Part shown: positions 1-64,000 of the stretch, piece by piece
How positions within the stretch are numbered: the first letter of the stretch is position 1
Layout of the letters: the number at the start of each line of letters is the position of its first letter
Source: Dastarcus helophoroides
Lineage: Eukaryota; Arthropoda; Insecta; Coleoptera; Bothrideridae
DNA length: 64,000 nucleotides
Direction of reading: 5' to 3'
NCBI GenBank assembly: GCA_028583605.1
Contig: CM053329.1
Location: 4,092,001 to 4,156,000 of the forward strand
Notes under the pieces: model-generated
Databases searched by the model: none
Told to the model about the DNA's origin: nothing
Seen by the model: the letters and a program-made list of their open reading frames with translations, nothing else
Translations under genes and position numbers: made by a program

Positions 1-308
1 AGCTCAAACCAACCACTCGATTCCTGAAATAATCACAGTTTAGTGGTGGAAGTCAGGATTAAAGTCGAAATTTAAAAAAAAAAGAGAAATTATAGCATAA
101 GTTCGACATTTGAATCGAAATTTTAGTTTTAAACTTAAAGGAAAAAGGCGAAAAAGTTTCAAGACATTTTTTTCCAAATTTTGATTTTTTTGTAGAATTT
201 ATACTCCATTTTCAAAATTTAAAGTTTATGTATACATGAGTTTTTTTTTCTTAAAATTAACATTATGCAAATTAAAATAGTAATTCGTAATAGATAATAA
301 GCACTTAC

Positions 309-651
309 CGTTTGACATTCCAGCCAAATAAGGTGGATATTGTCCTAGCGTTGGAGGCTTCACAACAGGTTTTAGACCGCTAGCAGCTGATGATGAAGCT
401 GCCGATGTGGGAGTGACAGATTTCGAGATGGGAGTACTAGGTTTGTCACCATCAAGTTTTTTAGTCGAAGGGGTGGATGCGTTACTGGATGTACCGGACC
501 TTGGACTATGCGGACCTGGATGTTCCTTTTTGGTAGAAAGCTTGTCGATTCCGTTTTCTCGAGGAGAACTTGTGCCATTTGGTGGTGACACAGGATCTTC
601 CGAAGCATCGTCCACTACCAAATCTTGATCACTTTTCTCCCCGTCGCTGTG
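309..651 (-). CDS. gro: groucho/TLE co-repressor, internal exon (end of CcN region plus SP region)
   Basis: Groucho/TLE proteins are nuclear co-repressors recruited by Hairy/E(spl), Runt, Dorsal and TCF factors. The exon encodes 114 codons plus one base. It opens with HSDGEKSDQDLVVDDASED, the signature acidic casein-kinase-2-type block of the CcN region, and continues as a Ser/Thr/Pro-rich SP region with many S/T-P sites (SPPNG, HSPRSG, STPSTKK, STPISKSVTPT) that in this family are phosphorylated by MAPK and CDK kinases. The acceptor is ctattacag before base 651. The donor GTAAGTGC follows base 309, leaving phase 1. The next exon (WD40 side) lies beyond the left edge. Identity is by recognition of the conserved family block; boundaries come from splice consensus plus frame. 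Confidence 0.93.
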
Positions 652-1599
652 CTGTAATAGTAAACAGAAATTGTTGTATGGAAGAATAGTTAAGTATAAA
701 TTTTTGGACATTTCAATTTAAATTCAGATCTCTATGATCATCAAAATCGCCATCGCAGTCTACATTTTCTAACAGAAACGTAAGATGACGTTTTAGAGTA
801 CATTAACCAAATAAAAGTGCAGGTTAATTAGGCTGTAAGGTTTCTAACAAGAATTGAATATTGATTTATCGATAAAGAAATAATTCAAGGTTAACCAGCT
901 ATCAATGCTCTGTGGTAATCATGCTTTCTTTCTTCAAGCGCAATAAATCGAGGAGTTTATCTATAATTTTATTATATGCCAGATATTAATTTAGCGACTC
1001 ATCAAAAGTTAAAGACACTTTTAGAAGCATAAAAACTGTATATAAATGCCATAAAGTTTACGGCCTACAGTAAAACTGACTCGTAAACCTTTTAGTGCCA
1101 AACTGATTAACAAATTAAATTGATATCGGCGTGCCCTATTATGTCCTGTTTATTTTCTGTCAACCTTATGAAAGCATATAATTTACGAAATATTTTCACT
1201 TCAGTATCAATATTTTACTATCTATTGTGTATAATATAGAAATATTAGTTAAGACATCGTGCTCATCAGATTTATGCTATTGCCTAGAATAGAATATCCC
1301 AGGAGGCCTACTGGTCATCTACATATCCGCTTCAACGATATTCACTATTGATGTAATTAGAAATTTTGTATTCTGAATTATCCACTAATATAAAACGAGT
1401 TGGGCTGGACTACTTATTAAAACAACCCTATTTTGTAAGTAACATCTTCAACACTGCAAATATAACATAACATTTGATTTAGTATTTCTTATTCAATGAC
1501 AAAAATCTTGCAGTAAGATTATTTTGCTGTTAATACCTGCAATTATTTCTGGGTTATTCATTTGGCCTATACTAATGACCAAGATAAAACAGACGATCA

Positions 1600-2515
1600 A
1601 ATATTTGTTACAAGCTGGAATATGTACTCAAGAAATGTCTACTGGAGTATGTCTAAAATTAAGAGAGAATAACAAAATATATAAAATAGAACAGCATATG
1701 AATGACTTGAGTGAAGAACAATCAGGATTCCGCAAAAGGAGATCATGTCTAGATAATATATTTATCATGAGACAAGTCATAGAAAATAACAAAGCCAAGA
1801 ACATTGAGATATATATGACGTTTATAGTTTTAAAAAAGGCATATGGGAAGAATGAATGTCGAAGAAAAATGGATTTACATAACACAAAAATTATACAGAC
1901 ACAAAATTGCAAATAAAAATAGGCAACAAATTAACGAAACCAATAAACATAACGAAAGGTATGAAGCAAGGATGCGGTCTATCACCCACACTCTCTCATA
2001 TATTTATAGAACAAGCTCTAGAGAGGTGGTATAAAAATGCAGAAGGATGGGAATTCCGATAAATGGAAATATATTACACTCACTACTGTTCGCGGACGAC
2101 AAAGTTATTTTTGCACAAGAAAAAGAAGACATGGAATATATGATAAGGAAACTAAAAGAAGAATACGAATTATGGGGACCTAAAATAAACATGAGCAAAA
2201 CTGAATTCTAGGCAAGAGGATGCAGATCTTAATCTAGAGAAGGAAATTTTCATCAGCTGTCGAATCTTTAGATATCTAGGATCGATAGTACACCGAGATG
2301 CTACCTGTATAAGAGACACAGAAACAAAAATAGCACGAAGAAGACATACTACAAGAGCACTTCACGGATTGACATGGAACAACACTCTTACCAAAGGGAA
2401 CCAAAAAAGGATTTTTGAAAGCATAGTACAAAATATATATGTATGGGCAGAAGTATGGCAAGCAACAGATACAACGAGGAGTAAAATAAGAATAAAGAAG
2501 ATATAACTGAGAAAT
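1600..2515 (+). pseudogene. non-LTR retrotransposon (LINE) reverse transcriptase fragment
   Basis: Several frames of one decayed reverse transcriptase are readable in order. EEQSGFRKRRSCLDNIF with a following VLKKAY (family form DxEKAYD) is the RT finger and palm region near 1700-1850. QGCGLSPTL appears near 1970-1990 after a frame change. LLFADD, the catalytic FADD box, appears near 2082-2100 after another. FRYLGSIVHRD and a W-rich thumb follow near 2265-2470. Frameshifts and stops separate these pieces, so it is inactive. The 5' endonuclease part is absent. The clade (RTE-like or CR1-like) cannot be settled by eye. It lies in the same 5'-to-3' sense as the + strand, antisense to groucho. 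Confidence 0.82.
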
Positions 2516-4892
2516 TGAACGTTATTATATAGTATTTATGTTTGTTGGTGATATATATAAGACCACAGGTTCCAGACCATTCGATTCTCAACGCAGCAAG
2601 AAGGTGCAAATTGTACACCTGCATATAAGTCATCTAGCTAGCGGCAAATCTCCATTAACAACTTCTAGTAATTCCAATGAAGCAGTTCATACACTCCACG
2701 ATTCTTAATTTATTATTTCAGTTTGTTACAGCATGTAACATGTAATTTACAAGAATTGTAATAATTATTCCTTAATTAGGTAGATTTATCTCTCGCCTTC
2801 GATTACACGATTACTGCTTTGTTTTCTCACCTGAATAAGCAAATTAAAACAAGTTCGCTAAAAACTACTTAAAGATGATACATTTTTGAGTAAAGTTTAT
2901 TCCAAAATTATTCCGAAGACTTCAACTTAAAACTGTATCAGTTCAAATTCTATTTTCACAATTAATCGCAAAAAAGTCCTGAAAACGGTAGACTATAAAT
3001 TACGATTTCGTAGCTCGTGACTGCAGTTACGGCCAATTGAGTGTCCATTGTTTAAGAAAATCAGCGGAAAGGAAATGATTAATTCCACCACATGCACGCT
3101 AGTACAAATTAATTAATACCCAAGAAGATAAACCCTTTAATCTGCGATCGTTGCTGTTATATATTCAGCGTGGCTGCGAAACAGTGATAGGCAATTTAAT
3201 ACTGAAGATTTATTAGTTGTTCAGCAAGGACTACAAGTGGTGCTTTCAATTCAGCGGAGCTTGTTAGACGACTTCCAGGTATTTTCTGCATCTTGAAAAG
3301 TAAACACAAGAATAAAACGAAACCGAGAGAATTTATAACAGTAGCGTGATATCGAGATATCAAAGAAACACCGTAACGGCCTATTATATGCTAAACAGCC
3401 AGCGGTTGTCGTAAACGTTGTCTAAAACCTGTGCGCATTAAAAAAGCTTTTCCATTTCCAGTTTAAAAAATGCAAAAGCTCCATGCAAAGCAAGTTTTAT
3501 ATTTTATTAGTTCCGTTAACGACGTTAATTTTTAAACATGCAAAGCTTTATAAAACGAAAAAACTCTCTTCAAAGTACATGATGCAAAAAAGATTGAATC
3601 GCAGTCGTTTAAAATGAGAGAATAATATAAATTGAGCTTTAATTTTTCGAATCAATCGTTTTTGTTTATCATCCGTTTACCCCGAAAATCGCTAAATTGA
3701 TCACTAAAACGTAGATTATTATTTTCTTAGTTATACTATAGAAACTTTCGACTATTTTTCCAGTAAATTTGAACTGTGTAAAACAGTACCAAACCAAGTT
3801 TATGGTAAACTTCCCAAAGTGGGAAATAATTTGAACAATTTGTCGTCTAAACTTCAAAAATTGTATCAAGTTTGGGAAAATTCAAACTAAAATATTCTGA
3901 TGACGAAACTGGAACCAGTTGGTAAACATTTGTTACCGATAGTTTTTCATAAACTACTTGGTTTCGATTTTTTCTTAAAATGATGGTGTATAGAACGCCG
4001 CGCCATCTTCAGAGTAAATAATGGCAGAAGTGACTCTTTTTCTTTTTGGCAAACAGAATGCGTTGTGTGGCAGATTGCGATTTCGATACTACTATAGGGC
4101 ATATTAAAAATGTATGTTATATTGTTACCATTAGTGATTCTCAGGCAAAATACTGAGTTTTGATTTCATACTAAATAAGTTTGGTTTTTTTAATCAAATA
4201 TTTTCTTAAATATTTGTCAAAAATTGAGAATATTACTTTAACCTAACCACCCAAGATAAATATCGGATTAGTTATAACATAACCTTTCCAGTACTAAAAA
4301 AACAACAAAAGCATACACTGTCAAATAAAGTAGCGAGGACCCGCTAGCATCTAATGTAAAGTTAAAGAGACAGAACTGCCTCTATACAAGTTAGCTTATT
4401 TTATGGATGAGAGCTAAAGAAAGTGTACCTTTTGTAATAAAAGAGTAAAAAAAATTAATAATGTCGTTAAAATATATCGGGTGTAACAGGATCATTGTAC
4501 ATCCCCTATTTTTTCCTTTATTTATAAAGATAAAATATTCAAACTTGACACACTTGATATACGATATGAAATGTCAAATATTGACATAAAAATGATATTG
4601 CTACTGCTGTCATTTTCACTAAAAGTGATACCAACTTTTGATTTTTAAATGTAACGCTCAGTATATTATTACATTTTTGGAATCTGCACAATTTTATGAA
4701 TACAATATACCTAAAATAAGTGATTTTTGAAGAATCGGAAATTTGTTTGGTCTCATTTTAATTAATTATAATGGAGCACCTTAAGGTTACAAAATGAGCA
4801 CTTCATTATTTTATCTCGTGATAAAGTTAGCAAAAATGGTATTTATTTTCTTAAATTGCATCATATTGGTACTGTGGTGCGACGAAGAAGTA
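2516..4892. other. intronic A/T-rich sequence, no feature recognised
   Basis: No reading frame with recognisable content, no terminal repeats and no tandem repeats were seen. Short open frames here look random in composition. Confidence 0.5.
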
Positions 4893-5244
4893 AAGGGTGT
4901 CCCAAAATATACGCAAGATTTGAATTAAATATTAAACACCAGTATGTTAAGCATCACCAGTAAATCTAGTATTCCTGAACTTTTCAATTACTCTCTTCAC
5001 AGTTGACGAAGTCAAATCAATATTCCGACCGTATTTTGTACGTAATTTTCGAACTGTGGCCGCCAAACTTTCCTTATTTTTGAAATATTCTTCAAAAATA
5101 AAAGCACGTTGTTCTGTCGTGTAACGCTCCATATTTACTTACCCTAGACTGTCTGCTGTTAATTTGTTTATTTTTCAGTGTTGCCAACACTTAACTGTAA
5201 AAATTAGGGCAAATTCAAATCTTGCATATATTTTGGGACACCTT
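4893..5244. mobile_element. internally deleted Tc1/mariner-type element with TA target duplication
   Basis: The ends are inverted repeats: left AAAGGGTGTCCCAAAATATA, continuing cgcaagatttgaatt, and right (reverse complement) AAAGGTGTCCCAAAATATAT, continuing gcaagatttgaatt. They are flanked by TA at 4891-4892 and 5245-5246. At about 352 bp it is too short for a full transposase and keeps only the N-terminal DNA-binding part. TA duplication and GGTGTCCC-type ends point to the Tc1/mariner superfamily. Confidence 0.82.
4947..5132 (-). pseudogene. transposase N-terminal helix-turn-helix fragment
   Basis: A 61-codon frame starts MERYTTEQRAFIFEEYFKN and continues with KESLAATVRKLRTKYGR and STVKRVIEKFRNT. 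This is the layout of the N-terminal HTH (DUF4817-like) domain found in many insect mariner-like transposases. The DDE catalytic part has been lost by internal deletion. It lies wholly inside the inverted repeats of the 4893-5244 element, which supports the assignment. It might still bind the element's own ends if expressed, but no promoter was identified. Confidence 0.72.
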
Positions 5245-5284
5245 TATATTTATTGCTGAATCTAACCATATTTTCATTTTTGAT

Positions 5285-5885
5285 GAAATCAATAGAACTG
5301 AAATTACAGCCAAAAAAATTCAAAATATTCGGTTTTCAACTCAAAGTCGAATTTTGCGCCGTTAAATTCAAAATTTAGATTTTGTTCCTTAAATTGCGTT
5401 GGTACTATAAAGTAAAAATGCTAATTCAGAAATTTCGAAAACAAGTCCAAATAGAAAAATTTGAAAAACTCAAGTTTTCTGGAAAAAATAAAATTTTGGA
5501 CAAATTTTAAAAAACTTAGTATGTAATTTCAATATTTTGGGGAAAAATTTGAGATTTTCAAATATTTTCAACTTTTTCTCAAATTGTAAATTTATGATTT
5601 TAAATTGTTATAATGTTTCTACCTAAATTTCGCACTTCAAAGTCGACTTTTTCGGCTTTAAATTTGCGACTTTGTTTCCTTAAGGTGAAATCTCGTGTTC
5701 AAATTCGAAATCTTAAGAATAAAACTCGAAATTTCAAGACTAAATCAAAATTTTGGGCCGAGTTTAATGGAAACATTTCGTCAATTCAGTCAAAATGTTT
5801 AGAGAAAAATGAAAGCAAAAATTTTAAGAAAAAAGTGCTAATCAAAATCAATATTTTGTGGTTAAAATTCTGCAACGAAATGTGA
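5285..5885. repeat. degenerate A/T minisatellite with AAATTTCGA-type words
   Basis: About 600 bp is packed with imperfect variants of aaattcgaaattt, aaagtcgaatttt and tttcaaaattt, without a fixed period. The same texture recurs at 20400-21480, 23040-23290, 26960-28900 and 39400-39660. The open frame across it (5613-5885) is a compositional artefact. Confidence 0.5.
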
Positions 5886-5899
5886 TTATGGAATTTAGA

Positions 5900-6240
5900 A
5901 TTTAGGGAAATTTTCTAGATAGATCTGATAAGGGAAAGCGGCCGCAATAATGAAGCAAACGGCAGATAAGCGTTCCAGAAACTTCGGCAAACGATAAGCC
6001 TTATCTGCTGAAAACTTCTAGAACCTGAACCAGAGATCTATATAAAGGGGGTCCGGTAGGCTTTCCCTCAGTCAGTCAGTCAGTAAGTTAGTCAGTGTAG
6101 TTAATTAGTGAGTTAGTACTTAGAAGTCAATAAGTGAGTTAATTATTCAGTTGTAGTGTTCAGAGTTTAATTTGGAAATAAAGTGTTTTACAATTCACGT
6201 GTTAATAATAATCGCTCGAACTGATAACGCGTAACAATTC
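5900..6240 (+). mobile_element. solo LTR of an LTR retrotransposon (copy 1)
   Basis: It shares an ordered series of blocks with 32925-33220: a gcgataatgaa/gcaataatgaa block, GGCAGATAAGCG, CTCCAGAA/TTCCAGAA, a TATA-like tatataaa, ctttccctc, GTGAGTTAGT-type words, TTGTAGTGTTC, and GGAAATAAAGTGTTTT carrying an AATAAA polyadenylation signal. A promoter followed by a polyA signal in about 320 bp, with no internal coding region, fits a solo LTR. Exact ends and target duplication were not resolved. The superfamily (Ty3/gypsy, BEL or copia) is unknown. Confidence 0.65.
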
Positions 6241-7631
6241 TAATGTCATGAAAAAATGGAAACATCTAGATGAAAATTGAAATTTCGGGAATAAAATTGG
6301 AAGTGGAGGAAACATTTAAAATTCCTGGACAAAATATTTATTTAAATTATTTTTTTTTAATTTCGGCATTCTTAAATGGTGTCATTTTGAGCTTTTTTTA
6401 ATTTTGAGGTTTGTAGAATTCCTTTTTTTTCTAGAAATTTGTGGGATGGCTAAAATTTGCTACTTGTAGGGGTGGTGTATTCAAAAAATTTAAAAGCACT
6501 ACTTTAGACCATAGTTTATTACCTAAAAAAATATTGGAAAAAGAAAGTCTTGATAATTTATTGACAAGAAATTGCACACGACTTAAGGTTGCGGTTTGCT
6601 CTACTATCGGAAAATGTCAAAGAATATAACTTTTTGTCATAAAAATGGCTGTTTTTGGTGATGTAATTTTGCACCAAATCAGCTTTAATATTGCTCTTTG
6701 GATAAAGAAGAACTTTCCCAAGATAATACAGTTTGCAATATTTTTTAAAATTGCGATTAGCTCCAAAATTCGCCATTGAAAAACGACTGTCAGTCAGGAT
6801 CAATGTCTGTAATCATGCTACAGGTCGCATTTTAAACCTATTTTACCAGTATATGGGTCTGTGCTTTAAAGTATTTAGGTGTCTGACTTTTGTCAGGGGA
6901 TCGTTTCTGACGCCATAGCAGATCATCTGTTGGTAGTTTAGTTACGTAAAGTTTTGCTACTATGGGTTTTTGGTACATAGATGGTTTCTGTGTTGAATTT
7001 TGGTTATTAAACCATAATTTTTCACTTCTAGTTTTGTTCTGAGTTCCTTCTTTTGTATTGATTGTATTTTTCTTTTTCTGCTACTTTTATCTCAGAATCA
7101 ATAGTTTCATCTCTGGTTTGGTTGATATAATCGGTTATCGATTATCCTGTCCTTTTAAGTTGAATGTGGCTTCCTTTGTTCTAGAAGAAACTCCCTACGA
7201 TGTTGGGTGAAACATCGAACATTTTTAATGGTCTTTTGAAACAGTCCCGGAAGAATCATATCCTTTATAGCAACAGCAGATTACATCCACACATTAATGT
7301 GCATCGCTTTTAAAACGATATTTTATAATCCACCCATTTTAATGTGTGAACTAGGCGTGTGCCCGCTGAGATTTCTCATCAAACATAGAAATGATTAAAT
7401 CATGATGCATTTCCCATACAATTTCCTTCCCTTACTTTACCCCATTAAGAGATAAATTTCGAAAAATTCTGTTACAACACTTACAACTAACAATTGAAAT
7501 GACGAACTTCCATTCTAAATTTCGTCCCATATTTAAAATCCTTAAGGGTAGAATTTAAAGTAATTCTTTTCAAGTGTTCATATACGTTTTATGTTATATA
7601 AGAAATTAATGTACAAAATTTCATGCTTTTA
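6241..7631. other. intronic sequence, no feature recognised
   Basis: This is A/T-rich DNA with short random frames. A minus-strand stretch near 6950-7150 reads as a short lysine- and glutamate-rich peptide but has no recognisable domain. It may be old transposon DNA. Confidence 0.4.
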
Positions 7632-8897
7632 CGAGGTGTCTTCAAAAAGCAAGGTGACTTTTCAAGTTTCGCGGGTTACGTACATTCGATTATCGATTTT
7701 TTGTTGTTGTGTTGGTACACATGTCCCGAACATATATTCACAGTTTCAAGTACATAGCGTACTTAGTTTGTTTTTGAGAGATAAAAAGGTTAGACATATT
7801 TTGTTGTGCTCGGCGATTTTCTATTATTATAAAAAATGAAGCAAAGAATTTGCATCAAATTTTGTGTGAAAAATGGAATTAAGTGCTTTAAGACACTTTA
7901 AATGTTGACAGTGGCGTACGGTGAGTCTGCTCTAAATAAAAAAATGTTTACAAGTGGTACAAACTCTTCCAAGATGGCCGAGAAGCCGACGACTAACCTC
8001 GCTCTGGACGCCCCAGCACTTCAATAACAGAAGATATCGTCGAAGGAAAATTGTTTTCGAAAATCGTCGAATTACCATAAGAGAAATTGCTAAGGATGTT
8101 GGCATATCAGTTGGGTCGTGTCCTGCAATTTTTTTGAGTAGTTTTGGGCATGAGACGTGTGTCAGCGAAGTTTGTTCCGAAACTTCTGAATTTTGATCAG
8201 AAGAACTGTCGCATGAGCATCGCTCAGGAGCTCTTGAATGACGTCAGTGATGATCCTGATTTGCTCAAAAGGGTCACAACTGCTGACAAATCATGGGTAT
8301 ATGGTTATGACGTCGAAACCAAAGTCCAATCGTCCCCAGGAGAGCCAAGGCCGAAAAAAGCACGCCAAGTTCGATCAAGTGTCAAAGTTTTGCTTACTGT
8401 TTTTTTCGACTATCATGGCGTTTTGACTATCAGGAGTTTTTACATCAAGATCGTACCTTGAAATTATGCGCCGTTTGCGAAAAGCTATACGAAAAAAATG
8501 GTCGGAATTGTGGAAAAATAATTCATGGCTTTTGCATTACGATAATCACCTGCTCATTTATCGTTGCTTGTGAGAGGTTTTTTGGCCAAAAACAATACGA
8601 CAATCATGCCTCAGCCACCATATTCACCGGATTTGCCCCCCTGCGACTTTTTCCTGTTCCCAAAACTTATAAGACCTATGAAAGGACGGAGATTTGCAAC
8701 GATTGATGAAATAAAAACTGCATCGCTAGACACTAAAAAGTGCTTATGAGAAGTGCTTTGAAGATTGGAAAAAGCGTTGGCACAAGTGCATTGTATCTGA
8801 GGGGGATTACTTTGAAGGGGACAGTATAAATGTTGATCAATAAATAAATATTTTTTCATAAAAATATAAAGTCACCTTACTTTTTGAAGATACCTCG
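7632..8897 (+). mobile_element. mariner element, full-length but inactive
   Basis: The terminal inverted repeats are about 30 bp: left CGAGGTGTCTTCAAAAAGCA and right (reverse complement) CGAGGTATCTTCAAAAAGTA, both continuing aggtgactttt. They are flanked by TA at 7630-7631 and 8898-8899. The 1266 bp length is typical for mariner (about 1.3 kb). It encloses a broken mariner transposase in the + sense. Confidence 0.93.
7836..8843 (+). pseudogene. mariner transposase pseudogene
   Basis: The transposase cuts and pastes the element at TA sites. The first ATG (7836) opens MKQRICIKFCVKNGIKC, a typical mariner start. The HTH segment ITIREIAKDVGIS lies near 8070. KFVPKLLNFDQK follows near 8170-8200, then the first catalytic region TADKSWVYGYD near 8280 and KARQVRSSVKVLLTVFFDYHG near 8360. 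After frameshifts come MPQPPYSPDLPPCDFFLFPK (third catalytic Asp, the DD34D arrangement) near 8605-8665, then RPMKGRRFATIDEIKTASL. It ends at TAA 8841-8843. The second catalytic region, normally HHDNAPAH, is degraded to HYDNH. Several frameshifts and stops make it inactive. Confidence 0.93.
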
Positions 8898-9052
8898 TAT
8901 ACCCACCCATTTAAGATGTGCGTTGTCTGCCATTCAGACAATGTTGCAGTTTTTTAAAGTAGATTTTACGCCCTTATGGAATGAATTTTTAAAACCGCTC
9001 ATACCACAAACTGTTACTTATAACCAGAAGCCTAAACTCAAATTTTCATACA

Positions 9053-9795
9053 CAGGTTGTCCCGTATCGTTATGTTCAAATTTTGGGTCCATAAACTAGA
9101 CTAAATTGTAGGACTAAAAAACCGAAAAGTTGTAGGTCGACCTTCATTTGTTCAAGAGTAACAGACCTATAAAATACCCAGACAATAATTGCTTCTTACA
9201 TTCTTCCAGCCAGATTAAATGCAGACAATTATCTACAATTCCTTACTAATAATTACCACCTCTTTTAGAAGGAGTTCCACTCATATTGAGAAGGGATATG
9301 TGGTTTTACATTTTAGAATACATGTTTGAAATTTTCTTAGTTACAATTATCCACCATGGATTGGCCAGGGTGGTCCTATTGCATGGCCATCTGAATCCCC
9401 TGACCATAACCTTCTAGACATTTATTTCTGGGGATATATGAAAATTATAGCTTACAGTAAAGTTTCAAACACAAAAAAAAACTTAATTGAACGTACTAAG
9501 AAAGCTACTCAACAAATTCAAAGAAGAAGTGTCACTTTGTCCATTGGATTACGCGCACAGGCCTGTATTCAGCAAGGAGGATGGCATTTTAGAAAACCTA
9601 ATTCATTTATAATTTTCAAATATTAAGTTGAGTTATTATTTAAATATTTTTTTAACTACTTGATTTTCATTAAATTTCATAGACCTGAAACTTTTGAACA
9701 TAAGAAGATCGACCTACAATGTTTTGTTTTTTAGTCTTAGAATTAAGTCTAGTTTATGCTCCCAAAATTTAAACATAACGATATGGGACACCCTG
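9053..9795 (+). mobile_element. internally deleted Tc1/mariner-related element with long inverted ends
   Basis: The left end CAGGTTGTCCCGTATCGTTA and right end (reverse complement) CAGGGTGTCCCATATCGTTA pair, and similarity continues inward for about 100 bp (tgttcaaattttggg, cataaactagact, ttgtaggtcgac). TA follows the right end at 9796-9797; the left flank reads CA, probably a mutated TA. The element is 743 bp and encloses a transposase C-terminal remnant. Confidence 0.83.
9345..9626 (+). pseudogene. Tc1/mariner-like transposase, C-terminal remnant
   Basis: One frame reads PWIGQGGPIAWPSESPDHN near 9352-9408, then LLDIYFWGYMK, and ends with ACIQQGGWHFRKP near 9560-9600. The GRWIGRGGP-WP-SPDLNPLDFFLWGYLK block of insect Tc1/mariner-like DDE transposases is clearly its parent. 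The final catalytic Asp of SPD is present, but the upstream catalytic residues are lost. The opposite strand carries nothing comparable. Confidence 0.78.
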
Positions 9796-11537
9796 TATAA
9801 GTTCAAAAATGGCGAATTTTCACACAAATTCTATACTGTATCTTATGGCACGATTTAAACAAAAATCCTTTGTTAGCGCACATATAGTTTAAAAGCGTCA
9901 AATTATAATTAAAACAACAATAAGGAACACAATAGGCATTACGTAACACGTTTGAAATTAATACAAGACGTCTGAGTACATATTTATGAAAAAGACTCCA
10001 CATTCCAACAAACATGAAATATATTCATAACTGCAGCATGTTACTTTGATTTAAGGAAATAGAAACAGTTGTATACTTCATTGTAATATTTCTAAATACG
10101 TTTATGCAGACGGAAAACAAGATATACTAGGAACATGCAACTGATTTGCGATCATGCGATAAAGTCTTCTTGTTCTGCAACTTCTCATGTTTCAGTCGTC
10201 GGCATAAATGGAAGTATAACATTTGCTTTCGATTTGATGGTTGGTAAGAAGTCACGTTTTAAGGGTTAAACCACAAATTCCTTTGCCGTTAAAAAGTCTG
10301 GATTGACAGTCAAGATTGGATGAAATTGAATCGGTATTTCCAAAGAGTTTCTCCAATATAAGTTTACCGATTACTACAACAATGTCAATACCAAGCAAAA
10401 TATCTTGAAGTTGATGAAGAATAATTTAGACAGAACAGATATATAAAGTTTCTTTTAAAATAAATTGATCAAACAAAAAAATGCAACACTTGTGAATGCT
10501 TCATAATAGCCCTGCGAAATGTGCCTTCCAATAAGAAACATTATATCATTTTATTTTCTCGACGAAGGTTGAGTCGGATATAATAACGATCTGCGGCGCA
10601 GAATGTATCATTCGCTAATAGCTCTAAAGAGACATTTTGTCTTCCTGTAAATTTAATTTAATGCGCCTTTGTCAGATAAGAGCATTTTGTTTAGATTCTA
10701 TGGGAAATTTAAAACGAAGCATTATATTTTTATGTTCCACTGTCGCCGAGTGCAGTTCACAGCTTGAGTCGTAAACGTAACGTGCAATAAACAGACAGCA
10801 GTAAAAGCGGGAATGTTTTATTGTAATGTAAAATGTCACCAGAGAGGGCGTATTACTTCCCAACATATATTTCAAGGAAGTGCATCTTGGGATTACGTAT
10901 ACATCAGCACATGACCTAAATTTCCAACTGTACTGTGTTAATTTTGGGATTATTATATTTTTAAGTTATAATAACGGAAACAATATTATGACAAAAAATT
11001 GAATGTTTCCTATCTCCGCATCACCTAAGTAACCACTCTTTAGATGAGGGATGAAGAAAATATGTTTAATTTAGTTCAGCTAAAGAGATCGTTACGAAGG
11101 TCAGATGTTGGACTTCATTTTAGGCCAAACATTTTTTTTTCTTACCTTATGTTCATTACTATTATGTCTTAATTAACTTTAACATGTTGAAACTGAATAT
11201 TTATATATTTTTCTTTTTTGATTTATACAGTATTTGTCGTTAAAATGCATATATGTAATACTTCTACGTTACCAGCTCCGCGTTTTACGTATATCCAATA
11301 CCCCTCTCTCTTTCTACTTGGCTTCTCTACGGAGATATTCCCTATGCGCATAAAAGTTTCGAATTTACGCCTGCGTGAGACTCGCCATCCCCGGAGACTA
11401 TCCTTTTCTATCTTTTACTATCTTTTGCTTAAGAAGAGAATATGGAGAAGTATTAAATATATGTTATTGTGCAAAAGGCAATGAATACAGGAAACAAGAA
11501 TAATAAATACAATGGAAGAACATAACAAATGAAAGTT
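9796..11537. other. intronic sequence, no feature recognised
   Basis: This is A/T-rich DNA without recognisable coding content, terminal repeats or tandem repeats. Confidence 0.4.
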
Positions 11538-11602
11538 TTGCTGTCCTAGGGAATCGAACACGAAATTTTTGCAATGGCCACCAATTAAGCCAATCGGTTG
11601 CG
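11538..11602 (-). repeat. tRNA-derived SINE head or tRNA pseudogene
   Basis: On the minus strand an A-box-like TGGCTTAATTGG (11592-11581) is followed 21 bases later by a B box GTTCGATTCCC (11559-11549), the internal RNA polymerase III promoter layout of tRNA genes. A clean cloverleaf with paired acceptor arms is not evident, so a SINE head or decayed tRNA copy is more likely than a working tRNA. Confidence 0.5.
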
Positions 11603-12189
11603 ACTTTTAATTTCCGTTTCTTTCAAGTTTCTCTTTTGCTCTAAACAATAGGCCAAATTGTTTAGACATTTTTATCGGCTTCTATAAGAGTTTTCATGCA
11701 TTTCAACGCCCAAAAAAGAAGAATTTAAGCTGTCTAATATGTTAAAAAATAAGGGATAATACACTAAAGGCCTGTGTTGATGGTTTGATTCTTTGGCAGC
11801 GGTTACTAATTTAGCATGCAGGTGACAAAATAGTCAACGATAGAGATGGTTATACTTATATTTTCAATATTCAAACATTACAAATTTCGAGGGGGTAATA
11901 TTCAAAGTTATTTATAAATTTAAATCTAAGAACTAGTATTGTTTAAAAAAAAATTAATAATATTAATTCTTAAATAATTCAAAGAGTGTCGAGAATAAAA
12001 AAGTGCACTTTTCAAGGCGCTCCTGTTACAATAATAAATACTGAAACGAACAGACTAGCTCAATTACATATTTTAACAATCAAAACGGTTTATAATTTAT
12101 ATTCAAACTACTTTTATCAAATTAACAAAGTTAAAGTACAGAACTTGTCCCCTGAAACCAAGAAAGATTAAAAAACACAACAAACGTTG

Positions 12190-12230
12190 CTCTAACGCGT
12201 TTCGACAGCAAAGCTGTTATCTTCAGAGAG
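12190..12230 (-). ncRNA. hammerhead-ribozyme-like motif, palindromic stem III (family C)
   Basis: Minus-strand order: stem I strand CUCU (12230-12227), core CUGAAGA (12226-12220), stem II ACAGC-UUU-GCUGU (12217-12205), GAAA (12203-12200), self-complementary ACGCGU (12200-12195), U17 at 12194, then AGAG (12193-12190) pairing back with CUCU. All conserved core bases are present. Two unpaired bases (U, A) precede stem II, which is atypical. Stem III has no loop, so activity would require a dimer. Motifs of this form occur in the terminal repeats of Penelope-like elements. Confidence 0.55.
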
Positions 12231-12285
12231 ATAGTATCTCTCTCTCTCCCCAATTTAAACTTGCAATTTTTAATTATTACAGGTA

Positions 12286-13485
12286 GGCGAAAGGGGGGCA
12301 GATTCAACCTTGGGGCACATTCAACCGAGCTCTTTTAAAGGGCACCCTGATTTAAATTTAACTTCGTAAGGCTCCTATGTAGCTTTTCATATGTCAGAAC
12401 ACTCACCAGGGAAGTAACATTACTCTACATGTTCATTTTTTAGTGTTTAAACAAAATTGAGCAAAAATCACATTTTAGGTTAATTTTTTGATTTTCAATT
12501 TTTTCAGACTAATTTTCTAAATTTGATCTATAACGGGCTGCATTCGATATATGTTAAATGGTAGATTGTTAATATTTATAGTATCCCAAGCGTAAAATTA
12601 TAGACAATGGAAAAAAAATATTTTTTCAAAAATTTAACATGGGGTAGATTCGACCAGCGTTGGCTGGGACAATTTCAACCACTGGCTTAGTGTGTTCTGA
12701 CAATCTTAGCGTGATGTAACTTTTACGGAGTATTGTATTATTTACGATGATTATAAATTATGGAAACAAAATTGCATTTGAAGTTTGATGGGTGTACGTT
12801 TAAAAATGCAATTAAAGATGTTTTGTTCCATAATAGAATGTTATTTCCAACTGGTGACATTTTCGCTAAAAAGATATAAAATGCTGTGCAGGAAAAGAAT
12901 TAAACAAAATAATTCAAATGTCAAATTAAATTGTTGTACCAAAAAACACTAAGTTACATATATCCGTTGGTCAGTGATATATCACCAGCTGATCAAGGTA
13001 ACATAGTTTTAAAGTTGTCGAGTCCAAATTCTGCAGAAAATGTCATTTTTATTTAAGGTTAACCGCACATATTACAATTTTTACTAACAGCAACGTTATT
13101 GTCTTTGCGTATTGTTTTGAATCTCAGTTCAAACATGTTTCGCCAATTTTTTATTTCACTTGCAAAATACGTAATGAACTTATTTTTAAGTAGAAAAACC
13201 ATTTTTGTTTGACTGTATAAAAAAATATGTATTTATATCTCATGGTTGAAATTACCCTATCTGTTGGTTGAACGCACCCCGCTAGTGGGGCAGTTTGAAC
13301 CATTTCTAAGGTTTTTTTTAAACGCTGATTGCTGGTACTAAAATTACTGATCGCTGAACGTTAGTCATTTTTGTAAATAAAGGTTTATAGAATACTACCC
13401 AGTCAATAGTTACCAGATTTTTTCTAATACGACTTCAAAAATGGTACATTGAATAAAAAATGGTTGATTCTGCCCCCCTTTCCTC
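12286..13485. mobile_element. 1200 bp non-autonomous TA-flanked transposon with repeated internal motif
   Basis: The inverted ends (left GGCGAAAGGGGGGCAGATTC then aacc, right reverse complement GAGGAAAGGGGGGCAGAATC then aacc) are flanked by TA at 12284-12285 and 13486-13487. No coding capacity was seen. Variants of the end motif GGGGCAGATTCAACC recur inside at 12312, 12641, 12666 and 13287, and in reverse at 13244-13257 and 13266-13280. TA duplication suggests a Tc1/mariner-superfamily MITE. Confidence 0.8.
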
Positions 13486-15000
13486 TAACTAATTTTACTC
13501 GTCTTATGCATTCATGAATATGACAATGGGCGTCAATTAAATGATCTGAAATGAAATGATCGAACGTGCTACAGCAATCGTATCCTACTGAATACCACAC
13601 TGGTAAGGATAGCTGAAACCGGTCGATGGTTGTTCGTTGTAAATATTTTCGAAGCTAGCACGTTCGACTCTTTTATTACAAAATATGTAATATATTATAT
13701 TGGAGGTTGTAGTAGAATCTATAATATAGGAATGAACATTACTTCACTACCGGTGACTTTTGTAATCCTTGGTTATATCGTACATGCATAAATTAGTTGT
13801 AACCATAATCGGAATATTAGCCACGGTTATGCCAGAAATAGTGCGAAAATCTTTGCAAAACTTAAATAGACGAACACATCTTTACTTGAAAATGAATAGG
13901 GACCATATTTATTTCACTAATCAAACTTCTTTCCGCTATGTCGTAATTAAGTTGGTTTATAGAGACAATTTTTGAATATTGTTTAACCCGTAAAATGGCT
14001 GGACCCTTGACAATTGTATTAAGGTTTTTGTATCAGAATGTTGTAATGAATGTGTTATTATGGGCTTCTGCGAGACACCCTGTATATCTGTATTAATCTG
14101 TATAATAGTGGATAAAAATGTTAACATCTGGTGAATGCAGAAAGCGGTTTATTCGATCAGAGCTTATATGTAATTTCAATATCAACATCTGTTCAGATCA
14201 GTAGTTTACCTCAAAAACTTGACTACTGCCTTTCTTATTACCTGCAGCAGTTGTATTTTATGCCTGAAAGTATTTCAATAAGAGGTATTCTTTTCTAGAA
14301 ATTGCTCGTTGATGCATGAACTTTTTATTTTGAGCAACGGTTTAATACGGCGGGCTTATCCGCGGCCCGCGGATATAAATATTGATCACGGGAAGATTTT
14401 AATAAAATAAAAATTTACAAGATTTAAAAAGGGAAGGATGAACACACAGTACTATGTGGTCACTTGACGCGTTAGGTACTGAATTCCGCTCGAGATGAAC
14501 ATCTGAGAACGAGCGAGCCGGAAGGGAAGGCAAAAGGACATTTTTTGCATGCGAAATCCCTATGCACAGGAAAGTAAACTAGCAAAGTGCTATCTGGCGA
14601 TAGCGAACTGATTTTAAAACTTTTGTAAATTGAGTTCGCTGCCCCGGTATCAGGTTGATCCATAGAAAAATAATATTTCAACTAAAAATGGGTAAGTAAG
14701 TAAAATTTACCTTTTTGTCGAAAAATTATCGATATAACCATTTCAGTTTTGGTTAAATACTCTCAGGGCAATTTGGCGGATGCGCCGGAATTTTTAACAA
14801 CATAGGTTTATTTTGATTTATAAAAGAACTAAAAAAAACCAATTTACTATTTTGCATATTTCATTATTTAACATCAGCCTTATTACATTAGCATGTAAGA
14901 ACGAGAAATAGCATGCATGGGGTTAATACATTAAACGTTACCTGTACTTGAGCAACTAATATTAGTTGGTTAAAATTGAACTACGTACTTTAATACTTAC

Positions 15001-15102
15001 GTGACCGATGTCTTTTTCTTCTTTCTTCGCCTTCTTATGTTCCGATTCTTGAGGTGTTCTTGGTCTGTATTTTTCCCTTTCGGCCGGTGATATTGAATTC
15101 CT
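15001..15102 (-). CDS. gro: groucho/TLE co-repressor, upstream internal exon (CcN region, nuclear localisation signal)
   Basis: This 34-codon exon, phase 0 at both ends, encodes RNSISPAEREKYRPRTP followed by a basic stretch ending HKKAKKEEKDIGH. The RNS-SPAEREKYR motif is diagnostic of Groucho/TLE proteins. In this family the CcN region combines CK2 and Cdc2 phosphorylation sites with a nuclear localisation signal, which fits the SP and TP sites next to the KK-KK basic run. The acceptor is a pyrimidine-rich tract ending ttttacag at 15103, and the donor is GTAAGTATTA from 15000. It joins in frame to the exon at 309-651. The preceding Q/GP-domain exons were not found up to base 64000. Confidence 0.92.
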
Positions 15103-16385
15103 CTGTAAAAAAATTTTTACAATCAATATAAAATTCAATGAGGTTAATCAGTAAATATACTTTAATAGTTATTTAAATGAAAAAAATGTAAGTACGTTCT
15201 AGTTTGCGATATAAATAACTTTAATTTTATCTACATTAAAATCTCATTTTCATTAAATAAAAAATATTGCCTTATAGACTTTTAAGTTATTGGTTTTAAA
15301 TTGCCTCCTCCGTTTTAAATTATTGGGAATGTATTTTCCAGTTGGAGACAATTGTATACTCATTAAGCCGCCTGACATGTATTATTAATTCAACAGTAAA
15401 AGTTGTACATGGCTGACATTATAAATTTAATGGGAAGAGGATTAAAAATTTATATAAGGAGGAAAACTCTATCTCGTAACAATGAAAGTTTAATATGCTA
15501 CTTAAAACATAGCATCTTGGCAGTTGGCAGTATTATTATCATGTCATGTATTGAAGAGTAAAATGCGAATTTAAATAGGCACATATAATATTACGAAATA
15601 ATTGCTTATGAGGTGCAAATCTAATCCACCAGTTCACCAAGTCGTCAACTATTCGCCTATGCCGCAATCTCTGGAGAGGCTCAGCAAAGGTTTCATCATC
15701 AAATAGACGAATTACTCTTCTTTGAATGTAATCTACAAGAGCCTGTGTGTGTTTTAAGTTTTAAAGCTGACACGCAGACATCGGACAGAATACCCTCTTT
15801 GGTACTTTGTAGCGTGGATTGGATATGAGAAATATCTTAGCTCAAAAATGAATTGGAAGACCAAATTGAAAAATATTTAAATTTAATTAATCAAACGATC
15901 AAAAAGCAACAGATAATAACAGGTATAACCGCCCATGATGCAGTAATGTGAAACCTGGCCCGGCATTAGCAAATATTCAGCGAAACATTGTGGAATTTTT
16001 AATATCTGTTCCTTTTTGATTATTATTAAAGTTTAGTAGCTATGAATATTAAAGAATTCCACGAAGTAAGGGTTGGAAATGTCAATTTAATTAATCAAGT
16101 TGATATTAGAGTACATTTAATTCAGTACCCGAATATTACTTAACATTTATCTCATAACAAAGAAGTCACACACGATTAGTAAGAAAGAAAAAAAATCGGC
16201 TAAGAGCCACTCAGGTGCGCAAATGGGGTTCCGCACCAATTAGTGCAGTAAACAGTCAATAGCAAATTAAATCATTTTAACCAATGCATGAGTTTACCAA
16301 TATTGAAATCTTATCCCATTTTTCTTGTGCAACAATTGAAAAATAAAGAAAAAAGAAGAGGAAATTCATCGTAAACACAACGTCA

Positions 16386-16747
16386 TATGGGCATCAGCAA
16401 CAACATGCCGACAAGCTCACTCATTCATTAGAATGCCGGGCAGGGAAAGGGAAAAACTATGCCTACAACTTTCAAGAAATAACCTCAAAAAACTTGTAGG
16501 AATTTGGACAGGTCGCTGTCGATTAAACAAACACCTCCACAGAATGGAAATTATAAACGATCCGAGTTGTAGGGGGTGTTTAGAAGAAGATGAGAGTATC
16601 GAGCACGTGATGTGTCACTGCCCGGCACTAGCATCAATCAGAGGATCCACGCTGGGGGACTTCTTGCCTAGTGTGACCAGTTTGAAAGAGGCGCATCCAA
16701 GGGACGTCCTTCAGTTTCTCAACAATGCTGGGTGGCTGAATGAATGA
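16386..16747 (+). pseudogene. LINE ORF2 C-terminal fragment (R1/I/Jockey-type, with zinc-knuckle tail)
   Basis: The frame reads CRQAHSFI just before base 16433, then REREKLCLQLSRNNLKKLVG, WTGRCRLNKHLHRM, and a Cys/His cluster CRGCLEEDESIEHVMCHC, ending with a stop at 16745-16747. RNase H domain remnants followed by LVG-TGHCRLN-HL and a C-x2-C-H-C tail are typical of the 3' end of insect R1/Jockey/I-group ORF2 proteins. The upstream RT and endonuclease are missing, as expected of a 5'-truncated insertion. A 3' UTR-like stretch continues to about 16850. It lies just upstream of the groucho 15001 exon, on the opposite strand. Confidence 0.8.
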
Positions 16748-16849
16748 CCAAGGACACTTCAATCACGGGGATAGCACAATGGGCCCGGAAAGGGTGGCCT
16801 AAGTGCTGGCCTAAACTTTAGGCACCCCACATCAAATCCAGAAAGAAAT

Positions 16850-19800
16850 TGTCTATTTTGAAATTCATACTTTTTTCTACAGTCAACCGCAACAACTACG
16901 GGACTGATGATTATGTTGATAATATTTCAAGTAAAAAGCATTCATTAATGAGTCGAGAAGTGAATAAGATTGTCCTGGCATGCTCAGCCTGCTGTAGTTA
17001 CTGTGTTGCGTGTAATTAATAAACATATGCTAGCTCTGAAAATATTTATCTAATTGATATAATGTAAAGTTTTTTATTTGAAAAGAATTAACACACTATA
17101 GGTCAAAATCATTGAAAAGCAAGCATCTATTTTTACATGCAGTTTTCCGATAAACCATGTCCCAATATCTACTAACCCTATTGAAATCTAAATTATATTT
17201 TTAGAAACTTAGATCAGAAGAGAACGGTCACTTCTTGCGGATTTTGAATTATACCTTTAAATAAGTGGACCAAAAATTACAAAATATATATATATATTTT
17301 TAAATCCTTAATGATGGCTTTTTTAAATATCTCACATAATATATTTATAAAAATTTGATTTTTCAAGAGCAAACTAACCCATCATTTTATTTTTAAATAT
17401 CCTTTTATTTTAATAGTTTACTGGCGATATTTGCATATGCCAGGGGGAACTAACACTGTGCTAAATTTTAAAGGTTTACCCTATATAGTTTTCAAGGAAA
17501 ATCTCTCTGTGACACACGGATGGACGGACACGAGAGTGAGATTATAAGGGTTCCGTTTTTTTTCCTTTTAGGGTAGGAAGTCTAAAAACGAAGAGTGTCG
17601 TAATTTATCCTAGACATTCGTTACGTGAGAGAATCAAAGTGCAAAAAAGTTTCAAACAGCTCAAAACTTAAATTTGCGATTGGAGGGATTATAATTTTAA
17701 TAACGTTTCAAAATCAGATTATTACCCCGGTTCTTTTTAATAATCCAGTAAATGACGCGAACGCCGTTTTCCGATAAAATAGGTCACAGAATCTTTGGGA
17801 CTTTTACAGCCCCTCTCGGCTTGTTCCAGACAATTTCTCTCGTGCACTGCGAGTCGATGAAGCTTTTATTTCCCCGAGGGAATTTGTCCAACTTGAGAAA
17901 TGAAACTATACGGAACCGAAACACGTATTTCGCCACAAAAAGTTCGAGCCACCCATAAAAAGAACCTTTCGCTATTCTTTTTTGATATCTCGTATTTGCT
18001 CAAGGAAATGGAGTATTCATGTTCTTGCCACGGCTAACAGTTATAGCGGCAAAAAATTACTACTTCAGATGAAACATTTTAACTTATAAATGCGGTTAGA
18101 TGGCTTAGCTATAATGCAACAGTGTGTGAAAATATTATCCAAAGAAAATATATTATAAAGTTAAAATATTGAGCTCGCCTTGACACTTTAAGTATATTCA
18201 ATACTAATTTACAATATGGTTACGGTAGCTGAATATCAATGTAACATTATTATTTTTTTTGTTCGAATCAGTATCCCCGCTGTACTCTGCTGTTTTTCGT
18301 TAATATTGTAACAAACTATGTACATAATTCGTTAGAAAAGTACCAGAATTTACTAGACTCATATGCAGGCGTTCATTCGAGACTTCTTTCCAACGTCTAT
18401 AAGTCGAAAATTTCGGTACGGGCGAAATACATATGTAAATAAGATGGAAAGCGTAATGGTGTATTTTTGGGACCGGTAACGCGTAACACTAGATAATTTA
18501 TTTGTAAGAAAAATCAAAGACTAATTAGGCCTCTAGCGCGCCCTTAACAAAATATTAAAATAGGGTTTCATGCATGTGACGTAGTCTTCTCGTGTAATCA
18601 GCCACTTCATAAAAAGCCTAGGCATTTCATGAAATGGTGTTAGACATTGAAGCTAATAAGTGTTACGCCAAAGGCTAATCATTTCAGATGTTTCATGAAA
18701 TGTCTGCATGTTTTTGCCTCTTAAAGAAAACGTCCAGAATTACAGAGTGGCTGAGTCTTCGTCTTCGTTACTTCTTGACGTTGAGGGGCGTTCTCAACGG
18801 GTTGACATTTCTCCATTTTTAAAACGTGACAACCACTCGTAGACTCTGGCTCTACTTAGGGCAGCATCCCCAATTGGCCATCACGTTTTCGGCGAAATGG
18901 GAAAAGTTGTTTCACTACAAAAATTCCCACGGACGAACCGATGCACTTACAGCGACGAAACTTTGCACACTAACTCAGGAGACATGTCCCTAACAGACAC
19001 TTGGTCGAAAAATGGGTTCCTCTATTCTCCCTTCCCAACGCAGCCAATTCCCGTTACTTTTGGGTTTCCCTCGTATACACATATTTAGCGGTTCTTTGAC
19101 ACGATCCAAAGAAGAAGTACTGACTCTGGCGGTGGAAGCCTTTGTTATCATTTTTCATTAAAGTATGGTTTAAATTAATTCAATTTATTTTTATTTTTAG
19201 TAGTTCAGGTTTTAATTAATTCTTCGAAAGGGAGTGGCTGGACTTCCATGCAATGAAACAAACTTTTTCATTATGTTCTCATATTAATATTAATTTTGTA
19301 ATTTGATTAACTCTGATACTGGCGAAGTCCTATTTAACCAAGCAACTTTTAGAGACTACCACGTTTATGTAACTTTTGAAAGCTGCGTGTTTGAAATGAC
19401 AATTTTGATCCTAAAAAACTGTTTTCACTCTATTTTAAAAAGTAACATTCAAAAAGTGCCGAAAATGTCAATGAAATGAAAGAGACTAAAAGAAAGCAAA
19501 ATATAAATTTGTTATTTTGAAATGGAGTCAAAGTAATTTAACAAAGGTAACATTAAAACAAAATTTACTATTAATTAAATATCACATATTAACACCGTAA
19601 CATCGTTGGTGTTAAAAGTAGGTTATCATTGTTCCTACGTGACCCCAGGGGGATTAGGAGTTTAGGCAAATTAATGAGAATGTCAACGAGAGTGATAATT
19701 GAGTAGGACAGGCTGAACCTATTTAAAGCAGAACATTGTACACATCGCTGTAATCTGCTAAGCGGTTGGAACAAACAGTAATAAGGAAGGGTCAGAGCCG

Positions 19801-20400
19801 CAGATCCTACAAATTCTCCGACGGCGGTTTTAGTGGTCCGCTAACCGAGCTTCTAGCGAAACCTTGTTCAAACCAACTAAATCCATTCGCTTTGTAATTA
19901 GAGAATTATATATTGAAGATCATCTATTATTTTAGCGGGCCACCACTGACGGTCTAATTTGATTAAACGTTCATATACGAGAATAGCAACTCCGCGTGTG
20001 GTTTTATTTATTAAAACAAAAGCAGGTTAAATTAATAATAATCGACTGGATATTATGGTTTTAAGATAAATACCTTGTGAAAGATAACGGACTTATTTTC
20101 AAATTTTATAACTGCTTTCCAATCTGAACACTGTAGAGAACTCACTGCCAAAGTAAGGAATTGCGACCATACTACTCGGATATTAGAAATTGGCGATTTC
20201 GTTCAATTCAAATGTCATTTCTTAATATGTCCATTATAATTTTTATGTAAAAAATGATTTAGGAGAAAGTGAAAAGTGTATCAAATGGCTTCTTTGCGGT
20301 TTTTTCAAGAGAATTCTTCAACTCACATTAAAGGGCGGTGAAAGCATAAAGAAGGTAGAGTAGAAAAGACAATTAAGAAACTATTCGAATACTTTTTTGT
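16850..20400. other. intronic or intergenic sequence, mostly featureless
   Basis: This is A/T-rich with no recognisable gene. At 18600-18720 a palindromic word ATTTCATGAAAT occurs twice, about 80 bp apart, which could be old transposon DNA. Confidence 0.35.
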
Positions 20401-21480
20401 TTTCATGTTATAAATTTTTAGAACATAAGTCTCAAATCTCAAGTAAAAGAAAATAATCCAAATTTCGAGATTAAACGGAACAAAACAAAAAATTTAGATT
20501 TATAAAAAACTCAATGAAAATCAAAGTTACAAAAAATGAGCAAAAGAAATTCAGAAAAAAATAGAATTTTCAATTTACTTAGTAGATATTTTAAAAATTG
20601 AAGGTGCAAAATGGACTCTTAATAGAAAAAAAGATCAACCCACTAGAAATTAAAATTATAATTACCAATGTTGACCCAAAATCAAAATTGAACTAAAATT
20701 AAAATTTCAAAAAAACCTGGCATCAAAAGAACCTACTGACATAAGGTGCAATTCCAATTTCAGTATTTAGATAAGAAATCAAAACTTCCAAAAAAGTACA
20801 CTTAAAAAAAGGCAATAATTGAAGGACTTTTTAGGAAAAAATCGAAATATCTAGACCTAGAAAAACATCGAAATTTCCGATAATATTAGCTTAAATTCAG
20901 TAGTAAAATATTTGGCAATTAAAGTCGACATTTTTATAAAAGCACTCGAAATCTTTAGTTGAAATTGGAGAAAAGCAAGCAATATATAAGATATAGATAT
21001 ATAGGTTTTGCCCTGAAATTTTGATAAAAAATTGGAACAAAACCATAAAAAAAATGTACCCGAATTGGGACCTTAAACTTGAAATTTCAAGAAAAGTTTA
21101 ATAAAAAAAACTCGACATTAAAAAAAGCCACCGAAATTTCAACGAAAACGATTGGAAATTAAAATCGGCATTAAGAACAAAAGTGGAAATATTTAGAGAA
21201 TATCAGCTTCGAATTTAGACCAAACGTTAAACAAAAAAAAAAACTCGTAATTTTGTGTCAAGAATTAAAAAAAAATTGAAATTGCAAAATGAAAGCCAGA
21301 ATTTCGAACCAAAATTAAGATTTATAAAAAAATGCATCTTCAACTTTCAAAGGAAAATTAAAAAAAAATCATTGGATTTCAAGAAAAAAATATCCAATTT
21401 ATTCGGGTAAACACATAAATATATAGAAGCGGCTAAGTAAAAACTGAGAAAAAAATAAAATTCCGAAAAAAAAAGTAGAT
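20400..21480. repeat. A-rich degenerate repeat field (GAAATTT/TCGAAAT words)
   Basis: About 1.1 kb of purine-skewed DNA consists of imperfect variants such as aaatttcgag, gaaatttagat, aaattgaaat and ttaaaatcgac without a clean period. It carries no coding content. It has the same vocabulary as 26960-28900, which is T-skewed, i.e. the opposite strand bias. Confidence 0.5.
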
Positions 21481-22757
21481 TACTATTTTTTATCTACGCA
21501 GCGGTCAGATTTTTATTTTATCTGAGGATCTTAAGGATTTTCTGGTGTATTATTAGGGTTCTGTTTGTAAAGAGATTTACTAAATTTGCAATTTACGCTT
21601 TTTTTTTAATATTTGAAAACCCGTATAAAATAATTTAAGTCAAATGCGCCTTTCGATTTTTTTCTCATTTCAATCACCCTGCATCTTAAATGGTATGTCA
21701 ATCATTAGCGAGTTTAAGTAAGACAGGCTGTTATAAATAAGAGTGCCTGGAAAAGTTGGTACTAAGTACAAACCTTGCAAAAGTCAATGTAGGGTCAACA
21801 TTTCTAAAATAAAGTTGATATTGGTCCCACTGAGCACTGTTTCTGAAATATATCCCTCTTAAAAGGGGTTGTACAATTTGAATAATTTTCTTTATAATTA
21901 GGATAACGAAGTAATAAACGTATCACATGTGTTGGACTTTTTTAAAGAAACAGTGACCCTAAATTTTTTTTTCGAATTTCGCAAATAGTTTTTTTTTTAA
22001 TAATACCTGGTTCAAAACAGTAAAAGTGAAAACTTCCTTGGGCGCATAAACTATTTTTGATAGAGAACAATCTTATGGTTTTGCATCAGCATCACGTTAA
22101 TATCTCGTTACCAACATACTCCGGCGTTAAGAGCCTATGTAATTACAAATAAGACATGTAATAGTATTAAAAATGCCTGATTGGCACCTGGGCTTGAATT
22201 AGGGAATCGAGAATGCACCATCTTACAAATTGTGATGAATTGTCTGTTGTGAGAATTTTTAAATTTAACTCGTCTTATATATTCAATGTGTACTTTTTTT
22301 ATGTAGAAAAATAAATAGCAAAAACAAAGCATTTATTTCCACGTTTCCAATATTAGTACCTATATAGTTTCCATTTACAAATTCGATATTGTTTATTTTT
22401 ATTTCAATTAAGTTATATTTATATTTTGTACTGAGCTTGCGCAGGTCATCTAATGTTTGACTATGTAAAAATGTATATATTACAGGCACAGTAGGAAATC
22501 AGTCATTGTGTGCGATATGTCCGGTTAATATAAACAATGCCCAACATAAAAGCTCATTGTGGAAAATATTTGTGAACTAACCACATTGTCTGGATTTATT
22601 GGGCAGAGGGGTAATTACGTAGTAAAATAGAATTAGACTTACTTAGAATCTGTAGTATTATATTTCTAACTTGCAAAACAATAAAGTTATAAAAATATAA
22701 GTAGCGGATTTATATGTCTATTAATTGTTGCAACAAGGTTTGTTGTTGGGACATTTT

Positions 22758-22760
<3 letters not shown>

Positions 22761-22805
<45 letters not shown>
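22761..22805. repeat. (AT)n microsatellite
   Basis: An uninterrupted AT dinucleotide run of about 45 bp. Confidence 0.97.
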
Positions 22806-22808
<3 letters not shown>

Positions 22809-23549
22809 TTCCCAAACTTGCAACATTTGAACTTTTTCGTTTTGCACTTCTGATTACAAAAACATCTACTATAACCCTAATACCCAACAGACCAAAGTTT
22901 CCTTGCACATTTTCCTAAGGAAATTTCAACATTTTGTAGCATGTCATCTACTGCAAGCACTGATTCCTTGCAGATTGTGAACTAATCTCTTGAGTGAATT
23001 TACTTGCTTCTGTCTTCTTATAATGTAATATCAAACTCTCAAGTTTAAAATGTAAATGTATAAATTTGACAAAAAATTCAAATTTTCAAAAAAGATTTAA
23101 AATTATTTAAAAAAATTAGCACAAAATTTGGAGAGAAAATCAAAATATCTGGTTTACGTCTACAGAAAAACAATCGAAATATTAGGATTAAGGTAAAAAA
23201 ATTGATATCTAAGCCTGAATTTCTAAAAAAAACCCTAATTTCGAGTTTTAAGCCGAAATTTTAGAAAAATAATAAACAAATAAAATTTGCAAGTTTAAAC
23301 TCTGAAAACGGTCTGCGTAGCGTTTTTGCAGCTAAACAGTGCAGTGCTCTTTGTAAATGGGGTTAGATCTGGCGTAGATCTGTTTTGTTCTATTTATTCT
23401 GGGGATTGTTCACAATGACTGGGCAAAATAGGAAATGCTGTAAAAGAGTTTCATATTTCCTACAATGACCAATATGTGCGGTCATTGCTTACATTGCCCG
23501 GGCATTGTTAACATTGGCCTAATTTCTCACTACGCCCGTAACATATATA

Positions 23550-25990
23550 ATTGTTGCTCGAAGTTTCGATAGATGTGTAAACCAGGCTATTAATAATTTT
23601 AATTTACAAATTATGAAGGACTGCTTCATTTTATTTTTTGCGCTTTCACAAAGTAGACCCATCTTACGAAGACAGTTTCAATGTAGTGATTGTAACTTTA
23701 GGATTATTTTAAGTTAATTATGAAGAAAATTATTAAAAAAATATTCAAATAAACCAACATCTTTTAAGCGTATATATCTCACTAATGGTGCTCATTGGGA
23801 CCTATGATTTTGTAAACTCTTTTACTAATTTGGGTTCTGCTTATCTTACTTCTGTGTTTTCCAAACACTCTATAGATAGATAAATGAAACTTTTTACTGC
23901 ATTTGTCTGTTCGTTTAGAGAAGATCAGTTTATAAGCGTACATTTAGTTTTCTTGCCTAAATAAATAAGTAATTTTGGGCACTACTGACATAGAGCAAGA
24001 ACGCTAATTTGTTTCCAATTATTGAAGCCATCGTCGATTTAGTGAAATATGCAAGTGATATTTTAAAAATTCCCCTGGCATTTATTCAACAAATACATTG
24101 AGTTATTGATCTCTTCTTAGGGGTCGTAAACTATACGGCGGCACTAACACGTGTGGGGCGTTAAATTTGCAATGACGCCGGTAATAAAGCCAGCAATTGC
24201 ACGAAGTGCCATAACATGGATCATCGTGCATACGTAAGCATGAGCAACGAATATATCCTCGATTTATGCTGCATAGCATTTGTATGCATTGAAGGGGACT
24301 CCTCTCCATATCTCCTGTTTGTGTATTATTGTCAATTATTATCGCCAATCCATATATGAATTGTCAACAAGTGTAGATCCTGAAATGCAAATTCGATTTA
24401 TCTCAGTTAATTGCAAAAACCTCGTCAATCTACGTATATCCCTAGCAGCAACAACCTAATTATATTTTCGATACAAAAATGTATACACCGTTCACCCAAC
24501 AGATATAGTTAGGCCACTCTCTCAAAAAAGACAGGTTCACACGATATTAAGAAATAATGATTATAATTATAACCTAAGTGTCACTTTCAAAGTCAATTTT
24601 ACTAATGAGGCGACTTATTTGGTGTGTGTCATACGATACTTTCAAATACAACCAATTCGAATCAAGCGCTTTATTTATCGGAAAGGCCTAATTAATATCT
24701 GTTGAGTGGACAACGAATGGTTCCATTGTTCCAATGTTACTTATAGTAAAGAAAGAATAACGTTATAAATTAGTTATTTATGCCAATTTTTTTGTCCTAA
24801 TTGAAATTTAATCAGAAATACAGTAATTTTGATTAAGATAAGAAAATTAACGAAGATTAAAAGATAGTCCAAGCATTATTAAATAGTCAGTAATCCCTAA
24901 GCTTTGATTCCATTATCCGAATAATTTGTTCTTATAACCGGCAATTATTACATTACAAATTATGACTGGTTTCTATCCCAAAGCATTTGAGTCTATTAAG
25001 CAGCTGATTCTATTAACCAGTGATTCTGTTAATCGGCACCTGCTGCATATGTAAATTCAAAAGTAGGCTATTTCTAGAAGTTATCATTTTTTTTTCTTGA
25101 TTTCAACTAAACTGAATAAAATGCTGCTTCATGCATCGTCACTTTGTATAAAATTATTGAAAGCAATAACAAATATATTTAGCTTAGTGTGAAGAAAGAT
25201 CATTCGCAACGCCGATTTAAGATCCTAAATTACGATTTGTTGTTGCTGTTGTCTTAGAGTTTGTGCTTAAAAATATCAAAGTATCAGCGGTATCAGCCAC
25301 CGGCAGCTTCCTAACCATGCAATTACGTTTTGCATACAAAATAGATTTGAAAAGAGGTGTAAAAGCGACTCTCATAAAATAAACATTCACGTTGTAAAAT
25401 TCATGCCGAAGTACGAGTTTCGGAATATATCGAGGAAGTGTAAGCATGCATTGCAGTCACATTTCTCGTATAAGCCATAAAGCATGGCTACCGGCATTCA
25501 GAGTTTATGGCTCGAACTATCTTTATCTATTAAGCATTTTCAGTCGAGTGCAGGACAATGAGTTTGTCATTTTATGGCGAAGATCTTTTTACAATATTTT
25601 TCCGAGGAAATGCCGCTATCTGCGTCGGGTGCAATATTGTAACGAGATACTTCATTTTCCATTACAGCAACGAGACCTTACACCATGAATAACGAATGAT
25701 GCCCGTAAAAATGATTTATGCGAACAATACTCGCTTAAGTATAGACAATATATCTGATACACTAAACAGGCTACGAATCTAATCTGAAATTGCTGCTAGT
25801 CTTGTTTCATTGTCATTTCCATATTCCCATTACTAACGTGATGGAGCAGAGTACCCACATTCTCTTACATTGAGTAAGTGTTTGTGAAAAATCATTTACG
25901 TTAACTGTTTCAGTTCTTATGCTGCTATGTATAAGTTTCTCTTGCTTGTCTATCAACAACAGTTAGTGAAGTTTTTATAGAAAATATCAT
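23550..25990. other. intronic or intergenic sequence, no feature recognised
   Basis: A/T-rich with only short random frames. An 81-codon cysteine-rich frame on the minus strand at 24103-24348 has no recognised relatives and no splice context I can defend. Confidence 0.35.
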
Positions 25991-25994
25991 TTCT

Positions 25995-26850
25995 TCATTA
26001 GATAGTGGCTCCAATGAAGAAAATTAAGATTAAATCTAAGCAAAATTCATGGTTTGCTAAAAATGTAAAGAAGCTGTAGTAAATAAAAACAAGGCATATA
26101 AAAAATATTCTTTTACTAGAGAGGAAAGCAATTGGGATAATTATAAAGTATGTAGAAATAATCTTGTCAAAGTAATATCAAATGCAAAATGTAATTTTTA
26201 CAAGAAAATGATCGGTGACAATAAGAAAAACAGTAAGCAAATGTGGAAACACTTCAAGGAGATGGTTGGTAATAAAAATGAAACGATTAACAGTTTCCAA
26301 AATGGGGTAAGTTGTAACGGAACATTATACAACAATAACGATGAAATACCAGATGTATTAAATAAAAACTATATAGGCAGTATTAAGGCTATAATTACAA
26401 GCATTGATTCTAATAATGTAGATAGAAACAATACTTGGAATACTATACCGCAATATGATTGTACAATGTCAACTTTTGCTAAACTATCTTTGCAAGACTT
26501 ATATAAACTTATAACTAGCTAAGTTAAAAATTTCAGTACTGACGTAATAAGTTTACCTATTGTAAAAAATTTGAGTATCAACTGACCTATACCTAAAGTT
26601 GTAAATATAAATCGCGCTGAAGAGCTACAGCCCATAAATATGCTACCTTTTTGCGAGAACATCCTAAAACTGGTAGTCAAGTTATAAAGTATATAAACAT
26701 TAACAACATTTTATGTACCTACCAATTGGGATTTAGAGATAATCATTCATGCGAAACTGCTCTTTAGTATGTTATTTCAGAAATTTTCCAGTCTAATTTA
26801 GTGATAATTTAGAACACTATTTTGGATTGACCTTACCAGTTGGTGGCGAG
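25995..26850 (+). pseudogene. LINE fragment spanning pre-RT linker and RT start (CR1/Jockey-like)
   Basis: WFAKNVKK near 26055, the KQMWKHFKEMVGNKNE motif near 26238-26280, and YQLGFRDNHSCETAL near 26720-26765 appear in the order seen in CR1/Jockey-group ORF2 proteins between the endonuclease and RT domains. The last block corresponds to the RT motif usually written YQFGFR-xHST-TAL. Stops and frameshifts interrupt every section, and the palm with FADD is absent. Confidence 0.72.
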
Positions 26851-26959
26851 GTTTAGCAATGATAATTCCACAAAGTTGAACCATCTTAATGCTAGCTGTT
26901 ATCTGTGACTTTTCTTTGAGTTACTGGATTGAAAACAAAATATTTATAAATTTGAGCTC

Positions 26960-28900
26960 TTGTAGAAAGTACCACTTTTTTAAGTTCCTTGTAGTAACTA
27001 AATATGTTCACGTATCTCCTAAAAGTTCCACCTTCTCATTTCTTTCTAAATTTTTTCTTCAAATTTTGACGTTTTCCTGTACTTACATTCTAAAGTTCGA
27101 CCTGTCTATCGAACTTTTATCTTGTAAATCGTTTTTTTGGTTACTTAATTTTTCATTAAATTCAAAAACTTTCTCAAATTTTGTGGTGTGTAGGTACAGA
27201 TATTGATTTCAAATTTCTTCGGCCATGAAATAAAAATGTTGACATTAACAGTCAAAGCTTAGGCTGAAATCTTCATAATTATAATGTGGGGTTACAAAAT
27301 TAGCATTTCAAGAAAAAAATTTAATATTCGAGGTTAAAGCCTAGATTTTGAAATTATTTTTAAAATTTCCAAAATAAACTTGAAATGATGACTTGTTTCA
27401 TAAAATTTCGAATTAAATCTTCCAATCTTTAAATTCTACTTCAAAAATTTAATTTTTTCTTAAAATGTGGACTTATTCAATTTTTTTCACAAAATGTTAA
27501 ATTTGATTTAAAATCTCAACTATTTTCTTGAAACTTTAAGTGAAACTCCAAAATGTGCCCCTTTTCCAAACTTTTTTTATCTAAGCTCGATTATTTTTTC
27601 AATAACAATTTTAATTTTTAAAATATTGACGTTGATCTCGAAATTTTAATTTCCTTATAGAAAATTTGTGTTTAGTTGTTGAAGTTGCTTCTTTTCAAGA
27701 ATTTTTCAATTTTTTTGCAAAGTTTGTTTTAATACAAAATTGCGAATTTTTCCTTAATTTTAAAATTTACATTTAATTTGGAATTTACAATTTTCAAACT
27801 TAAAATTTTACTTATTTTTTAAATTTTCAGTTACAAATCTCAAAAAAAAAACATTTTTCGAAAAAGTGTGAATAGTTCGAAAAAGCAAAATAAATTCAAA
27901 TTTTTCAAGTTTTTGACTAATCTCACAATTTTGAATTTTTCTAGGAATGTTGAACTTTTAAACAAATAGCTGATAATCGAATATTTGTTGAAATTGCAAT
28001 TAATTGGTAATTTTTAGTTTATTTAAATTTGAGAAATTAAAGTCCCAACTAGAAAAAGAGGTAATAATTTCTGAAAAATGTGTAAATTCTCTTTAATGTG
28101 TAAATTAAAAAAATATAAAAAAAAAACTCAACATTTCGAAAAATCTTCCTCTCACAAAACGAATTTTGAGGGCAGTTTTCAGCAGAAAGTAAAATATTCG
28201 GGTTTAAGGTCAACATTTCTGAATTAATGTATTTGGAGAACTTTTTCGTCTTGAAATATTTATTTTTACTTGCATGTTTGAACTCAAAAGGCAGATTTTC
28301 CAGAGAATTAAATCAAAGCTTTTAGAAAAATCCCGAACAAATTTGAAAAAAAAACAAACCAACAGTATTTTTCAAAAATGTTTTAAAATTTCTGATTTTA
28401 TATCCAAATTTCGATAGTTTCAATATTTGAGTATAAATAAATAATGGAGTAATTTAAAAGAGTCTGAACTCGAAAATTTTAGTATTCGTATTAGTAGTAG
28501 ATTCGACAATATTATTTTTGAAAATATTTATATTTTTTTCGAAATTTAAACCTGTTTTCAAAATTTGAGCTTTATAGTTTTAGGTTTGAAAATTCGAATT
28601 TTGTTTAGGAATCTAATGCAAAAATTTCGAATAAAAAAAGTCGAAATTTCTACTAGAATTCAAACTTCGACGTTTTTCTCGAATTTACGATTAAAAATTT
28701 GAAATTTAGAAAATTTCTAAAAATTTCAAACTTGGGTGGCGGGGTCAAAAATGGAAAGTCTGAGAAAAAATTCGAACATTCCAGTTTAAAAGCGAAGTCT
28801 CCAAATTAAAGTCTAAAATTTGGGATAAAACTCCAAATTTTTAATTATATACAAGTTGATATTTTTTTTTTTAATTTTTAGAAATGTTGACTTCTATAAA
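26960..28900. repeat. T-rich degenerate repeat field (AAATTTCG-type words)
   Basis: About 1.9 kb of imperfect variants of aaattttcgaa, ttcaaattttg, tcgaaatttc and aaatttgaa, strongly T-skewed on + at its start and shifting to mixed. No clear period, terminal repeats or coding content. Confidence 0.5.
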
Positions 28901-29855
28901 TATCTGAATTGAAATCCATATCAATTAAAACTTAATTAGAAGGTTAATAATCTCTCCGCTCTGCGACATTTTATCCAACCACATTAATAGTTAAGACAAG
29001 ATTATTGCGGTAACAATAAAAATATCATGACATATATTCTTCTAAAAACCTTTTCGCTTTACTACGGCGGTAGCCTATTAAATTTAGTTCTGGAGTTTTT
29101 TAATTAAAAAATTCTTTCGTTTGGAAGCAACAATAAATCGAATGTAGTATTAATTTGTGTAAAACATTTCCAGTCAAAAGCTTTCGGAATGTGTCTCGCT
29201 AATATCTAGCGAGCCGGAGCAGAAAATAGGATTATTTATCGTTTTGTTTGTCGCTCCGGTATTCCGTGGTGTAACGTACGGTCAATTAATTTCAATATGC
29301 ATGCAGGAAAATCAGCGTCTGAAAATATGACAATGAATTCCTAATAATGGTGCGCTAAACTACCCAAGTGCCGTCGCATGCGGGGAGCTAACTTTATTGC
29401 CACAGAGGTACAATAGAGGCCCATTCAAATGCGGGGCACATATAATAAGGTGCACTTTATTGTTTATAGCGCCATCCTCTGTTTTCTCTCTCTCATGAGA
29501 AAATAAAATAGCCACAAATCTCCAGCTTCGCTCAAGGGCCTTTTCCTCTCCCTAGCGCCCTTCGCATTACAGGCTTATATGGCAGGAGAAACAACTGCTA
29601 TTTTATTCACGAAAAAGTTTTAAGGGGGCTAGTTCCAGTCGACAGATCTTGCGTCGAATAAATAAGTTAAGGAGTCACAAAATGGAACATCCTTTCATCC
29701 AAAATATATATTTCCTTATATCGTTTCCTTCCTACCATGTATTTTATAGGCTCTGAGGTACCTTACAAATCTAAATCTACTCTTAAATTATACATAGAAA
29801 CCCTAAACGAAGAGAATCTAAAACGTATTATTAAATCTTGTTACAGTTATATATA
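28901..29855. other. non-coding stretch with a G/C-richer pocket
   Basis: No gene seen. Bases 29160-29620 have more balanced composition than their surroundings and could hold regulatory sequence. This is an inference from composition only. Confidence 0.3.
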
Positions 29856-31074
29856 CAGGGTTTTTCAACGAAAAGCAGCCACCCTTAATAACTCAAAAAC
29901 GGAGAATAGCAGAAACATTTCCAAAAACAGGTCGATTTTTATTTCAAGGGGGACAACTTTTGGCGTCAAGTTCTTGATGACATCGCTTTCGCCCTTCCCC
30001 CCACTCCAACTACTTCAAAAAATTTAAATGGCAATACGATCCAAATAATACTTCATTTGAAAGATATTTTAACTATCTATTCAGTGGTGTGCTACATTTA
30101 AAATTCGGGCCATTAGTGTTTTAGAAATAGTCGATTAACCTTTAAGAATAAACTTAGGAAATTTACCGTGGTGGAACAAACTTTATAAACATTTTCTTCC
30201 TGATCATAGGTTTTTAGCCATTTTTTATCGCAGTCATAAGTAGCGCCAGTAAAATTTGACGATAATTTGACTGGCGCTGCTTTTCTGGAACTTCTTGATA
30301 CCACCTTTAATCCACGCATAACAGAACTATTGGAAAATGATGAAAACTTGCTTGAAAATGAACTAGTTTTTCGGCAAGATGGGACACCTCCCCACTATGC
30401 GGTTCCCGTTCGAGAATTTTTGAACGATCGCTTTCCTGGACGATGGATTGGAAGACGTGGTCCAATCGAATTGCCGGCTGAATCACAAGACCTGTCTCAG
30501 TTGCATTATTTCTTATGGGGGCATTTGAAATCCAAAGTGTATGCAACACAACCAGCCGACGTTAAAGATCTTTGGCAAAGAATAATAGAAGAATGCCGAC
30601 AATTAACACCCCAAGTTCTCTCAAATGTTCGTGAACTCTTTCAAAGTCCTCTGTATTATTGTATGGAAATTAACGGAGGTCAGTTTGAACACTTACTTTA
30701 ACGGTAATTGCCATGATTGAATCTGGATGAGCCAGAAAATGTTTACGAAGTTTGTTCCACCACGGTATATTTTCTAAGTTTATTCTTAAACGTTAATCGA
30801 CTATTTCTAAAACACTAATGCCCAAATTTCAAACGTAGCACACCACTGAATAGATAGTTAAAATATCTTCCAAATGAAGTATTATATGGATCGCATTGCC
30901 ATTTAAATTTTTTGAGGTACTTGGATTGGTGGGAAGGGGGAAAGCGATGTCATCAAGAACTTGACGCCAAAAGTTGCCTACCTTGAAATAAAAATCGACC
31001 TGTTTTTGGAAATTTTTCTGCTATTCTTCGTTTTTGAGTTACTAAGGGTGGCTACTTTTCTCTGACAAACCCTG
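29856..31074 (+). mobile_element. Tc1/mariner-related element with ~340 bp terminal inverted repeats
   Basis: The left arm 29856-30197 and right arm 30734-31074 are inverted copies, starting CAGGGTTTTTCAACGAAAAG and (reverse complement) CAGGGTTTGTCAGAGAAAAG. The element is flanked by TA at 29854-29855 and 31075-31076. Between the arms is only about 0.5 kb containing the C-terminal third of a transposase. Unusually long inverted repeats with so little interior suggest internal deletion. Confidence 0.88.
30261..30704 (+). pseudogene. Tc1/mariner-like DDE transposase, C-terminal part
   Basis: A continuous open frame runs to a stop near 30701 and reads FLELLDTTFNPRITELLEND, VFRQDGTPPHYAVPVREFLN (second catalytic Asp in QDG-PPHY), GRWIGRRGPIELPAESQDLS (third catalytic region), FLWGHLKSKVY, and ends NGGQFEHLL, the usual C terminus of this insect transposase group. 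The third motif is altered: canonical SPDL is QDL here, though the Asp itself is kept. The N-terminal DNA-binding region and first catalytic Asp are missing. The conserved reading frame suggests a relatively recent deletion. Confidence 0.85.
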
Positions 31075-31220
31075 TATATACTTCGCTTTTTTAAATCCTT
31101 CGTTCTAAAATTACATTACGATGTTGGCAAAAGATAGACTTAGTTCTTCCCAGGTTGGACAGCATAAAAAAATGCTGCAGGTGTTGAAAATTACGCCCGC
31201 CATCATTGGGACCTTTTTTA

Positions 31221-31545
31221 GACTCTAATGCACAGACCAATAGGTTTGAACATTTATTAGATTCGAAGCTTGAAAACCAAAGACCGGTTTCGATCTTATT
31301 AGATCTCGTCAGTTTGGTATATCCAACTCGAATGCTAACAAACGCTCCGACAAGTAAGTAGTAAAAAATCAACGAACGTCATGCGTGTGACACTCACAGA
31401 CTACCGCCATTAGAATCCTTGTCTTCTGGGAACTTTCCTAGAGAGCAGTGCTAGGTGGCAGTGTTTCAACTGTTGGTAGTTCAGCTACCTATGATTTACT
31501 ATACACGCCTGGAGGGCTGCAGTGTAGGTTATATTCTACTTGCAT
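31221..31545. mobile_element. hammerhead-bearing retrozyme-like insertion, copy 2 (head-to-head arms)
   Basis: The left arm (31221-31411) is the antisense form of the 379 bp unit seen at 41578-42804 and includes its hammerhead; the right arm (from 31412, gaatccttgtcttctggg) is the sense form of the complementary part of the unit, ending acttgcat near 31545. The junction turns orientation around. Flanks ctttttTAGA and cttttt-GAGA are a possible imperfect target duplication. Confidence 0.78.
31248..31347 (-). ncRNA. type I hammerhead ribozyme, retrozyme copy 2
   Basis: On the minus strand: CUGACGA, stem II GAUCU-AAUA-AGAUC, GAAA, self-complementary ACCGGU, a pyrimidine at the cleavage position, then UUUGGU pairing with ACCAAA before the core, and a long outer stem I. 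The loop of stem II differs by one base from other copies (AAUA for AACA) and the cleavage base is C rather than A. The catalytic core bases are intact. Confidence 0.8.
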
Positions 31546-32924
31546 CTTTTTGAGAAACAAATTCAAGATACTATGTCATCCATAAAAGAGACGGAAATCT
31601 TTCGAAGTATGGCACAAAAATAAGTAAGAGTGCAGCAAAACAGAAAAGCACAATAAATCATGGCAGAGGCTAACTAAACTCTGGCACAAAAAGTTGAGAA
31701 GAGTTCAATTCTGTGGCTCCAATCAGTGCAAAAGAGCACGGTAAATCAAACTATTAACCATACCATAATTGGAAATGTAAGGAATGGTTCCGTTCAGAAT
31801 AATTTGACCTCTGTATGGTTGGCATACTTGGTTACCGCGCTTTCTTGTATTAGAGTTCGCTTCCTAAAATGTGCGATGCACGGCACTAAATTTTCCGCGC
31901 ACATTTTTTTATTTCACCTGTCCAGATTAGGTACGAAAAACAAGTTTCGCATATTTACCGTTCAGGAAAAATTTGTTGATCATAAAAAAAGTCCTCAAAT
32001 ATTTCATATGAATGTGTAAATATAAATTGATTACTAAATAAAGTTCTTCTGTTTCGAATCGACCAACCCAAGAAATAGTTAAAAGCGGGGCCCAGAGAAA
32101 ATAACTCACTGTAACCCGAAAATGTGGCAACCCTAGTTTTGAAGACTTTGGCTCCCATATTCCTCCGCGAAAAAATTGGAGGGAACATTGTTCTCAATGA
32201 TTCCTTGACACGGTCCTATCTCGGAAATATATCTTTTACTGAATCTGTTAGTGGCAGCGTTCGTAAACCTAAGATCGTAATGGTTGTTTGTTGGTGTTGA
32301 TGCACGCAAATATATTAATTTTAAGACAGGAAAAAAAATAATTGTATTAATGCCAGGATAGATTTTTGATTAATAATGCATTATCTTTGAAGTCATGAAA
32401 GTTATTAAAATGTATAAATATTCGTTACGGCTATACAGATGAAAACATTTAGTACCGGTTAGTAACGGGGTGAAAATTTAAAAGGATTTTTCAAAGCGTT
32501 CCCCATTTTCCATGTAAATGGCATTAATATAGTGTGCACATTGTTTCACGTTTACTTACGCCATGAACTGTGAAGTCAGGCAGAGTTAAATATTTTTCTT
32601 CTGGGAAGCTAATTATAATAATTTGCGTGACCATCTGACTTATCTCGCAATTTCACAGTGTTTAAAATTTCAGGTCGTCACAAATTAAGGTCACTGATAA
32701 CAACATAAGTGAATACAGACAAATTACAGCAACTCTTTCAGAAAAATAGTCCCTAATTTGATGAAGTAGTTTTTCCTTAAAGTATGTTTTTTGAAATTGA
32801 TGAAATGAAATGTTTCATTTAAATAAGTTGCAACTAGGTACACTGGGTAATCACCTAGTGCAGCCATGAAAATAAAATACTGTAACAAAATGTAGTTATA
32901 GAATTTGTATTAGTGATTTTGAAA
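31546..32924. other. non-coding stretch, no feature recognised
   Basis: No recognisable gene or repeat boundary was found. Short open frames here show no domain. Confidence 0.35.
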
Positions 32925-33220
32925 GGAACTTTCTAGAAACATTTGATAATGGGAAGCAGCCGCGATAATGAATCATACGGCAGGGCAGATAAGCGCTCCA
33001 GAAGTTTCCACAAGCGATAACCATATCTGTACGGAGATCCGTCTTAGAAAACCGGAAGGGCATATATACGCAGTCGCCTTTCCCTCGGTTAGTTCATTAA
33101 ACTGTGAGTTAGTTGGTTAGTTAGCCAGATAATCTAATAGTTAAGTGAATCAAATTGTAGTGTTCCGAAATCAGTTTGGAAATAAAGTGTTTTCGAACCG
33201 CTAACGCACAACAATACCAA
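32925..33220 (+). mobile_element. solo LTR of an LTR retrotransposon (copy 2)
   Basis: Collinear with 5900-6240: cagccgcgataatgaat, GGCAGATAAGCGCTCCAGAA, a TATA-like catatatac, CCTTTCCCTC, TTGTAGTGTTC, and GGAAATAAAGTGTTTT with an AATAAA signal, ending near aacgcacaacaa. No coding interior lies beside it. The two copies have diverged noticeably, so both insertions are old or belong to subfamilies. Confidence 0.65.
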
Positions 33221-36199
33221 CACATCAACACTAATTCATAAAGCTTTTGACTATTCAGAATTTAAGGAGAATTACGCTTAATTTTCCTTAACGTTAACGT
33301 TTAAAAAATATAATTTTCCAGTAATCCAATAATAAAATCCTCGATCCAATAAAGATAATTAATATTAATACAACAAAGTGATTCGGAATGTGCAACAAAT
33401 CGAGGTAAAGATTAATAACTGTAATGATTTTCTGCTTGGCATTTGCCCAAACGCTTCCAGTTCGTAGCTGTGGTGAGATAACATTCTTTAAACATAATGG
33501 AATCGTGCCAGAACAAGAACTACAAAATAATGCAAAAACTTTTTCCTGTTGGCCTGTTATAAAATGACAATTAATCCAAGACTTAAAACAGGACAAGATG
33601 CACTGTGTAGTAATATTTATACGTTTCCGCCAGAAATATTTCCTCTCTAATTTAAAACAAATTTTATTAATTGAACAATATACTTGCCAAAAATGGAGGA
33701 GTCTCCTGAGCCTCCTTCAGTATTATAAATTCATCTGAATTTTCAACCCAAATTGATTGACCCTAATAATATTTTATAAATGCTCGTGAAATATGTTGCA
33801 AGGGGCAATAAAAAAAGATATATATTAAACTGTACAAGGAACTGTTTATTTTTAATTACTTCATTGGGGTATTGTTCATGAAGCAAAGTCGGGAAATATC
33901 GTTAGTTGCAACAAGGCTAACTCTAAGCTGTTTGATGTTAACGACTAGAACATTATTAGTTATTACAAGGGGGACAAGCATCGCCATTAAGCAACATATT
34001 GTCCATTATAGAGTGTTACGTTTACATTATAAGCTGGAGAGTCACTTAGGGATGATTCACAACCGAGGGAAGCAGGCACGGTTTTGTCGTCATTCTATCC
34101 CATGCTGTCCCACTTTATTACTATTACAATATTATTGTTCTACCGGTACTTGTTATCTTTGCACGATTGTCCTAATTACCCAGTAGACGTGTTATTGTTT
34201 AAGCTTAGTATTTACAATACTTATGACCATATAAACCAGATGAAGTACATTATTGGCAATGGATTTGAATATTATATTTCCTGAAGGTATCGCTCCTTAA
34301 ATTCACATATTTATCTTTATGAATGAATATCTATGTATTGATTTGTCTATCCACAATATCCAGATCACTATATTATGATAGGCAATATGTTTGAACATAC
34401 ATCCATCTACAGACCTCAACTCTATTAATTCTCTTAAAGGTTTAATCACTTATTGAGTATCAGACTGAATATTCCCCCAGGAAGAATTTTCGATTATAAT
34501 GATAAATAGGTCCATTTTAAGCTGCAGAAAATGTTTTGAAGAAAAATAAAATCCGCATCTTGCAAACAAGTCTGCAATACAAGTAAAGTTCTGAATATTG
34601 ACTGTTTATGAAATACAGACTGTAACCAATCAATCATTAAAATAGATTTTAACATTCCAACACTTTTAATGATTTTAACTGTTGAATATTTAAAATAAAC
34701 AACAAAAACTTTCACAATATAGATCCCTGAAATATTATGACTTTATTCAAAGGCAATAAACCAAGATTGGTCTTAATCAGTTCGCATGCTGAATGATAAG
34801 CACTGAGCTTGTGTAAAAAGCGTCTAGTTTCTAGCAAATCTACATTTTAATGAGGTAGGAGATAGCTTTCCAATTACACGCCACATTAAAGAGCAGCTAA
34901 TAGGTAGAGACACGGTGAGTCAATATTAATTATTCAATGATCTCAAATTGAAAACTGATTTGCTGCAGGGAGGGTTATGTTTATGCGGTGAGCTCGATCT
35001 CTTAATCTCTCAATTACCCCCTCTGAATTTCACTGCTTCTGGCGGTGTTCCCCTTTACCCGTTCCCCGCCTACACACCCACGGGGTTGCTCATCCCCCGA
35101 ACCACCAATTAGAACTTGTTCGCATAAAGCTTTTCGTTGCGGGGGTTGATTTTTGATTCTCCCTTTAAAGTCGCATATTTTACCTACACATTTAAACGAC
35201 AATCACAGTTGTGAATATACGTTTGGACTTTAATATATTACTAACTATAATTTTTTATTTCAGTAAAATTTTGGCACACTTTTACTTATTTATAGAGGGT
35301 GATTCGAGATTCAATGCACAGATTTGAAAATCGTATTTTTGGTAACAAAATAAGACCTCCTCCGAGCTAGAGTCATCGTAAGTTGGGCAAAAAAAAATCG
35401 ATTATCTCAAATTGTGACTGCAGTTATTGATGAAATCATCTGAACATTTGCAGGCCCCTCTTACTTTTTGGTTCAAGAATGCTGCTAACTTAACTTTAGG
35501 GGGGATGAAGCGGGGTTAACACTTTCTTCGCCAAAATTTTGCGTTTCCACTGCAAAACTTTAATTCAAACACGATCATCTAGTTGGTCGTCAATAAATCT
35601 GAAATTTTGATATCTTGCATTTTTTTATACAACTAACCGTTTGCAAGAAAATCGTGTTTAAGTAAAGGGGAGTATTATCAAAATAATCATCATCAAAATG
35701 TAACTAACCTTAGGGGGCATTTTTCATTTTTTAGTAAACTGCATTAATTGTTTTATAATAAATATTGAAAATGCTTGCCCCTTCTTCCCTGTTACAACCC
35801 TCCATTCTTCTGCAGATAGACTGCCGAACACGATCACTGTAATTCGAAGAGGGTGCATTTTACGACACATGTTCATAGAGAGAAAAATTCTTATTCTGAC
35901 CCCAAAAATGCATTGTTAAAATTTGTGCATCAAATTTTGAGTCTGTACTTAAGGTTTCCCTCTGATGTGACCAACATAAGTAAGAATGACAACAACCCCC
36001 CAAATAACGTTAAATCGGCAGCTGCCTAATGTAAGCTTTTTTTTGCTCTCATTTATTGACTTTCTCAGGTCCTTAACTATAGAGTATTTATGGTATTTTT
36101 GACTTTTAAATTATTCTATATTTTTCGGACCGCCACAGACTTTGTTTACTGAATGTGAATGGCAATTCGTGGGATATAGAGATTCCAAAAACTAGAAAA
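33221..36199. other. non-coding stretch with one G/C-richer pocket
   Basis: No gene identified. A short C-rich pocket lies at 35020-35110. The sequence from 35275 (tagagggtgattcgagattc) to about 36040 has a transposon-like texture, but I could not find a matching inverted end. Confidence 0.3.
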
Positions 36200-37062
36200 C
36201 TATGGGATCTCGAACGTAACTAAAGACCTAACCGAAGGCCTAATTATAAAATTACAACATTATTCAAAAAAGATTACACCCAAAAACTGGCTAGAAATTT
36301 ACTAACAATTGCGATATAAAAACCAACAATAAATTTATGTCACTAATGCTGCTGGCCAAATTCACCTCGTAGGCACGCTTTAAGAATGTGGTTACATTCT
36401 TAAAGTGTGAATTTCCCGGCCATAATTAAAATATTTCGATTATATCACTCATAATTGCCCAACACTACTACTTAGAATATCTACAAACAAGTGATAGAAC
36501 TTCTAAAAGCGTAGTTGTGAAATGTCCATTCCTATCACTGAAATGTAGGAAAATTGAAGTTGTTACGATTTTAAAGTTCCCTAATGAAATCAGCAACAGG
36601 TAATATCTAACGGTGCCGATGAATTGATCAATCGACGATATTTTATTACATCCTATAACAATCGCGTGACCTTCGCTTTAAGTGGGCGATAGTCGCTATT
36701 TGACGTTGAGCAACCCTTCTTGACTGAAGGTCGTCGCTTTTTTAGTCATTTTCCCGTGTCGGGCGGTGTTAAGAGTTTTCTTTTCGGAATCAATGCGATG
36801 TTTGCCGTAATCCTGGGTTGCAGTTAGCCGTGCATGACCCAGGGATATTATAAACAGTGCTCATTAGAGCCACACCTCATCAAGGGTGACTATGTTCCAC
36901 ACTATGAGGTGAATTTGGCCAGCAGCATTAATAGCTTGAATTTATTGTTGGTTTTTATATCGCAATTGTTAGTAAATTTCTAACCAGTTTGTGGGTTTAA
37001 TCTTTTTTGAATAATATTGTAATTTTATAATTGGGCCTTTAGTTACGTTCGAGATCCCACAG
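36200..37062. mobile_element. fold-back element with ~165 bp terminal inverted repeats
   Basis: The left arm (about 36200-36372) starts CTATGGGATCTCGAACGTAA and the right arm (about 36900-37062) starts, in reverse complement, CTGTGGGATCTCGAACGTAA. Both continue through taatggcc..., ttgcgatataaaaaccaaca and tgctgctggccaaattcacct. No coding content lies between them. The target duplication was not resolved, so the superfamily is unknown. Confidence 0.8.
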
Positions 37063-39868
37063 TATTTTTTGCATTTACTTCTTCAGATATTTTTTTGGTT
37101 TTCATTTCAGTTTATAGTGACCACTTGCTTTTCAGTGTTATTAGTTTTATTTAAATCCATTTATGGGAATCTGATCATGAGAGCTGGAATAGTTAGTATT
37201 TGTGGATTGTTTTGAAGTTTTGATATACCTACGTAAGCAACAACGCGATATGAATATCTTTTCGTGAGCACCCTCAAGCGACGAATCCTTCAAAACAGTT
37301 GCCAAATATAATTCCCTCGAGATTGCTCCAGATTTTTTGAAATTTTGGTATTGTCATGATATTTTGTTATCATTACTAACCGATGTACAAAAAAGAACTA
37401 AAATAGGACATTCACTTAAATGTAAATATCTCAGTTGCACGAATATCTGTAAAAAAGCATCTAGTAAGCAAAATATTAGTCTGATTTTACTCAAACGCAT
37501 CGATCAATAGTTTTGATGAAGCCTCTGTCAGGTTAAAAATATGTTTCATTCAAACATTTTTAATGGGAATATTCGTAACGTATATACAGACCCCCATTGG
37601 TTAAAGTGAAGTTTAACTTAAAATAAACTGTTCTCTATAAAAATGCGAAATTGCGCAATATTTAGAATCCCATCTAGTCAACGATAAAAGACAATTTTAT
37701 AGTTGTAATGACTAGAGCGGTGATGAAAATTATTTACGCTCATAAAATATCGAGTATTTGGCGTTGATAAAGCGCTATGAAATGATTTACGTCCAGTATT
37801 ATAGGTCAAAGAGGATTTCAAATCCTTCAGATTGTTGGTAATAAGAATTTATGTTCGTCGACTGACTTATGATTCATATCTAAAGCGGCGAGTAAGAAAC
37901 GCATTTATGGAAATTAGTAGCTGTTGGAATAATGAATTCCAAAGTTTATAATCTAATGCATTCGCCTAGTGAATTACCAAATTAACCCCGGTCACAAAGA
38001 AGGGAATACGATTTAAGTTCGTGACAATACTGAGTTACCCAAATTAAATTTGGCGAAACCTCTTCTTCGAGAACAAGGCCATAACTCAGGCTTAATTAAA
38101 TTAAGAAAACTGCTTTCGAGTTTCGAATTCCAGCAAATATTTTTTACCAGTAACGAGAGCTTTTGTCTTAGTGGAGCATTCGCAGAAGCCAGATGGGTTT
38201 ATAAGGGGGTTGTTTGAAGGATCTAGAGCATAATTGCACCTCGAGGGGGTCGTTTCGCCACCCCATCCGCTGCTAAGATGTTCACACCCTCCTTCGCTGT
38301 AATTGTGTAATTTATGAAAGCAGTCGCTCCTCTAGTCCTAATTTCAGCTTGCAAAGTGGGCAAATTGTGCACAAGCTACGCTGTCGTTGTTGCTTTGCGG
38401 TTTTTGCGCGGTCTACACTTCTGTCTCAACACCACACACCACTCAGTTAGCTTCATTTGATAAAGCACTTCCTTCTTTGTCACTGCTAACTTAATGTTAG
38501 TTTCGAGTTACAAGAAAATTACTTTAATTACTTTTATTTATATTGCTCTATTAAGACTTTTATAGTTGGTTTTAGTCATAACACTTATAACTCCTAAACT
38601 CTTTTGTTGACATTTCCAAAGAAATTTTGATATACGATTATGAGATATTTAAATAGTATATTGTGAATTAAGCAGTAAAAGCAGACGACGATTTAATTGT
38701 GGCTTGGGCGTTAGCTGGGACTACCAAACTTCGACGTCAGTGAATGGTTTTTACATGGAGGTACACATACTATCAATCAATATTACATGGCTTAAATTAA
38801 AGAATTTTTAAAATGCACGACATTTCTCATTATCATTGTCATTTTAAAAGTTACCAACTTTCTCGTCTTAGAAAGGAAAAACTTCCTCGGGTTAAAATCC
38901 TGGAGCAACTTATTTTGCGGCCTTCAAATGCGACGAGAAAGTAGGCATTTTTGACCAAGTTCAGATAAAATTCTTTAAATATCTGTTAAATAATAGGTTA
39001 AAAGTTTTTCATAGAGAAAACGAAAGGCAACAAATTGTAATATAGAAGACCAAAATTAGACATTATAGGTAAAAAGTAAAAAAAAATAGTTAGGTACAAT
39101 ATAAATTACAAAAAGGTTGCGTCGTGCCACTGCAGATTAATGTTTCGTCCTGATTTGAATTCATCAGCAATGCCTAACCTGGGATAAGAATTATAAACAA
39201 AGGAAGGAGAAAAGCATATAAAAAAATATAGCTGAGGTTTTCAATAAACATTTTTAATCACGAATAAGCGTCTGAGAAACAAATTTTACTCTTAAAATAA
39301 AGGGCTCAATAATTTAAATATGATAAACTACATCCATAAAAAACAACTATTCCTAAAGTAAATATCCCTTCCAGCGTTAAACTAACAAACTTTAAGATAA
39401 AGTCGACTAAAAACTCGACATTTTGACAAAACAAAAATCTTGAATCGAAAAGCGAGATTTGAAAATTTTAATATAATTTTAATATCAAAGTTCTTAGAAA
39501 TTTCAAATTAAATTTAAAATTATGGTTGAAAACTTGCAGTTTTAAGAAAATATTGGACAAATTACTCCACTCCACTTTTGTCTGAAATTTTGAAGTTAAA
39601 TTCAAAATGTCAAGTTGAAAATTTAAATTTTGAGAAAAAAACCAAATATTAATATTTAATCTATACACGTGCAATTTTAGTTATACCAACGAGGGATTTA
39701 ATATTTTCACTACGACGTTTAGTCATTATATATAGTGACTAGCGATTAGGAATAATTGCTAACTAATTATAATGTCCACAACATAAAATGTAGCGACTTG
39801 ACTAGATCAATGCACAACCTAAATCCTTAGATGCAGAAACGTGAAACATGGATGGTAGTGTTATTTAA
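37063..39868. other. non-coding stretch with a G/C-richer pocket and an A/T repeat patch
   Basis: No gene seen. Bases 38160-38450 are markedly less A/T-rich and could be regulatory. Bases 39400-39660 repeat the AAATTTCG-type texture. Confidence 0.3.
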
Positions 39869-40454
39869 GGGGTAACAGCACTGTAACAGCCCAAAAAAAC
39901 GTGTTTTTTGTCATTTTTTTTTCGGTGGAAGGAAAGGTAATAAAATTATAATATTGGAGGAAGTTATTTAGCGTATATTTAAGTAACAAAATAGAAAATT
40001 ATTATAAAAAAATATTCAAAAATGACGGCACCACGGCCATTTTCGCGAGGCACGTAGAATTTGAGGCGCTCTGCGGCACGCAGTGTAGCTGCTGCAAATT
40101 TGGATCTAAAACGCTTATTGTACATGCTTATAGCTAGAGAAATACGTAGGGGATTTTAAAAATATTGATTTTTGTGTGATTGGCGAGTATTTGAATTAAA
40201 TCTTTAAATTTTCAACAACAAAAAAAAAGATAATCATTTGTTAATAAATAATGATTAAATTAACTTATCGAAAATCCCCTACGTATTTCTCTTCAAAATC
40301 TTGTTTTAAAGATATTTTAACAAATTCGAATGAAAAGAATGAAAATTGTTGGAATTATGCTGCGTGCCGTTTTGAAAAATCGTGTTTCGAGAAAAACGCA
40401 TTTAAAGTTTTGAACTGCATTATAGACATGAAAAAATGTAAAATTTGACAGTTT

Positions 40455-41577
40455 AATTTCTTTTACTATTAATCTGCTATCCCAGGACCATACAGCTGCC
40501 CTTCTTCCAGTTACACCAAGACTCTGAGCACTTCTCGTGCTGCGGATTTTCGTCGGTTGATAACTTATGAAATAAGGTTGTCCAGGTCCAGGTTGTCCAT
40601 ATTTTCCAAGGAATCCGGATTCCAACGTATAGCCACGCCATAATAAATTGTTAATTGATCAATTAATTTTGCAGTTAATTTACCTTTTCCTCCGAGGTCT
40701 TTAACTTTTTTCTTCAGATTTCCCAATCGAGTGCCCATTCTCTTTTGTACATGATCAATGCACTCTTTCTTTTGTACTTTAAAATTTTTGTACGGATTTT
40801 ATCCATTATTCCTTTGAAGGTTTTGGTGTCACCATCACCGATGTAATTTGCGTATTTGAGACCGTGCAAAGTTTAGGATCGTTGGAACATTTCGACGACA
40901 GAGTCTACCTCCATCTTACCAGCTGAGCCTTAATGGTTTGCTTGACATTCATCGACATGTTTTTCGTACTATTCTTCATACTCACTTATTTCCAATTTAT
41001 TCTTCCAGTGTTCGCAAGACTTACAGTGCTTTGACTTCACTTCAACATCGACGATTTTGCCTGTAAACCATCCAATCAATGAGGTGATTCCAAAAAGCGA
41101 AGAAAATTCGCGTTTCCTCCACGAGCCATCACCGGAAACAGTAATCCCTTCAAGTTGTCCATCTTCTTCACTTTTCTTTTTCTCTTCTAGCGCTGCTTTC
41201 TTCATACTAGCCTCTCGTACGGTAGCTGTTACGATCGACATCATATCCACAAATTTGTCGTAAAAAGATTGAAATATCGGTCGTGGCAATTCCATAAAAG
41301 TACAAAACTTTATTATTCCATTTAGTCCTATTCCTAATAGTCGTATTGCTAACATGATTCGACGGTTACTTTCGTATGCATTTCGTATGAATTTACTACT
41401 TGGAATAACAGCATCTGGACATTTCGGACAAACGATAACTATTTTGAAGCCTAAGCCCCGAGGATTTCTTTCATGAAACGTGATGTCTGAATCACACGTT
41501 TTACACTTCACATGTTGTGAAATGACAGAGAAAACGGCAACAAAATTTATAATTCTATAGCTTAATTCATAATTAAT
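40455..41577 (-). pseudogene. Mutator-like/Kolobok transposase, main part
   Basis: The longest intact frame (from the insertion junction down to about 40969) contains a zinc-binding CxxC pair (CKTCD, CPKCPD), an arthropod-typical block with IRLLGIGLNGI and ELPRPIFQSFYDKFV, the motif TVSGDGSWRKREFSSLFG (first acidic catalytic region), ITSLIGWFTGKIVDVEVKS and the CKSCEHW cluster. Downstream in other frames come GSAGKMEVDSVVEMFQRS, YIGDGDTKTFKGI, VQKRMGTRLGNLKKKVKDLG and GKGKLTAKLIDQLTIYYG. All blocks are in the order of the Mutator-like transposase domain proteins common in arthropod genomes. Stops after VDECQANH and frameshifts make it inactive. The N-terminal end was severed by the retrozyme insertion at 41578. 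Confidence 0.88.
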
Positions 41578-41751
41578 GCAAGAAGAATGCAACCTAGACT
41601 ACAAATTCATGCAGCCCTCCAGGCGTGTATAGTGGAATCATAGGTAGCTGAACTACCAACAGTTGAAACACTGCGCCACCTAGCGAAGCGGTTGCTCTCT
41701 AGGAGAGTTCCCAGAAGACAAGGATTCTATAATGCACAGACCAATAGGTTT

Positions 41752-41851
41752 GAACATTTATTAGATTCGAAGTTTGGAAACCAAATACCGGTTTCGATCT
41801 TGTTAGATCTCGTCAGTTTGGTATATCCAACTCGAATGCTAATAAATGTTC
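41752..41851 (-). ncRNA. type I hammerhead ribozyme, retrozyme unit 1
   Basis: Same sequence and fold as described for the sense copy at 42678-42777, read on the minus strand; the core CUGACGA lies at 41816-41810. Spacing to the next same-strand hammerhead is 379 bases, so paired cleavage would release a unit-length RNA that could circularise. Confidence 0.87.
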
Positions 41852-42130
41852 CGACAAGTAAGTACTAAAACAATCACAGGCGTCGAGCGAGTGACTCTTT
41901 AGTACTACCACCTATTGGTCCATAGAGAAACTATGGCCATCGCCAACAATGTCGTATGCAAGAAGAATGCAACCTAGACTACAAATTCATGCAGCCCTCC
42001 AGGCGTGTATAGTGAATCATAGGTAGCTGAACTGCCAACAGTTGAAACACTGCGCCACCTAGCGAAGCGGTTGCTCTCTAGGAGAGTTCCCAGAAGACAA
42101 GGATTCTATAATGCACAGACCAATAGGTTT

Positions 42131-42230
42131 GAACATTTATTAGATTCGAAGTTTGGAAACCAAATACCGGTTTCGATCTTGTTAGATCTCGTCAGTTTGG
42201 TATATCCAACTCGAATGCTAATAAATGTTC
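42131..42230 (-). ncRNA. type I hammerhead ribozyme, retrozyme unit 2
   Basis: Identical core to unit 1, 379 bases away on the same strand. Near-identity of the two units suggests the array arose from rolling or concatemeric copying in a recent insertion. Confidence 0.87.
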
Positions 42231-42677
42231 CGACAAGTAAGTACTAAAACAATCACAGGCGTCGAGCGAGTGACTCTTTAGTACTACCACCTATTGGTCC
42301 ATAGAGAAACTATGGCCATCGCCAACAATGTCGTATGCAAGAAGAATGCAACCTAGACTACAAATTCATGCAGCCCTCCAGGCGTGTATAGTGAATCATA
42401 GGTAGCTGAACTACCAACAGTTGAAACACTGCGCCACCTAGCGAAGCGGTTGCTCTCTAGGAGAGTTCCCAGAAGACAGTGTTTCAACTGTTGGTAGTTC
42501 AGCTACCTATGATTCACTATACACGCCTGGAGGGCTGCATGAATTTGTAGTCTAGGTTGCATTCTTCTTGCATACGACATTGTTGGCGATGGCCATAGTT
42601 TCTCTATGGACCAATAGGTGGTAGTACTAAAGAGTCACTCGCTCGACGCCTGTGATTGTTTTAGTACTTACTTGTCG

Positions 42678-42777
42678 GAACATTTATTAGCATTCGAGTT
42701 GGATATACCAAACTGACGAGATCTAACAAGATCGAAACCGGTATTTGGTTTCCAAACTTCGAATCTAATAAATGTTC
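42678..42777 (+). ncRNA. type I hammerhead ribozyme, inverted retrozyme arm (best reference copy)
   Basis: Order on +: outer stem I strand 42678-42702, bulge, inner stem I ACCAAA (42707-42712), CUGACGA (42713-42719), stem II GAUCU-AACA-AGAUC (42720-42733), GAAA (42734-42737), stem III as the self-complementary ACCGGU (42737-42742), cleavage base A42743, then inner stem I UUUGGU (42744-42749) and the outer strand 42752-42777. GAACATTTATTAG pairs with CTAATAAATGTTC and ATTCGA with TCGAAT. All conserved hammerhead positions are present. Stem III has no loop, so cleavage is expected in a dimeric form. Confidence 0.87.
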
Positions 42778-42815
42778 AAACCTATTGGTCTGTGCATTAT
42801 AGAATCATAATTAAT

Positions 42816-42981
42816 ATCAAAATCTTCATCACTAACTTCTAATTTTTGCGCAGAAGCACTGACTCCTTTCGAATCACTTTCAGTCTTAATCTATTCAATG
42901 GTCGTCTCGATGACGCGTTGCTTCGACGCCACGTTGGATACGATTTTTTCGTACCTTTCTTGCCCTGTTACACTTTTGCAT
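42816..42981 (-). pseudogene. Mutator-like/Kolobok transposase, N-terminal part beyond the retrozyme
   Basis: An ATG at 42981 begins MQKCNRARKVRKNRIQRGV, ending at a stop after 28 codons. A second frame (reading SASAQKLEVSDEDFDINYE) runs to the retrozyme target duplication and is in frame with the main part at 40455-41577 across the 11 bp repeat. This shows the two pieces were one gene before the retrozyme inserted. The basic N terminus is typical of these transposases. Confidence 0.75.
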
Positions 42982-43262
42982 TACTCATTGTAACTTACAA
43001 GCACTCTGAGATTACAAATAAACTGTTAAAAATTAGCACTGCACACAAAAATCGTGATTTCATGCGACGAAATTATGTCCTTTTTGTACACGTGTTGACT
43101 CTACACTAACGTTCTATTGATTAGAAATGCTTCTACCTGAATATAAATGCTTTATAATGGCATCTGTTAGTGTCTCTAAAGCACTGAACTAAACACTGTG
43201 GCTTGTGATTAAGTCCAAAGAAGGTTTCACCCCTTTACCACATCGGCAATTAAATAAATAAA

Positions 43263-43889
43263 GATGTTGCGATTTTTAATGGTTTCCCCGTAGAAACAGT
43301 AAACAGCATGTTAAGAAAATGTAGATTTAAGAAAATAATTCAGGATTGCTCTAAGCTTGACCAATCTAAAGATAACACTCCTACAACCGTTGTGAAATTA
43401 CCATTTTACCCAAATATCACTAATAAAATCAATAAAGTTTTAAAAGAAAACAACGTAAAAGTAGTGTACACAGCCAACAACAGTCTCCGCAATAATTTGG
43501 GTAATGCAAAAGATAAATTGGACAAGCTTGAGAATTCCGGAATTTACGAAATAAGCTGTAACAATTGTAATTTATCATATGTTGGACAGACCAAGAGATC
43601 CATTAAAACCAGATTTAAAGAACATATCGCTCATTTTAGATACAATAGAGAAGAAAAATCAAGTGTCGCCCTACATATGATAAATACAGGACACAAAATT
43701 AACATTGAAAATTTAAAATTGTTAAGATCGGTCACAAATAGCAGAGAACTTGATGCATACGAAACAATTTATATCAATCAGAGGCCAGTTACCCTTAACG
43801 GAGATAAAGGACCATTGGCGGCCTCCAGTTTATTGAAGGCTATTTGTGGCAGGTCAAAATTGCATGCACCAGATGTGTTAAACAATTAG
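43263..43889 (+). CDS. Penelope-like element GIY-YIG endonuclease domain (5'-truncated ORF)
   Basis: In Penelope-like retroelements a reverse transcriptase is fused to a C-terminal GIY-YIG endonuclease that nicks target DNA for primed reverse transcription. The frame is open from 43263 to TAG at 43887-43889. Counting from the internal ATG at 43308, GIYEISCNNC lies at residues 78-87 and LSYVGQTKRS at 89-98 (the two halves of the GIY-YIG motif), followed by RFKEHIAHF and a conserved RELDAYE acidic region. The CNNC pair between the motif halves is usual for this group. The RT domain is missing, so this copy is not autonomous. The frame has no stops, which implies a fairly young insertion. Confidence 0.9.
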   Translation, partial: DVAIFNGFPVETVNSMLRKCRFKKIIQDCSKLDQSKDNTPTTVVKLPFYPNITNKINKVLKENNVKVVYTANNSLRNNLGNAKDKLDKLENSGIYEISCNNCNLSYVGQTKRSIKTRFKEHIAHFRYNREEKSSVALHMINTGHKINIENLKLLRSVTNSRELDAYETIYINQRPVTLNGDKGPLAASSLLKAICGRSKLHAPDVLNN

Positions 43890-43975
43890 AAATAGGAAAG
43901 AACGCAAAAGATCGCCAGTATCGATTTGAATCTCAATGCAGATGACGTCGATGCATTTTTTGCTAATCTTTTTAG

Positions 43976-44029
43976 ATTAGTATGCTTGAAAATGCCAGTT
44001 CTGCTGGCGAAATACGTATCGCGTAATTA
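43976..44029 (+). ncRNA. decayed hammerhead ribozyme motif in the Penelope-like 3' repeat (family B)
   Basis: Order on +: stem I strand GUAUGC (43980-43985), core UUGAAAA (43986-43992; consensus CUGANGA with two transitions), one extra U, stem II GCCAG-UUCUG-CUGGC (43994-44008), GAAA (44009-44012), self-complementary AUACGUAU (44012-44019), cleavage base C44020, then GCGUAA pairing with the stem I strand. The two core changes should abolish cleavage. Confidence 0.6.
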
Positions 44030-44321
44030 TTTATTTAATTGCCGATGTGGTAAAGGGGTGAAACCTTCTTTGGATCTGTTAGTGTATTTGAGAAGATAGA
44101 AATCAAAACGTAGGACATTAGGCTGTACCTTCCCAGCAGGTATTCATCTGACGCAGGTGTCGTTTCGGAGCAGTCCGACGCGCTTGGGGAAGAGCTCGAA
44201 ATTTCAAGAAAAAAAATACTTTGAGGTATGAAATATTTTTCCCCATATTCTAAAAGGTTCAAAGTATTTTATAAGCCTAAAAAAAATCGATTTTTTTAAA
44301 AACTTACAGTGGTGTTATCCC

Positions 44322-47300
44322 TTAAAGACGCTAATGAACAGGTTATACCTGGTATTTTTATTGAATCGAACCCTGAGGAAATGAAAAGGAGTGTATACAG
44401 TATTATTATAATAAAATTTGGAAATTTTTGGATTGAAATATCTATTTTTTTAATTTCTAGTATGTTTAACATTATTATTAACATAAAAATCAAAATTATT
44501 TCCTCAATAAACAAAAAATATCTAATTTATCTTATAAATAAAACTACTATGGAATCTTTTAACCAAAAATATCTACACGCTATCGATGTTGAAAAATTGG
44601 CAATAATAAAAAACTATGCATTATGCTGTACATACATATGAACATATTTCCCACAAAATGACCTATATTACTAAAGACACATTTGATAAAAAGAGATATT
44701 CGAATTTCAATTCTTTACGACCAGGAAGCGAGTATAAAATATTCAACCGATTGGAAAAATCAAAAGAATTGCCGTGTAAAGTATTAGAATGAAAAACTTC
44801 AATTACCAATAGGATATTATCTTATAAGGAGAAGGATGTGAATTTCGCAAAGATTAGGTTAATTTTTCCCCTAAAAAACAGATAATGAAGAAGAATAATA
44901 TTGATGAATGGTCGGAAGTAAACGTCTGCAAAATAAGCGCAAACGTTGAAAGTGCTAATTGGACTAATTAAAGCGGTAATTACGATGTCAGTGGCGCCCT
45001 CATTCTCTCTAGGCACTTGTTGAGTTATTTAAAATCATCTGGCACGAAACAGCATGAACAACAGTCTTCTCTTTCATCTCAGCATCCAATATAAATTCTA
45101 ATTTAGTGTGCTTTTGCAAGTACGAGTCAAAAACTTGAATTAAGGTCAAGTTTATTAAATGAGTCTGATAAAATCGCAGTCAGTTTTGAGAAATGGTTCT
45201 GATATATTATTAAAACTCGCTCAGATAAAAATCGATGGATGGTAACAATACATTAACGGCAGCATTTGTCGCCAGTGGCAATCCTCCACCGGCTCTAAAT
45301 TGATTAGGGGCTGAAAGCTGTGGAGATTTTTCGAGGGATGACTTGATTACTTTGGACGGTGCTGCTGAATGGGTGCCATTCTTTCTAATTTAGCGCCAGA
45401 GACCTTTCTGGCAGATATTGTGAACGACTATAATTGATATTAAGATGAATTTTCCCTCGTCTAAAACGCTGCATCCAAAAAAAGTAAACCCAACTTTCAA
45501 TTAGGGAAATTGAAATACGAAACCCTTGAAGCCATTTATATCTCTTTCGCTAAATTCAAGGCATTATTCTTTTTTTGCAGGTTCTATCATTTCTAGTGAA
45601 AGAAAATAAGTCATCTGTCTACTACATGGAAGTACCAATTAAAACTCCGCACCTGGAAACATCAAATAACTGCCGAAATGCTTCTAAATGTTAGTTCGGA
45701 ATTGAAACCGAGATTTTATTTTTGCATAGAAGTGAACATCTAATAAAATAACATTCTTTTATTGATTTAGGTTTGATCATATTCTTTAGGTGATGATTTT
45801 ATAATCACATATAAATCTAAATTTAAAAAGTAAAATGACGTCTTGCCAAGAATTGAAAAAAACTTTAAAAGGAAGTAGCATTTAATATAGGGTGGCATTT
45901 AAAGGTTGTGGATATGTTACGCCCTCTATAAAGGCGTTAGCTTCCAATACACCAAAATTTGCACCTTCATGGGTCCCCCTTCGAAGGAAAATCGACGTAA
46001 CTCGGGAATTTTTTGTGCTGTTTTTTAATACCGATATTTCTTAGGTGGCAAGTTTTAAATGTTAACTCTGTACAAATGTTTGGTGCATTTTATAAAGAAG
46101 AATTATCAAACATTTCCCTCATATAATAATTTACAGATAAATTTCGAACAAAGCAAACATGCCGCACCTCAATTTAGTGGATTGAAAGGAGTGCGATATT
46201 TTACTGACGACCGGGATAGATGTTTCGGTTGTTCTCTTTTTGAATGCCGCAGGGGCTTTCAGATGGATATAAAGCGTCGTATTAAGCGGAGCTGACAGCA
46301 AGCAACGCGGCACGGGACTCTAAATGGATTAGATACAGACAGAGGGAATGAAAAAATATTACATAACTAGCTTTGATAAAAGGTGCGATTTTATCTTAAC
46401 CAGAGAGCCGTGGAATTTATCTCCCTTTTGTAACTTCGCACGCCTCCATTTCAAATAAAATTACTCGTTGTGAAGAGTAAAATGCAAAGAATTTCTACCT
46501 CTTTTACATACGAAGCCCAAACTTTGCATTTAAATTTATAATAAGGAAAATTAAAAATCTCTTAAAATTTATATCGTTGTTAATTGTGTTTTACTGATTA
46601 GATGAGGTCCACTTCTACCTATTTGTTCACTGCGGCAGACATTTTTGTTCATGTTACGATTTCAATATTGTGGAGACCACATTACCTAAATTGCAGTCGT
46701 TAGCGTTATTCAAAGACAAATCAATTGCTGCAAAGTTTGTAGTTTGCTTATGCTTAAGTTTGTTCTCTTTTTTGACAACCATGCTACTGACGCATAAGTG
46801 AGCATGAGTCCACAATTTTTGGCTACAATCCCCTATCTTACAATCCTACGGTGAGTCCATTTTGGCATTGTGACTCACGCAAGACTTTTTTGCAGATATT
46901 TTTTGGTGTAGAGACAAATTAAATTTTTAACCTAATTGGAAAGTTTTAGCAATACAGATTTAATTTACATCTTCTGATAAATTCAACAGAAGCTGCTTTG
47001 AAATTCCTGTTGAAGTTGTTCTAGCTCACCTCACCTCAGTTCTTCATCATTGCTGAGACTGTTTAGCATTGGTGCCCAACTCTTATAATGATATCATTTG
47101 CATATGCTGCGGCCATTTGTATGGTGCTCGTTGTGGTCATGAGTATGAAATTCCAAGACATGATTACTGTTACCGTTGGCGTATTGGATTTGCCTCTGGA
47201 TTACAGAACCGGGCAAGAAGCAAGCGTTCCAATTGGTAGGTTTTGACGTCATGATCAAGTTGTGTTGGTATCATTTGTTTTAGTTGTAATTAAATTGATT

Positions 47301-50300
47301 TTTAGCATTTTGCAATGGGAAATTCTACGTACCATTCTTCTATAGAATCCATTTTATGGACTGGTTTAAAATAGTTTCTCTATATCTAAAGAATGGACTG
47401 AATTTCCTTTACCGAAAAAGTTTTTTCTATGACCTTTTACAGAAGTGCAACATATCATATGTACATTTCCGTACCTGACATAAGTAAAGTGGTTTTATTA
47501 AGGGGATTTCGCTTCTAATGTATTGGCATTGAGTACAACAGAAATGAAAATTCTTCTGTTTTTTTATTCGATATTCTTGTACAGATGAAGTTGGAAGAGT
47601 GCTTTTGTATATCCAGAAATAATATGACGTAAAAATTGTTGACGATATAATGCGATGTAATGGAAAGAAACCACATTAATAACGATAAATAACCGGCTGT
47701 GTGCTTACATGATTAGCAATTTATTAGTATTTAGTTTACATCGAAGTAAATTGGGGCGACATAATTACAGACTAAACTAGTAAATTAACTTTCAACACAC
47801 GCACACACTATTTGCATTAGGGTTCTAACTCAAAAAGTCCACAATCGTAGTGTTTTGTTATATCTTTTTCTCTTCTCGGATATGGTGGGGGTTCAAAATG
47901 AAAACACAGTTAATAAATTACAATAAAAAAATTGTTGTTGAATTTTAAAAAATATGCTTACCGATGAGCTAGCAAGTAACGCTTAGAGTATGCAACCATC
48001 TTTATTGGTTTAGTACATTTAGATGCAAATTTATATTTATTAACTTTTTATATCATGGGCAACATAACGCTTGTTGATAAAAACAATGCAAACAGAACAT
48101 CATAAATCCTACTACTAAACACACTAAATCATACTCGATTCTACGGGGGCATGTCGGTGAATATTGTCTATTCTTTACTTAGCTTCGACAAATCTTTTTC
48201 AAGCAGTATTTTATTTTTCAGTGTTTTCAGCATCCAGCCCTTATAATAGAACATAGACCGTTCCCTTTAACCACACCAAAGCTACTCACTTTCTATAAAC
48301 CCCCCTTTAATTCTGCTCTCATATTTTGGCTTCAGCTCCAAAACACAGACTGGCTCTTTGTTATTTAAATCTAAGAAGAGCAATTCCTCCGATTGATAAC
48401 AATTATAACAGTTGATACTCGTTGGTTATTCGGCAGTTTTGACTATACGTGGGAACTGCAGTGGTGCGATATTGCCATCTGTTCGAGAGCATCCCCATGT
48501 AATTGAGAGCAATCTCGAAGATTGGTGGATGCAATTTTTCTGGAATCGCATCCGGAACTCAAAAAATGTACCACGTTTTCCATTTAAATTAGTTCACGAT
48601 CTTGAATTTTTTCGATAGTTTTGGCTAGGCATCTACGATTTTCCTAATTTTGTTTTAGTTAACTATACTTTATTTCGTCATTTAGTTGGGAAGAAAGCAG
48701 TATTATTATAAAAACTCTCCGGCTATATAAATGCACTTTTAGAATATAGACGTTTGACTTCGTGAAATTTATACAATTTCAAGGAGGAGATTCCGTAATT
48801 TTTGTTTTGTTTTGATGTTGCATTATCGCAGCAAATTCGAAGAGGCACAGCTTTATTAAATTACTCGATTTTAAATACCAATGAGGAAATAACTTTACAA
48901 TAAATTCGTCTGGATTAGTTGCCATTGTCCCCTGAAAGGAGGTCTATTTTAAAATGCCTCATAACCTGCAATTCCGATAAACCTGATTTAGTTCTCAACT
49001 TCAAAGTGCTGTACATGACGTCGATTTAATGTAATTTTGCTTATAAGTGCTTTTGCATAAAACCTTATCGTGAGGAGCGGCATGAATTTGAGTTTTATGC
49101 AGTTTCAAATGTTGAGTTGAATTCCTCAAACCAGGCGAGGAATAAAGCCAAATTATGTTTGCAGTAGATAGCTGGTAAATTGCAGGGAGGTCGTTGTAAG
49201 ATTACTAGGGTGAGGGTGAAGGGAAACGTAAGGGTTTCGAGACGTCTTGTGCAGCCGCGAGCACAGCAGAATGTAATTAAACCGGCACCACTTTCTGAAG
49301 GAAGTCACACATTTAATTAACCCGACTTGGCGCGTAATCGCGATGTTAATGGAAACGAATATTTAATTGGATCGTTATTGCTCTTGATGAATTTCTTGGT
49401 ATCGACTGGAAGTTTGTCAGCACACTAATTTGCTATAATTTATTCATTGCTGCAAGTGTATACAATTGTTTGCAATATCACTTAAGCTACATTAAATTAA
49501 AAAAAAACAAATTACCAGGTGTGGCGAATGTTGTATAGCTGCAATATAAATCACAGTAGCTTTAAGCAAGGGCATCTGACACATTCCCCGATGATAATTA
49601 ACTGGACGGTTCATCGACAGCGGCAAGGGGACACGCGATGATCGACTGCAAAAGCAGTGATCAATTTGACCAACCACTTCGCTCCCACATGTTATTATAC
49701 CCGCTATCTATGTGCAAATTCGCAAATAATTATTCTGTGTATATAATTGACCGGACGTGATGCACCTACAAAGTTAACCATCACAACTGCATTTGCAAAT
49801 TTAACGCCAACACATATAATTTAGTTTGGTTCAAGCGTGTCCAATATCGCATATACATATAGTCCGTTTTGCCTTAGCGATATGTAGTACATTAAAAGCG
49901 ACTATAATTAGGAAAAATTAATCCGAAAAACTATTTTGTGTTTTACTTGCGTTTAGATTAGACACTTTATTCCGTATATTTCTCTCTGACATAAAAATAT
50001 ATCATGTATAAGTCATCCTGAGAGAAGCTATCTGAGACTAATCACACAACTGCAATAAAATTACACGACATAAAATGTCGATATAAATTTCAGCCAGTGT
50101 CTGACATCTATCTCAAGAGTTGTACTCATCTACTTTCTCTCGAAATATTTGATACGAATAACTATTGTATATCACTTATAATATTGAGATACTATTCCAT
50201 ATAAGTAATTTGCAAATTTAATTAGACAAATTTTAATTATTTAAAGTAGCAAAGACATTTTATATCGACATTGTATCGCAGATAGAAGTGTCAGCAATTT

Positions 50301-50639
50301 TATTCAGCTATATTTGTGTCAATAGTGTAAACGGCAAGAAAATTTAGTCCCAGATACCAGAGATTTCTATCATGCTGTAAGTCTCTAATCTAAACGCACC
50401 CTAATAGTCTCTCCAATTTTGGTAACTATTTCGTAAACATAAAATTTTAACTAATATACAAATACGAAAGTGTTTGCCTGTTATTCAAGACTGATTCACT
50501 GAACAGCTAATATGCATAAAATATAGGCTCCCTTTTATACAGAAAAATAAAGTAATGTTATGGGTAAATAAGCAAACAATCACCTAATGCTATAAGGTGA
50601 AACCTGGCATCGCCATCGCCTTATATCGCTATCTTACTA
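44322..50639. other. long non-coding stretch, no feature recognised
   Basis: A/T-rich with random short frames. Less A/T-rich pockets at 45240-45470 and 49080-49420 may be regulatory; this rests only on composition. Confidence 0.35.
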
Positions 50640-51345
50640 TAACATATGTACGTAGGACTGTTTTCTGCTTCATATACTGAAGAAACTTATCAGCCCTAAA
50701 GTTTGTCTCCGTGGATAATATGGATCTCCATCTTTTCCTTAGTCCCCCCAAGATCCTTCTACCATTCGATGATCTACCCCTCTCGCTTTTCTAATCACTA
50801 TCATTCTCTTGATATGTTCGTTCCACATTATTCTTCGATTTTTTTATCTACTCATCGATGTTATCGACTTTGCAACGCTCGTTTTCTCTTCTTACTTTAT
50901 CTCTCAATTCTTGTTGATAATTAATCCCAAGATTATTGTATCGGCCATTTCAACATTTTCTGCGTCACTTTAGTATCCTATCTGGTTTCCGCCGATTTTC
51001 ATCATAGTAGGTTTGACTATTGTTTCATATATTTTTGATTTGGTGTCCACTGATAGAAACTTGTTTTTATGATTAATATTTTTAATTTTTTCATCCATTA
51101 CGATATTAAAGAGGTCTGGACTTAATGAGGCGCCTCCCATAGTCTATTTGCTTGGTCGTTACCTTTTCCAGTCTTGCGATCAGTTTGTTCTTGTATATAT
51201 TTTCGATAATTCTCATTAAATCCATCGGTATTCCTCTATCATAAAGTAAGTGTATGATGACTTTTATTTGCACTCTATCAAATGACTTTTCTAAATCTAT
51301 CATACACATATATGCTAGTATATTGTAGTGCAATATTTTTTTATT
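50640..51345 (-). pseudogene. LINE reverse transcriptase fragment
   Basis: The minus strand reads AYMCMIDLEKSFDRVQ (RT palm motif with the first catalytic Asp) and IHLLYDRGIPMDLMRIIENI near 51330-51190. After a frame change comes GASLSPDLFNIVMDE (the RT motif usually G-SLSPLLFN) near 51127-51085, then IYETIVKPTMMKIGG and a downstream WNEHIKRMIVIRKARG tail. The FADD catalytic box between SVDT and KSKIYETIV is deleted. It is clearly a non-LTR element remnant; the clade is not determined. Confidence 0.8.
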
Positions 51346-51877
51346 TAGTTGTCTTATAATAAAAAGTGCGTTGTCGATTAAATGGGAAAATATTGGAACT
51401 TTACGGCATCAACATGCTCTTAAGAAAACAACTGAATATCGTGTTATTCGGGTTTAATTAAGAATAAAGTAATACACGAGATTTTCTGAAATCCGTTTTT
51501 TTTAATTCGACTAAAAGAATCTTGTAACATTTTGACTTATTTTCGCAAAAGCTTTATAATAGCGAAATGTAATTTTGCTATTCTATTCTGATTTTGGCCT
51601 ACATAATTTTTTATAGTTAGATAAGTCAAGTAATATGTCTGAACCCTGAATAAGGTATTTTTTAGGAAAATGCAAATAGTAAGAACCCAAATGTGGAGCT
51701 TACAAGAACCTGCACCATCTACGCAAAGTTCAAAAAATAAAAAAACACGCACCTCAATGTCTCACTTGTTTATCCGACATTTTCTAAAATATGCGTCTTA
51801 CAGGGTTGTAGGAGTTACTGAGAGCAGAGTAGGATACCAAACATTAATAACTCTGCTTATAAGTAGAGTTAAAAGCG

Positions 51878-51948
51878 ATGACCTGCGTAGTTCAGTAATT
51901 AAAGAACAAGCCGGCATGTGGAAGTTCCAGGGTTCTATCCTCGCCCAC
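51878..51948 (+). repeat. tRNA-like sequence (SINE head or tRNA pseudogene)
   Basis: ACCTGCGTAGTTCAGTAATT resembles a D-arm/A box and GGTTCTATCC (51931-51940) a T-arm/B box, with GAAGTTCCAG before it. The spacing matches a tRNA, but acceptor pairing is poor, so a tRNA-derived SINE is more likely. Confidence 0.4.
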
Positions 51949-52889
51949 GTTCATAAATCATTTTTAACCCTACTAAAATTTCAGAACTGGAATTAGCGAT
52001 CCACTTGTCAGCACAGCGCTTACGTTTGTGTGTTGTTTATACCTATTTCGGAGAGAAAAATACGAAACCTCCAGAAAAATGTTCTCCTCATGAAAATGCC
52101 TAGTTTTTCTGCAACTGTAGCATGAGGTCATAGCCAAAGCTATATGGCTGTTGCTTGTTACGATGTAATATAAAGAAGGACTCTTCGAATAGACACCACT
52201 ACCAGCTTTCTCTAAAGGAGGTAACCAGGCACAAAGACTAACCTGGTTCTTTTAACTGCCACAGAAAAAACTCTTGCATTTGGTAACAGTTTGAAGTATG
52301 TACGTTGGAAAATGCTTATTTTTATATGTCGTGGTAGGTTTAATGTAGTGACTCGTCTTAAAATTACGTTGATGAGTGGATTCAAAAATATGTTTCAGAA
52401 ATGGTTGGATCTGTTTGAAGGGCTTAACCAGAGAATTGCATATCAGTATAAAAGATTTCGTGGTTGCATTCAACATCATGAATAATGGTACAGCAATAGA
52501 TGTCACTGCAACATGCTAATCTGTTCTTGTAGAAATATTTATTTTATTTTATTATAAAAACTCTTTTCATCGTAGTTTTTTTATTAGTCAAACATGTGCC
52601 AATTATAACTCACAAAATATATGGATTATAGGTATAAGATTTCTAGTTTATAAAGATGATTGAAACTAGTAACCCATATTTCTGATATCTGGAATACACG
52701 AGAATAACAAATTGCGGAAATTTCATTAAGGTGAGAGGTATTTTATTCCCTCTTCTCATTCCTGGCGCCCCTAAATTCAATAAGTTGCATACATGGAAAT
52801 TTGTATGCGAGAACTAGCACCCACCGATTCACGTTAAATATTACATACATCTCTATGCTAAAACAAACCAATCTTTAGCCAGCAACCTA

Positions 52890-53200
52890 TATGTATCAGG
52901 GAGAATTTGTCAGGAGAGATAGAGCGTCGCGACGGATACGAGACGGTGTTATCTTACAGTATTAGAGGAAGAAGGGCAGATCGGATGTTTACGCGCTAGA
53001 TTATTAACAGCGACAGAAGCGAGTCGACAGCCGTAGGGCGGATTTGTCTACGCGGGAGCTGTGTCATGTTTCTCTCTCGAACCGCAAGCGACCGCAGCGC
53101 TACAGGAGTACATCGTAACCACATCTAGGGTTGAACGCTGCGGTTTAAGTTGTTGTTGCCGCCACCCCACCCAGAATCTACTAACTCACTCCAATCTGTC
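52890..53200. promoter_or_regulatory. G/C-richer, CpG-bearing block, possible promoter or 5' exon
   Basis: Unlike the flanks, this block is rich in CG dinucleotides (gcgtcgcgacgg, gcgagtcgacag, gcaagcgaccgcagcgc) and purine/pyrimidine stretches. No long frame is present. It could be a promoter or untranslated first exon, including one for groucho, but no start site or splice site can be assigned. Confidence 0.25.
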
Positions 53201-54401
53201 CACTGAGCTGTAATCTAAATAATCCCAAAGTACAATAGTACTCATGACTAGTTTTATATTGTTGGGAAGTTTTGTTCGGACGTAGCTATTTTATATTTCA
53301 CTCTCTTTTTTTCAGCAAACGAATCCTGTCAAATGAATCACACCTAGTCACAGTTGTAAATATATTTCTAAATTCATATCAGCCAGTTTCTTGGATAACC
53401 AATAAAAAAGTGAAGTAAGTCGAGCGAAACGTATAAATAATGAATGAAGAAACAAAGTAATAAAATGTAGCTTGCGTTTTCCCACATGAGCATAATAAAC
53501 TATCAAACAGTGCTACGTCAGGAATCGACTAAAATATAAAAACGTCAATATGTTCCCAACCCTTATGTGCCATCCAAGTCGTCGTAAAACTCCCGCGGTC
53601 TTATTCAGTTTAATAATAATATAGTAGGGGACACTTGTGATGCTAGAACAGACCCGGACTTCATTTAGACCAACAAAAATAAAGCTATTTTATTACCATA
53701 CCATATGTACTTGGAAGAATGATTTGATTGTATGAAATTAACATTTTTTTTGGCAGTTATTAAAATAATAGATATAATTAACACAAAAGATGAAATTTTG
53801 GACCATCAACAGAACTCGTCACTCACGAAGTTTGTTCTGCAGATCGCTAACATCGTCTTTAGTCAAAATCCATTTGCCTTTTGGTTACAAATACTAAGGA
53901 AAGCGAAGACACGATTATGAATGTTAGGTGGTGATGCTGGATTGAGTTGTTGCCAGATGCTCTGAGAGTTTTTCTGCTAAATGATACTCCAAGTTTTACT
54001 CACTCAAAAGATATAAATTTCAGTAAACTCTAAATTTCATGCTGTCGTCAAGACAATTTTTGACGATAACAAAAAAGGTCGTCAACTTTCCATTTATCTT
54101 TACATCGCATAGTTTGACGACTAAAAAAATATATCGTACATATGTATAATACAAGTAAGAAAAATTTTACTAAACGGTAAAAATTCTACTGAATGAAATA
54201 AAAATTCTAAACAAATTATTCTAATAAATCTTTTACTAAATGATAAAAATTCTTATGCAAGTAAAATGCAATCTAGACTGCAAATTCATGGAGTCCTCTA
54301 GGCCTGTATAGTGAATCCTAGGGAGTTAAACTACCAAGAGTTGAAACACTCTAGAAAAGTCCCTAGAAGACAAGGATTCTAATGCACAGACTAATAGGTT
54401 T

Positions 54402-54492
54402 GAACATTTATTAGATTCGAAGTTTGGTTCTGGTTTCGATCTTGTTACGTCTCGTCAGTTTGAAATATCCAACTCGAATGCTAAAAAATGTT
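54402..54492 (-). ncRNA. degenerate hammerhead, retrozyme copy 3 left arm
   Basis: The core CUGACGA and GAAA remain, but stem II is mismatched (GACGU against AGAUC) and about 9 bases around stem III are deleted. Probably inactive. Confidence 0.7.
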
Positions 54493-54544
54493 CCGAAAAG
54501 TAAGTACTAAAGACCTCCGTTAATTCTTTAGTACTTACTTGTCG

Positions 54545-54642
54545 GAACGTTTGTTAGTATTGGAGTTGGATATACCACTGACGAGATCTAACAAAATCGA
54601 AACACGCCTTTGGTTTCCAAATTTCGAAACTAATAAATATTC
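54545..54642 (+). ncRNA. degenerate hammerhead, retrozyme copy 3 right arm
   Basis: CUGACGA at 54578-54584, stem II GAUCU-AACA-AAAUC with one mismatch, GAAA retained, but the palindromic stem III is changed to ACACGC. Probably inactive. Confidence 0.7.
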
Positions 54643-54729
54643 AAACCTATTGGTCTTTGCATTAGATAAAAATTCTACTAAATCTAGTACCAGTTCTACA
54701 AATTTGGCAAACCTGTCGAAATGAGGTGA

Positions 54730-57700
54730 TCTTCATTATATTTGGGAATTTTATAGAGGGCACTTCGAAGTTTGACGTCCCGATGGATTAACCATCCGAC
54801 AGAAGCGTAACGTGTACTCAATTTTAGAGATAGAGACGCGATATTGTGAGAATCAACCGCGAGTACCACTGACAGACGTAGTTTTGACCCAAAGCGTTTT
54901 ATTCCTTGATTGGGGAACCTTTAACATGAGTCGAGTTCCATTTAGATGTAAAAATCACTCACATCGATGAGTAATTTAAATGCTAGTCTTGAATTAACCA
55001 TTATTTCCCTTTTGGAAAACCAAAGACGGAAGTTTTATTGTTAACACTCTTTATGTCATTTTACATACTTTCGCATCGATGCTTTGTGAACATCTATACC
55101 ATCTCTTACCTCAGGTGGGAAACTGTTATGCTGAGAGAACAAATGACAAAAAGCAACAAAACAAATAATAAGTTAAATTTCACAATTGACGAATAAATAC
55201 AGCACATAAAGTTTTTAACTAATGAAAACCAGAATTCGTATTTTTCTAGAACTAATAACAAAGTAAATTCTCTCTAACACTTTAGTCTTGATAAAATAGC
55301 ATCACTTTATTATAAAAAAAGAGTAAAGGTGTAAATAAATGGTAGGTGGGCTAATTTTTAGTAAATACATATGTAGCTGTTTTCATTCTGCTAAATCCTG
55401 ACCTGAAATCGAATGTCAGAGTCGCCCCTCGTAAAGGGGAACCCAGAACACGTAGCCGGTTGCAGAAGGGTGAACAGTATAGGGATTGTTAATGTTGTAA
55501 TCGAGATCCGAGGGTGTGATTGTACGTGTCGAGCGTCACCGGAGGGTTAAGTGTAGAAAGAGGATATCACGATCTGTCACTTGTCCAAACCTCCCAGGCC
55601 TAATTTCACCCGAAACTCGCTTCGGTTTTCCCTGTTTACATAACAATTTCGAACCAATGCCAATAATGAACCATGAACTCAGCGAATCCCGATTATGTTG
55701 ACCTTTCTGGCTTGATAAATATGTCTATATATTGGTTTGCATCTATTTAGTAACGTTCTAGTCTAATTTCTGTCAAATGATTTGTGTTTAAAGACAAATA
55801 TAATGTAGTGTTAGCCAGTAGTAGGGCTGTCTATCGGTTTAATCAAGTAAAGCATCGTTGTTAGGAGCTTTCTTTGTTATACTGAGGGATAGTTCACTCT
55901 TAAGAATGTGGCTATGAGTCAAATGTCGAAATAATTTATACTTGAACCCACGAGATGAAGACGATGGAGTAAGTAAAACGTACAAAATAGCGCAAGTTCA
56001 ATTAAAAAAGTCATCACGTTAGTTGTGTAAATTTCTTCTCTTTTTTAACGTATACCGTAAACAGATTATCAGTGATTGAGAACTGCAACATTTTAATACA
56101 TTTGAACTACTATCATAATATAGCTACTAGTGCAAAATTCCACTGACTTAACTATTTGATGAATTTGTGAATATCTCATTAATTTAAATCACATTTCATC
56201 AAGAAAAATAATTTTCTAAAGCATTTTCTTTTGCCTTAGGTAACTCTAAACATATTTGCATAAATAAGACGTCAAGGCGATACTTGCCAAATCGACCAAA
56301 ACAATTAACAAGTAATCACATAATTTCTTCATTACGTTTACTTCTGACTTCTGAAAAAAAAACCACCGTCAACTTGATGACTTTTTCAATTGAACACCGT
56401 GTACAATTTCTTTATATCTACTTTTTCTTTCAAGAATATCTAAAATTATCTACAATTATGTTTTAGTGAAGTAAATGAGACTGTAATTTCAGGATATAAC
56501 TGCACTCACATCGTAAAGCTTTCACGTGAAATTTGTTCTAACGTTATTAAAAATATTTGTTGAATTTTGTCAATTGCAACTAATAAAAAAATTAATATAA
56601 TATTATTAACTTTTTTTGTAATAACTTAAAAACTATTAAAAATAGTCTCACATAGAGTGGCATCATTTTTAAGCTACTAATATGTCTACTTCAATAAAAT
56701 AATAGTATACTATGTGTTCCATTAACAAAGATGAGTTATGAACTATTGGAAAATGCAGAGTTTATTGCCCTACTGCGAACATGCCGTATAATGATGCGGT
56801 AACTATTGTAAGATCTGTTGGCTGACATTGTCAAAAATTGAGATATAACTAATAATTTTAGAGCTAAATATCGAAGCCTCTGCATTTTTGATTTTCTTTC
56901 ATAAAAATTGACTCTATCAAAAATGATAATAATACATAGTTTGTTCCATTTTAGAAAAAAAATTAAGTACCTAAATTTTGAAGGGCTTAAAAATATTTTT
57001 AGGCGATGTACCCTTGCTATCAATCATTTAATTGTCTTACAATTTTTTTCTATCTTTTTTGTTTACTTGCTACACACTAATGGCCCATCCTGTACATTAG
57101 GGACAGATATTCTATTTTTATATGTTGACTGAGTAGTAAGCAATAAGACTGTAAAGTTAACTAAATTAATATTTAATATTTTAAAACACAATAATGTATC
57201 GTTTATTTACCTTACATAATATAATTATTATCGTGATGATTGATTTTTGAGCCAGGATTTATGCACGTAATAGACTAATTCTAATATGTACACAAATATA
57301 TAGCATCAATTAACTAGGAACATAATAACTAGTTCTAAATTAATTGACTAAATCGATCCATATAACGCCGCAGTTAATTTTAATTCGTATAATTAAAATT
57401 ATGCCAGACCCTAGAAATGTTCAAAATGAAACACTCAATCATAAAATATGGATTTCATTAAACATTAATTGGTTAACCGAGTTTAATTGGCGATATTTTA
57501 AAACCCTGGGAAAATGGGCGAATTTTGTGTGAATTCAATTAATTCCCATTTAAGATAAAATTATGTATTGTAACGTAATTAATAATTTATTTTGAAATGT
57601 ACTTTACTCCACAAAATCGTTTAATTAAAACATCAAATCTGAAATTAATCACTTTAATATAATGATTCTATCTATAACAGGTTAATCATTCTATTATTTT

Positions 57701-59871
57701 ATTATATTATTACTTTATACATTTGGTGCAAGTTAAAAAGAAATCAAACATTTCTACACATCTTAAGTAACTAACAAAGAAACAAAGCGAAGGTTAGGAG
57801 GTGACGAAAGCCATAAAATTTCCAAGGCCGTTTTATATTTGCTACGTTGATCTGACTAATTTCTTTGCGGACATTCATCACGCTGAGGGGAACCTAAAAA
57901 GCTGCTCAAAGTTTTTAAGATCCGGTTGGTTAATTTAGGATAAAAAAGGCCTTCGGGACAAATGTAAGAATAATTACATCTTTCAATTTATTTTAGAGTA
58001 ATTCAGCCCGAGACCATTTAAGCGATGAGTACTAAAAGAGCTTTTTGTTGTTTTTCCTTAGCAGCTATGGAATTTATGGCGCGAGTTTGCAACCCTCGTT
58101 GAAAAGAATTCTCTGTTCTTTAGAAGTTTTTCTGCCACTTTGTGCAATTTACGGTAATGTTTCGCTTTATAATGTTGTCTCCGCGTATTTCGTCTCGCTG
58201 AGGTTAATAAATGTATCTGAGGACGGGAAATTGTGTTTGCCGAGAATCTTTGGATTCTCGTTTTTGATATTTATGAGAAAATATTTATCGTTTGGAAGAG
58301 CAACAGCAGTTTAATTTCTTCGTGGAAAATTCAAATTTTCTTATCCGTTTGGGCATGCATAAACACATTTCAAATTGTTCATGGGCGAAAGCATTTAATC
58401 TTTTTTCCGACGCTAATTTATCCGTCAATCCAAGGAAAATTAGTATTTTAATTTAAAAATTCCTTTAATTTTTAGATTTGTTTTTATAAATGACAGACAA
58501 TAAAATGCAAAAATTATAAACATTGCAATGTTGAGAATTCACTATTTTGAACGGAAATAAACATTAACTGCGATCAAAAAATAAAAAATAGTATGTACGC
58601 AGTAAAAGCATATTCCCAGATACCAATGTTTGTTAGCTTCGGCTAACGCCTCGGCCACAATTTGCATCGGCGGGAATATTTTGCCTTTACTACTAGATAC
58701 TCAATATATTATTAACCACATTTCCAGGATGTGTCGGTCACAATGTCCTTAACTTTAAAAGAAGGTGCAGAAAAACGAGTATCATGCATTACGTTTCATT
58801 TCAAGATGCCAATAAGTGGCTTCGACATCGCTAAATAAGAAAAAAAAATGCGCAATCGGAAATCGGGAGAAGAACTGTTATGCCTAAAAGATGAAAGCAT
58901 TCAAGAAGTTGAATGATTTGTTTTTTCGAATGAAAATTTATAGTTAGCAATAATGAATTGCAAAATAAGTTATGTGAAATCGCGAAAGAAAGGGTACAAG
59001 TGTTTTATAAAATGACTAGTACTTGACAGATTTTTTTCGAGGAACATTACAATTTTGTGAATCTATGAAGAGAACCTGTCATGTTCACGGATTTTTTTTT
59101 CAATTTAAAAATTAAATTGTTGTTTATCGAAGAATAATCCTTTCTTTTCGATACACCCCACAACCTTCAAATAATTTGGAAAAATAGGTGTACTTGAAAA
59201 TTTCTAACGTACATTGCACCTACTCTGGCTTTGGGCATGGTAGAAAATTCCATATTTGCCCACTTTTCATAAACAACAAGCTAACTGCTGACAAAGATGT
59301 AACATGTTTTCAAAATTAAATAATCCGACACCAATTTTGTCAATGCCTTGAACCGCTACTTTTAAGATTCGCAGTTTAGGTTATCAAACCAGTTAATATT
59401 GTCTTTTCTTTTTTACTTCTCGTCAAACCAGTTGACTAAGAAACCAAAAATAGATGCACTTATGTTCATATTAATAGTGAAGTTGGAAATACAAATAGTT
59501 ATGAAACGGAATAATTACAAAAAGATTTGTTTTGTTCATTAGTTAACGATATTTTGCTTTGGCCAGTCTGCCTTATCATTGCACCTGGCGAGTGAGTAAG
59601 AACGTAAGAACCCTTATTGACTTATGAACTTATAAAGAATTTATTATCATCAGTAACGCCATGTTAGGGAGGGTTTAGGCTTTTTCAAAATTGTTTTTTT
59701 TTTTCGTTTTTCTGTTTCTACTAAGCTTTCCGAAGGCGTGATTACAATTTATGACTTTGATAATGAGACAAATATGTCGGTTTATCTTAATAATAACCGA
59801 TAAACAACTCATGCTTTGCCATTAATTATTAAACTAGTTTAGATAAATATATGTGTTCTAAAAGAGTGTTA
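54730..59871. other. non-coding stretch, no feature recognised
   Basis: No gene or bounded repeat was identified. A less A/T-rich pocket at 55410-55700 could be regulatory. Confidence 0.3.
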
Positions 59872-60166
59872 AGCCACGTACAGACTTGAACCACGTCGCG
59901 AATCGAACTTCGTCGCGAACCGCGCCGCGTCTATTTTGGACGTTCATGCGAACCAGGTTGCGAGCCTAACAAGGAGCTAATAAGAAGGGGTGCCGAGTCC
60001 CACGACTTGTAGGTCTTTTAGCGTCGCATCAAAGAATGGTTATAAAGCATATGCAGTTCAACAAAAATAAAACGCGTTGGGTTGCAGAACAAGGATTGGT
60101 TCGAGACTTGCGACATGGTTCATGAAGTGGTTCGGTTCGTGACGCGGCCCAGGTCAGTACGCGGTT
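59872..60166. mobile_element. possible Harbinger-like MITE
   Basis: The ends form an imperfect inverted repeat: CCACGTACAGACTTGAACCA at the left and, in reverse complement, CCGCGTACTGACCTGGGCCG at the right, both followed by GTC(G/A)CGAA-type sequence. A CGTACAGAC-like end with a short TTA-like flank at the left suggests PIF/Harbinger, but a matching duplication was not confirmed. Confidence 0.45.
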
Positions 60167-60327
60167 TTATAAGTAAAAAAATTGGCGAAAAACAACATAA
60201 TCCAACAAACTTACAAACAAACAAACGTGGAACAATTATAATCTGTCAAACTGACAGAAGTCCCATTTCTGGTTGTATAATATAATGCACAAAAGGCAAG
60301 ATTTCCCGATTTATAATCCGTAGGGAA

Positions 60328-61313
60328 CAGTGGCGGCTGGTGACCTTTTGACAAGGGGTGTACAGATGCACAAATATTAGTAGTTAAGAGTTTACGTGAC
60401 TCCAGTGCCACAGCAAGGTATTAAATTTAAAAGAAACACAAGTGATACAAAAGGTGTGATATTTAATAGTATTTTTACGAATTAAATTTAATTAACATCT
60501 TATAACCTCCAAAATATTTTTGGGTTGCTATCATCTCTAAATTATTTTTATCGAGTACAAAAAAAAACATTATGGACATTTCTGAGCCCTTTTAAAGTAC
60601 TCCGTGCGGTTGCACCTCATTACGGCTCTTGGTTATTTAATTGGATTCCATAGGAATAAAATTATATCACTTTTTCATGAAAACTGCATTTGAAGATAAA
60701 ATGTATTTTATTACAAGGTTCTAATTAAACTCTACACAAAATACAAAAAAAAATTTTTTTTAAACAAAATCCACTCTACGATCTTTTAAAGAAATAAAGT
60801 GTTCATTACTTTCTCAGTAAGATTGTTTAAATTCAAATTTACAAATTTATAATTAGACCCTAGGATGGGTACTGCTATCTCTTTGGGAATAGCGGCACCT
60901 ACGCTTTTAGCAACATAAACCGTAAGTACACACTTCAAACTCTGACTCGTACTCACCACTTGGTAACATCGCATGAGCGGAGCAGCGTACCGCGGGCTAG
61001 CTTTAACGTGGTGTTCTGTAGTTTATTTCTTTGTATCCAGTGGAGGTCGTTAATAAGCATCGCACTGCAACCACGCTAGGTGCATAATTCTGTGCGCACC
61101 AACTTATTTAATTTTTCTTATAATATAATGGAATAAAACGTTTACGTACTTTATTCCAAGTCACTCACAAGTATTATTAGTTAATTAGTATTATCATTAT
61201 TTTGTGTTTAAAAATGTGATAAATCCAAGTCTTTTACATTAAACAGAAAAGAATGGATCGGTCATTTTACGAGGAGCGCGCGCTCTTACGCTCTTTAAGA
61301 CCAGCCGCCACTG
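60328..61313. mobile_element. non-autonomous hAT-type transposon with 8 bp target duplication
   Basis: The left end CAGTGGCGGCTGGT and right end (reverse complement) are identical over 14 bp and are flanked by an exact GTAGGGAA at 60320-60327 and 61314-61321. An 8 bp duplication with CAG-type ends is the hAT signature. At 986 bp with no recognisable transposase it is non-autonomous. Confidence 0.88.
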
Positions 61314-62459
61314 GTAGGGAACCACTGAAGACTAAAAAATGTTATTTCATTACATTTCAATTTAACAATTATTTCACTCCTGGCCCGAATAAAATGATTA
61401 AGCTCATATTATATTAATAAAAAAAATAAAAAGAATCCTACCCGGTGAAGTTCGAGTGGCGGTCGGTGTATGTTTTACGGTCAGCAACGACATTTCGTAC
61501 AATAAAACATCAAACACGATAAAAATAAAAGACGCCAATATAAAACGCATGTGAGGTACCTTCCAATTTCATAAATCGAACAGCAGTTGTGGGAAATGGA
61601 CGTCAGATGGAACCGCAATCATGGAATAAAAGGCGGGCAAACCCTAGATGTCAATAACAGTTGAAGTGGTATAAAGAGCACAGTAAGCAATTCAATTCAG
61701 AAAATTGAGTTTGGAACATATTTGGAATACTAGTTTCCCAATCAAGTTTTACTGTAAAAATATTCATGTTACGTTTCAGGATCTTTATATTTTGATATAA
61801 AAAGGACGTCAGTGACACGGAATGCTATTTTATTGGGAAGATTCCAATATTCTGTCTCCACCGTCGTTTGTCAAAGAAATTGATATATTAATAGAAAGAC
61901 ATCGAAAATTTGATGAACTGCATTATAATTGCAACAAAATATATGCAATATGTTTCCAATAATTTTAGATTTAAACTCCTAAACACCCAGTTGAACAAGC
62001 ATAATTGATAAATATTTGTTGTTTGTTATTGTTAAAAACATCTTGCCCACCGAATACGTCGAAGAGAGGAGTAGAACGCCTCGAAGCAAAATTATGTCCA
62101 ACAACACAGCAGGCGGTTTTTTTTCGAACTATCGTTTCTACCCACCGCCGTCAATGCACGTTAAGTATCTATCAATTAGCGAGTGCGTATTCGTTGTCAA
62201 CCCTAAAAATTAGTTTCGAATTGTGGGAATTCTAATGCATTTTTCTAACTCGTTCACCTGTCGTCCCATCAGAGAAGAGAGCTCCTTAAATTTTCAACGT
62301 CACGTGAACCGATAGGAATTTTCTCATTGATATTTGTTGGAGACAAACTTGTTAATATAATATTGATGAATATGGTAAATTTGTTCTCCTAAAAAAATTG
62401 CCTACAGATTCTTGAAAAAATGAACTCAATTCTTGTTCCGTGAGCAAACAAGGCTGGCA

Positions 62460-62461
<2 letters not shown>

Positions 62462-62525
<64 letters not shown>
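62462..62525. repeat. (AT)n microsatellite
   Basis: An uninterrupted AT dinucleotide run of about 64 bp. Confidence 0.97.
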
Positions 62526-62528
<3 letters not shown>

Positions 62529-63049
62529 GTGATATATAGCATGACAATGATGACTGGCTATTACCCGCGACTTCGTCTGCGGATTTAACTGAATAATTAG
62601 AATTTATTAGAAAAACTGTCCCAAATTGAAGAGAGTTTTTAAATTTCTAAAATTGACGGATCAATTTATTTGTTCTAATGCTTTTATTTGTCTCTGCAAT
62701 AGATGATGCTGCTGATAAAATATGCATTTTTATTTAGGAATTTGTGTTACCGTTGCACTCAAAAATACGGGAGATTTCTTTCCAAATACGTATTTACCAA
62801 AATATGAAAGAATCCATAAAATAGTGGAGATCCGGCAACACCTCAGAGAAACCAAGAAGAGAGGAAGTTGCCTTATTGCATTATGACGCTGTCAAAGTGT
62901 CAGACTTTTAAAAGAAACCTAACCTGCAAGATTACATTAAGTTTGGACCCTAACCGTTCGATGACGCTGTCGCCGTATTATCGGTTTTGCATTTATTTAC
63001 ATAGAAAATGAGTCGAAATTTGACAAAAAGGGGTTTCTTAAGTCGACAA

Positions 63050-64000
63050 ACTCTAACATACGCTAACATATTACCAATAGCTGATAGGAGGCGCTACCTG
63101 CGCTATCCTACATAATTCTAAATCATCATTACTTTTTTGTGCACCCACGTATATCGATTTTAAATAGATTATTTTATTTCCTCATATTTTTTACGTAAAA
63201 AAGGTGTACTTTCTGAAAGTTGATACGAGCAACCGTTTTCAAGATATTTGCCTTTAAAACTTGACCTGCCTTGGTTTTAAATTACTAAGAGATTAAATTT
63301 TTGAAGTAGGCCTAAAAAAAGTAATCATAAGACAGCTTAGAAACTAATTTATGTCAAATATTACTTTGCTGATAATATTATCACCTAAATTTTGAAAATC
63401 TCAATAAAGAAAATCCAAAAAATTAAGACATAATTTATTTTCTAACATAGAGATTTGAGATATGATCTCTAAGTCTGCGCAAGAAAATTTTAATAGTCTG
63501 AGTGGTCAAAGCAGATATTTGGAGATAAATTTCAATAAAAGACAGCCAGATTTTTAATTGTTTACAATCCCTTTACATAAAAAAGATTATTTCCCACATA
63601 CTTATTTTTGAAAATAAATTTTGTTTTGGTATTTTATTTAAATTCGCTTTAGAAATTTAAAAAACATGTGTAATAATAATGTCAGTAGAGTAATATTTGA
63701 TATAAACTATTTTAAAGTCAGTTTTATTACTTTTATTTTGAAACCTACTGCGAAAAATTCACATTTACATAACTTATAATAAACGTACGGCAAACTTTGA
63801 AGGCAAATATCTTGAAAACGGTTGATTGTATCAACATTTAGAAAGTATACCTTTTTAACGTAAAAAATGTAGGTAAATAAAAATATCTATTTAAAATAAG
63901 TGTACATGAAGGCACAAAAAAGTTATGATGCTTTAGAATAATACAAGGTAGTGCAGGTGGCGCCCCCTATGAGTTACTGACAATCGGTTAGTAAATTAGG
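63050..64000. mobile_element. fold-back element with ~210 bp inverted arms, reaching the window edge
   Basis: The left arm (about 63065-63280) and the right arm (about 63790-64000) are inverted copies sharing GGAGGCGCTACCTG/GGGGGCGCCACCTG, TTTTAAATAGAT, CAACCGTTTTCAAGATATTT and GCCTT-AAA. The interior is A/T-rich without coding content. The right terminus may lie beyond base 64000, so the boundaries and target duplication are unresolved. Confidence 0.72.

Follow-up and report, generated by a model that had tools for sequence, protein, structure and literature searches.

A small element that interrupts a transposase gene of the beetle Dastarcus helophoroides appears to be a metazoan non-LTR retrozyme, copies of which probably arise by twin (double) priming, with two primers extended on the same circular RNA. 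A probability of about 0.7 is given to this reading. The element, called copy A here, lies in a stretch of 64,000 nucleotides (GC 33%), which is referred to as the window and to which positions refer unless a locus is named. An earlier note, made from the sequence alone, had taken the element for a retrozyme, and this is supported by the 379-bp unit, the low GC content, the lack of an open reading frame beyond 25 aa, the type I hammerhead in each unit, the tandem copies and a target duplication longer than 4 bp. The mode of copying is read from 42 copies mapped on the circular unit, namely the best 40 loci of 1262 first-look candidates in the genome together with two older copies, B and C, from the window.

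Copy A consists of about 2.4 tandem repeats of a 379-bp unit, beginning at 41576, and a 330-bp arm in inverted orientation that ends at 42806. The direct repeats begin at 41576, 41956 and 42335, at a spacing of 379-380 bp, and are 97-100% identical; the inverted arm (42477-42806, minus strand, 330 nt) shows 100% complementarity. Units are numbered such that unit 1 is window position 41956, and the plus direction of the unit is antisense to the ribozyme. The direct arm (41576-42478, plus strand) is 903 nt long, or 2.38 laps of the 379-nt unit, starts at unit 1 (site alpha) and is antisense to the ribozyme, and the inverted arm has its outer end at unit 147 (site beta). Because an 11-bp direct repeat, TCATAATTAAT, stands at 41567-41577 on the left and at 42805-42815 on the right, the element proper is 41578-42804. 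The array interrupts an open reading frame for a Mutator-like transposase (40969-41598, minus strand; PF20700, E 9.1e-29), and joining the flanks gives one open frame through the insertion site. The repeat and inverted-repeat comparison bears out the unit and the array that the earlier note had described, and the bounding 11-bp repeat and the insertion within a transposase gene were also found as claimed. An Rfam match to mir-3140 is the inverted junction of copy A and no microRNA.

Three matches to the Rfam family HH9 (RF02275) are found in copy A, each at 34.4 bits with E 2.7e-6 in a local scan and 6.9e-5 when the whole window is scanned (5e-5 to 7e-5 for copies A and C together); these scores are below the family gathering score of 52, and a scan at the gathering threshold lists no match. 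Two of the HH9-like type I hammerheads are on the minus strand, at 41763-41834 and, 379 nt away, at 42142-42213, and the third is on the plus strand in the inverted arm, at 42695-42766, with a predicted cut between 42743 and 42744. All have the complete core CUGACGA-GAUCU-AACA-AGAUC-GAAA-CCGG-U-A. The claim of a complete type I core in every full unit therefore holds, on the sequence and on the sub-threshold HH9 matches, and a reading of the core places the cut at the position that had been predicted. Two same-strand ribozymes 379 bases apart had also been claimed; the pair exists on the minus strand, in the direct arm, whereas the plus strand of copy A has only the one at 42695-42766. Helix III is ACCGGU, a single A-U pair that closes a palindromic CCGG loop, and cleavage therefore probably needs a dimeric ribozyme. 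Any self-cleavage would then take the dimeric form reported for the axolotl and newt hammerheads, which with such a helix III cut well only as dimers according to the account in PMC7229834.

The conserved core positions, which the note had proposed to look for in genomic copies, are well kept: the 31-nt ribozyme core is exact in 119 of 121 laps at the 40 loci. At least two ribozyme laps are held by 38 of 72 arms, and 35 of those 38 have two exact cores one unit apart. The core region (units 210-240) has 4 variants where 19.1 would be expected at the rate of the remaining unit (Poisson P 4e-5); the true significance is lower, because a variant that several laps share is counted once for each of them and the expectation is raised by a hot stretch at units 373-379. 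Position 376, just before site alpha, is a hot polymorphic site (T/A), with A in at least one lap at 11 of the 40 loci. The unit has a GC content of 0.43 and no open reading frame beyond 25 aa (longest ATG frame on either strand of the circle), and is without the combined reverse transcriptase and GIY-YIG frame required of a Penelope-like element. A scan of the unit for Pol III boxes gave six A boxes with one mismatch on the sense strand and, on the antisense strand, one with one mismatch and one exact. B boxes were absent even with 2 mismatches allowed, and no claim of a Pol III promoter is made. A 27-nt ribozyme core had no exact match in the viral or prokaryote contigs scanned.

Copies B and C were found by BLAST of the window against itself. 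In copy C (31223-31545) the head-to-head arms match the unit at 82-90% identity and have their outer ends at units 151 and 1; there is one hammerhead (HH9 match 31259-31330, minus strand) and, by eye, only an imperfect flanking repeat. Copy B (54254-54664) is likewise head-to-head; it has arms at 78-89% identity to the unit, with outer ends at units 376 and 154, and is flanked by a perfect 12-bp duplication, GATAAAAATTCT, at 54242-54253 and 54665-54676. Its ribozyme cores are recognisable with a changed helix III, and the window scan gave no HH9 match there at E up to 1. In the genome (539 Mb, 50 contigs), 161 matches among those listed group into 40 loci, one of which is copy A; since these are the best of the 1262 first-look candidates, old copies are under-sampled. 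An older, separate fragment at locus L042 (1598-1818 of that locus) was excluded from all counts.

Other features of the window include inverted repeats of about 356 bp, 92% identical, at 29850-31080, which flank a frame at 30240-30701 that has no Pfam match and that we take to be a mariner-like transposase; copy C starts about 140 bp beyond this element. The end of the window has a near-palindromic segment of about 930 bp (63063-63991; 70% self-complementary by BLAST), and a minus-strand frame at 226-717, also without a Pfam match, is presumably a groucho-like exon, in keeping with an insect host.

The arms of the family follow a strict rule at their outer ends. The form described as 2.4 units plus an inverted arm is present in copy A, but it is not peculiar to it and is rather the common form of the family: 34 of the 42 mapped copies are two-armed, and all 34 converge head-to-head. 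In 29 of these 34 the outer ends fall at two different sites, one close to unit 1 (alpha) and one close to unit 148 (beta), split 14 and 15 by orientation, and no two-armed copy has two alpha or two beta outer ends. If each end chose its site independently and with equal chance, 29 mixed pairs of 29 would have a probability of about 2e-9. The remaining five two-armed copies (L033, L037, L064, L065 and L068) combine an alpha end with a non-standard other end, which in L037 is cut off by incomplete sequence. Eight copies are one-armed, with an outer end at alpha in seven and at beta in one. Among the 27 standard copies with a duplication, the median arm length is 556 nt for alpha and 528 nt for beta, and the lengths of the two arms are uncorrelated (r 0.02).

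The flanks suggest how the target is cut. Direct repeats of at least 8 bp enclose 27 of the 29 standard copies, with lengths of 12 bp (17 copies), 13 bp (4), 11 bp (3), 14 bp (2) and 9 bp (1); the exceptions are L060, where the right flank lies outside the sequence covered, and copy C, with its imperfect repeat. Such a repeat also flanks four of the eight one-armed copies. As a control, the left flank of one locus was paired with the right flank of another, which gave 8 bp in 1 of 210 pairings and never more. The deduced cut sites show a similar weak motif, W|RTYAA, on both strands (27 sites; column P values uncorrected), which would fit a symmetrical pair of endonuclease subunits that leave 3' overhangs. 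A target motif that separates alpha from beta was rejected, given that both cuts show the similar weak motif.

Sites alpha and beta may be brought together by the fold of the RNA. The circular fold of the family consensus has a minimum free energy of -135.1 kcal/mol, compared with -91.6 +/- 5.1 for 100 shuffles (z = -8.5). In this fold of one consensus, units 1-5 are predicted to pair with 157-161 and units 9-13 with 148-152, at mean probabilities of 0.76 and 0.73. On copy A the alpha strand of the predicted initiation stem (units 1-13) is at 41956-41968 and the beta strand (units 148-161) at 42103-42116, both on the minus strand, with the predicted pairings GUGCA/UGCAU and AGAAU/AUUCU. Because units 1-13 pair with 148-161, alpha and beta face each other on one predicted stem. 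By eye, UGCA is present at both start sites in copies A, B and C. The rule of one site each could reflect two protein subunits seated on this predicted stem.

Variants shared among laps bear on the nature of the template. In pairwise comparison, laps differ by 2.53 substitutions per kb within an arm, by 2.55 from one arm to the other of the same locus and by 6.20 from locus to locus. Where at least three laps cover a position, there are 56 substitution variants, of which 12 are fixed in all laps, 37 are confined to a single lap and 7 are intermediate; with variants placed at random, 1000 trials produced a mean of 0.16 and a maximum of 3 fully fixed variants. Of the 12 that are fully fixed, ten span both arms, and four are seen in one locus only, the other eight also occurring in other loci; in L059, for example, 341C is in 6/6 laps and 73C in 7/7. 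With a circular template a variant would be expected in every lap, although a uniform linear multimer could give the same result. Some copies had either more than one template or a later change, given that 7 of the 56 variants are partial and that L042 and L054 each have a variant which is fixed in one arm and which the other arm lacks. Variants are lost within a copy in L036, L057 and L067, and changes of template probably occur during copying. The arms of copy B differ at 19 of 130 aligned bases beside a perfect 12-bp duplication, and this copy may derive from two templates. A cut linear monomer was rejected as template: the 121 laps that cover the ribozyme region run across the cut site, and no clear pile-up of ends is seen there. 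Inner ends at units 207-212 number 3 of 64, compared with 1 expected, and two of the three (L034 and L041) lie in self-complementary sequence, in which their exact place is uncertain.

The alternative to be taken most seriously, though it is an unlikely one, is twin priming on a linear multimeric transcript of an array that was already homogeneous. Laps beyond one unit and the homogeneity of the arms would follow from a uniform source array, and unprocessed RNA is the main substrate in the Penelope assay as presented in PMC11167929. Nine of the 37 one-lap variants also recur in another locus, as inherited one-unit variants would; however, six of these nine are three positions at the overlapping junctions of L034 and L041 and look like alignment artefacts, which leaves only three that recur outside the two junctions. 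The frequency of one-lap variants (37 of 56) shows that a typical array is heterogeneous, and a multimeric transcript of it should often hand such variants on. Moreover, multimers should tend to cut themselves, because the ribozyme core is exact in 119 of the 121 laps. The variant 347C is in one of four laps of L032 and in 6/6 laps of L060, as if one unit had become a circle, with L032 holding a possible parent unit and L060 the daughter array; repeated mutation could also account for it. On the 40 loci examined, the linear multimer is tentatively disfavoured relative to the circle.

The form of the insertions, compared with that of one local copy with which the retrozyme shares no sequence beyond words of 8-9 nt, points to Penelope-type enzymes as the probable carrier of the retrozyme. 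About 360 bp from copy A is a Penelope-type insertion of 900 bp (43174-44073, plus strand) with a GIY-YIG domain (PF01541) in the open reading frame 43254-43889, which makes it a candidate for the type of helper. GIY-YIG is the endonuclease type of Penelope-like elements. The insertion has 48-bp inverted ends, of which only the left one carries a tail (about 40 nt), and a perfect 12-bp target duplication, ATCTGTTAGTGT, at 43162-43173 and 44074-44085. The retrozyme has the same insertion signature. Inverted ends with a one-sided tail are the signature described for Penelope elements in PMC3846280. The GIY-YIG frame has 13 protein relatives, unnamed or labelled 'hypothetical', and two weak matches to solved structures. 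At locus L035, a retrozyme array (1954-3926) abuts a diverged Penelope-type GIY-YIG fragment (3927-4364) exactly, and a second Penelope-type piece (1013-1345) is located about 600 bp beyond the other side of the array.

The common architecture and the neighbouring Penelope-type copy could also mean that the unit is the leftover pseudo-LTR of a full-length Penelope element of the same genome rather than a free-living retrozyme. This is improbable, given a unit without a reading frame beyond 25 aa and arms that, as mapped at the 40 loci, repeat every 379 nt without any insert from lap to lap. In addition, the one local Penelope-type copy that was compared has no sequence in common with the retrozyme beyond words of 8-9 nt. 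Equally doubtful is twin priming on the circle by a LINE-type enzyme. Fragments of reverse transcriptases do occur in the window (RVT_1 at 1500-1916, below the cut-off, and zf-RVT at 16340-16747, above it), but no A-tract is seen at the copy ends that were inspected, the start sites are internal and fixed, and the duplications are mostly of 12 bp, a signature that the GIY-YIG element of the window also has.

The inner ends behave quite differently from the outer ends. In the 32 two-armed copies of the 40 loci, the distribution of the 64 inner ends over the unit does not differ significantly from a uniform one (KS p 0.64). More than one unit is covered by 47 of the 64 arms, the longest at 1865 nt. 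Microhomology of at least 3 nt, an overlap that is perhaps slightly inflated by the extension of BLAST ends, is present at 16 of the 32 junctions, compared with 5.4% expected, and 5 of the 32 have 1-8 unassigned bases in its place. An inverted arm might instead arise by snap-back or self-priming of a single cDNA, with no second primer, along the lines of the antisense-template model of 2013 by which inverted junctions with palindromes in rotifer Penelope elements are explained in PMC3846280. That the arms have variants in common would agree with such an origin. It was nevertheless dropped as very improbable, given that the outer ends are fixed in 29 of 34 copies while the inner ends are scattered, that either arm may be the longer one and that a defined alpha end after several laps requires a second start site. 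The junction is also not a hairpin turn, because unit positions jump there, for instance from 96 to 60 in L038 and from 153 to 332 in L050. A tandem satellite, a foldback DNA transposon or an integrated extrachromosomal DNA circle with an incidental ribozyme is hardly credible: tandem and inverted repeats are indeed present, but the copies are single insertions dispersed in the genome and flanked by 12-bp duplications, their outer ends are fixed while the inner ones vary, and the ribozyme core has fewer variants than expected.

Taken as twin priming on a circle, the copying cycle can be set out as follows. Read-through transcripts of arms with at least two units would be cut by their own hammerheads, probably as dimers, and the 379-nt monomer would be circularised. 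A Penelope-type protein, the presumed helper and probably itself a dimer, would bind the circle at the predicted stem where alpha (unit ~1) and beta (unit ~148) oppose each other. To judge from the duplications and flanks, its endonuclease would make staggered cuts in an AT-rich target, one on each strand at W|RTYAA-like sites some 12 bp from each other, with 3' overhangs as the result. One 3' end would prime at alpha and the other at beta, and both cDNAs would be extended the same way round what is probably a single circle. The cDNAs often pass one lap and then appear to stop anywhere, as the pattern of arm lengths and inner ends suggests. Joining of the cDNA ends, often by short microhomology, would yield the head-to-head array within its 12-bp duplication.

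In short, the staggered 3' ends of the target may each take one of two obligatory, paired start sites on a single ribozyme-made circle, two reverse transcriptases may lap that circle, and the cDNAs may then join. Whether this is a distinct mechanism, the same rule of which explains the inverted pseudo-LTRs and one-sided tails of Penelope elements generally, is in our judgement an evenly balanced proposition. Two questions are left open in the available parts of the papers cited here, namely how metazoan retrozymes re-enter genomes and how Penelope elements acquire inverted ends with a one-sided tail. The retrozyme family is a natural data set for both, and a sharp candidate answer is that each target strand has its own fixed start site on a shared template molecule. 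A Penelope helper and a circular template become testable by a single reconstitution. The family also raises the possibility that insertion of small circles as head-to-head arrays is within the scope of Penelope-type enzymes.

Double priming is also known from LINE-1, in which the second 3' end of the target primes internally on the same RNA, which results in an inverted 5' part and a join at microhomology. In LINE-1, twin priming is occasional and the internal start is not known to be fixed, whereas double priming is the usual outcome in the retrozyme and the second site is fixed. The retrozyme also differs from Penelope-like elements in that it has no reverse transcriptase or endonuclease frame and in that its unit is small and iterated.

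Metazoan non-LTR retrozymes are described as parasites with a circular RNA, and a circular template with Penelope as the likely helper was proposed for them in 2020 (Cervera and de la Pena, PMC7229834). As in the retrozymes characterised in the available text of that paper, the unit falls within 170-400 bp, each unit has a type I hammerhead, the units are in tandem, GC content is low, there is apparently no LTR, the target duplication is longer than 4 bp and a Penelope-type element is present in the same genome. The single-pair helix III with a palindromic tetraloop that favours dimeric cleavage resembles the newt and axolotl hammerheads of the satellite-2 type, in contrast to the more efficient single hammerheads that the same text ascribes to most invertebrate retrozymes (PMC7229834). 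Unlike the published description, the head-to-head, two-site form is common here and the duplications are mostly of 12 bp; a word search of the main text of PMC7229834, as distinct from its supplement, gave none of 'inverted', 'opposite orientation' or 'head-to-head'. A literature search by title and the start of abstracts, which took in few subscription papers, found neither head-to-head copies of retrozymes nor a pair of fixed start sites described, and no priority is claimed.

The closest likeness is to endonuclease-bearing Penelope-like elements, which according to the portions available of PMC3846280 and PMC11167929 share head-to-head inverted ends, short target duplications (8-10 bp in their case), a tail at one end, two internal starts of reverse transcription and a type I hammerhead. 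Purified Penelope protein cuts and extends both strands of the target and starts at two internal sites on the RNA, and the tail of the element corresponds to the interval between these sites (PMC11167929). The retrozyme counterpart of that tail is about 147 nt, whereas the start sites of Penelope-like elements are spaced by 30-40 (PMC3846280, PMC11167929). In vitro, the start site of the purified Penelope enzyme did not differ between top and bottom strand (PMC11167929, as far as the available text goes), whereas the 29 standard retrozyme copies use alpha and beta one each.
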